Below are positions 1 through 38,249 of a DNA stretch of 38,249 nucleotides, piece by piece. This DNA comes from Phycisphaerae bacterium. Lineage in GTDB: Bacteria; Planctomycetota; Phycisphaerae; Phycisphaerales; UBA1924. Position 1 is the first letter of the stretch. Each line of letters begins with the position of its first letter. The stretch lies in contig JAUIFD010000011.1 in assembly GCA_030429485.1 (NCBI GenBank), forward strand, positions 1 through 38,249. Direction: 5' to 3'. The notes beneath the pieces were generated by a model. That model was not told the origin of the DNA, ran no database searches, and saw only the letters and a program-made list of their open reading frames with translations. The position numbers were made by a program, and so were the translations under genes.

Positions 1-912
1 CGCCGCCGCGAGGTCGCCCTCCTCCAACGCAGATTCCATCGCCTCAGCCTGTTCGACCGCGACGCGCATCCACTCCAGAAAGTCGGCGTTGTGATCGGCG
101 TGCTCGGGGTCCTCCGACGCCACGCGGAGCGCGTCGTGCACGAGCCCCGCCTCGGCGAGCGGGTCGAGGTCGGGGTGGTCGTCGAGCACCTGCCAGCCGT
201 TACCCGCGAGCGCCACCACGTGATCCCAATGCCGATCGACTTGCGCCATCGCCGCAACGAATCCCTCGACCTGCGCTTGCTCCGGCAGGTCCCCGCCGCG
301 TTCGGTGATGACCGCGTCATCGATCACGACACCTTCACCCACACACCGATACAGGCCCGGGTACTTCTCCGATGTTCCGGCGATGTGCAGCAGTTCGACG
401 CCGCGCTCCGGGCTGATGGCACCAACGCCCACGAGTCCGATCGCCGCGGCGGCCGGCCCCCGGTGTTTGCCGTGATGGCAGTGGATATAGATGGGCCCGG
501 GTAGATCGCGCACCGCCTTCGCCAGCGCGATCTGCGCGTCCTCCTCGATGCCCGAATACTGAATCGGGATATGCACATAGCGCATGTCACGGCTCGACGC
601 CAGATCGACCGCCGGCGCCGCCGCATCGACCGAGACAATCGTCCGGATCCCGAGCTCGTAGAGCGACTCAAAGCCCGGCTCGCCGTGCGGCATCGAGCCG
701 CTCCACACCCCCGGAGAAAGCTCCAGCACGTTGTGGAGTCCCGGGCGCTCGATCGGCTCACGCTCCGACGTCGGCTGCGCGGAGGCGGCGGACGCGCCAT
801 CGGCCGTGAGTCTGTCGCGCGGCTCCGCATCGCGCGAGTCGATCGTCGGCGCCCGCTCGCAGGCGCCAATCGCGCACGCAAGCAGACCCAGGGCGCCCCA
901 AGTGACTCTCAT
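1..912 (-). CDS. Lipoprotein with a protein-tyrosine-phosphatase-like domain (partial, 3' end outside window)
   Basis: The reading frame opens with ATG at 912 and stays open through base 1, so the C-terminus is missing; 304 codons are visible. The N-terminus is a short hydrophobic segment with two possible lipobox cysteines (LLAC, Cys13; IGAC, Cys18), so I infer an exported lipoprotein. The segment from about residue 60 to 190 looks like a cysteine phosphatase of the dual-specificity/DUF442 kind: 'GVWSGSMPHGEPGFESL', 'GIRTIVSVD', then the P-loop HCHHGKHRG, with Cys145 five residues before the Arg (the Cys-X5-Arg signature). The usual general-acid Asp is not obvious. The acidic, helical C-terminal region has no fold I recognise. 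It is divergent from the porin gene, with 127 nt between. Substrate unknown; phosphatase fold likely, activity inferred. Confidence 0.8.
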   Translation of the reverse strand, partial: MRVTWGALGLLACAIGACERAPTIDSRDAEPRDRLTADGASAASAQPTSEREPIERPGLHNVLELSPGVWSGSMPHGEPGFESLYELGIRTIVSVDAAAPAVDLASSRDMRYVHIPIQYSGIEEDAQIALAKAVRDLPGPIYIHCHHGKHRGPAAAAIGLVGVGAISPERGVELLHIAGTSEKYPGLYRCVGEGVVIDDAVITERGGDLPEQAQVEGFVAAMAQVDRHWDHVVALAGNGWQVLDDHPDLDPLAEAGLVHDALRVASEDPEHADHNADFLEWMRVAVEQAEAMESALEEGDLAAA

Positions 913-933
913 GCGGGGAGCGTACCGGCATCG

Positions 934-949
934 TTGCCTGGAGTGGCAA
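934..949. repeat. Short inverted repeat in the phosphatase/porin divergent spacer
   Basis: TTGCC (934-938) and GGCAA (945-949) form a 5-bp stem with a 6-nt loop. It lies between two divergent genes, 22 nt upstream of the lipoprotein start. It could be an operator half-site pair or chance. Confidence 0.25.
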
Positions 950-1003
950 GGGGTAGTACCCAAATGCAGGTGAAGCGACCTCCCGTGGATCGTGGCGTTC
1001 GCG

Positions 1004-1032
1004 TTGCGATGCGCACCACTCGCTGATACAAC
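1004..1032 (+). promoter_or_regulatory. Candidate sigma70-type promoter for the porin gene
   Basis: TTGCGA (1004-1009) and TACAAC (1027-1032) each match the sigma70 consensus at 4 of 6 positions and are separated by exactly 17 nt. Transcription would begin around 1039-1040, which is the proposed ATG of the porin, so the message could be leaderless. No Shine-Dalgarno sequence lies before that ATG, which fits. Prediction by eye only. Confidence 0.35.
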
Positions 1033-1039
1033 GCTGCCC

Positions 1040-2218
1040 ATGTGCAACGCACCATCGTTCCGGGTGACCGCGGCGATGATGACACTCGGCGCGACCGGTT
1101 TGGCCTCGGCTCAGGGCGACGGCGATACGGCCGCCGGCTACCGCAACGGCGCCATCATCACAAGCGAGGACGGGAACTTCAGCCTCCGCGCGAACGCGGA
1201 GTTTCAGTTCCGATACCAGGCGACCTTCGGGTCCGACACGGATTCCGATCACGACGCCGCGATGGGCTTCCAGTACAACCGCACCCGCCTCAAGGCGAGC
1301 GGGCACATGCTCGACCCCAAGCTCACCTATCAGGTCCTTGCCGAGTTCAACCGCGCCTCCGGTGATTCGAATCTCAGCGACGCCTTCGGCGAGTACAAGG
1401 CCAAACCCAACCTGCGTTTGCGGTTCGGGCAGTTCAAGCCCGCGTTCGACCGTGAGTTCTCGACGACCTCGCCGACGCTGGTGCTGTTGTCGGAGCGGTC
1501 CATTCCCAACGCGATCTTCCGAGTTGGGCGCGCGCAGGGCGTGCAGGCACGCCTCGACGGCGACCGGTGGCGGCTCTACGCCGGGCTGAACGACGGGCGG
1601 TTCAGCCTGAACACCGGGTACACCAGCCCGATCGAAGCGGAGTACGCCGTGAGCTCGCGCGCCGAGTTTCGACTTGGCGACGCGTCGTGGGACCAATGGC
1701 GCGATCAGACCGCCTTCCGCGGCGACGAGTTCGGTGCGTTGCTCGGCGCGGGCGTCCACTGGCAGCGAGAGGGACTCACGGGATCGCCCGACGGCGACGG
1801 GTACCTCGCGTTCACAGCCGACCTCGGGGTTGAGGGCTCCGGATGGAACGTCCTCGCGGCGCTGTACGGGCACCAGATCGACACCGGAGACAGCGACGAC
1901 TTCACGGACCTCGGTGCAGTACTCCAAGGCGGGCTCTTTCTGAGCGAACGTCTCGAGGCCTTCACCCGGTTTGCGGAGGTCTTCCCCGATGACGACCGCG
2001 CCGAGTCCGACTCGTTCACACGGATCAGCGGCGGACTGAACTGGTACGCCATCCCGGAGAGTCACGCGGTCAAGGTCACCGCGGAAGTTGCGCACTCGCT
2101 CGACGCGCAGGCCGACTCGGCTCCGCCGGTCGCGGCGCCGAGCCAGGCGCACGCGCTGCTCCCCGATACCGAGGACGGGCAGACGGCGCTGATCTTCCAG
2201 GTGCAGCTTGTATTCTGA
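1040..2218 (+). CDS. Outer-membrane porin, phosphate-selective OprO/OprP type
   Basis: A 392-residue protein with an N-terminal signal peptide ending near 'GLASAQG', then a beta-barrel-style sequence of alternating residues and aromatic girdles. Features resembling the phosphate-selective porin O/P family are the early 'FSLRANAEFQFRYQ' strand, 'RTRLKASGHMLDPKLTYQV', and 'LRFGQFKPAFDREF' followed by 'STTSPTLVLLSERS'. The last residue is Phe, the usual end of an outer-membrane barrel recognised by the BAM machinery. It should form a diffusion channel in the outer membrane; the ion preference is inferred from family only. ATG 1040 is preferred over GTG 992 because only the former places the signal peptide at the N-terminus. 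The next gene starts 4 nt after the stop. Confidence 0.8.
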   Translation: MCNAPSFRVTAAMMTLGATGLASAQGDGDTAAGYRNGAIITSEDGNFSLRANAEFQFRYQATFGSDTDSDHDAAMGFQYNRTRLKASGHMLDPKLTYQVLAEFNRASGDSNLSDAFGEYKAKPNLRLRFGQFKPAFDREFSTTSPTLVLLSERSIPNAIFRVGRAQGVQARLDGDRWRLYAGLNDGRFSLNTGYTSPIEAEYAVSSRAEFRLGDASWDQWRDQTAFRGDEFGALLGAGVHWQREGLTGSPDGDGYLAFTADLGVEGSGWNVLAALYGHQIDTGDSDDFTDLGAVLQGGLFLSERLEAFTRFAEVFPDDDRAESDSFTRISGGLNWYAIPESHAVKVTAEVAHSLDAQADSAPPVAAPSQAHALLPDTEDGQTALIFQVQLVF

Positions 2219-2222
2219 GCCG

Positions 2223-3254
2223 ATGCGCGAGATCGATCAGAGGCTTGAGAAGTTCTGTCGGGATCAGGGCGTCGGAGGCGTCATCTGCCGGAGGCGGTCC
2301 AACTGCGCGTGGATCACTGGCGGCGCCGACTTCCACGTCGTCAACGCGTCAGACCTCGGCGTCGCAACCTGCCTCTGGACGCCGGACGCAAAGACCATCT
2401 ACACCGACAACATCGAAGCGCCACGCCTGCGCGACGAGGAGCCGATCGACGGCTGGACGATCGCGGAAACGCCGTGGTGGGAATCCCAGTCTTCGCTCGA
2501 GTCGCAAGCGCGATCGGGGCGGTTCATGACCGACTGGCCGCATGACCCCCTGCACGAGTGCCGAGCCTCGCTGACCGAGGCGCAGGCCGCCGACGCGCGC
2601 GAGCTGGGGCGCGAGACCGCGGCGATCGTCGGACGCATCATGCGCGAAGACGTAAAGCCCGGGATGACCGAGTGGCACCTGGGCGGCGCACTCGCCGGTT
2701 GGCTCCGCGACGCCGGCATCTCGGCGACGGTTGTGCTCGTCGCATCGGACGAGCGGATTGCGCGCTATCGGCACCCTATCCCGACGCGCAAGCCGATCGA
2801 ACGCGTGGCGATGGCCGCCATCTGCGCGCAGCGTCGCGGGCTGATCGTGAGCGTGACACGCCTCGTGCATTTCGGGCCCGTGCCGGACGATCTCGAACGC
2901 CGACATCGCGCGGTCAACACCGTCGCCGACGCATTGCACGGCGCAACGCGCGTCGGAAGTCGATGGTGCGATGCGCTCGACGCGGGCATTCGCGCGTACG
3001 GCGCCACGGGGTTCGCCGATGAGTGGAAGCTGCACCACCAAGGCGGGCCGATGGGGTATTGCGAACGCGACTTCAAAGCCACCCCCGCCGAGCAGCGGCG
3101 GGTCGTGGAGCACCAACTCGTCGGATGGAATCCGACGATCACCGGGACCAAGAGCGAGCAGACCATCCTCACCCGCGCCGGCGGGGTCGAGGTGCTGACC
3201 GCCGACCCGGACTGGCCCACCCTGGAGGGGCAACCCGACATCCTGAGGCGTTGA
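2223..3254 (+). CDS. M24-family (aminopeptidase P-like) protein, probable non-metal pseudoenzyme
   Basis: A 343-residue cytoplasmic protein with the two-domain plan of M24 'pita-bread' peptidases: an N-terminal creatinase-like domain (about 1-120) and a C-terminal domain with 'HHQGGPMGYCERD' and 'GWNPTITGTKSEQT'. I recall this pair of motifs from a divergent COG0006 branch. In catalytic M24 enzymes two aspartates sit in a D-x-G...D-x-T-R stretch; here the corresponding region reads 'MAAICAQRRGLIVSVTR', with no Asp at either place. One of the histidines that would bind metal may persist in HHQGG. I therefore infer loss of the dinuclear metal site. ATG 2223 is chosen over TTG 2208, which overlaps the porin stop. 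It lies 4 nt after the porin and may be cotranscribed. Confidence 0.75.
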   Translation: MREIDQRLEKFCRDQGVGGVICRRRSNCAWITGGADFHVVNASDLGVATCLWTPDAKTIYTDNIEAPRLRDEEPIDGWTIAETPWWESQSSLESQARSGRFMTDWPHDPLHECRASLTEAQAADARELGRETAAIVGRIMREDVKPGMTEWHLGGALAGWLRDAGISATVVLVASDERIARYRHPIPTRKPIERVAMAAICAQRRGLIVSVTRLVHFGPVPDDLERRHRAVNTVADALHGATRVGSRWCDALDAGIRAYGATGFADEWKLHHQGGPMGYCERDFKATPAEQRRVVEHQLVGWNPTITGTKSEQTILTRAGGVEVLTADPDWPTLEGQPDILRR

Positions 3255-3332
3255 GCGGTCCGAGAACTGGGAATTGCCCGGGATCGTCGCTGCACCCCGC
3301 GCGGAGTCGACCCGGGCACGTTACTTTTGATC

Positions 3333-3354
3333 GGCCTGCCGGTCTTGGCGGGCC
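3333..3354 (+). terminator. Possible stem-loop after the M24-like gene
   Basis: GGCCTGCC (3333-3340) pairs with GGCGGGCC (3347-3354) with one G-U wobble and a 6-nt loop. The following bases are not a clean U-tract, so termination is uncertain; it could equally be part of the leader of the downstream protease mRNA. Confidence 0.3.
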
Positions 3355-3381
3355 CTGTTGCTTTGGGGGACTTGTTCACCC

Positions 3382-3399
3382 GCCGGCTTCAAAGCCGGC
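3382..3399. repeat. Perfect inverted repeat upstream of the secreted protease gene
   Basis: GCCGGCTT (3382-3389) and AAGCCGGC (3392-3399) are perfect 8-nt arms around a 2-nt centre, ending 18 nt before the protease ATG. As DNA it is a symmetrical site that a dimeric regulator could bind; as RNA it would be a hairpin just upstream of the ribosome-binding region. No regulator is recognised. Confidence 0.45.
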
Positions 3400-3417
3400 T
3401 CTGTGGAGATTGACGGC

Positions 3418-6400
3418 ATGAAGCGGAAACTCGGGACTCTCGGGGTCGCTGGCATCGCCGGCGCCCTGGCGGGCGTCGCCTCGCCCAGCATCGCGCAAGA
3501 CGCACAGAAGTACCTCTACGACAACATCGACAAGGCCACGCCCGTCGAAGTCCGACGCGCAAACGTCGAAACTCGGTGGAACGCCACCCGCGTCGATCCG
3601 CACTTCATTCCGGAGGTCATCTACGGCGATGACGACCGCATCGAGGTCTATGAGGAAACCGATCCGCAGCTCAAGGCGATGGCCGACGCGTGCGTCGTTG
3701 TCGTCGACGCGAGCGAGCTCATTGACAACGGCGACGGCACCTACACCCTTCTGACCTCCGACTGGACGAGCCAAGGCGGGCTTCCGCTCTGCCCGGACGA
3801 GCCTTTCGTCGGGCAGCCCCAGATCGGGTTCTGCTCTGGGTTCATGGTCGGGTCCGACCTGATCGCGACCGCGGGCCACTGCGTGAGCCCAAGCGATGTC
3901 GGATCGGTCGGCTTCGTCTTCGGGTTCCGCATGCAAGGGCCCGGCCTGCCGCCGATGATCACCGTCTCGGCCGATGACGTGTACTTCGCGGCTCAGAGCG
4001 TGAACTACGCGCAGTCCGGCGACCTCGACCACTCCCTCGTGCGCGTCGATCGTCCGATCGTCGGACACAACCCCGTCCCGATCCGCCGCTCAGGCGAGCT
4101 CACCGGCGGCGAGCCCATGGCCGTCATCGGTCACCCCGTCGTGCTCCCGCAGAAGATCGGCGGCGGCGCGATCGTGAAGGACCCGCACACCGGCGTCGGG
4201 TACTACGAGTCCAACCTCGACACCTACGGCGGCAACTCGGGGTCCATGGTCGTCAACCTCGACACCTACGAGGTTGAGGGCATCCTCGTCCGCGGGATCA
4301 CCGACTTCGTCTTCGGCAGCTGCGTGTCCTCCAACCGCATCTCCGACAACAACGGCTCATACGAGGAGTGCTCCAAGGTCGGCGCGTTCGTTGATGACGT
4401 GCCGCCCCTCGGGCTCACCGTGCAGCCGCTTTCCAACACCACGCACATCGGCGTCGTGGGCGGACCGTTCACCAACACCAGCGTCGCCTACACCCTCAGC
4501 AACTCCACGTCCGACCCCGTCGATTACACCGTCGACTTCGACGTGCCCGGCGGGCAGGGATACGGGCTCACGATCGACGGCGGCTCCTCGCAGATCTCCG
4601 GCACGCTCCCCGCGAGCGGCCAGACCACCGTCACCGTCGCCCTCGGCGGCGGCGCCAACGCACTCGCCGCGGGCGTCTACACCGAGACCATCGTCTTCAC
4701 CGACGTCACCAACGCCCGTGCAGTCACCACCGATCACATCGTCGAGGTCGGGCAGACGCTCGTGAACGTCACCCCCGGTGACGATGTCTTCGCGAGCGGG
4801 CCGGTCGGTGGACCGTTCACCGGCGGATCGCAGACCTACACCATCACGAGCGAGCGCCCGACCGGCGTCACGGTTGACATCGCCGCGAGCGAATCGTGGA
4901 TCGATGTTGCGCAGTCATCCGTCGCACTGAACGGCACGGGTGACTTCGCCGACGTCAGCGTCTCGCTCGATCAGGGCGTGCTCTCTTCGTTCCCGGCGGG
5001 CATCATCACCGGGCAGGTTACCTTCACCAACATGACCTCCGGCGCTGTCACCTCGCGCGACGTCACCGTCGATGTCGGACGCTTCGTCTACAACTCGTCG
5101 GACACGCCCCAGCCCATCAACGACAACTCCACGATCTTCAGCTCCATCGACGTGTCCGAGTCCTTCTGCGTTGGCGATGTCGACGTGGAGCTCGACATCA
5201 ACCACACCTTCCAGGGCGATCTCATCGTCGAACTCACGAGCCCCCGCGGCACGACAGTCCGCCTCCACGATCGCACCGGCGGTGATGCCGATGACCTCAT
5301 CCTCACGTACGACCAGGACGGTGGCGTGCTGCCCGACGGTCCCGGCTCGCTCGATGACTTTGACACCGAGCCAAGCACTGGCCTCTGGACCCTCACCGTC
5401 TCCGACAACGCGGGCTTCGACACCGGCACGCTCAACTCGTGGTCGCTCCGCGTTGCTTCGGGCGGCGACGTCTGCCCGCCGTCGGCGGGCGATCTCGCCG
5501 TGCAGATCGCGCCGAACTCCTCCGAGGAGATCGCCCTCGTCGCCCTCCCCGGCGGATCGGGCAACGCGCCCGACTTCGTGATCACTTCGCTTCCCACGAG
5601 CGGCAAGCTGTGGGACCCGGCTGGTGGTTCGATTCTCTCCGTGCCCACCACGCTCTCGGGCGATTCGGTCATCTACCGGGCCGCGGTCGGCTTCCAGGGT
5701 GCCGACTCGTTCACCTACATCGCGACCGACGGGCTCGACTCCGACCCCGCCACCGTCTCGATCGACGTGACCCAGCAGCTCTACCTCGTGTTCGAGGACT
5801 TCGAGGGCGGCTCGCTGCCCGCCGGCTGGGCCGTGGAGGACTACGAGCCGGGCGGAAGCGCCACGACCTGGCGTGACAATGTCACCAACCTGCTCGGCAA
5901 CTACACAGGCGGCGCCGGGCTCTGCTACACGACCAACTCCGACGACTTCGTCGGTGAGTACGACGTGGCGCTGGTCACGCCGCCGTTCACCCCCGACGCC
6001 ACCTCCGAGCTCACGCTCCTGACCAACTACCAGAACCTCGCCAACGAGGACTTCGCCGATATCGACATCTCCACCGACGGTGGGTCGAGCTGGACCAACC
6101 TCCTCTCGTGGAACGAGGACCACGGCGCCTTCTTCGCCACCCCCGGCGAGTCGGTCGCCCTCAGCCTCGCCGCCTACGACGGGATCGAGTCCAAGCTCCG
6201 CTTCCACCACTACAACCCCAACACCTCCGACTTCGACTGGCACTGGGAGATCGATGACGTCGGCGTCAGCGCCGCGGCCGACGCGTGTGCGCCGGACCTC
6301 ACGGGCGAAGGCGACGTCAACACCAACGACTTCTTCGCCTTCCTCGCCCTCTACCAGGCGGGCGACCCCCTCGCCGATCTCACCAACGACGGCCTGATCA

Positions 6401-6450
6401 ACACCAACGACTTCTTCGCCTTCCTCGCCCTGTATCAGTCCGGCTGCTAA
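3418..6450 (+). CDS. Secreted trypsin-like serine protease with P-domain and dockerin-like tail
   Basis: A 1010-residue exported protein. A signal peptide ends near 'ASPSIAQDA'. A chymotrypsin-fold protease domain (about 85-330) shows the triad: His154 in TAGHC, Asp204 in DLDHSLVRV, Ser274 in YGGNSGSMV. Two related beta domains follow, each containing 'GGPFT' and a 'YT(L/I)' strand (about 345-455 and 460-555), resembling BACON-type modules. Next comes a proprotein-convertase P-domain (about 556-683; 'NHTFQGDLIVELTSPRGT', 'GLWTLTVSDNAG'), a cadherin/Ig-like domain, and a jelly-roll domain starting 'EDFEGGSLPAGW'. The C-terminus carries two near-identical calcium-loop repeats, '(V/I)NTNDFFAFLALYQ', and ends in Gly-Cys, a tail I recall from Phycisphaerae exoproteins. 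ATG 3418 is chosen because it starts the signal peptide. Substrate unknown; the tail suggests cell-surface anchoring or sorting. Confidence 0.85.
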   Translation: MKRKLGTLGVAGIAGALAGVASPSIAQDAQKYLYDNIDKATPVEVRRANVETRWNATRVDPHFIPEVIYGDDDRIEVYEETDPQLKAMADACVVVVDASELIDNGDGTYTLLTSDWTSQGGLPLCPDEPFVGQPQIGFCSGFMVGSDLIATAGHCVSPSDVGSVGFVFGFRMQGPGLPPMITVSADDVYFAAQSVNYAQSGDLDHSLVRVDRPIVGHNPVPIRRSGELTGGEPMAVIGHPVVLPQKIGGGAIVKDPHTGVGYYESNLDTYGGNSGSMVVNLDTYEVEGILVRGITDFVFGSCVSSNRISDNNGSYEECSKVGAFVDDVPPLGLTVQPLSNTTHIGVVGGPFTNTSVAYTLSNSTSDPVDYTVDFDVPGGQGYGLTIDGGSSQISGTLPASGQTTVTVALGGGANALAAGVYTETIVFTDVTNARAVTTDHIVEVGQTLVNVTPGDDVFASGPVGGPFTGGSQTYTITSERPTGVTVDIAASESWIDVAQSSVALNGTGDFADVSVSLDQGVLSSFPAGIITGQVTFTNMTSGAVTSRDVTVDVGRFVYNSSDTPQPINDNSTIFSSIDVSESFCVGDVDVELDINHTFQGDLIVELTSPRGTTVRLHDRTGGDADDLILTYDQDGGVLPDGPGSLDDFDTEPSTGLWTLTVSDNAGFDTGTLNSWSLRVASGGDVCPPSAGDLAVQIAPNSSEEIALVALPGGSGNAPDFVITSLPTSGKLWDPAGGSILSVPTTLSGDSVIYRAAVGFQGADSFTYIATDGLDSDPATVSIDVTQQLYLVFEDFEGGSLPAGWAVEDYEPGGSATTWRDNVTNLLGNYTGGAGLCYTTNSDDFVGEYDVALVTPPFTPDATSELTLLTNYQNLANEDFADIDISTDGGSSWTNLLSWNEDHGAFFATPGESVALSLAAYDGIESKLRFHHYNPNTSDFDWHWEIDDVGVSAAADACAPDLTGEGDVNTNDFFAFLALYQAGDPLADLTNDGLINTNDFFAFLALYQSGC

Positions 6451-6473
6451 CACGGAGGCGAAACGGCACTCCA

Positions 6474-6507
6474 CGCGGCGGGCCCCGGGCCCGCCGCGTT
6501 TTTGTTT
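6474..6507 (+). terminator. Strong intrinsic terminator after the protease gene
   Basis: A GC-only stem, CGCGGCGGG (6474-6482) with CCCGCCGCG (6490-6498), encloses a small self-complementary loop and is followed by TTTTTGTTT. This is the clearest rho-independent terminator in the window and separates the protease from the rsfS group. Confidence 0.85.
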
Positions 6508-6560
6508 GGTTCACGTCCCTCTTCCCCCAACCACGCCCGCAGCGCTACGCTCCCTCCCTG

Positions 6561-6998
6561 ATGACCCGACCCGAGTCGAGGACAGAAGCGCCGGCGACCG
6601 GCGGCACAGCCCCACGCGCGAAGCGTGAGCCCGAAGCCGCGCGCCAGGTCGCGATCGAAGCGGCTCGCCTGCTCCGCGACGACAAGTGCGAAGAGGTGGT
6701 CGTGCTCGACGTGCGCGGCTTGAGCCAGGTCACCAACTACATCGTCATCGGCACCGGCACGAGCGAACGCCAGATGCGGGCCGTGCTGCACCATGTGCGA
6801 GACATGGGCGAAGAGCGTGGGTTCCCGGCCTTCCGCACCTCCGCCGACGATGGGTCCCGCTGGCTGCTCGCCGACATGGTCGAGATCGTCGTGCATCTCT
6901 TCGAGCCCGTCGCGCGCCGGCATTACGATCTGGAGATGCTCTGGGGCGACGCCTCGCGCATCGAGTGGGACGATCGAAGGAAAGGTGAGCCGACGTGA
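6561..6998 (+). CDS. rsfS: Ribosome silencing factor RsfS (Iojap/DUF143)
   Basis: A 145-residue cytoplasmic protein. The conserved Iojap core runs from about residue 29 to 138: 'CEEVVVLDVRGLSQVTNYIV', 'IGTGTSERQMRAV', 'GSRWLLADMVEIVVHLF', ending 'RRHYDLEMLWGDA'. RsfS binds ribosomal protein L14 on the large subunit and blocks subunit joining when nutrients are scarce. The first ~28 residues are a basic, low-complexity extension. ATG 6561 follows the terminator by about 50 nt. Its stop overlaps the panD start by 4 nt (GTGA), so the two are probably translationally coupled. Confidence 0.93.
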   Translation: MTRPESRTEAPATGGTAPRAKREPEAARQVAIEAARLLRDDKCEEVVVLDVRGLSQVTNYIVIGTGTSERQMRAVLHHVRDMGEERGFPAFRTSADDGSRWLLADMVEIVVHLFEPVARRHYDLEMLWGDASRIEWDDRRKGEPT

Positions 6999-7396
6999 CC
7001 CGGACGGTGCTGCACTGCAAGATCCACATGGCGAGCGTGACCGCCGCCAAGCACGACTACGTCGGCTCGATCACGATCGACGCCGAACTGCTCGATGCCG
7101 TCGGCCTGCGCGTCAACGACGTGGTCACCGTCGCGAACTGCGCCAACGGCGCTCGGTTTGAGACCTACGTCTTCCGGGGCGAGCCGGGCTCACGCGTCAT
7201 CGAGCTCAACGGCGCCTCGGCGCATCTTGTTTCCGAGGGCGATCGCGTGATCATCCTGCACTTCGCCCAGATGAACGACGAGGAGTATGCCTCGCACCGC
7301 CCGCGCGTGGCGCTCGTCAACGCCGACAACACCATCGATCGCCTGCTGCGCTACGAGCCCGACGTCGGGCACGAGCCGGTGCGCTTCCCGGGTTAG
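6995..7396 (+). CDS. panD: Aspartate 1-decarboxylase proenzyme PanD
   Basis: A 133-residue pyruvoyl enzyme that converts L-aspartate to beta-alanine for pantothenate and CoA synthesis. The N-terminus 'CKIHMASVTAAKHDYVGSIT' is diagnostic: Lys9 and the Gly24-Ser25 self-cleavage site sit at the same positions as in E. coli PanD. 'GRVNDVV'-like and 'NGASAHLVSEGDRVIIL' blocks complete the double-psi barrel. The start is GTG at 6995, overlapping the rsfS stop. aroB begins 4 nt after the stop, so rsfS-panD-aroB looks like one transcript. I see no processing-partner gene (panM/panZ) nearby. Confidence 0.95.
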   Translation: MTRTVLHCKIHMASVTAAKHDYVGSITIDAELLDAVGLRVNDVVTVANCANGARFETYVFRGEPGSRVIELNGASAHLVSEGDRVIILHFAQMNDEEYASHRPRVALVNADNTIDRLLRYEPDVGHEPVRFPG

Positions 7397-7400
7397 CGCA

Positions 7401-8558
7401 GTGAGCACGCCGACCCGAGTACGCGTGCTCGCCGGATCAGGGCCCTACGAGGTCGTGATCGGGAGTGGGCTGCGCGACCGTGTGCCCGAGTTCATCGCCT
7501 CCGCGCTCGGCTCGCTGCCCAAGCGCGCCCTCGAAGTGCGAGACACCAACGCCGCGACACACGCCGGCGCAGCCCTCGCGAGCGCGGGCGTCGAACTCAC
7601 CCCATGCACAGTCAATCCCAGCGAGCCCGCGAAGTCGCTTGAGACAACGGAGCGTCTCCTCCGCGCAGCTCTCGACGCCAAACTCGACCGCGCGGACTTC
7701 ATCGTCGGGCTCGGCGGCGGGATCGTCGGTGACGTCGCGGGATTCGTCGCCGCCACCTACCGACGCGGCGTGGCCTTCATCAACCGCCCGACCACGCTCC
7801 TGGCGATGGTCGATGCTTCGATCGGCGGTAAGACCGGCGTCAACCTGACCGACGAGTCGGGCCGGCTCCTCAAGAACATGGTTGGGTCGTTCCACCAGCC
7901 CGCCATCGTCATCGCCGACCTCGACACGCTCACCACGCTGCCCGCCCGTGTCTTCCGCGCCGGACTCGGCGAGTGCGTGAAGCACGCCCTGCTCGGGCCG
8001 GTGCATCATCAGCCCGACGCACTCGCCTGGCTTGAGCGCGTCGCCGAGGACCTCCGCGAGCCACGCACGCTGCGGGAACTGGTCGAGCGATCGGTGCGCC
8101 TCAAGGCCGCGGTCGTGGCCGGCGACGAGCGCGAAGACCCGCACGCCCCAGACGGGCGCGCCGCGCTCAACCTGGGGCACACCTACGCCCACGCGATGGA
8201 GACGATCGCCGGGCTCCGCATTCGCTCGGATGGAGCCGAGGCGACCGGGCTCATGCACGGCGAGGCGGTCGCGCTGGGGCTCGTCGCGGCATGCCGAGCG
8301 AGCGCGCTCGCCGGTCTGGCGGAATCTGCCCTGGAACGCCGCGTGCGGGTGCTGCTGGAGCGCCTCGGACTCCCCGACGCCGTCGCTGGCCTCCCCGACG
8401 ATGACGAACTCGTCGCCCGAATGGGCGCGGATAAGAAGGTCGTCGCCGGGCGCCAGAGGCTGGTGCTGCCCCTGCCTGAGGGTGGAGCGCGCGTCGTGGA
8501 AGGCGTGAATGCGCAAATCGTGCGCGGCGGTTGGGCCGCCGTACGCGCAGGATCTTGA
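7401..8558 (+). CDS. aroB: 3-dehydroquinate synthase AroB
   Basis: A 385-residue NAD- and metal-dependent enzyme of the shikimate pathway, converting DAHP to 3-dehydroquinate. Signature blocks in order: 'GLGGGIVGDVAGFVAATY' (NAD-binding glycine-rich segment), 'TTLLAMVDASIGGKTGVN' (substrate phosphate loop), 'AGLGECVKHALL', and the metal-ligand segments 'NLGHTYAHAME' and 'MHGEAVALG'. GTG 7401 gives a normal N-terminus leading into the first strand 'VRVLAGSGPYEVVIGSGL'. Starting further upstream would overlap panD in another frame and add unrelated sequence. Length is typical for the family (about 350-390). Confidence 0.95.
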   Translation: MSTPTRVRVLAGSGPYEVVIGSGLRDRVPEFIASALGSLPKRALEVRDTNAATHAGAALASAGVELTPCTVNPSEPAKSLETTERLLRAALDAKLDRADFIVGLGGGIVGDVAGFVAATYRRGVAFINRPTTLLAMVDASIGGKTGVNLTDESGRLLKNMVGSFHQPAIVIADLDTLTTLPARVFRAGLGECVKHALLGPVHHQPDALAWLERVAEDLREPRTLRELVERSVRLKAAVVAGDEREDPHAPDGRAALNLGHTYAHAMETIAGLRIRSDGAEATGLMHGEAVALGLVAACRASALAGLAESALERRVRVLLERLGLPDAVAGLPDDDELVARMGADKKVVAGRQRLVLPLPEGGARVVEGVNAQIVRGGWAAVRAGS

Positions 8559-8691
8559 GCAACCCAGGGCTAAAACTAGGCAAACTGTCCGAACTTGCGC
8601 CCTCCTGCCGATAGGCCTCGCGGCGTGACCCGTCGTGCGCCCACCGAGGGCGTTCGCGGGCACTATCCGTCAGCCACGGAGGGCTTTGGGC

Positions 8692-10050
8692 GTGCGCACA
8701 ATCGCGATCATCAATCAGAAGGGCGGGTGCGGGAAGACCACGACGGCAATCAACCTGGCCGCCGTCCTTGCGAGTCGCCACTTTCGCACCCTGCTCGTCG
8801 ACGTCGATCCCCAATCCCACTGTGCCGCCGGTCTCGCCGTGCCCGAGGCCAGGATCGACCTCGACGTCACCGACGCCCTCCTCGCCTCGCCGGAGGAGCC
8901 GGTCGACTCGTCCCGCCTGATTTGGCCGGCGACGCGCAATCTTGACCTGGCCCCGAGTCGCACGCGCCTCGCCGGGCTCGAAAGCCCGCGCGGCGGGCTC
9001 GCCGACGCGCCCGATAAGGAACTCCGTCTGCGCACGGTCCTCGAGTCGTTCTCCTCGCGCTACGACGTCTGCCTGATCGACTGCTCACCCTCCATCGGCC
9101 TGCTCACCTTCAACGCCCTCGCCGCGGCCGACGAGGTGATCGTGCCGGTTGAGACGAGCTACTTCTCCCTCCAGGGCGCGACCAAGCAACTCTCGACGGT
9201 GCGCTCCATGGGGCGTCGCCTCGGACGCGAGCCACGCGCGTGGCTCCTTCCGACAATTCACGACGTCGAGAGCCCGCACGCCAACGACCTACTCGACGAA
9301 CTGCGGCGGCGGTTCGGTGCGCGCGTGCTTCCGGTTATTGTCCGTCGCGACATTGCGCTCAAGGAAGCCGCCAGCTTCGGACAACCGATCATTGAGTACG
9401 ACTCGCAGTCGCAAGGCGCAGCCGACTACCGAGCGCTGGGCGACTGGTTCATCGCCAACGACTCCGGCACCGCGCAGCCGCAAGAGGACTTCATCGAGCC
9501 GGAGGCGCAAGAAACAACAATGCCGATGCGCGCACCAACCGTCGCCGCGCAAACTTCGCCCGATCCCACGGCGCGAGTCGATGCGCTCGAGCGCCGGCGC
9601 GAGGCGGTCGCGTGGGCGACCAAGCACGGCTTCGACGGCACGGAAGCGGATCAGATCGCGGACGATCTCACATTTGCGCCCCCCGGCACAATCCCCGAGT
9701 CCGTGCGCAGGTTATTCGGCGCGCACGCGACAAGAGGGCGCGTGCTTTTCTTACAGCCACTGTCCATCGGACGCCGTGTGGCGGTTGCAGCCGAGTTCAA
9801 CGGATGGTCGGATGAGCCGCACGAGCTGGAGCGCAATGACCGCTTTGGCGTGCATGAGCTTTCCGTCCCCGTGACCCCCGGGCGCCACCTTTACCGCCTG
9901 GTCGTCGACGGGCACTGGACAGCCGATCATTACAACAGTGAGTGGGAACTGAACAGCTTCGGGCACCCGAATAGCGTGGTGAGCGTCCCGGTGCCGACCT
10001 CAACGCCGGCAGGTGGCGTAGAGTCGAGACCGGCGCACGTCGCCAGGTAG
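8692..10050 (+). CDS. ParA-family ATPase fused to a C-terminal glycogen-binding (CBM48/AMPK-beta-type) domain
   Basis: A 452-residue fusion. Residues 1-260 are a complete ParA/Soj ATPase: deviant Walker A KGGCGKTTT (10-18), 'LLVDVDPQSH' with Asp39, 'CLIDCSPSIG' with Asp130, and a closing 'SQGAADYRALGDWF'. A variable linker follows (about 270-350, including a short helical segment 'VDALERRREAVAWATKHGF'). Residues about 355-440 form an E-set sugar-binding module: 'VAAEFNGWS', 'PGRHLYRLVVDGHWTAD', 'FGHPNSVVSV'. Aligned by eye to the AMPK beta1 glycogen-binding domain, the sugar contacts appear as Trp372, Arg402 (for Lys), Trp409, Phe423 (for Leu) and Asn427. ParA ATPases move DNA or protein cargo over the nucleoid; a glycan-binding tail suggests a polysaccharide cargo, which is inference. 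GTG 8692 begins directly at the first beta strand. No ParB gene or parS-like site is visible. Confidence 0.85.
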   Translation: MRTIAIINQKGGCGKTTTAINLAAVLASRHFRTLLVDVDPQSHCAAGLAVPEARIDLDVTDALLASPEEPVDSSRLIWPATRNLDLAPSRTRLAGLESPRGGLADAPDKELRLRTVLESFSSRYDVCLIDCSPSIGLLTFNALAAADEVIVPVETSYFSLQGATKQLSTVRSMGRRLGREPRAWLLPTIHDVESPHANDLLDELRRRFGARVLPVIVRRDIALKEAASFGQPIIEYDSQSQGAADYRALGDWFIANDSGTAQPQEDFIEPEAQETTMPMRAPTVAAQTSPDPTARVDALERRREAVAWATKHGFDGTEADQIADDLTFAPPGTIPESVRRLFGAHATRGRVLFLQPLSIGRRVAVAAEFNGWSDEPHELERNDRFGVHELSVPVTPGRHLYRLVVDGHWTADHYNSEWELNSFGHPNSVVSVPVPTSTPAGGVESRPAHVAR

Positions 10051-10056
10051 GAGGGA
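10048..10056 (+). promoter_or_regulatory. Shine-Dalgarno sequence deciding the start of the MinD-like gene
   Basis: TAGGAGGGA contains GGAGG at 10050-10054, 8 nt before ATG 10063, and overlaps the TAG stop of the ParA fusion. The alternative GTG at 10057 would be only 2 nt away, too close. The arrangement indicates coupled expression of the two genes. Confidence 0.7.
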
Positions 10057-10062
10057 GTGTTC

Positions 10063-11274
10063 ATGCCTCACGACGGGCTTGAGTCAGTGGCCCGAGTTCG
10101 CGCGCCGGAGACGGAGACGTCGATCGACGCGCTCGCCGACCTCTTCCTCGGAGAGGCGCTCCGACACGACGAACGTCCCGCGCACATCGCCGGGCGAATC
10201 GGCGGCGACGCGCCGGCGCTCTCCGCACCGACCGGTGTCGAGGTCATCGTGCTCGGGCAACTGCCCGTGCTCGCCTCGGCTTGGGCGGCGCAGTACGCGC
10301 GCACGCAGAGTGAGCGTCTCGGGCGGCCTGTCTGCCTCGCGCGTCTCACCGAACGCACCGCGACGATCGAGCTTGTTGGCGATCCGCGCGCTCCGGAGTC
10401 GCACGACACGCTCGAATCCGCCGTGACTCATGCACGCGCACACGCACACGGCTGGATTGTCCTCACCGAACTCGACGCGGGGACTGTCGCCGGCTTGGAA
10501 GACGTCCCCGCCATCACCGTGCTCACAGGTTCGGACGATGCGGCGGTCGTGGGTTGCTACACCACGCTGAAGTCAATCGTCGAGGCCCGTGGTTCGATGC
10601 AGGGGCTCGCGGTTCGTGTCGCGATCATGGGCGCGAGCGAAGCCGACGCAAAGGACGCACGCGAACGCATCGAGCGCGCCGCGCACCGCTTCCTCGACCT
10701 TCAGCCCGTCGTCGTCGTGGTGCCGACGATCAGCCCCGCCCCCACATGCACGCTCTATCGCGGCCAGAGTTCCGTCGACGGCGGAGGGCTCCTCTCACTC
10801 GTCACCCGCGCCGCCTCCCATCGAGAACCCGCGCCGAGCGCCGAGCCCAAAGCGACCGCAACGATCGAGCCACCGGCTCGGTTCATCGATGCACCGGAGA
10901 CCGGCCCCACTCCTCACGAAGGAGAGGCGCGCACCAGCTCGATTGACGGGCTCGATCCGCTGCCCATGCGTTGTCCGTACGCCCCCGGGGTCGAACTCGC
11001 GGTCGGGCGTGATGGAGGGCTGCACGCCATCGCCGACGGCGCCCTCGACGCGGTCGAGCAGCTCCTCGTCGCGTCGGCGTGGACCGATGACCACGCCGAG
11101 TTGCTCGAGGCCGCCGACGACCGCATCGATCCGGGCGCCGCGTGCGTGATGCACCTGATGACCTCGGATCCCCACCGGGCGGCCCGCCTGCTCTCGACCT
11201 CCATCCGCGTACACGTCACCAACGCCGCGGGTGAGCCGCTCGATTCGTGGCTCGCAAATCCGCAGCCCCGCTGA
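10063..11274 (+). CDS. Degenerate MinD/FlhG-like protein lacking the P-loop, partner of the ParA fusion (function unknown)
   Basis: A 403-residue protein, not confidently assigned to a named family. Residues about 55-230 follow the strand-helix order of MinD/FlhG ATPases. 'VEVIVLGQLPVLASAWAAQY' sits where a KGGxGKT loop is expected. 'GWIVLTELDAG' replaces the Walker B/A' Asp strand. 'AITVLTGSDDAAVVGCYTTL' and 'VRVAIMGASEADAKDARERI' resemble the FlhG 'TPEPTAITDAY..K' and 'VVNMVRSEAEA' blocks, followed by 'AAHRFLDLQPVVVVVP'. No nucleotide-binding lysine or Mg aspartate remains. A disordered Pro/Ala/Glu linker (about 260-310) leads to a C-terminal region (315-403) I do not recognise. It directly follows the ParA-glycan-binding fusion, so a regulatory partner is the natural inference. 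Alternative: an unrelated Rossmann-like protein. Confidence 0.7.
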   Translation: MPHDGLESVARVRAPETETSIDALADLFLGEALRHDERPAHIAGRIGGDAPALSAPTGVEVIVLGQLPVLASAWAAQYARTQSERLGRPVCLARLTERTATIELVGDPRAPESHDTLESAVTHARAHAHGWIVLTELDAGTVAGLEDVPAITVLTGSDDAAVVGCYTTLKSIVEARGSMQGLAVRVAIMGASEADAKDARERIERAAHRFLDLQPVVVVVPTISPAPTCTLYRGQSSVDGGGLLSLVTRAASHREPAPSAEPKATATIEPPARFIDAPETGPTPHEGEARTSSIDGLDPLPMRCPYAPGVELAVGRDGGLHAIADGALDAVEQLLVASAWTDDHAELLEAADDRIDPGAACVMHLMTSDPHRAARLLSTSIRVHVTNAAGEPLDSWLANPQPR

Positions 11275-11314
11275 CTCGATCACCCTTCCCGCGCCACCTC
11301 GTTAGGCTCACGGC

Positions 11315-11827
11315 ATGCGTGACGCCCCCTCCGCCAAGATCGCGCTCGCGACCACCTTCGGGCTCGGACACATGCGCCCGTTCCCCGGCACCTGGGGCTC
11401 GATCCCGCCGGTGGTGCTCGCGGCGCTTCTGATCCTGCTCCAGATCGGGCCCGCGCAGGCGGGCGTGTTCTTCGCGCTGGTGATGTGGGTCGTGGCGCTC
11501 GTCTTCACCGCGGTGTGTGTGTTCGCCACCGACGTGGCCGCGGCGCGCTTCGGTCGATCCGACCCGTCGCAGATCGTCGCCGACGAGACCGCGGGCATGG
11601 CGCTCACCCTCGCGCTGCTCCCAGCCAGCGCGTTCGCGTCAGGCGAGCTTGCGGTCTTCACGCTCTTCTACGCGTTCGTCGCGTTCCGCGTGTTCGACAT
11701 CCTCAAGCCATGGCCGGCGGGCGCGCTCCAGCACGTGCCCGGCGCCTGGGGGGTGGTGCTCGACGATCTCGCGGCCGCAGTGATGGCCGCGATCGTCGTC
11801 TGGATCGTCACCGCGCTGACACTCTGA
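11315..11827 (+). CDS. pgpA: Phosphatidylglycerophosphatase A PgpA
   Basis: A 170-residue inner-membrane enzyme that dephosphorylates phosphatidylglycerol phosphate, the last step in phosphatidylglycerol synthesis. Family blocks: 'GLGHMRPFPGTWGS' near the N-terminus, 'SQIVADETAGM' with the conserved Asp-Glu, 'FRVFDILKPWP', and a C-terminal 'GAWGVVLDDLAAAV'. Three to four hydrophobic segments fit the family topology. ATG 11315 lies 40 nt after the previous stop. The final codon TGA ends at 11827, directly against the stop of the convergent gene, with no spacer and no terminator hairpin between them. Confidence 0.92.
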   Translation: MRDAPSAKIALATTFGLGHMRPFPGTWGSIPPVVLAALLILLQIGPAQAGVFFALVMWVVALVFTAVCVFATDVAAARFGRSDPSQIVADETAGMALTLALLPASAFASGELAVFTLFYAFVAFRVFDILKPWPAGALQHVPGAWGVVLDDLAAAVMAAIVVWIVTALTL

Positions 11828-13183
11828 CTACCAACCGCGGTATCCGCGCTCGAAGTCGTCGGCGAAGCCGAGCAGATCGAAGTGGCGCATGCTCGGCACC
11901 TCGCGCAACGGCTCGAGCAGCCAGCGGTCGCGATCATCGGGGCGGTCGTCCGCATCCAGCGGCGAGAACGTCGCCACAAACACCTCGCCCGATTCGGCGA
12001 CGACCACGATCGACATGCCGTCGTTCCGCGATGTCGCGTTGTCGCGCGGGTCGAAGGTCGCCCGCCCGTTGCCCTGCGAATACGTCCGAGGTGTAAAGCT
12101 GATCGTGGACGCGGACGTGTCAGTCCGCGTATCGATGAGCGCCTCGGAGAGTGAGCTGAGCACCCAACCGTTGGCGTTGATCCCCATGCCCGAGGCGCCG
12201 GAGCCGGGCGACCACCAGAGCGAAACGAGCTCGCCCGTGCCATCAACACCCTGCACCGAAAACGCGTTCCACCCCGTCGTGATGCCGCTCATCGAGCCGG
12301 GTGTAAACCCGACGTCGGTCAGGCCCGCCGCATCGGAGAGGCTCGTCAGACGCCACGAGTGCTCGCCCGAACCGTCGCGGAGCGCATGCACCGGCCCGCC
12401 GTGCCAGAGAGCCCACACCCCGCCGCTGGAATCCTGGAACCAGTGGTTCTCGGCGCCCCAGTACCCGGTGGAGTAGATGGACTCGGAGACGAGGCTCGAA
12501 AGCTCAGCGACCGCGCCGCTTCCGGCAAACGCGCCGCTGGGCGCGATCGCTCGGAAGCGGGCGACGAACGCGTCGCCGCCCGAGCGATCGGTGCGCGACC
12601 GATCACCGCGTCCCTGATCCGGAGTGCCGTCGTCGTCGGTTGAACCGCCGTCATTTCCGCGATCGCCACGCCCCCGATCGGGCGTGCCGTCGTCGTCAGA
12701 CGGTCCATTCCCGCCACCCCCGCGGCGTCCGTCTCGATCACCGCGTGAGCTGTCGTTGCTCCCGCCCGTGCCGTCACTATTGATGACAAGTGTGGCACTC
12801 GCGACATTGGACATCGGCTCACCACCAAGCGTGGCGACCGCAAAGAAGGTGTGCCTCTCTCCAAGCTGGAACGAACTCACCGGCTCCTTCCAGCGCCATC
12901 CAGACCCGCCATCGTCATAGGTACGATCGACGCCGAGCAGGGCATCGGCATCGGTGTAGCGTCCGTCGCCATCATCGTGGTAAAACGCGACGCTGAATGT
13001 CGCGAAGTCGTCGTTGTCTCCGCGCGTGTCTCCCCGCGAGCGACCCAAGTAAGCCTCGGCGTCGAGTTCGACCGCGTACGCGTTGAAATCGCTCTCGAAA
13101 GAGACCTCGGCCCCGAGCGTGAGCGAAACGCTGAGCAACGCCCGCGGTTCGAGAGCGTCGACGATGGCGCGATCATGCCGCAT
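11828..13183 (-). CDS. Exported LEPR-XLL-motif protein of unknown function
   Basis: A 451-residue protein. The N-terminus 'VDALEPRALLS' matches the LEPR-XLL motif found at the start of many planctomycete secreted proteins (recalled knowledge); it seems to act as an export or sorting element. Residues about 20-125 form a beta-rich domain with a calcium-loop-like 'YHDDGDGRYTDADAL'. Residues about 135-200 are a low-complexity Asp/Gly/Arg linker with a short repeat, 'DDDGTPDxGRGDR', twice. The C-terminal half (205-451) is rich in Trp, Gly and Ser ('STGYWGAENHWFQ', 'GWNAFSVQGVDG', 'GEVFVATF') and looks like a propeller or repeat domain that I cannot name. It is divergent from the ankyrin-carboxypeptidase gene (115 nt) and convergent with pgpA (0 nt). 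Confidence 0.75.
   Translation of the reverse strand: MRHDRAIVDALEPRALLSVSLTLGAEVSFESDFNAYAVELDAEAYLGRSRGDTRGDNDDFATFSVAFYHDDGDGRYTDADALLGVDRTYDDGGSGWRWKEPVSSFQLGERHTFFAVATLGGEPMSNVASATLVINSDGTGGSNDSSRGDRDGRRGGGGNGPSDDDGTPDRGRGDRGNDGGSTDDDGTPDQGRGDRSRTDRSGGDAFVARFRAIAPSGAFAGSGAVAELSSLVSESIYSTGYWGAENHWFQDSSGGVWALWHGGPVHALRDGSGEHSWRLTSLSDAAGLTDVGFTPGSMSGITTGWNAFSVQGVDGTGELVSLWWSPGSGASGMGINANGWVLSSLSEALIDTRTDTSASTISFTPRTYSQGNGRATFDPRDNATSRNDGMSIVVVAESGEVFVATFSPLDADDRPDDRDRWLLEPLREVPSMRHFDLLGFADDFERGYRGW
12600..12700 (-). repeat. Imperfect tandem repeat encoding the Asp/Gly/Arg linker
   Basis: Two copies, about 12600-12640 and 12660-12700, share GTGCCGTCGTCGTC and flanking sequence. Read on the minus strand they encode DDDGTPDxGRGDR twice. 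It is an in-frame spacer repeat within the LEPR-XLL gene. Confidence 0.55.
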
Positions 13184-13243
13184 TCTGGTTACTCCTATTC
13201 GTGACAGCCTAACGTGGCGGCTGGCGCCTGCTCAGATACGGCT

Positions 13244-13272
13244 TTGGTCAGAATGCTCGAATGTGCTAGCCT
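13244..13272 (+). promoter_or_regulatory. Weak promoter candidate for the ankyrin-carboxypeptidase gene
   Basis: TTGGTC (13244-13249) and TAGCCT (13267-13272) are separated by 17 nt, with 3 of 6 consensus matches each. It lies in the 115-nt divergent spacer. A GGAG at 13287-13290, 8 nt before ATG 13299, would serve as ribosome-binding site. Confidence 0.25.
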
Positions 13273-13298
13273 GCCCGTTCAATCTTGGAGTCGACGCA

Positions 13299-15824
13299 AT
13301 GAATAGCGGTGTGTTCTCGGTCGTCCGGGCCTGTGGGCTCGCGTGCGGGGTTTCCTTGGCTGCCGCGGCCTCAGGCCAGGTTTCGCCTGATACGAGCTCC
13401 CGCCGCGGGATCGCCATGAGCGTCGGCGACCGGCTCGGACGCACCCCTCTGCACGTGGCGGCTCTGGCGGGTGAGGCCGACGCTGTCGCCCGCTTGCTGG
13501 CGGGAGGGGCGGATATCCACGCCCGCGACGCCCTGGGCGAGACCCCAATCCACGCGGCAGCAAAGCGCCTGAGGGCCGAGTGCGTGCAGCTGCTGCTCGA
13601 CGCCGGCGCCGATCCGAACGCGATCACGAACGTGGGGCTGACGCCGCTCGCCCTGGGGGCCTCGCTCGGGCATGGTGATCCCGAGCAGGACGTGATGCTC
13701 GAGAAGTGCGCGACGCTGCTGTTGATCGCCGGCGCCGACCCGTCGGTCGCGGACAACCGCGGCGTCACCCCGCTCGGGCACGCGAAGTACCGCGGGTACT
13801 CGCGCACCGCGGACCTTCTCCGCGGTCTCGATGCGGCGCCCGGCGTCGATCGCAAGATGCTCGATGACATTGGCGCATTCGAGGAGGCCTACCGCACCCA
13901 CGCGCAGATCGAGCAGATTCTCACCGACGCTGCAGCGAACTACCCGGCGCTCGCTCGCAAGGTCGTGCTCGGGCAGAGCGTGCAGGGACGCAACATCTCC
14001 GCGCTCAACATCTCGCGCAACGTGGGCGTCGAAGAGAACGAGCCGGAGCTGCGCTACATCTCCACCATGCACGGCGACGAGATCGTCGGCAACGAGATGA
14101 TGCTCTACCTCATCGACGAGATCCTCACCAACTACGGCTCCGATGCGCAGGTCACCGCCCTCGTCGATTCCGCGGACCTCTGGATCGTGCCCCTCATGAA
14201 CCCCGATGGGTACGTCCTCGGGCAACGCACCAACGCCAACGGGTACGACCTCAACCGCAGCTTCCCCGACCCCTACACCTCTCCCGACAACACCACCGCC
14301 GGCCGCCAGCCCGAGGTCGCGGCGATCATGAACTGGACCTTCGACAACTCCTTCTCCCTCTCGGCCAACTTCCACACCGGCGCGCTCGTCGCCAACTACC
14401 CCTTCGACTCGAATCCCGCGGGCTCAAGCACGTTCTCCCCCTCGCCCGACGAGAACCTCTTCGTGCATATGTCCGAGCAGTACGCCCTGCACAACACGCC
14501 GATGCTCAACAGCTCGGTCTTCCCCGGCGGCATCACCAACGGGGCGGCGTGGTACCAGATCGACGGCGGGATGCAGGACTGGAACTACGTCTTCATGGGC
14601 TCTAACGAGATCACGGTCGAACTCTCCGACATCAAGGGCCCCGCGTCGTCGCAGATCCCTACGTTCTGGAGCCAGAACCGCGACTCGCTGCTCGCCTATT
14701 GGGAGACGATCTACACGCGTATCACCGGACGCGTCACCGACGCTGGCACGGGCGCGCCGCTCGCCGCGACGGTCACGCTCCTCGGGCGTGATCACAAGAC
14801 CTACACCGACCCCGACGTGGGCGACTACCACCGCATGGTGCGCCCGGGCACCTACCGCATCCTCGTCGAGGCTGACGGATACGACCCCGTCGAAGTCACG
14901 GGCATCAACGTCATCGACGGCACGCCGACCATCGTCGACGTCGGCATGGCGCCGGGGCCGATCGTCCTTTCACCCAACGGCGGCGAAGTCATCGCAACGG
15001 GCGCTCCCACCACCATCGAGTGGGCCGGCGCCCCCGGCGTGCAGTACCAAGTGCAGCAGACCGCCAACTACGGCGAGCAAGGCGTCACCACCGACGGCTT
15101 CGAGCGCACGACGCTCGGCGTCGATTACGCGACCGCGGGCAATCAGCCCTGGCACACGACCACGTCCGACGCCAACGCCGGCGCCTACTCCGCCCAGGCG
15201 GGCGACATCAACGACCGTCAGATGTCGGAGATGTCGCGCGTCATCGAGGGCCCAGCCACCATCTCATTCCGGTACCGCGTGAGCTCCGAATCCGGCTTCG
15301 ACTACTTCCGCTTCCTCATCGACGACGCGCCCGTCCTCTCGCGCGCCGGACTCATCGGGTGGACCGCCTTCGAGACCACCGTCGGCCCCGGCTCCCACAC
15401 GCTCACTTGGCGCTACGACAAGGACTTCTCCTTCTCCGCCGGGCTCGATACGGCGTGGATCGACGAGCTCTCGATCGACGCCGACGTGACCGCATGGGGC
15501 GACGTCGTCGCCCAGTCCGACCCCGGCGCGACCACCATCGCCTGGACACCCACCACCCCCACCACCGACGCCCGCGTCCGCGTCCGCTCCATCCTCGGCT
15601 CCGGGCTCTACGGACAGTGGGATGAGTCCGACGCGAGCTTCACCATCGACGGCGACGCCTGCGCCCCCGACCTCACCGGCGAAGGTGACGTCAACACCAA
15701 CGACTTCTTTATGTTCCTGAGCCTCTACCAGAGCCAGGACTTGCGGGCCGACTTCGCCGCCGATGGCCAGATCAACACCAACGACTTCTTCGCGTACCTC
15801 GCGGCGTATCAAGCGGGGTGTTGA
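13299..15824 (+). CDS. Secreted ankyrin-repeat / M14 zinc carboxypeptidase with dockerin-like tail
   Basis: An 841-residue exported protein. A signal peptide ends near 'AAAASGQVS'. Four ankyrin repeats (about 45-175) are recognisable by 'GRTPLHVAALAG', 'GETPIHAAAK', 'GLTPLALGAS' and 'GVTPLGHAKY'. An M14 metallocarboxypeptidase domain (about 190-460) has the zinc ligands His258 and Glu261 (MHGDE) and His359 (NFHTG), the substrate-binding 'GYDLNRSFPD', and the catalytic Glu441 in 'NEITVELSD', as in the carboxypeptidase D/E subfamily. It continues with a transthyretin-like regulatory domain ('RITGRVTDAGTGAPL'), a jelly-roll domain with 'FRYRVSSESGFDYFRFLID', and a C-terminal dockerin-like pair, 'GDVNTNDFF' and 'QINTNDFFAYL', ending Gly-Cys. 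It should remove C-terminal residues from peptides outside the cytoplasm. Ankyrin repeats on a secreted carboxypeptidase are unusual. Confidence 0.85.
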   Translation: MNSGVFSVVRACGLACGVSLAAAASGQVSPDTSSRRGIAMSVGDRLGRTPLHVAALAGEADAVARLLAGGADIHARDALGETPIHAAAKRLRAECVQLLLDAGADPNAITNVGLTPLALGASLGHGDPEQDVMLEKCATLLLIAGADPSVADNRGVTPLGHAKYRGYSRTADLLRGLDAAPGVDRKMLDDIGAFEEAYRTHAQIEQILTDAAANYPALARKVVLGQSVQGRNISALNISRNVGVEENEPELRYISTMHGDEIVGNEMMLYLIDEILTNYGSDAQVTALVDSADLWIVPLMNPDGYVLGQRTNANGYDLNRSFPDPYTSPDNTTAGRQPEVAAIMNWTFDNSFSLSANFHTGALVANYPFDSNPAGSSTFSPSPDENLFVHMSEQYALHNTPMLNSSVFPGGITNGAAWYQIDGGMQDWNYVFMGSNEITVELSDIKGPASSQIPTFWSQNRDSLLAYWETIYTRITGRVTDAGTGAPLAATVTLLGRDHKTYTDPDVGDYHRMVRPGTYRILVEADGYDPVEVTGINVIDGTPTIVDVGMAPGPIVLSPNGGEVIATGAPTTIEWAGAPGVQYQVQQTANYGEQGVTTDGFERTTLGVDYATAGNQPWHTTTSDANAGAYSAQAGDINDRQMSEMSRVIEGPATISFRYRVSSESGFDYFRFLIDDAPVLSRAGLIGWTAFETTVGPGSHTLTWRYDKDFSFSAGLDTAWIDELSIDADVTAWGDVVAQSDPGATTIAWTPTTPTTDARVRVRSILGSGLYGQWDESDASFTIDGDACAPDLTGEGDVNTNDFFMFLSLYQSQDLRADFAADGQINTNDFFAYLAAYQAGC

Positions 15825-16022
15825 GACTTGGAGCTCTGGTGATTTTGGCGATTTGGCGATGGAATGACCGGATGCGAGCCCCTCGCGCGAGCGAGGGGCG
15901 TTGCGCGCCCAAGGCCCACTTCTCGCCCAAAAGCGAAAGAGAGCACCCGATCGGGCGCTCTCCTCTGCCCCGGCTCGCGCCGAGGGCTCGCGCATGCGCA
16001 TCCCCTGCCCCGACTTATCCGC
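15825..16022. other. Convergent intergenic region with two palindromes, possible bidirectional terminator
   Basis: This 198-nt spacer separates the convergent ankyrin-carboxypeptidase and flotillin genes. It holds a perfect 9-bp hairpin, GCCCCTCGC-GCGA-GCGAGGGGC (15879-15900), and a 24-nt near-perfect palindrome, GAGAGC...GCTCTC (15939-15962, one mismatched pair). Neither has a clear U-tract on either strand, so the role as terminators is inferred from position. I see no gene in it. Confidence 0.45.
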
Positions 16023-17621
16023 CTACGCGTCCTCGTCCTTCTCCGTCTTCCGCACCTCGCGCACGGGTCTCGGCTCATCCTCATCCACCACGCGCCCCAG
16101 CGCGCTCGGAAGCTCCACGCCCGCCTGCTTCGCGAGCTCGTGAACCGGCGGGAGTGAGCCGATGAGCCCGGAGAGGAAGTCCGCGGTCGTGCCCCGCGTC
16201 CCCGTGCTGCCCTTCGCCTCTCCCTTGCCCGAATCCCACACCGTGATCTTGTCGATCTTCAGGTTCTGCACCGCCTTGACCTGCTCGGCGACCAGCTCCG
16301 GCAGCTTCTCGATGAGCAGGAGCGTCGGCGCGATCTCCGGATGATCGGCACACGCCGCCATCAGCTGACGATACCCGTCCGCCTTGCCCTGGAGCACCTT
16401 CTGGATGCCCTCGGCCTCGGCTTCGTACTTCGCCAGGATCGCGTCGGCCTCGCCTCGCGCCTCGCGACGCGCCTTCTCCGCCGCCGCCTCGGCCGCGATC
16501 TCGATCCGCTTCTTCTCGATCTCCTGCGGCGCGAGCTGCTCCTTCGCCAGACGCGCCAGCTCCTGCTCGCGCTCCGCGATCAGGATCGCCTCATGCGCCT
16601 GCGCCGACGCGACCTCCGCACGACGCTGCGCAGCTGCACGGATCTCCGCGAGCTTCGCGTTCGATTCCGCGATCCCCGCAGCCGACGTGTTTTCACCATC
16701 GACCGCGTGCGCCTCAGCGTCCGCGACCTGCACACGCTGCGCCTGCTCCGCACGCTTCGCAGCGGCGACCATTTCGGCGTTGCGTTCCGCGACCGCGATG
16801 TCCTGGTCACGCTTCGACTCGGCTTCGCCCGTGATCGCCTGCGCCTCAAACTGCGCCACCGCCACGCGCTTGCCGCGCTCAGCGGCCTTCTGCCCCTGCT
16901 CGGCCTTCGCACGCTCCTCCGCCACGCGCACGTTGCGCTCGCGGATCGCCTGCGCCTCGCCGATCGCGCCCTCGCGCTCCTGCTCCGCGACCTCGACCTT
17001 CGCCCGGTTGATCGCCTCGGCCGCCGCCCGCTGACCAATCGCGACGATGTACCCCGACTCATCGGTGATGTCGCGAATATTGACGTTGATCAACTCAAGG
17101 CCGATCTTGTTGATCTCCTGCGCGACGTTCTCGTTGATCAGGTTCATGAACTTCTCGCGGTCCTTGTTGATCTCCTCGATCGACAAGGTCGCGATCACCA
17201 GACGCAGCTGACCCAGGATGATGTCCTGCGCCTGCTCCCGGACGAACTGCATCGGCTTGTCGAGCAAGCGCTCCGCCGCGTTGTTCATGAGCACCGGATC
17301 CGACGAGATCGCCACGGTGAACGTCGAGGGCACGTTCACACGGATGTTGTTGAGCGAAAGCGCGCCCTCAAGCGGGATGTCGATCACGATCGGCTCGAGC
17401 GAGAGGTACGAGTAACCCTGGATGAGCGGGATCACGAGCGAGCCGCCGCCGTGATGGCACCGCGACGACTTGCCCTCACCCACCTTGCCGTAGATCACGA
17501 GCACCCGGTTCGACGGGCACCGCTTGTACAGCATCTTCACGATCATGATCACGAAGATCACGATCAACATCAGCCCGAAGACGACGCCGAGCCAGATCAA
17601 TGGTGTGATGTTCTCAGGCAA
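16023..17621 (-). CDS. Flotillin-like SPFH-domain membrane protein
   Basis: A 532-residue protein. One N-terminal membrane segment (about 8-32) is followed by an SPFH/band-7 domain (about 35-210; 'SLEPIVIDIPLEGALSLNNI', 'ERLLDKPMQFVREQAQDII'). A long Ala/Glu-rich coiled-coil flotillin domain (about 210-430) has repeated 'AE(R/A)' heptads, and the tail includes 'ALGRVVDEDEP'. Flotillins oligomerise in membrane microdomains and scaffold signalling and secretion proteins. The start is TTG at 17621, supported by the minus-strand GGGAGGG a few bases upstream; the next in-frame codons lead straight into the membrane segment. The NfeD-like gene lies 41 nt upstream on the same strand, the usual flotillin partner (as yuaF-floT in Bacillus). 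Confidence 0.92.
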   Translation of the reverse strand: MPENITPLIWLGVVFGLMLIVIFVIMIVKMLYKRCPSNRVLVIYGKVGEGKSSRCHHGGGSLVIPLIQGYSYLSLEPIVIDIPLEGALSLNNIRVNVPSTFTVAISSDPVLMNNAAERLLDKPMQFVREQAQDIILGQLRLVIATLSIEEINKDREKFMNLINENVAQEINKIGLELINVNIRDITDESGYIVAIGQRAAAEAINRAKVEVAEQEREGAIGEAQAIRERNVRVAEERAKAEQGQKAAERGKRVAVAQFEAQAITGEAESKRDQDIAVAERNAEMVAAAKRAEQAQRVQVADAEAHAVDGENTSAAGIAESNAKLAEIRAAAQRRAEVASAQAHEAILIAEREQELARLAKEQLAPQEIEKKRIEIAAEAAAEKARREARGEADAILAKYEAEAEGIQKVLQGKADGYRQLMAACADHPEIAPTLLLIEKLPELVAEQVKAVQNLKIDKITVWDSGKGEAKGSTGTRGTTADFLSGLIGSLPPVHELAKQAGVELPSALGRVVDEDEPRPVREVRKTEKDEDA

Positions 17622-17662
17622 TGTTCCCTCCCTCTAGTTCCTTCTGCCCTGCCCCAACAGCC

Positions 17663-18247
17663 CTACGCGGGCTCAACAATCAGTGTGTTGTCAGCGGTCG
17701 CCGCGGTCACACGCACGCGTGTGCCGCGCTCGATCTGGCCGCCCTCGGTCAGCGCCGAGTATTCGCGCATCCGCTCGTCGATCACGACGCGCACGATGCC
17801 GGAGCCTGTGCGCTCACCCGGCACCCGGACGTACACCTCCGCCTCGCGCCCCACCGCGTGGCGGAGCGACACGTTGCCCGACGATTGCAGGCGGTAGACC
17901 TTCGTGAGCATCCACGCCAGCACCCACACAAAGCCGACGCCGATCACCGTGGCGATCGCGACCGAGGGCCAGACACCCAGCCCCGACCCGCGGTACGCCC
18001 CGAGCCCGCCGAGCCCGAAGCCCATCGCGAACGTGACGACCGACTGCAGCGAGACGATCTCAAAGGACTTGTCCGAAGCGTCCGCGTCGAGGTCGTCGAG
18101 GTCGAGGTCAACATCGTCGATGCCGCCCGCCCCGTCGTCGATATCGCCGCCCACGAGCATGAGGACGACGCGCAGGATGAAGAACCCCGTCCCGACAATC
18201 GCCGGGATGGTGAACCACGCTGCATGTCCGCCGAAGAGCAGTTCCAC
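17663..18247 (-). CDS. NfeD-like membrane protein (YuaF type), flotillin partner
   Basis: A 194-residue protein with three to four membrane segments (about 8-35, 65-90, 95-120). Between the first two is a highly acidic loop, 'DIDDGAGGIDDVDLDLDDLD'. The C-terminal domain (about 130-194) is a soluble OB fold ending 'GTRVRVTAATADNTLIVEPA', the NfeD C-terminal signature. It probably works with the downstream flotillin in membrane organisation. The start is GTG at 18247, preceded on the minus strand by GGGAGGGG with 5 nt spacing. It lacks the ClpP-like domain of long NfeD proteins. Confidence 0.85.
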   Translation of the reverse strand: MELLFGGHAAWFTIPAIVGTGFFILRVVLMLVGGDIDDGAGGIDDVDLDLDDLDADASDKSFEIVSLQSVVTFAMGFGLGGLGAYRGSGLGVWPSVAIATVIGVGFVWVLAWMLTKVYRLQSSGNVSLRHAVGREAEVYVRVPGERTGSGIVRVVIDERMREYSALTEGGQIERGTRVRVTAATADNTLIVEPA

Positions 18248-18345
18248 GATGACCCCTCCCGTCTGTTCGCGGGTTTGCCCAGTCTAACTTGGGAAGAGCG
18301 ACTTGCTTCCCCGCCCGTTATTCGTGAGGGGGTCGTGCGGGTTTC

Positions 18346-18379
18346 GCGCGCACAAAGCGCGCTCTGACCCACTCGGGTC
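18346..18379 (-). terminator. Possible stem-loops after the signalling cassette
   Basis: Two adjacent hairpins lie just beyond the stop at 18391 in the minus direction: GACCC-ACTC-GGGTC (18366-18379) and GCGCGC-ACAAA-GCGCGC (18346-18362). There is no U-tract, so this is a weak terminator call. Confidence 0.3.
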
Positions 18380-18390
18380 CGAAGGCGGGC

Positions 18391-19449
18391 TCAGGCGGCC
18401 AGGTCGAGGTCGTCGTCCGCGTCGCCCGCGAGCCCCCAGGGGTCGGACGCCACGTGACGATGATGCACCCGGATCACCCGCGCCAGCTGCGCGGCGAACA
18501 CCGGCGCCAACATCGCGAGCGTCTGCTCGCACTCGGCGCCAAACGGCGTGCGCTCGTCGCGGAACAGGAACGTCACCGCCAGGCACTCGCCATCCTCTTC
18601 GACACTCGGCACACACACCGCGCCGTACCCCTCGAGGTCCGCCGCGTGTGCGCCCAGATGCTCACCCAGCGCCCGAGCGTGCGGCATGGCGGTGACCCCC
18701 GGACGGGACTCAAACCGCATCCCCACCGTCGTCGCCATCGCGTCCAGACGGGCCTCCACCTCGTCGCGCGGGCAGTCGTAGTTCACATACGCCCCGAGCG
18801 AGTACGACCCCTGCGACGCGGGCAGGAAGATCGCCGCGTTGGTCGACCCCAGCTTCGCCAGCAGATACTCGAGCACGGTGCGGAGCAACGGCTCAAGCTC
18901 GAGCTCCTGGCGGATCAGTGCTTCAAACTCGCAGAGTGTGCGCATCTGCGACATTTCTTCGGTCAGATACTGGTAGGCGTCCGCCAGTTGGTCGCACATC
19001 GAGCCCACCTGCGCAGACATCGACTCCTGCGATTCCAAGAGCGTCTCCGTCGCCCGCCGATACCGCTCTCCGCCCCGAGCTCGGGCCGTCCTCGCCAGAG
19101 CATCGCCCAAGCGGGACAGGTCGTCGGGCACGAGCGGAAGCTCAACCTGATCGAGCGCTCCGGCCCGCATGGCGCCGACCGCCGACTCCAGATCCGGGCA
19201 GTGCGTGAGCATCACGACGCCTGTCCCTCGCCCGACCAACTCCCCCACGAGTTCCATCGCTCCGCCGCGGTCGTCGGCGACCAGCGCCAGTTCCACGTCC
19301 CGCTCCGCGATCAGCTCGCGGGCTCGGTCGGCCGAGGCCGCGCTCCGGCAGACCCACCCGAGGGTGCGTCGGAGCCTCGCCGCCACCGCGCGAGCGTCCC
19401 GCGTCGATGCGACCACCAGCACTTGGGTCGGAGCCCCTCGATCGCTCAT
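18391..19449 (-). CDS. Pseudo-receiver plus GAF-domain signalling protein
   Basis: A 352-residue cytoplasmic protein. Residues 8-125 have a receiver-domain fold ('TQVLVVASTRDARAVAARL', 'VELALVADDRGG', 'GVVMLTHCPDLESAV'), but key residues are altered. The acidic pair after strand 1 is Ser15-Thr16, and the Lys of the usual 'KP' is missing ('VELPLVPDD'). An acceptor-like Asp59 remains. A helical linker (125-180, 'ESQESMSAQVGSMCDQLADAY') leads to a GAF domain (about 185-330, 'LEPLLRTVLEYLLAKLGSTN', 'AAIFLP', 'YGAVCVPSVEEDGECLAVTF'), a sensor of small ligands or redox state. There is no output domain. The ATG overlaps the stop of the upstream kinase by 4 nt (ATGA). Confidence 0.82.
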   Translation of the reverse strand: MSDRGAPTQVLVVASTRDARAVAARLRRTLGWVCRSAASADRARELIAERDVELALVADDRGGAMELVGELVGRGTGVVMLTHCPDLESAVGAMRAGALDQVELPLVPDDLSRLGDALARTARARGGERYRRATETLLESQESMSAQVGSMCDQLADAYQYLTEEMSQMRTLCEFEALIRQELELEPLLRTVLEYLLAKLGSTNAAIFLPASQGSYSLGAYVNYDCPRDEVEARLDAMATTVGMRFESRPGVTAMPHARALGEHLGAHAADLEGYGAVCVPSVEEDGECLAVTFLFRDERTPFGAECEQTLAMLAPVFAAQLARVIRVHHRHVASDPWGLAGDADDDLDLAA

Positions 19450-21167
19450 GCCGCCGCGCTCCCCACCACGTCGTCAAGCCGCCCGGGCAGACCGATCGTG
19501 ACCAGCGCACCGCCTTCGGGCTTGTTCGCGATCCGGATTGTCCCGTCCATTGCTTCGATCATCGCTCTCGCTCGCGTAAGCCCGAGCCCGACCCCGCGCC
19601 CCGCCTCGCGATCGCTGAAGAACGCGTCGAACGCGTGCTTGAGCGCCCGCTCGGAGAAGCCCGGTCCGAGGTCTCCTACCGCGATGCTCCATCGGCCGGG
19701 CTCGGGGTCGGCGTAAGCGCGAACGTCGATCACGCCCCGCGGATTCACGCGCCGAGCGTTGTCGATGAGGGCGCGCATCGCGTCCATCACGAGTTCTCGA
19801 TCAACCCGCACCATGCCCACGCCCGAGGGGGCGTCCACCCGCACGTCCTCGCCGAATCGAGACCGGTCAAAGAGCGTCGACGCGTCATGCACGGCGGGAC
19901 GCGCCTTTGGAGGGTCCGCCAGTTCATACAACGTCGTGATCAGCGAGGTCGCGCGGCGCGCCGCATCGGCGATCGACCTCGCCGCGTCGCGATGGTCGCC
20001 CTCCGGCAGCCGCTCGGCCAGGATCTGCGCGCGCCCGTGAATCACGGCGAGGGGGTTATTCAGCTCGTGCGCCGCTCCCGCGGTGATCTCGCCGAGCCGC
20101 GCCATCGCTTCCGCGTGCGCCGCGCGACGCTCAGCCTCGATAATGCGCTGCTGCGCCCGCCGCAGCGAATCCGCACGACGCTCGGCGACCTCTCTCGCCT
20201 CCTGCGTTCTCGCCTGCTCGGCGGCGAGCTTGGCGTGAAGTCCACCCAGCGCCGCGTTCGCCTGCGCGATCGATCGCAGCAGAACCGTGTCGGTCGGCTC
20301 ACCCTCAAGCCCGAGAAGCTCACTGCGCGAGCGAAACTGCTCGTGCAGCGACTTCACCACCACCTTGAGCGCCACTTCCTCAACCCCGGCGGAGCCGAGG
20401 AGAGACACCGGGCTCGGCGCCGGGTCGTAGTCGTGCGCTTCTCCGAGGTGCATCGAACGCACAATCGCCGACGCAAGCGAGGTCATGGGCCCGATGCGCC
20501 CCGCTCCCTCGCCCGCGTCCGCCGTCGTCGCGCGCAGGAATACCTCCGGGAGTCCCCACCGACCGAATACGCGCCGGGCCGCCTGGTGATGGTCGAGACC
20601 CAGGATTTCTCGCTCGATGGGTGCGCTCGCCGACGATCGCTCGCGCGCCACGCGCAGCACCCGCGCATACGCCCCGGGCAACGCCAGATCGAGCATCGCC
20701 CGGCCCGCCGCGTGCAACAGCCCACACGAGAACGCGGTGCCCGGGTCGAGTCGCGGCCGCACGTAGGGCGCGAGCAACTCCGCGGCACACGCCACACCGA
20801 GCGAGTACCGCCAGAACGAGAGCCGGCAGAACCCGTCCTCCTCGCGCGACGGCGCCGCACCGTCCAACAACTCATACACCGAAACCGAGAGCACCGCGGC
20901 CCGCACCGCGTCGAGCCCGAGCAGTGTCGCGGCTTGACGCACGGATGACACACGACGCCCGACGCCGCGATCGGCCCGCGAACTCAGCGCGAGGATCTTC
21001 GACGACAACGCCGGGTCCGATTCCACCAGCGCCGCGACCTCACGCAGCCCCGTATCGTCCGAGCCAGTCACCGCCAGCACGCGCGACGCGACCGAAGAGA
21101 GCGTCGGGAGCTCGTCGAGCTGCGCCAACACCGCTTCGGCCCGGCGCTCGAGCTCGGCCTTGTTCAC
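19446..21167 (-). CDS. HDOD-domain sensor histidine kinase
   Basis: A 573-residue cytoplasmic protein with no membrane segment. Residues about 15-225 form an HDOD domain ('LPTLSSVASRVLAVT', 'LVESDPALSSKILALSS', 'FSCGLLHAAGRAMLDLALPG'). A coiled coil (about 310-355, 'QARTQEAREVAERRADSL') follows. The dimerisation/phosphoacceptor helix has His367 in 'GAAHELNNPLAVIHGR'. The ATPase domain has the N box 'ALIDNARRVNP', G1 'VGDLGPGF' and G2 'GRGVGLGLTRARAM' (about 520-530). HDOD domains sense or relay cytoplasmic signals; the kinase should phosphorylate a receiver, most likely the upstream HTH-receiver protein. GTG 21167 overlaps that gene's stop by 4 nt (GTGA). Confidence 0.88.
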   Translation of the reverse strand: MNKAELERRAEAVLAQLDELPTLSSVASRVLAVTGSDDTGLREVAALVESDPALSSKILALSSRADRGVGRRVSSVRQAATLLGLDAVRAAVLSVSVYELLDGAAPSREEDGFCRLSFWRYSLGVACAAELLAPYVRPRLDPGTAFSCGLLHAAGRAMLDLALPGAYARVLRVARERSSASAPIEREILGLDHHQAARRVFGRWGLPEVFLRATTADAGEGAGRIGPMTSLASAIVRSMHLGEAHDYDPAPSPVSLLGSAGVEEVALKVVVKSLHEQFRSRSELLGLEGEPTDTVLLRSIAQANAALGGLHAKLAAEQARTQEAREVAERRADSLRRAQQRIIEAERRAAHAEAMARLGEITAGAAHELNNPLAVIHGRAQILAERLPEGDHRDAARSIADAARRATSLITTLYELADPPKARPAVHDASTLFDRSRFGEDVRVDAPSGVGMVRVDRELVMDAMRALIDNARRVNPRGVIDVRAYADPEPGRWSIAVGDLGPGFSERALKHAFDAFFSDREAGRGVGLGLTRARAMIEAMDGTIRIANKPEGGALVTIGLPGRLDDVVGSAAA

Positions 21168-21778
21168 GCCGAACGTCCGGCCTCGAGCCCCGCGAGCGTC
21201 GCGACCTTGTCGATCAGCTCGTCCGCGTTGAATGGCTTGCGGATGAAGTCATCGGCGCCCGATCGGAGCAGGTCTTCGATCTCCTCGCGACGAACTACAC
21301 CCGAGACGACCAACACCCGCGTGCCCGAGAGTTCCTCGCGCTCGCGGATCTGGCGACAGACAAGGTCGCCATTGATATCGGGCAGCATGTAATCGAGCAC
21401 GAGCACGTGCGGACGGAACGCCTCGGTGAGCATCCCGGCCTCGTACCCCGTCTGCGCGACGCACACCTCGAAACGCCCGTCGTCTTTCAGCACGTCGCGG
21501 ATGACCGCGATGATCTCTGCGTCGTCGTCCACCACCAGCACACGGCGCGTCTCGCCCTCGAGCGCGTCGGTCGGGATGTCGTTCGCCCGCATGAAGCGGA
21601 TCAGCTCGTCGCGGGGGATGCGCCGGAACTTCGACCCCGGCACACGGAAGCCCTGCAATCGCCCGGCGTCAAAGCACCGGATGATCGTCTGCTGCGAGAC
21701 CTTGCAGATCTCCGCGGCCTCGCCGGTGGTAAACACCTTCTTGTCGGCCCACCGGGCCCGCTCGGTGTCGGAGGACAT
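21164..21778 (-). CDS. Response regulator with N-terminal MerR/excisionase-type HTH
   Basis: A 204-residue protein in which the DNA-binding domain comes first. Residues about 13-62 are an excisionase-like winged helix ('VFTTGEAAEICKVSQQTIIR', 'FRVPGSKFRRIPRDELIRFM'). Residues 79-200 are a complete receiver: 'VLVVDDDAEII', phosphoacceptor Asp129 in 'VLVLDYMLPDINGD', the Ser of 'VLVVSGVV', and Lys in 'FIRKPFNADEL'. It probably regulates transcription when phosphorylated by the HDOD kinase encoded next. It is the first gene of a three-gene cassette with 4-nt overlaps. ATG 21778 is the only start that includes the HTH; 103 nt separate it from tsaB upstream. Confidence 0.88.
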   Translation of the reverse strand: MSSDTERARWADKKVFTTGEAAEICKVSQQTIIRCFDAGRLQGFRVPGSKFRRIPRDELIRFMRANDIPTDALEGETRRVLVVDDDAEIIAVIRDVLKDDGRFEVCVAQTGYEAGMLTEAFRPHVLVLDYMLPDINGDLVCRQIREREELSGTRVLVVSGVVRREEIEDLLRSGADDFIRKPFNADELIDKVATLAGLEAGRSA

Positions 21779-21881
21779 GCGCGTTCTCGTCGGCGTCCGT
21801 GCTCAGGCCCGAGTACGCCCCCCGGCCTGACCGTCACATCGTCGCGCAGGTCGCCCAACTTCACGCCGAGTCTTGATCCGG

Positions 21882-22580
21882 TCACGGGTTCTCGGGCGCG
21901 TGCAGGCGCTCCCAGAGCCGAACCGCTTCCGGACGGCGCGGATAAACCGGGAGGGCCTTCGCCGGATCGACCGCCAAGGCGCCGCCCACGCATGCGAACA
22001 GGCGAGACGCGGAGAACTCGGGTGGGACGATCGGGACGTCGGCACGCGCAGCCCACGCCAGGAGCTCCGCGGGCTGGCGATCGTCCGCGATCAACGTGGC
22101 CGGCGCGAGCTCAGCAACCTCTGACGCGGCGATCGAACCGAGAACGCGCTCGGACGATCCGCCAGCCTCGTAGAGCACCGTGAACACCTGCTCGCGCTTC
22201 GACGCCATGCACAACACCGTGCGCATACCCGGCTCGACCAGCCCGTGTGCCGCGACGCGCCAACTCGGCACCGGCACGAGTTCGGCGTCCGACGCCAGCG
22301 CGATCGTCTTGGCAACCGTCATGGCGATGCGGACCGCTGTAAACCCACCGGGACCCGCCGACACCACCACGCGCACAAGCTCCTTCGGCCGGACGCCGGC
22401 GCGCGCACACAGCCTCTCGATCGCGGGAAGCAGATCGTCGTCATGGCGTGCGCTCGGGGAGAGGGTCTCCCGGTCAACGACCCGGACCGAGCCGTCGGAC
22501 GCGATCCGCCCGAGCGCCACCTCCGCAGCGCCGGCGGAGGGGTTGCTCGCCTCGATGCCCAAGACCGGTGCGCCCGTCAC
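21882..22580 (-). CDS. tsaB: tRNA threonylcarbamoyladenosine biosynthesis protein TsaB
   Basis: A 232-residue ASKHA-fold protein that bridges TsaD and TsaE in making the t6A modification of tRNAs reading ANN codons. Diagnostic parts: the opening strand 'VLGIEASNPSAG', 'SARHDDDLLPAIERLC', and 'VVVSAGPGGFTAVRIAMTVA', the TsaB/TsaD 'GPGSFTGLR' motif with slight variation. The C-terminal 'PVYPRRPEAVRLWERLHAP' is typical of TsaB. The start is GTG at 22580, overlapping the arfB stop by 4 nt. tsaD, tsaE and tsaC are not in the window. Confidence 0.9.
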   Translation of the reverse strand: MTGAPVLGIEASNPSAGAAEVALGRIASDGSVRVVDRETLSPSARHDDDLLPAIERLCARAGVRPKELVRVVVSAGPGGFTAVRIAMTVAKTIALASDAELVPVPSWRVAAHGLVEPGMRTVLCMASKREQVFTVLYEAGGSSERVLGSIAASEVAELAPATLIADDRQPAELLAWAARADVPIVPPEFSASRLFACVGGALAVDPAKALPVYPRRPEAVRLWERLHAPENP

Positions 22581-23059
22581 CAGTCGCCCCCGCCCCTCTG
22601 GCGTTTGCGATCGGATCGCTGGCGCTTCTCGCGCAGGCGGCGCTCGATGGCGCCGCGCTTGGGTTTGGTCGGGATCCTCGGCTTCGGCGGGCGGCGGGTG
22701 CTCTCAAGCAGGGCCCGGAGCTTCTCAAAGCACTGCTCGCGGTTCCTCGCCTGCGAACGCGACTCCTCCGAAGAGATCACCAACTCGTCGTCGCCCGTCA
22801 CGAGCGAGCCGGCGGCTCGGCGGAGCCTTGACCTCCACGCCCCCGGCAGCGGAAGGTCGGCCACGCTCACGCGGAGCGTCGCCCGGGTCGACCGCTTGTT
22901 GACATTCTGCCCGCCCGGGCCCGAGGCGCGCGAGAAGGTCACGACGATCGCCCCCTCCGGCGCGGAGACGCCTGGCACCAACTGATCGGGGTCTGGTCGA
23001 TCGACATCGGGCACACCCAATGATGCCGGCGCGTGCGACTCGGACCACCCCACCCACAA
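22577..23059 (-). CDS. arfB: Alternative ribosome-rescue factor ArfB (YaeJ/ICT1-type peptidyl-tRNA hydrolase)
   Basis: Up to 160 residues. The catalytic domain has the GGQ loop in 'SRASGPGGQNVNKRSTRATL', which hydrolyses peptidyl-tRNA on stalled ribosomes. The basic C-terminal tail, 'KPRIPTKPKRGAIERRLREK', would enter the empty mRNA channel, as in E. coli ArfB. The 'KPTK' stretch and total length fit the rescue factor rather than full-size RF1/RF2. The start is uncertain: TTG 23059 is the outermost, with GTG 23053 and GTG 23014 as alternatives; none has a good Shine-Dalgarno sequence. Residues before about 35 may not be translated. Coupled to tsaB by a GTGA overlap. Confidence 0.88.
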   Translation of the reverse strand: MWVGWSESHAPASLGVPDVDRPDPDQLVPGVSAPEGAIVVTFSRASGPGGQNVNKRSTRATLRVSVADLPLPGAWRSRLRRAAGSLVTGDDELVISSEESRSQARNREQCFEKLRALLESTRRPPKPRIPTKPKRGAIERRLREKRQRSDRKRQRGGGDW

Positions 23060-23274
23060 GGGTGTGTGAATGTTAAGCTAGGGAACCTAGGTAAATCCCC
23101 AAAGCTGGCATGTTCGTCCGGAAGGTGTCTTGACGACTCGGAGTTAGTGGGCGACACTCGCCGCAGGGGGACGTGAGCACCGCCTGTCAGGGTGCTGGAC
23201 AGACTTTGTTCGGTTCCGCAACAATTGTGGAACTCGAATGCCCGGTTGCGTGCGGTCGGGCGGAGGCTCGTGGG
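23060..23274. promoter_or_regulatory. Divergent promoter region of arfB and the HU-type gene
   Basis: A 215-nt spacer between divergent genes, locally more AT-rich than its surroundings. It holds the symmetrical element CTAGG-GAA-CCTAG (23078-23090), close to the arfB side, which may be an operator. On the plus strand TTGACG (23130-23135) followed after 17 nt by GACACT (23153-23158) could be a promoter for the HU gene (5 of 6 and 3 of 6 matches). GGAGG at 23262-23266 is the ribosome-binding site for GTG 23275. Confidence 0.4.
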
Positions 23275-23631
23275 GTGACGGTCACAAAGAAGGACATCAT
23301 CGATCGGATCGCCGAGAGCACCGGGCTGCGCAGGACGGACGTCCGCGACGTGGTGCACGCGATGCTCGAGCAGATCGCGGCGAATCTCTCGTCGGGCGAG
23401 CGAATCGAGTTTCGGGACTTCGGGGTCTTCGAGGTGCGCGTTCGGGCGGCGCGAGCGGCTCAAAACCCGAAGACGCTCGAGCCCGTGCACGTCCCGCAGC
23501 GAGCCTCGGTGCGGTTCAAGCCCGGGCGCGCGATGCGAGATCGGATCGAGGAGGCGGCGACACGCGCGCCGGCCTTGGTTGAGGCGAAGCCCGCGGCCAA
23601 CCAGACCGCGGGGCACAAAGACACCAAGTGA
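23275..23631 (+). CDS. HU/IHF-family DNA-bending protein
   Basis: A 118-residue nucleoid-associated protein. 'VTKKDIIDRIAESTGL' is the first helix pair, and 'LSSGERIEFRDFGVFEVRVR' and 'ARAAQNPKTLEPVHVPQRAS' form the body and DNA-intercalating arm with its conserved Asn-Pro. 'FKPGRAMRDRI' closes the fold. A ~20-residue tail, 'APALVEAKPAANQTAGHKDTK' in part, is Ala/Lys-rich and may add DNA contacts. GTG 23275 is chosen because GGAGG lies 8 nt upstream; a GTG at 23173 would add 34 residues unlike the family. The next gene begins 28 nt after the stop. Confidence 0.9.
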   Translation: MTVTKKDIIDRIAESTGLRRTDVRDVVHAMLEQIAANLSSGERIEFRDFGVFEVRVRAARAAQNPKTLEPVHVPQRASVRFKPGRAMRDRIEEAATRAPALVEAKPAANQTAGHKDTK

Positions 23632-23659
23632 CGATCGCCCGCTCGTAGACTGCCCACTG

Positions 23660-24937
23660 ATGGGCGCACAGGCACAATGGACACCGAGCCAGGCCCGCGA
23701 CGCCGCGATCGCGATCGTGCGCCGCCTGCGCGATCACGGGCACGTGGCGTACCTCGCGGGAGGGTGCGTGCGCGACCTGCTCCTCGGCCATCCGCCGACG
23801 GACTTCGACGTGGCGACCGATGCGCACCCCGAGCGAATCGGCGAGCTGTTCGAGCGCTCGAGCGAAGTCGGCGAGAGCTTTGGGGTCACGCTGGTGCGCA
23901 CAGGTCGGGTGGTCGTCGAGGTCGCGACGTTCCGATCGGACGGGCCCTATTCCGATCAGCGTCGCCCGGACCATGTGGAGTACGCGGGCGAAGTGGAGGA
24001 CGCGCATCGGCGGGATTTCACGATCAACGCGCTCTTTCTCGCGCCCGATGAGGGCGACCCACCGGGGCGGATTATCGACCATGTCGGCGGCATCGAAGAC
24101 ATGCGGGCGAGGGTGGTGCGCGCGGTGGGCGATCCCGGCGCACGCCTGCGCGAGGATCACCTCCGTGCGCTGCGCGCGGTGCGCTTCGCGTGCCGCCTGG
24201 GGTTCGAGATCGAGGCGGGGACGCGGCGGGCGATCAAGGAAGACGCGGCCTCGCTCGCGGGGGTGAGTCGCGAGAGGATCGGCGACGAGTTGCGCCGGAT
24301 GCTGCGTCATCCGAGCCGCGCGAGTGCGGCCAGCGAGATCCAAGCCCTAGGGCTTGACGGCCCCGTGCTCGGCGATCGGCGTCCAGACGCCGGGGTGCGC
24401 GCGCTCGGGGCGCTCGGCGGGGATGAAGTGGCGGTGTGGGTGTCACTCGGCGCGTGGGCCCTCGACCGCGGCGCGGCGCACTCGGGCGCGGACGTCGCAG
24501 GGCTCGTGCGCTTTTGGCGAGACCGGCTGCTGCTCTCTAACGAGGAGCGCGACGGCCTTCGCCGGTGTCTGGCGGGCGTATTCGACATACGACGGGATTG
24601 GGAGGCGATGAGCGTCGCGCGCCGGAAGCGCCTGCTGAGCGAAGCGGGGTTCGGTTGCGTGGAGTCCCTGCTGCGCGCGAGCGACCCCGCGCTCAGCGCG
24701 GTCGTGTCGCGGGCGAGGGCAGAGCTGGCGGAGACGCCTTCCGGGCTCGCCCCGGAGCCTCTCATGACCGGAGACGATCTGGTGGCGATGGGGCTGACGC
24801 CCGGGCCGGAGTTCGCCAGGGTGCTCGACGCGACGTACGACGAGCAGTTGGAAGACCGGGTGCGCGACAAGAACGAGGCGGCCCTTTTTGTTCGGTCTTT
24901 AACCGGACCCGATTCGTCTGGGAACCACGAGGGATGA
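23660..24937 (+). CDS. CCA tRNA nucleotidyltransferase / poly(A) polymerase family protein
   Basis: A 425-residue class II nucleotidyltransferase. The head domain (about 20-150) has 'LAGGCVRDLLLGHPPTDFDV', with the GG and DxD catalytic motif, and 'HRRDFTINALFL'. The neck has 'LREDHLRALRAVRFACRLGF', the nucleotide-discriminating EDxxR motif. The helical body and tail are less conserved. It either adds or repairs the 3' CCA of tRNAs or polyadenylates RNA; motifs visible here do not separate the two with certainty. ATG 23660 starts shortly before the first helix. Length is normal for the family. Confidence 0.87.
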   Translation: MGAQAQWTPSQARDAAIAIVRRLRDHGHVAYLAGGCVRDLLLGHPPTDFDVATDAHPERIGELFERSSEVGESFGVTLVRTGRVVVEVATFRSDGPYSDQRRPDHVEYAGEVEDAHRRDFTINALFLAPDEGDPPGRIIDHVGGIEDMRARVVRAVGDPGARLREDHLRALRAVRFACRLGFEIEAGTRRAIKEDAASLAGVSRERIGDELRRMLRHPSRASAASEIQALGLDGPVLGDRRPDAGVRALGALGGDEVAVWVSLGAWALDRGAAHSGADVAGLVRFWRDRLLLSNEERDGLRRCLAGVFDIRRDWEAMSVARRKRLLSEAGFGCVESLLRASDPALSAVVSRARAELAETPSGLAPEPLMTGDDLVAMGLTPGPEFARVLDATYDEQLEDRVRDKNEAALFVRSLTGPDSSGNHEG

Positions 24938-25016
24938 TCGGGCGTCTACTACGCTGGTAGGGTGATCCACACTTGCACGCACCTCCAGGCGGCGATCGGC
25001 CGGAACGGGGAATGAC

Positions 25017-26429
25017 ATGCGGAAGATGAGATGGGTTGGAAGGACGATCGCGGGCCTCACGCTGGCGTTGGGGCTTGTCGCCATGAGTGCGCCAGAGGCT
25101 CGGGCCTTCGGCACTTCGATGGTGGTTGAGGGTGATCAGCTCATCCTGAAGGACGGGCGGATTGTCGAGGGCGAACTGATCGAGGAAACCGAGACGTCGA
25201 TCCGGTTTCTCGTGAAGGTGGGATCGATTTCCGCGGAGCAGACGTACGCGAAATCCGACGTGCTCGCGATTGAGCGCGGCGACGAAGCCGGGGACGAGCC
25301 CAAGACCGACGCGGCGGCTCCCAAGACGAGCGACCCGAGCCGCCCTGCGACGGGTGGAGACGGGCCGGTGGTCTATGTGATGGAGTTGTCCGGTGTCTTC
25401 CAGACGGACATCACGGTGCAGTCAATCGAGAAGATGGTGGCCGACGCGAAGAAGTACCGCCCGGACTACCTCGTGCTGGTGATGGACAACCGTTGGGAGA
25501 TCTTCGGCCAGGAGCTTCCCGAGGATGTCGGGTTCTTCGACTCGTTGTTCTACACCGAGGAGATCGAGCCGATCCTGACGACGGAGATCCCCAAGGATTG
25601 GGGATACACACCCGAGTACATCGTCTGGGTGAAGAACGCGATGGGCGGGCTGTGCTTCCTTCCGCTCAACTTCAAGACGATCTACTTCCATTCGAAGGGT
25701 CGTCTCGGCGGCGTGGGCGACCTGATCCACATGTTCGGGAGCACGGGCGACGAGCGCGTGCGTGAGAAGCAGTTCTCACTGCGCCTGGGTGTCGCGCGCG
25801 GCATGGCGATCCACGGCGGGTACGACCCGCGCCTGGCGATGGCACTGGCCCGCGAGGACTTCGTGCTGAGCTACAGGATGAACCGTGGCGTGCCGGAGCT
25901 TCTTGAGCGGATGCCGGAGGGGCCGGGCGAGTTGCTGCTGACGGACAACGGCGCCGGCGAGAACGGCGACACAATCGACGTGCTGGCCCGCGGGCAGGGC
26001 AACGACACGCTGACGCTCAAGGCGGATAACGCGCTGGACCTGCGAGTGTCGAAGGGCACCGTGGATACGTTGACCGACCTGCTGCGCGAAGAGGGCCTCG
26101 CGAGAGACGCGACCGTGATCGAGGAGAACTCGCGTCGCATCATCGAGAGCTGGAGCGACAGCGTGGTGCGGGCCCAGCGGTCGCTCTTCGACCTGATACG
26201 CGACTTCAGCGAGATCCAAGTCCAGGGCGACTACTCGGAGCGCACGAGGGCGCGGGGTCTCCAGATCCGTAAGCTGGAGCAGGTGATGTCGATCATGAAC
26301 CGGTTCGAGGGCGTCTCCTGGCCTTTCGAGCCGGGCGCGCCGTACGTGCCGCAGTTCGTGCCGCCGCAGCAGCAGTTGGAGATCATGATCGAGCAGATTC
26401 GCCAGGAGCAGTTGAGGGATAAGCGCTGA
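25017..26429 (+). CDS. Exported ClpP/NfeD-like protein, probably catalytically inactive paralog
   Basis: A 470-residue protein with a signal peptide ending near 'APEARAFG'. A small beta domain (about 36-88) contains 'LILKDGRIVEGELIEE' and 'YAKSDVLAIERG'. A ClpP/crotonase-like domain (about 115-310) opens 'VVYVMELSGVFQ'. Where active members have the Gly-rich oxyanion strand and nucleophilic Ser, this protein reads 'LVLVMDNRWEIFG' and 'WVKNAMGGLCFLPL', with Gly210 at the Ser position, so I infer loss of peptidase activity. The C-terminal 150 residues are helical and end in a Gln-rich segment. The paralog follows 25 nt later; both starts sit in the same context, AATGACATGCG, evidence of duplication. 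GGGG at 25007-25010 is the likely ribosome-binding site. Confidence 0.75.
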   Translation: MRKMRWVGRTIAGLTLALGLVAMSAPEARAFGTSMVVEGDQLILKDGRIVEGELIEETETSIRFLVKVGSISAEQTYAKSDVLAIERGDEAGDEPKTDAAAPKTSDPSRPATGGDGPVVYVMELSGVFQTDITVQSIEKMVADAKKYRPDYLVLVMDNRWEIFGQELPEDVGFFDSLFYTEEIEPILTTEIPKDWGYTPEYIVWVKNAMGGLCFLPLNFKTIYFHSKGRLGGVGDLIHMFGSTGDERVREKQFSLRLGVARGMAIHGGYDPRLAMALAREDFVLSYRMNRGVPELLERMPEGPGELLLTDNGAGENGDTIDVLARGQGNDTLTLKADNALDLRVSKGTVDTLTDLLREEGLARDATVIEENSRRIIESWSDSVVRAQRSLFDLIRDFSEIQVQGDYSERTRARGLQIRKLEQVMSIMNRFEGVSWPFEPGAPYVPQFVPPQQQLEIMIEQIRQEQLRDKR

Positions 26430-26454
26430 GCCAGGGCGCTCACAGGAGAATGAC

Positions 26455-27699
26455 ATGCGTCGAGGACTAGTGACATCATTGATCCAGGCCCTGGCGGTGC
26501 TCATCGCGATGGCGATCGCCCCCAGCGCGGCTCTTGCTGACGACCGCGTGACCTTGGCCGACGGCACGGTGGTCGAGGGTGAGATCGTGCGCGAGGTCGG
26601 CGGCGCGGTGTGGATCAAGCGGACGGTCGGCGGCATCGAGCAGACGACCTTCTACGGCCCGAAGGACATCACTTCGATCGAGCGGGATTCGGGCGCACCG
26701 GCGCCGTCAGACCCGGTGAAGGCGAGCGATGAACGGCAGGACAGGGCCGCACGTTCGGGCGTGCCCCGCGCGTGCGTGCTGACGATGGAGGGCACCGTGG
26801 GGATCCAGATGGCCGCCAAGCCGCTGGAGGAAGCGATCCCCGTGCTCGAAGCCGATGGGATTGATGTGGTCGTGCTGCGGGTGCACTCGGGCGGCGGGCT
26901 GCTGCTTGAGATCCAGCACATCCAGGACGTGATCCACGAGGAGTACAAGAAGCGGTTCCGCGTGGTGGCGTGGATCGACTACGCGATCTCGGCAGCGGCG
27001 ATGAGCTCGCACGTGATGGAGGAGATCGTCTTCTACCCGCAGGGCGCGTATGGCGCGTGCACGGGTTGGTTCGGGGCGCTCCAGGCGGTCGAGGGCCGCG
27101 AGCTCGAAGAGGTGCTCGCGCAGATGGAAGAAGCGTCCGCCCGCGGGCAGCACGACTTCAAGATCATGCGTTCGATGCAGATCGAGGAGCCGCTGACGGC
27201 GACGATCGACGCCGACGGTGTCGTGCATTGGTACAACTCCGAAGAGGGCGACTACACCGTCAACTCGAAGGGACACATCCTGACCTTCGACTCCGAGCAG
27301 GCGATGAAGTTCAAGTTCGCCAAGGGCATCGCGAGCAACATCGAGGAGATGCAGGAGGTCCTTGGGTATCCCGAGCTTGAGTGGGTCGGCGACGAGGTCT
27401 CCGGCGTGCCCTACCCGGTATGCCGAGCGGAGCGCGATCAGCGCAAGTGGCGCGACGACGTCACCGAGGCTGAGGAACGACTGACCGAGTACTACGCGAA
27501 GTACGCGATCTCGATCGCCAACGCGCAGGGCGAGCAGGATGAGCGGATCCGCGGCCAACTGGTGGGACGCGCGAAGCGCGAGCTGGCGCAGATCGAACGA
27601 GCCTGCAAGGAGCACCCCAACCTCCAGCTGCTCAACGGCATCCCCGATTTCTGGTTTGAGGAGCAGCACCGCCTTCTCCGCGAGTTGATGCGGCGATAA
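26455..27699 (+). CDS. Exported ClpP/NfeD-like serine protease homolog
   Basis: A 414-residue protein with a signal peptide ending near 'APSAALADD'. The N-terminal beta domain (about 30-77; 'VTLADGTVVEGEIVRE', 'YGPKDITSIERD') matches that of the preceding gene. The ClpP-like domain (about 98-300) has 'VVVLRVHSGGGLLLEIQHI' (oxyanion strand) and 'VAWIDYAISAAAMSSHVM', whose Ser179 is the likely nucleophile, in the place of the Ser in NfeD 'ASAG'. A C-terminal helical region has 'EERLTEYYAKYAISIANAQ'. Family relatives cleave membrane or membrane-associated proteins; the target here is unknown. AGGAGA at 26444-26449 gives a 5-nt spacing to ATG. Likely cotranscribed with its inactive-looking paralog, and closed by the terminator at 27722. 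Confidence 0.78.
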   Translation: MRRGLVTSLIQALAVLIAMAIAPSAALADDRVTLADGTVVEGEIVREVGGAVWIKRTVGGIEQTTFYGPKDITSIERDSGAPAPSDPVKASDERQDRAARSGVPRACVLTMEGTVGIQMAAKPLEEAIPVLEADGIDVVVLRVHSGGGLLLEIQHIQDVIHEEYKKRFRVVAWIDYAISAAAMSSHVMEEIVFYPQGAYGACTGWFGALQAVEGRELEEVLAQMEEASARGQHDFKIMRSMQIEEPLTATIDADGVVHWYNSEEGDYTVNSKGHILTFDSEQAMKFKFAKGIASNIEEMQEVLGYPELEWVGDEVSGVPYPVCRAERDQRKWRDDVTEAEERLTEYYAKYAISIANAQGEQDERIRGQLVGRAKRELAQIERACKEHPNLQLLNGIPDFWFEEQHRLLRELMRR

Positions 27700-27721
27700 T
27701 GCGGCGTTCAATGCAAGACTT

Positions 27722-27755
27722 CGGCCCCCGCCCCGGCGGGGGCCGCTTTCGTTTT
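27722..27755 (+). terminator. Intrinsic terminator after the ClpP-like pair
   Basis: CGGCCCCCGCC (27722-27732) and GGCGGGGGCCG (27735-27745) form a long GC stem, followed by CTTTCGTTTT. It ends the two-gene ClpP-like unit, 22 nt after the second stop codon. Confidence 0.8.
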
Positions 27756-27794
27756 GGAGCACTACCATGCCTGACAACACGAGGAGCTTGCTTG

Positions 27795-29540
27795 ATGCCG
27801 ACCGCAGTGACCGACTTCGTTCCCGCCGATCTCGACGCGACCTCCTGGGCGAACGTCGAACCGTTGTTTGACGCCTTGAGCACCCGTGAGATTGGCTCTG
27901 GCGAGGAGCTGGAACGGTGGCTGATTGACCGGGGCGAGCTCGAGGCAGCCTGCTCGGAGACCCGGGCGAACCTCTACATCTCGATGACCTGTGACACCGA
28001 CGATGCGGACAAGGCCCAGGCGTATAAGGCGTTTGTCGAGAACGTGGCGCCGAAGCTCAAGCCCGCGTGCTTCGAACTGGACAAGCGTCAGGTCGAGTTG
28101 ACCGAGCGATTCGGACTCGACGCGTCGCGGTACGGGGTGCTGATGCGCGATACCGCGGCGGCTGTCGCGCTCTTCCGCGAAGAGAACGTGCCGCTCGAGA
28201 CCCAGCTCGACACGCTGAGCCAGGAGTACCAGACCGTCACGGGAGCCATGGGCGTCGAGTTCGACGGCGAGGAGAAGACGCTCCCGCAGATGGGCAAGTA
28301 CCAGGAATCGCCGGACCGGAAAGTGCGCGAGGAGGCGTGGCGGGTGGTCGCGAGTCGCCGGCTGCAAGACAAGGACAAGATCGATGCGATCTACGACCAG
28401 CAGATCGCGCTGCGGGACCAGATCGCGAAGAACGCCGGGTTTGACGACTATGTCGGGTACATCTTCAAGGCCATGCGCCGGTTTGACTACACGCCGGCGG
28501 ATTGCATCGCGTTTCATGATGCGGTGGAGCAGAGCGTCGTGCCGCTCAAGCGACGCCTGGACGAGGAGCGGCGCGAGCGGCTCGGCGTGGACACGCTGCG
28601 CCCCTGGGATCTAGGGGTTGACCCGCTCGGGCGCACGCCGCTTCAGCCCTTTAGCAACGGCGTCGAGCTCGTCTCCAAGACGCACGAGTGTCTTCGACGT
28701 CTCGACCCGCGTCTCGCGGCGATGTTCGCTGAGCTCGGCGACGGTTCGAATGACAAGGGATCCGCGAACGGCGCGTGCCTTGATCTCGATTCTCGCCGGG
28801 GCAAGGCGCCGGGCGGGTACCAGTACATGCGTGATCGCTCGCGCGTGCCGTTCATCTTCATGAACGCCGCGGGGCTGCACCGCGACGTGGAGACGATGGT
28901 GCACGAAGCGGGGCACGCGTTTCACTCGATGCTGTCGCGCGAGGACCCGCTCCTGCACTACCGCGAGGCGCCGATCGAGTACTGCGAAGTCGCGAGCATG
29001 TCGATGGAGTTGCTCACGATGCCGCACTGGAACGGTGCGCCGGGCAGCTACTACGACAACGAGGAAGACGCCAACCGGGCGCGTCGGCGGCAGATCGAGG
29101 GCTCGGTGGTGCTGCTCGCGTGGATCGCGACGATCGACGCGTTCCAACACTGGATCTACACCAATCCGGGGCACTCGCGCGACGAGCGCATCGGCGCCTG
29201 GCTCGAGATCGACGACCGCTTCGGGCACGCTGTCTCGTGGGACGGGCTCGCGGACGAGCACAAGTGGCTCTGGCAGCGTCAGTCGCACCTCTGGGGGCAC
29301 GCGTTCTACTACATCGAGTACGGGATCGCGCAGCTCGGGGCGCTGCAGCTCTGGGTGCATGCGCTCGAGCAGGGCGCCGAGTCGGCGATCAGCAACTACA
29401 TCCGCGGCTTGACGATCGGCGGGGCACGCCCCCTGCCGGACCTGTTCGAGGCGACGGGGCTGAGGTTCGACTTCTCGGGCCCGACCATCGCGAACGTGAC
29501 CCGGCGGGTGGAGGCGGAACTCGCCAAGCTCCCTGAGTAG
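27795..29540 (+). CDS. M3-family oligoendopeptidase (PepF type)
   Basis: A 581-residue cytoplasmic zinc peptidase that hydrolyses short peptides. The active site is 'ETMVHEAGHAFHSML': His370, Glu371 and His374, with the third ligand Glu398 in 'PIEYCEVASMSMELL', 24 residues later as in the family. 'YMRDRSRVPFIFMNAAG' and the C-terminal 'QSHLWGHAFYYIEYGIAQLG' are also M3/PepF hallmarks. No signal peptide. ATG 27795 is chosen because GAGGAG (27781-27786) lies 8 nt upstream; an ATG at 27767 is in another frame and reads into a short dead end. Size is normal for oligoendopeptidase F. Confidence 0.92.
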   Translation: MPTAVTDFVPADLDATSWANVEPLFDALSTREIGSGEELERWLIDRGELEAACSETRANLYISMTCDTDDADKAQAYKAFVENVAPKLKPACFELDKRQVELTERFGLDASRYGVLMRDTAAAVALFREENVPLETQLDTLSQEYQTVTGAMGVEFDGEEKTLPQMGKYQESPDRKVREEAWRVVASRRLQDKDKIDAIYDQQIALRDQIAKNAGFDDYVGYIFKAMRRFDYTPADCIAFHDAVEQSVVPLKRRLDEERRERLGVDTLRPWDLGVDPLGRTPLQPFSNGVELVSKTHECLRRLDPRLAAMFAELGDGSNDKGSANGACLDLDSRRGKAPGGYQYMRDRSRVPFIFMNAAGLHRDVETMVHEAGHAFHSMLSREDPLLHYREAPIEYCEVASMSMELLTMPHWNGAPGSYYDNEEDANRARRRQIEGSVVLLAWIATIDAFQHWIYTNPGHSRDERIGAWLEIDDRFGHAVSWDGLADEHKWLWQRQSHLWGHAFYYIEYGIAQLGALQLWVHALEQGAESAISNYIRGLTIGGARPLPDLFEATGLRFDFSGPTIANVTRRVEAELAKLPE

Positions 29541-29618
29541 CCGGGTGGCAATGCGCAGGGGTCGCGTGCGTTGGGCGAGACGGCGGGATCCGCAAGATGG
29601 TCCTTCCGAATCCCACCG

Positions 29619-31154
29619 ATGGTGCGCACAATGGCGACAATGAGCCCGCAACCCCGACCCGGTGTAATGACGCCGATCGACCCCGAGTCGTTCGGGTTTG
29701 ATCAGGCTCGGCACCTGGCGCTGCGGGCGGGCTTCGGCGGGACGCCGGTGCAGGTGCGGGCGCTGGCGGCGATGGGCTCCGAAGGGGCGGTGGACTACCT
29801 GCTCGACTACGACGACATCGACTTCGAGCAGGTGCAGGCGCGGGAGTTCGACCGGGACATCCTCCATCCAGAGACGGCTGACGAGCGTGAGATGTACCGG
29901 CGGGCGCGCCAGATGCGCGATGAGAACGCGCTGGCGCAGCTCCGGCTGCGTCGTCAGGAAGCGCAGCGGGACGACCGGCGCCAAGCGCGCGATCTTCAGC
30001 GGTGGTGGCTCGCGCGGATGATCGAGACGCCGCGCCCACTCGAAGAGAAGATGACGCTCTTCTGGCACGGGCACTTTGCGACGAGCTACCGCACGATCGA
30101 GAACTCGTACCACATGTTCCGCCAGAACCAGCTCTTCCGGAAGCACGCCTTGGGCGACTTCGGCGAGCTGCTCGGCGCGATCATCCGCGACCCGGCGATG
30201 ATCGCGTATCTCGATAACAACGACTCGCGACGCGATCGTCCCAATGAGAATCTCGCCCGCGAGCTCATGGAGCTGTTCAGCCTTGGCGTGGGCAACTACT
30301 CCGAAGCGGATATCAAGGAGGGTGCGCGGGCGCTGACGGGGTACACGTTCCGCGACGACGAGTTCTACTTCGACGAGCGCAACCACGATACCACGCGCAA
30401 GAGCATCCTCGGTGTCCGCGGCAACCTGGACGGTGAGGGGTTCGTGCGCGCGATCCTCAGCCGAACCGCGGTCTCGAAGTTCATGGCCTGGAAGCTCTAC
30501 AGCTTCTTTGCCCTCGACACCGCGTACAACCCACGCGAGCGCCCCGAGAGCGACGACAAGGCGATCGACGATCTTGCATCGGCGTGGCGACGCTATGGCA
30601 ACGAGATCAAGCCGGTCCTGAGACGCCTGTTCCTGAGCGAGCACTTCTACTCGGCGCAGGTCATGGGGCAGCAGATCAAGAGCCCGGTCGAGCTCGTGGT
30701 GAGCTCCGTGCGCACGCTGCACACCCCGCCGCGCGATCTGGGCATCCTGCTCGACGCGATGTCGCTGATGGGGCAGAACCTGCTGTATCCGCCGAGCGTG
30801 GCGGGATGGTCCGGGGGGCGGACGTGGATCAACACGTCGACGCTCTTCGTGCGCCAGAACATCCTGACGTATCTGATCGCCGGACGCATGCCGTACGGCT
30901 ATGACTCGCGGGCGGACTCGGAGAAGCTGGATACCGAGGAGCTCCGCCAGTCGATCGAGACCGCCTACGGCGACTCGGAAGGCGATGGCGATCTCATCGA
31001 CTCGCTCCTCCGGTTCACGATCGGCGCCGCGACGCAGGACCGGCGCGCAGCACTGCATGCGTATCTCGACGAACAAGGCGCGCGGTTGAATGCGGAGACG
31101 ATTGTCGGGATGCTGCTCCTGATCTCCGCGATGCCGGAGTATCAGCTGACCTAG
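29619..31154 (+). CDS. DUF1800-family protein
   Basis: About 511 residues. Typical DUF1800 blocks: 'ARHLALRAGFGGTPVQVRAL', 'KMTLFWHGHFATS', 'NENLARELMELFSLGVGNYS', 'DIKEGARALTGYTF', 'PSVAGWSGGRTWIN' and C-terminal 'LLLISAMPEYQLT'. Biochemical role unknown; these proteins are abundant in Planctomycetota and usually sit before a DUF1501 gene, as here (27 nt apart). The start is uncertain: ATG 29619, 29631 and 29640 are all in frame and no Shine-Dalgarno sequence distinguishes them. I see no classical signal peptide. Confidence 0.88.
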   Translation: MVRTMATMSPQPRPGVMTPIDPESFGFDQARHLALRAGFGGTPVQVRALAAMGSEGAVDYLLDYDDIDFEQVQAREFDRDILHPETADEREMYRRARQMRDENALAQLRLRRQEAQRDDRRQARDLQRWWLARMIETPRPLEEKMTLFWHGHFATSYRTIENSYHMFRQNQLFRKHALGDFGELLGAIIRDPAMIAYLDNNDSRRDRPNENLARELMELFSLGVGNYSEADIKEGARALTGYTFRDDEFYFDERNHDTTRKSILGVRGNLDGEGFVRAILSRTAVSKFMAWKLYSFFALDTAYNPRERPESDDKAIDDLASAWRRYGNEIKPVLRRLFLSEHFYSAQVMGQQIKSPVELVVSSVRTLHTPPRDLGILLDAMSLMGQNLLYPPSVAGWSGGRTWINTSTLFVRQNILTYLIAGRMPYGYDSRADSEKLDTEELRQSIETAYGDSEGDGDLIDSLLRFTIGAATQDRRAALHAYLDEQGARLNAETIVGMLLLISAMPEYQLT

Positions 31155-31181
31155 CGCCACGGGCGCACGGAGCGAACGGAC

Positions 31182-32504
31182 ATGGACCTTTACGACGCAC
31201 GGGCGTACACGCGGCGGACGTTCATGATGCGATCGCTCGCGATGGCGTCGGCGGCGACCACGATCCCGGGCTTCCTCGACGCTTCGGCGAAGGCGCTGCC
31301 GATGCCCGGCCTCGGGATGTCGTCGATCCCGGGCGTCGATGAGAATCGCATCCTGCTCGTCGTGCAGCTCGGCGGCGGCAACGACGGGCTGAACACGGTC
31401 GTGCCGTACGGCGATGACGCGTACTACCGCGCGCGTCGCTCGATCGCGGTCCCCCAGGGTCAGGTGGGCAAGCTCTCCGGGCGTGGGGCCAGCGGCGTCG
31501 GGCTGCACCCCGCGATGGACGCGCTGCGGGAGATGTACGACGACGGCATGTGCGCGATCGTGCAGGGCGTGGGCTATCCCAACCCGAATCGCTCGCACTT
31601 CAAGTCGATGGACATCTGGCACACGGGCGATACAACCGGCACGGGCGAGGGGTGGCTCGGGCGGTACTTCGACTCGCAGTGCTGCGGCTTCGGCAAGGGC
31701 GAGAGCGGGACAGCGGAGGCGACCGAACCACCGCCATCGCCGATCGCGATCGGTCGCGACGCGCCGCTGGCGCTGCAGGGGCGCCAAGTGCAGCCGGTGT
31801 CGTTCGAGACGGCGGACCTCTTCCGATGGACGGGCGAGGGTGTCGATGGCGCGCTCACGGAGCCTTACAACGAGATCACGCGTGCAGGTGCTCCCGAGAA
31901 CGGGAGTGCGAACTCGAACGCGGCGTTCCTGATGCGCACGGCATTGGACGCTCAGGTCTCGTCGGAGCGCATTCGCGCGGCGGTGCGCCGCGAACCGGAC
32001 GTCCAGTACCCGAACTCAGGGCTCGCCCGGCAACTCGCGATGGTCGCGAGCATGATCCGCGCAGGCATGGAGACCAGGGTCTACTACGTCACGCTCGGGG
32101 GATTCGACACCCACGCGCAGCAAGGGTCGGCCCAGGGACAGCACGCGAACCTGCTGCGCCAGTACGCGGAGGCGATGCGGGCGTTCTACCGCGATCTGCG
32201 CGCGGGCGAGCAGGACGAGCGTGTGCTGACGCTCACGTTTTCCGAGTTTGGTCGGCGCGTGTCGCAGAACGCCTCGGGCGGGACCGACCACGGGACCGCG
32301 GCTCCGGTTTTCTTGCTCGGGCCGATGGTGACCGCGGGCGTCCACGGCGTGCATCCTTCGCTCACCGATCTCGACAGCGGCGACCTGAAGCACCAGATCG
32401 ACTTCCGCCATGTCTACGCGACCATCCTCGAGGAGTGGCTCTCGACAGATTCGGAAGTGGTGCTGGGCCAGCGGTATCGGCGGCTCAAGGCGCTGGACGT
32501 GTAG
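31182..32504 (+). CDS. Tat-exported DUF1501-family protein
   Basis: A 440-residue protein. A twin-arginine signal, 'YTRRTFMMRSLAMASAATT' (Arg11-Arg12), implies export in folded form. The DUF1501 core, related to the alkaline phosphatase/sulfatase superfamily, shows 'LLVVQLGGGNDGLNTVVPYG', 'GLHPAMDALREMYDDGMCAI', 'NPNRSHFKSMDIWHTG', 'GGFDTHAQQG', 'TFSEFGRRVSQN' and 'GTDHGTAAPVF', all family signatures including conserved Asp and His residues that could bind metal. Substrate unknown. It starts 27 nt after DUF1800, and the two are likely cotranscribed and may act together at the cell surface. Confidence 0.9.
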   Translation: MDLYDARAYTRRTFMMRSLAMASAATTIPGFLDASAKALPMPGLGMSSIPGVDENRILLVVQLGGGNDGLNTVVPYGDDAYYRARRSIAVPQGQVGKLSGRGASGVGLHPAMDALREMYDDGMCAIVQGVGYPNPNRSHFKSMDIWHTGDTTGTGEGWLGRYFDSQCCGFGKGESGTAEATEPPPSPIAIGRDAPLALQGRQVQPVSFETADLFRWTGEGVDGALTEPYNEITRAGAPENGSANSNAAFLMRTALDAQVSSERIRAAVRREPDVQYPNSGLARQLAMVASMIRAGMETRVYYVTLGGFDTHAQQGSAQGQHANLLRQYAEAMRAFYRDLRAGEQDERVLTLTFSEFGRRVSQNASGGTDHGTAAPVFLLGPMVTAGVHGVHPSLTDLDSGDLKHQIDFRHVYATILEEWLSTDSEVVLGQRYRRLKALDV

Positions 32505-32593
32505 CGATTGTCCGCGACCGCGCAACGGCCTGAGAATAGTGCGAAGCACGCGGATCGCGGTGAACCCCCTGTGCGCCCCGTGTGCGCTGCCGA

Positions 32594-32758
32594 CTACTGC
32601 CCGTCCTTCACGACAAGCCACAGCGCATGGACCATCCCCGGCAAGCCCCCGAGAAGGGTGAGGAGGATGTTGAGCCAGAAGTGCACGCCGAACCCAACGC
32701 ACAGGAACGCAGCGACAGGTGGCAGGAAGATGGCGAGCAGGATCTTGACGATATTCAT
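32594..32758 (-). CDS. Small YqaE/Pmp3-family membrane protein
   Basis: A 54-residue protein, short enough to be missed by automatic calling. 'LLAIFLPPVAAFLCVGFG' and 'FWLNILLTLLGGLPGMVHAL' form the two membrane helices of the Pmp3/UPF0057 family, with the hallmark 'PP' in helix 1 and 'N-x2-LT-x2-GG-x-P-G-x2-HA' in helix 2. Plant and yeast members influence ion homeostasis and membrane potential; bacterial members are often stress-induced. ATG at 32758 is preceded on the minus strand by AAGGAG (32765-32770) with 6-nt spacing, an unusually good ribosome-binding site for this window. It starts 15 nt after the HAD gene and is probably the last gene of a gpsA-HAD-yqaE unit. Confidence 0.9.
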   Translation of the reverse strand: MNIVKILLAIFLPPVAAFLCVGFGVHFWLNILLTLLGGLPGMVHALWLVVKDGQ

Positions 32759-32773
32759 GCTTGACTCCTTGCG

Positions 32774-33535
32774 CTATTCGCCCGCAACTGACATTGCATC
32801 GATGACGTTGAGCAGTTCGAGCACACCTTGGGCCTCGGGTTTGGACGCGACGTAGTCGGCACGCTCGCGGATCTCGGGCGACGCGTTCGCGGGGCACCCG
32901 AACCACGCGACGCGCTCCGCGATCGCGACGTCTGACGGCGTATCGCCGATGCCGGCGAGGCGGGTGCGGTCGAGCCCGTCTCGCTCGATGAGGCGTTCGA
33001 TCGCGGTGCCCTTGGTGATGAAGTTGAGATCGCAGTTGATGTAGAACCAAGTCATCGATACGCGGAAAGGCCACGCCTCGCGCTCCGCGCGATCGCGGAT
33101 CGTGTCGCACACGGTCGTGCGCAGGTATTCCGTGTCGGCGTGCCAGAGCGACACCGAGGCCCGCTTGCCGGGCTGAATGTCGACGCCCTTGGGCTCGAAG
33201 TCGGCGGCGATCCACCGCTCCATCTCGTGCACAGCCTCGAGGTGCTCGGTGTTGATCCGCGGGTCAAGCTCCATCGCGTTGGTGCGGGGGTCGTAGATCC
33301 ACACGCCGTTCTCCGCGATCGCGGGGAGCACGTCGTTGGCGAGCAGTCGGCACATCGCCTCGACGAACGGGATTGGACGACCGGAGCAGAGCGTGAGCAC
33401 CGGGCGGTCGCGATCGCGGGCGGCGATGGCGTTGTGCTCCGCGATGCGCGAGAGGGCTGCGAGATCGAATGGAGAAGTGTCCTCGGCGGTGAGGCACCCG
33501 TCGTTGTCACAGATGATGGCGTCGAACCGGTTCAT
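32774..33535 (-). CDS. HAD-superfamily (Cof-like, type IIB) phosphatase
   Basis: A 253-residue cytoplasmic hydrolase. The catalytic 'FDAIICDNDGCLT' holds nucleophile Asp10 and acid/base Asp12. Motif II is the Ser in 'VLTLCSGRPIPFVEAM', motif III the Lys in 'NFITKGTAI', and motif IV 'LAGIGDTPSDVAIAERV'. 'AENGVWIYDPRT' belongs to the IIB cap, which is found in phosphoglycolate, mannosyl-3-phosphoglycerate and sucrose phosphatases. The substrate cannot be told from motifs. ATG 33535 overlaps the gpsA stop by 4 nt (ATGA), so it may act on a phosphorylated metabolite linked to glycerol-3-phosphate; that link is inference. Upstream extension beyond 33535 would run into gpsA. Confidence 0.85.
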   Translation of the reverse strand: MNRFDAIICDNDGCLTAEDTSPFDLAALSRIAEHNAIAARDRDRPVLTLCSGRPIPFVEAMCRLLANDVLPAIAENGVWIYDPRTNAMELDPRINTEHLEAVHEMERWIAADFEPKGVDIQPGKRASVSLWHADTEYLRTTVCDTIRDRAEREAWPFRVSMTWFYINCDLNFITKGTAIERLIERDGLDRTRLAGIGDTPSDVAIAERVAWFGCPANASPEIRERADYVASKPEAQGVLELLNVIDAMSVAGE

Positions 33536-34587
33536 TGGTCGCGTTCGTCCTTGAGTTCGCGGGACATGAGGCGCGAGATCGCGTCGACCGGATCGAGCGA
33601 CTCGAAGAGTACAGCGTGCACCGCCTCGGTGATCGGCATGGGTACACGGTACCGGTGGGCGAGTTCGACGACGGCGCGGGTCGTTTCCACGCCCTCGACC
33701 ACGAACGGCGATTCGGCGAGGTACTGGCGCAGGGGTGTCCCGCGACCGAGGGCCTCGCCGCACGAGCGGTTGCGCCCTTCGGGTGAGAAGCAGGTGGTGG
33801 CGAGGTCACCCACGCCGGCGATGCCGAAAAAGGTCTCGGACGCTGCGCCCATCGCGGCGCCGAGGCGGGCGATCTCGGCGAGCCCGCGGGCGAGCAGGGC
33901 GCTCTTGGCGTTGTTGCCGGCCTGGAGCCCGTCGATGATGCCCGCGGCGATGGCGATGACGTTCTTTGTCGCGCCGGCGAGTTCGACGCCCAAGACATCG
34001 GGATTGGTGTAGACGCGGAGCCACCGCGAGCTGAAGAGCACCTGGACCCGTCGGGCGAAACCGGCGTCATCGCTCGCGGCGATCATGGTCGCGGGCAGAC
34101 ACCGGGCGAGCTCCGCCGCGATGGTCGGGCCAGAGAGCGTCGCGAGGGGGCGGGGACGGGCGTCGGGGTCGTCGGCGCCGGGGGCGGTCAGAATCTCGGC
34201 GAGCACCTGCGTCGGGCGGAGCTGGGTCGCGACCTCGAGCCCCTTCGCAACCGAGACGATGCCCGCCTCGGCGGGCAGGAAGGCCCGCAGACCAGCCCAG
34301 GCGTCGCGGATCGCTTGTGCGGGGATCGCCGAGATCACCAGGTCGGCTTCGCCCAGGGCATCTTCTGCGCGGAGCGCGACTCGGACGGCATTTGGAAGGG
34401 TCAGCCCAGGCAGACGAGGCGATCGGCGGGCTTGGAGCAGACGACCCGCCTCCTCGGCGTTTCGGCCCCAGATCGAGACCCGCACGCCATCGGCCTCCGC
34501 GAGCATCGCCGAGGCCACGAGCCCCATCTGCCCGATGCCGACCACGGCGACTCGGGCGACTGGATTCGGCGGATGGGAATCGGTCAT
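33532..34587 (-). CDS. gpsA: Glycerol-3-phosphate dehydrogenase [NAD(P)+] GpsA
   Basis: A 351-residue cytoplasmic enzyme that reduces dihydroxyacetone phosphate to sn-glycerol-3-phosphate, the backbone for phospholipids. An N-terminal Rossmann fold has 'RVAVVGIGQMGLVASAML' and the adenine-side strand 'VSIWGRN'. 'VSVAKGLE', 'LSGPTIAAELARCLPA', and the catalytic region 'GVELAGATKNVIAIAAGI' with the conserved Lys are diagnostic; 'GVGDLATTCFSPEGRNR' follows. ATG 34587 has GAGGA 5 nt upstream on the minus strand. Together with pgpA in the same window it contributes to phosphatidylglycerol supply, though the two genes are not linked in one unit. Confidence 0.94.
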   Translation of the reverse strand: MTDSHPPNPVARVAVVGIGQMGLVASAMLAEADGVRVSIWGRNAEEAGRLLQARRSPRLPGLTLPNAVRVALRAEDALGEADLVISAIPAQAIRDAWAGLRAFLPAEAGIVSVAKGLEVATQLRPTQVLAEILTAPGADDPDARPRPLATLSGPTIAAELARCLPATMIAASDDAGFARRVQVLFSSRWLRVYTNPDVLGVELAGATKNVIAIAAGIIDGLQAGNNAKSALLARGLAEIARLGAAMGAASETFFGIAGVGDLATTCFSPEGRNRSCGEALGRGTPLRQYLAESPFVVEGVETTRAVVELAHRYRVPMPITEAVHAVLFESLDPVDAISRLMSRELKDERDQ

Positions 34588-34604
34588 CTGGTCCTCGGCA
34601 AGCG

Positions 34605-34660
34605 CGAACCCGGCTTCGGGCTGGTTCGTAACGGTAGCGGCCGCCCCGCCCGATCGGGGC
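34605..34660. promoter_or_regulatory. Inverted repeats in the gpsA / metal-ATPase divergent spacer
   Basis: CGAACC (34605-34610) and GGTTCG (34623-34628) are perfect 6-nt arms 12 nt apart, with a CCCG/CGGG pair inside. A second element, GCCCCG-N6-CGGGGC, spans 34643-34660. One or both may be operator sites for a metal-responsive regulator of the ATPase or simply leader hairpins; no regulator gene is visible. Confidence 0.3.
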
Positions 34661-34712
34661 TCTTACCATTGCGCCCGGGGTTCTTTCCGAGCGTCACGAT
34701 TGAGGGATGTCA

Positions 34713-36785
34713 ATGGCTGAGGTTCTCACCGACGCGTCGCACGCCCACCACCACGATCACCAGGATGACCACGAGTCTTCGACGGTCACCTGCTGCTCGC
34801 ACCACGAGGCCGCAAGCGAACGGAGCATCGTGCTCTACATGGTGGGCGGCATGCTGCTCATCGCGACGCGGCTCGGGGCGATGCTCGGGGTTGCGGATGA
34901 GTTGATCACGCAGATCCCCGCGCTGATCGCGGCGGTCCTGCTCGGCGGCCCGATGATCTGGGCGGCTTGGAAGGAAGTGAAAGCGGGTCAGCTCTCAAGC
35001 TCGACACTCGCGGCGATGGCGATCCTCGCGGCGATCGCGAACCAGGAATATGAGACGGCCGGATGGCTCGCTTTCATCCTCCTGGTCGCCGACGCGATCC
35101 TGCGCCGTACCGCGTTCGGCGCGCAGCGGGCCATTGAGGACCTCATCCAACTCACGCCGGACACCGCTCGGCGCGTGACGCCCGATGGCACCGATGAGAT
35201 GGTCGCGCTCGAGTCGATCGCGGTCGGCGATGTCGTGCGAGTGCGTCCCGGCGAGAACCTGCCCGTCGACGGTGAGGTAGTCGCCGGACGAACCACCATC
35301 AACCAGGCGTCGCTCACCGGCGAGGCGGCCCCCGTTGAGGTTTCAACGGGCGATCCGGTCTACGCCGGCACGACCAACCTCACCGGACAGATCGACCTGA
35401 AGGCGACGCTCGTTGGCGAGCAGACCGCGATCGGGAAGGTGTCGCAGCTGATCCGCGAGGCGGAGGGTTCACGCACAAGCCGCCAGGCGATGATCGAGCA
35501 GGTCGCTCGCTTCTTCGTGCCGATCGCGGCGTCGGTGGCCGCTGTGACCTGGTTCGTCATGGCCCGTTCCGAGGACGAGTTCACCAAGGCCCGCGCCACG
35601 GAGACCGCCATCGCGGTGCTCATCGTCTGCTGCCCGGCCGCCCTGCTCCTGGCGAGCCCGGCGGCCATGGTTGCGGCGTTCGCGGCGGCCGCACGGTTGG
35701 GCGTGCTCATCAAGGAAACCGCTCACCTTGAAGCGGCGGCCGCTGTCGACGCGGTCGTCATGGACAAGACCGGCACCATCACCACCGGCAAGTTCGAGGT
35801 GTCGAAGCTCGCGCCGGCGGCGGGCGTCGAGGGCGCGGCGTTGCTCCAGGCGGCCGCGGACGGTGAGCAGCACTCCAACCACCCGCTCGCACAGTCGATC
35901 CTGCGCACCGCGACGCAGGCCCGCATCAAGCCCGCGGAGACGGACGATGTCGAGGAGGTGCACGGGCTCGGGGTGCGCACACGCACGCCCAACGGTGAGG
36001 TGCTCGTCGGACGACGCACGTGGCTCCTCGAGATGAACCCCTCCATTCGCAGCGCGGTGGAGCAGGTCGAGAAGCGCATCGAGGGCATGACAGGCGTCCA
36101 CGTGATGCGCGACGGGCAGTACCTCGGCGCGGTCGGGCTTGAAGACAAGGTCAAGGCGGGCACGCCCGGCGTGATTCAGAAGCTGCGCGACCTGGGTGTG
36201 CGCACGATTGCGATCTTCACGGGCGACCGTCTTTCGGTCGCGACGCGGGTCGGCAAGACCGTCGGCGTCGACTCGATCGAGGCCGAGTGCCACCCCGAGG
36301 AGAAGCACGAGCAGATCGAGGCGCTCGTCGCCAACGGATACCGCGTGATGATGGTCGGCGACGGCATCAACGACGGCCCGTCGCTGGCGGCCGCAGACGT
36401 GGGCGTCGCGATGGGGCTCTCGGGCTCGGACATCGCGACCAACTCGGCGGGCGTCGCGCTCATGACCGACGAGCTCAACCGCATCCCGTTCTTGATTCAA
36501 CTCGGGCGCAAGACGCGGGCGATCATCGCGCAGAACATCGCGGCTTCCATCATCATCGTGCTGATCGGTCTCTTCCTCGCGGCGACGGGCCAGCTCGCGG
36601 TACCGGCGGCGGCGCTCTATCACTTCGCCGGCGAGATCTTCGTGCTCGGCAACTCGTTCCGCCTGTTCCGCTTCGGGGAGGACTTCCACGAGGCGGAGGC
36701 CGCGGCACAGGTCGCCGCGGCCCGCTCGGGCATGTCGCGCCGCGAGGCGTCGGTTCGCGGGCTTCAGGCTTCGCAGCCGGCCTGA
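34713..36785 (+). CDS. P1B-type heavy-metal-transporting ATPase with CPA in place of the CPC motif
   Basis: A 690-residue membrane pump. The N-terminus is His- and Cys-rich (His10, 12-14, 16, 20, 30, 31; Cys27, Cys28), a probable metal-binding tail instead of a ferredoxin-like MxCxxC domain. The A domain has 'SLTGEAAPVEV'. The transmembrane metal site reads 'LIVCCPAALLLASPAAM' (Cys306, Cys307, Pro308, Ala309), where most P1B pumps have Cys-Pro-Cys; here Ala replaces the second Cys and an extra Cys precedes. The P and N domains are standard: phosphorylated Asp351 in 'MDKTGTITTGKFE', 'HSNHPLAQS' (HP site) and 'MMVGDGINDGPSLAAADV'. Zn/Cd/Co or Cu export is possible. ATG 34713 is preferred to 34707 because GAGGG then has 6-nt spacing. 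Confidence 0.9.
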   Translation: MAEVLTDASHAHHHDHQDDHESSTVTCCSHHEAASERSIVLYMVGGMLLIATRLGAMLGVADELITQIPALIAAVLLGGPMIWAAWKEVKAGQLSSSTLAAMAILAAIANQEYETAGWLAFILLVADAILRRTAFGAQRAIEDLIQLTPDTARRVTPDGTDEMVALESIAVGDVVRVRPGENLPVDGEVVAGRTTINQASLTGEAAPVEVSTGDPVYAGTTNLTGQIDLKATLVGEQTAIGKVSQLIREAEGSRTSRQAMIEQVARFFVPIAASVAAVTWFVMARSEDEFTKARATETAIAVLIVCCPAALLLASPAAMVAAFAAAARLGVLIKETAHLEAAAAVDAVVMDKTGTITTGKFEVSKLAPAAGVEGAALLQAAADGEQHSNHPLAQSILRTATQARIKPAETDDVEEVHGLGVRTRTPNGEVLVGRRTWLLEMNPSIRSAVEQVEKRIEGMTGVHVMRDGQYLGAVGLEDKVKAGTPGVIQKLRDLGVRTIAIFTGDRLSVATRVGKTVGVDSIEAECHPEEKHEQIEALVANGYRVMMVGDGINDGPSLAAADVGVAMGLSGSDIATNSAGVALMTDELNRIPFLIQLGRKTRAIIAQNIAASIIIVLIGLFLAATGQLAVPAAALYHFAGEIFVLGNSFRLFRFGEDFHEAEAAAQVAAARSGMSRREASVRGLQASQPA

Positions 36786-36821
36786 CGGGCGCGGCATCAG
36801 TCAACAGGAAGGTCGAACCTC

Positions 36822-37874
36822 ATGACGTCAGTGCAGGCATACGCCGCGCAAGCGAAGGGACAGACTCCCGCCCCGTGGCGGTACGAACCGCGCGAGCCGC
36901 GCCCGGACGACGTGTCGATCGAGATCCTCTACTGCGGGGTCTGCCACACCGACATCCACTTCGTCGAGGACGACTGGGGGATGACCAACTACCCCGTTGT
37001 CCCCGGGCACGAGATCATCGGTCGCGTCGCGTCGGTTGGCTCCGAAGTGACCAAGTACTCCCCGGGCGACATCGTCGGCGTGGGATGCTTGGTCGATTCA
37101 TGCCGCGCGTGCTCGTGTTGCGAGCGCGGTCTTGAGCAGTACTGCGCGCACGCGGTCTGGACGTACAACGGTGCTGACCGGCATGATGGCCGGCCGACCT
37201 ACGGCGGGTACTCCGAGAAGATCATCGTCTCCGAGCAGTTCGTCGTCCGCATCCCCGACCGACTCGACCCGGCTACGTCCGCGCCGCTGCTGTGTGCCGG
37301 CATCACGACCTACTCACCTCTCCGGTACGTGGGGGCCGGGCCGGGAAATACGGTTGGGGTTGTCGGCATGGGCGGCCTGGGCCACATGGGGATCAAGTTC
37401 GCCAAGGCTATGGGCGCAGAGGTCACACTCTTCACGCGGTCGGAGTCGAAGGTCGCCGAGGGCAAGCGAAACGGCGCCGACCGCGTCGTCATCAGCACGG
37501 ACGATGCGCAGATGGAGCGGGCTGCCGGCTCGCTCGATTACATCCTCGACACCGTGCCGGTCGAACACGATTTCAACCCCTACATCAAGTGCCTGGGGGT
37601 CGACGCCAAATACCTGCTCGTCGGCCAGCTCACACCCATCAACCCGCCCCTTGAGGCGACCCCGCTCATCCTGGGGCGGCGCTCGCTCATGGGCTCGGTC
37701 ATCGGCGGAATCCAGGAGACCCAAGAGATGCTCGACTTCTGCGCCGAGCAAGGAGTGGGCTGCGACGTGGAGATGCTGGACATCCGCAAGATCGGCGAGG
37801 CGTACGAGCGCATGAAGCGGAGCGACGTGCGCTACCGCTTTGTCATCGACATCGCGACGCTCAAGGAGTCGTGA
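36822..37874 (+). CDS. Zinc-dependent NAD(P) alcohol dehydrogenase (YahK / cinnamyl-alcohol dehydrogenase type)
   Basis: A 350-residue medium-chain dehydrogenase reducing aldehydes to alcohols, usually with NADPH. The catalytic zinc site is 'CGVCHTDIHFVEDDWG' (Cys41) with 'VPGHEIIG'; the structural zinc site is formed by the cysteines of 'SCRACSCCERGLEQYC'. The Rossmann segment 'VGVVGMGGLGHMGIKFAKAM' and the C-terminal 'LDFCAEQGVGCDVEML' are typical of the CAD/YahK subgroup. The preceding spacer (36 nt after the metal ATPase) holds GGAAGG as ribosome-binding site, so it may share the ATPase transcript. The true substrate is unknown; detoxification of aldehydes is a common role. Confidence 0.9.
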   Translation: MTSVQAYAAQAKGQTPAPWRYEPREPRPDDVSIEILYCGVCHTDIHFVEDDWGMTNYPVVPGHEIIGRVASVGSEVTKYSPGDIVGVGCLVDSCRACSCCERGLEQYCAHAVWTYNGADRHDGRPTYGGYSEKIIVSEQFVVRIPDRLDPATSAPLLCAGITTYSPLRYVGAGPGNTVGVVGMGGLGHMGIKFAKAMGAEVTLFTRSESKVAEGKRNGADRVVISTDDAQMERAAGSLDYILDTVPVEHDFNPYIKCLGVDAKYLLVGQLTPINPPLEATPLILGRRSLMGSVIGGIQETQEMLDFCAEQGVGCDVEMLDIRKIGEAYERMKRSDVRYRFVIDIATLKES

Positions 37875-37935
37875 TCCCAGCTCAGCGGGAGCGCGGCAAA
37901 CCACACGCGTGTTGAATGAGTGGAGTTCGTCACTG

Positions 37936-38249
37936 ATGGTGGAGCAAGCGTTGCCCGTTCAGACCGCTCCAGACTCGAACACGGGTGTGATCGCCGTCTC
38001 CGCCCGAGGGCTTGTCAAGCGCTTCGGCGACCTCACTGCGGTCGGCGGGATCGACTTCGCAGTACGGCGCGGCACGTGCCTGGGCGTGCTCGGCCCCAAC
38101 GGAGCAGGCAAGACCACCACGATCGAGATGCTCGAGGGGATCAAGTCTCCCGATGAGGGCGAGGTCACGGTGCTGGGGCGCAGCTGGGCGAGCGATCGGC
38201 GCGCGATCCAAGAGCGGATCGGCGTGCAGTTGCAGGAGACGGAGTTCCA
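37936..38249 (+). CDS. ABC transporter ATP-binding protein (partial, right edge)
   Basis: The first 104 residues of an ABC ATPase, cut by the window end. 'VSARGLVKRFGDLTAVGGID' is the usual opening strand, the Walker A motif is 'GPNGAGKTT' (Lys59), 'TTIEMLEGIKSPDEGEVTVL' follows, and 'IGVQLQETEF' reaches the Q-loop. The pattern is closest to ABC-2 type exporters (drug, lipid or polysaccharide export). The signature and Walker B motifs lie outside the window. The start is ATG 37936; the first ~18 residues are an extension. The spacer after the alcohol dehydrogenase is 61 nt. Confidence 0.88.
   Translation, partial: MVEQALPVQTAPDSNTGVIAVSARGLVKRFGDLTAVGGIDFAVRRGTCLGVLGPNGAGKTTTIEMLEGIKSPDEGEVTVLGRSWASDRRAIQERIGVQLQETEF

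Follow-up and report, generated by a model that had tools for sequence, protein, structure and literature searches.

A ParA-type ATPase fused to an AMPK beta-like glycogen-binding domain (CBM48), hereafter ParA-CBM, is encoded in the 38,249-nucleotide stretch of Phycisphaerae DNA that we analysed (the window), and the fusion is restricted to the class Phycisphaerae. The gene directly downstream encodes a putative pseudo-ATPase derived from FlhG. We consider it about an even call that the two genes make up a ParA/MinD-type module for spatial organisation that is specific to the class and has an alpha-glucan input built in. The coordinates of the locus are given in Table 1.

Table 1. Features of the ParA-CBM locus, in window coordinates.
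Feature	Position	Strand	Basis or remark
aroB (3-dehydroquinate synthase)	7290..8558	+	upstream neighbour in 34/80 loci; context, outside the mechanism
ParA ATPase with C-terminal CBM48	8692-10050	+	ORF, 452 residues
ParA ATPase domain, residues 1-255	8692..9456	+	KGGCGKT Walker A, D39, D130, K224; Soj/ParA fold
Linker between ParA and CBM48	9457..9717	+	disordered 273-290; predicted helices 292-311, 316-328
CBM48/AMPK-beta-like glycogen-binding domain, residues 343-432	9718..9987	+	Pfam, phmmer, conserved contact residues
Partner, putative FlhG-derived pseudo-ATPase with added C-terminal domain	10063..11274	+	adjacency, Foldseek, profile matches
Partner N-terminal conserved helix, DALADLFLG motif, inside an otherwise disordered tail	10114..10149	+	
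GQLPV at the FlhG Walker A position, no P-loop lysine	10255..10269	+	
Partner C-terminal alpha/beta domain, residues 292-388 of the GTG-started ORF	10930..11220	+	no Pfam match

The Pfam profile AAA_31 matched the N-terminal domain of ParA-CBM (residues 1-255, E 1.2e-42), and the GTG start at 8692 was supported by an invariant Met at residue 1 in a 50-row alignment. K10 and K15 of KGGCGKT, D39 and D130 were identical in all 73 relatives, that is, the deviant Walker A with its signature lysine and the catalytic and Walker B aspartates were all present. This agrees with the original prediction, made from the DNA letters and their translations, that the ParA motifs are intact. The AlphaFold2 model of ParA-CBM had a mean pLDDT of 89, and Foldseek placed it close to Soj (9a6n, target TM-score 0.93) and ParA (8ray, 0.92). 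The closest PDB relatives of the ParA domain were ParA 8ray (40-41% in Foldseek) and Soj 9a6n, 6iub and 2bek. Residue 224 was basic (K or R) in 73/73 relatives and is Lys in the window protein. Residue 222, which would correspond to a DNA-binding arginine of B. subtilis Soj, was K or R in 50/73 relatives and is Ala in the window protein. The linker that follows the ParA domain varied from 55 to 200 residues among relatives, with a median of about 100.

A BcsQ-like ATPase serving envelope polysaccharide export or synthesis is another reading, in line with the glucan-binding domain and with the CBP_BcsQ profile, which all 50 relatives matched. However, AAA_31 scored far higher, Soj and ParA were the nearest PDB relatives, and no bcs or glycosyltransferase gene was conserved at the locus, so that we regard this reading as most improbable.

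The C-terminal domain of the window protein matched the Pfam profile AMPK1_CBM (PF16561) at residues 360-433, with 28.4 bits against a cut-off of 26.8, while CBM_48 (PF02922) scored slightly below its cut-off. All 50 aligned family members matched PF16561 at E<=0.001, the best with E 1.7e-16. When the isolated domain was searched with phmmer, the best PDB matches were the AMPK beta-1 structures 4yef and 1z0n (E 6e-5 to 7e-5). The AlphaFold2 block-mean pLDDT was 93-98 across residues 341-430. The AMPK-beta/CBM48 module that had been proposed from the sequence is thus borne out by both the profile search and the structure prediction that were suggested with it.

In AMPK beta1, W100, K126, W133, L146 and N150 touch the sugar, and mutation of the tested contact residues strongly lowers glycogen binding (PMC2642990; PMC4032982). 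In the alignment these positions correspond to W372, R402, W409, F423 and N427 of ParA-CBM, the same mapping that had been drawn by eye, and they are conserved. W372 was kept in 71/73 relatives, W409 in 67/73 and N427 in 62/73; position 402 was Arg in 66 and Lys in 4 of the 73, and position 423 was Phe or Tyr in 59. The complete W-R-W-(F/Y)-N set was found in 55/73. The domain therefore belongs to the AMPK beta glycogen-binding family and keeps both Trp and the Asn, but differs in the replacement of Lys by Arg and of Leu by Phe or Tyr, and in AMPK T148, which is not conserved (H425 in the window protein, Glu in 52/73 relatives). In AMPK the domain sits in a kinase complex, whereas here it is fused to a ParA ATPase.

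One or both of the Trp residues equivalent to W100 and W133 were lost in six relatives, and glucan binding may be gone in some of these lineages. The loss of these residues, the window score barely over the cut-off and the repeated loss of the whole domain described below would also fit an E-set domain that serves protein-protein contact only and binds no glucan. We consider this unlikely, as the joint presence of W-R-W-(F/Y)-N in 55/73 relatives is hard to explain without ligand binding.

A scan of genome contigs found 80 loci; almost all carried the label Phycisphaerae or Planctomycetota, and most were full-length matches. By our own count in a sample of the class, the ParA+CBM fusion was present in 97/159 Phycisphaerae genomes; it was absent from four whole families and from most of a fifth. 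None of about 330 non-Phycisphaerae genomes of the phylum carried it. In the phylum sample of 392 genomes all matches at E<=1e-80 came from Phycisphaerae, except one match to the ParA part only. The ParA+CBM48 architecture that had been read from the sequence is supported. One locus without CBM (L023) lies on a contig titled Cyanobacteria (CYA N2_1); its ParA is nearly identical to that of the Phycisphaerales locus L022 and its partner gene is similar, and this contig is probably mis-binned. Many Phycisphaerae genomes also have stand-alone AMPK1_CBM ORFs, of about 100-140 residues and in some cases 700-1000.

In a tree of the ParA domain, which was a quick tree with many open forks, CBM-less relatives were nested within the CBM-bearing clade, and at least four changes were needed. 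Given this nesting, the CBM was most likely ancestral to this ParA family and then lost at least four times. ParA and the partner were retained without the CBM in six loci and three class genomes, so that the CBM is not indispensable.

The partner ORF opens at GTG 10057, and ATG 10063, which lies 12 bases past the ParA-CBM stop codon, has GGAGGG 7 bases upstream. Homologues of the partner were found directly downstream in at least 52/80 loci (clustering gave 50 and the profile added 2). At no fewer than one further locus (L081) the downstream ORF has a similar N-terminal LADLLLG motif and is too diverged for the partner profile, and in one Sedimentisphaerales-like branch no partner was found at the downstream position. 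A Pfam search of the partner matched no family. The AlphaFold2 model (pLDDT 81) matched FlhG 4rz2 in Foldseek with E 6e-6 and probability 1.00; the TM-scores were modest (0.45 by target), as for a distant match. The partner profile also matched proteins of about 300 residues in most class genomes, with E down to 1e-13, and the two of these that we examined had a P-loop and were encoded beside an SRP54-type GTPase, i.e. as flhF-flhG. A profile-profile alignment of the partner and ParA-CBM was in register and not significant; the relationship to FlhG rests on the structure match and the profile matches, not on this comparison.

The family consensus GHLPV (GQLPV in the window) replaces the FlhG Walker A SGKGGVGKS, which makes the partner a predicted pseudo-ATPase. 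By its modelled MinD-like fold and its similarity to FlhG, the partner is FlhG-derived and, with Walker A absent, not itself an FlhG. Compared with FlhG, the MinD-like ATPase of flagellar number and placement, it shares the fold and recognisable sequence but has no Walker A and no flhF neighbour, and it has an added C-terminal domain and a different N-terminal helix. The original prediction had placed the cargo-binding element in the ATPase itself instead of in an adaptor. That proposal needs revision, since an adaptor-like partner lies directly downstream and had been overlooked.

Other genes of the window were also noted. Two large ORFs (3358-6450 and 13083-15824) terminate with a pair of dockerin-like repeats, DLTGEGDVNTNDFF...DLTNDGLINTNDFFAFLALYQSGC; by eye the first appears trypsin-like and the second has ankyrin-like and carboxypeptidase-like parts. 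On the reverse strand, a flotillin/SPFH gene (16023-17621) adjoins an ORF at 17663-18247 whose product by eye resembles a membrane protein bearing an NfeD-like tail, and 19446-21167 encodes a fusion of an HDOD domain with a histidine kinase (HisKA and HATPase_c).

We looked for signs of chromosome segregation. A search of the window for parS-like sites, allowing up to 3 mismatches to TGTTTCACGTGAAACA, found none, and no parB-like gene was seen adjoining the ParA-CBM gene, so the locus lacks the linked parB and parS of a ParABS system. ParB (TIGR00180) was present in 154/159 class genomes, and it lay within 10 kb of ParA-CBM in 1/83 genomes for which both positions were listed. The single case, 5.6 kb away with other ORFs intervening, was set aside as a linkage. 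A Soj-like ParA other than the fusion was found in 20/20 genomes searched, including those without the fusion. With ParB encoded elsewhere and another ParA in every genome checked, chromosome segregation is unlikely, and a role of ParA-CBM outside it is likely on these genomic grounds; the argument against segregation made earlier from the absence of parB and parS is supported.

The opposite reading, that ParA-CBM is the chromosomal ParA of the class and acts with a distantly encoded ParB, draws on its Soj-like fold and sequence on the presence of ParB in 154/159 genomes, and on its position in the single-contig class genomes compared, where it adjoins no Soj-like ParA match. We judge it very unlikely, because the second Soj-like ParA has no CBM and occurs in fusion-less genomes too, because about 62/159 class genomes have no clear fusion and yet nearly all have ParB, and because of the rare linkage and the lack of parS described above. 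ParA-CBM thus shares its fold and catalytic motifs with Soj/ParA of ParABS and differs by the C-terminal CBM48, the lack of a linked parB and a pseudo-FlhG partner of its own.

The genome from which the window comes encodes, on contig 12, a full branching enzyme GlgB (811 bits) near a GDE_N/GDE_C debranching enzyme, which makes a branched glucan plausible there. Neither a classical GlgA nor a phosphorylase was found in this genome; their absence had been considered as a refutation of the glycogen link and was dropped after GlgB and GDE were found. Across the class, classical GlgA (TIGR02095) is nearly absent, while many genomes have the debranching enzyme and a phosphorylase. Co-occurrence of the fusion with glucan genes (GlgA, GlgB, phosphorylase and GDE) was tested across the 159 class genomes. 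Of the genomes with the fusion, 95/97 had at least one of three markers, as had 61/62 of those without (Fisher p 1.0). Since hardly any class genome lacks all of these markers, the test is uninformative rather than negative. Two fusion-bearing genomes had 0/3 markers.

A dedicated system for positioning or partitioning glycogen granules, in which the CBM would hold the granule and ParA dynamics would spread granules over the nucleoid, is a doubtful reading. The conserved contact residues and the GlgB and GDE of the genome are in line with it, and ParA relatives place carboxysomes and other bodies (PMC10241942; PMC13052382). In McdAB, however, the cargo carries the adaptor and not the ATPase, and an ATPase anchored to its cargo could set up the customary gradient only through weak or switchable binding. 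There is also no phylogenetic association with glucan genes, and at least four losses of the CBM left ParA and the partner in place. Glycogen granules, as first proposed, are a candidate cargo.

For the two-gene module with an alpha-glucan input, we propose the following mechanism. In the ATP-bound state, ParA-CBM dimers would attach non-specifically to the nucleoid, using basic residues close to the region with which Soj binds DNA. Residue 224 is basic in all relatives and 222 in most, but Ala222 in the window protein speaks against this step. The pseudo-FlhG partner would act as adaptor and ATPase activator, its N-terminal LADLFL tail contacting the ParA dimer; it is the adjacency of the two genes that points to this contact. 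The activator step is drawn by analogy with other ParA/MinD partners, whose tails are basic (PMC10241942), and the partner tail is not basic, which argues against activation as in known ParA partners. Through CBM48 bound to intracellular alpha-glucan, the ATPase would be coupled to glycogen, which might be a cargo or tether or might signal the carbon status. Core specificity would lie in the partner, with the CBM as an ancestral yet removable input. Since the CBM can be removed while the partner stays, we assign the core function to ParA and the partner together, with the caveat that one branch has the CBM and no adjacent partner.

If the CBM is an input, glucan on it could, as in AMPK beta, regulate the ATPase as a carbon-status sensor, and the ATPase would position something else, such as division-site, pole, motility or envelope machinery, through the pseudo-FlhG. 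It fits that FlhG, from which the partner descends, regulates flagellar number and placement, that the CBM is dispensable in some lineages and that AMPK beta is an allosteric glycogen sensor (PMC2642990), but no division or flagellar gene is conserved beside the locus. We hold this reading possible, and only tentatively. Carboxysome positioning by McdAB likewise uses a ParA-type ATPase with a dedicated partner alongside and no parB; McdA, unlike ParA-CBM, has no carbohydrate module, and McdB, which lies beside mcdA, is not of the FlhG type, whereas the neighbour of ParA-CBM has the FlhG fold.

No ParA with a CBM48 and no dedicated bacterial glycogen-positioning system was found in the literature searched, which covers few subscription papers. 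A 2025 review of organelle positioning treats carboxysomes, magnetosomes, PHB and polyphosphate and never mentions glycogen (PMC13052382). ParA-CBM and its partner may place or sense an intracellular carbohydrate body. In the boldest version, they would be a ParA-type system devoted to glycogen placement or partitioning, the first of its kind, with an ATPase that rides the nucleoid, carries its own glucan module and is switched by a pseudo-FlhG. We regard this idea as rather unlikely; if true, such a glycogen-placing system would be conserved in a large part of one bacterial class. The pseudo-FlhG partner would mean that a retired MinD-family ATPase now serves as the partner of an active one. 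Orphan ParA proteins seldom give so direct a hint of their cargo or input as this class-wide fusion does.
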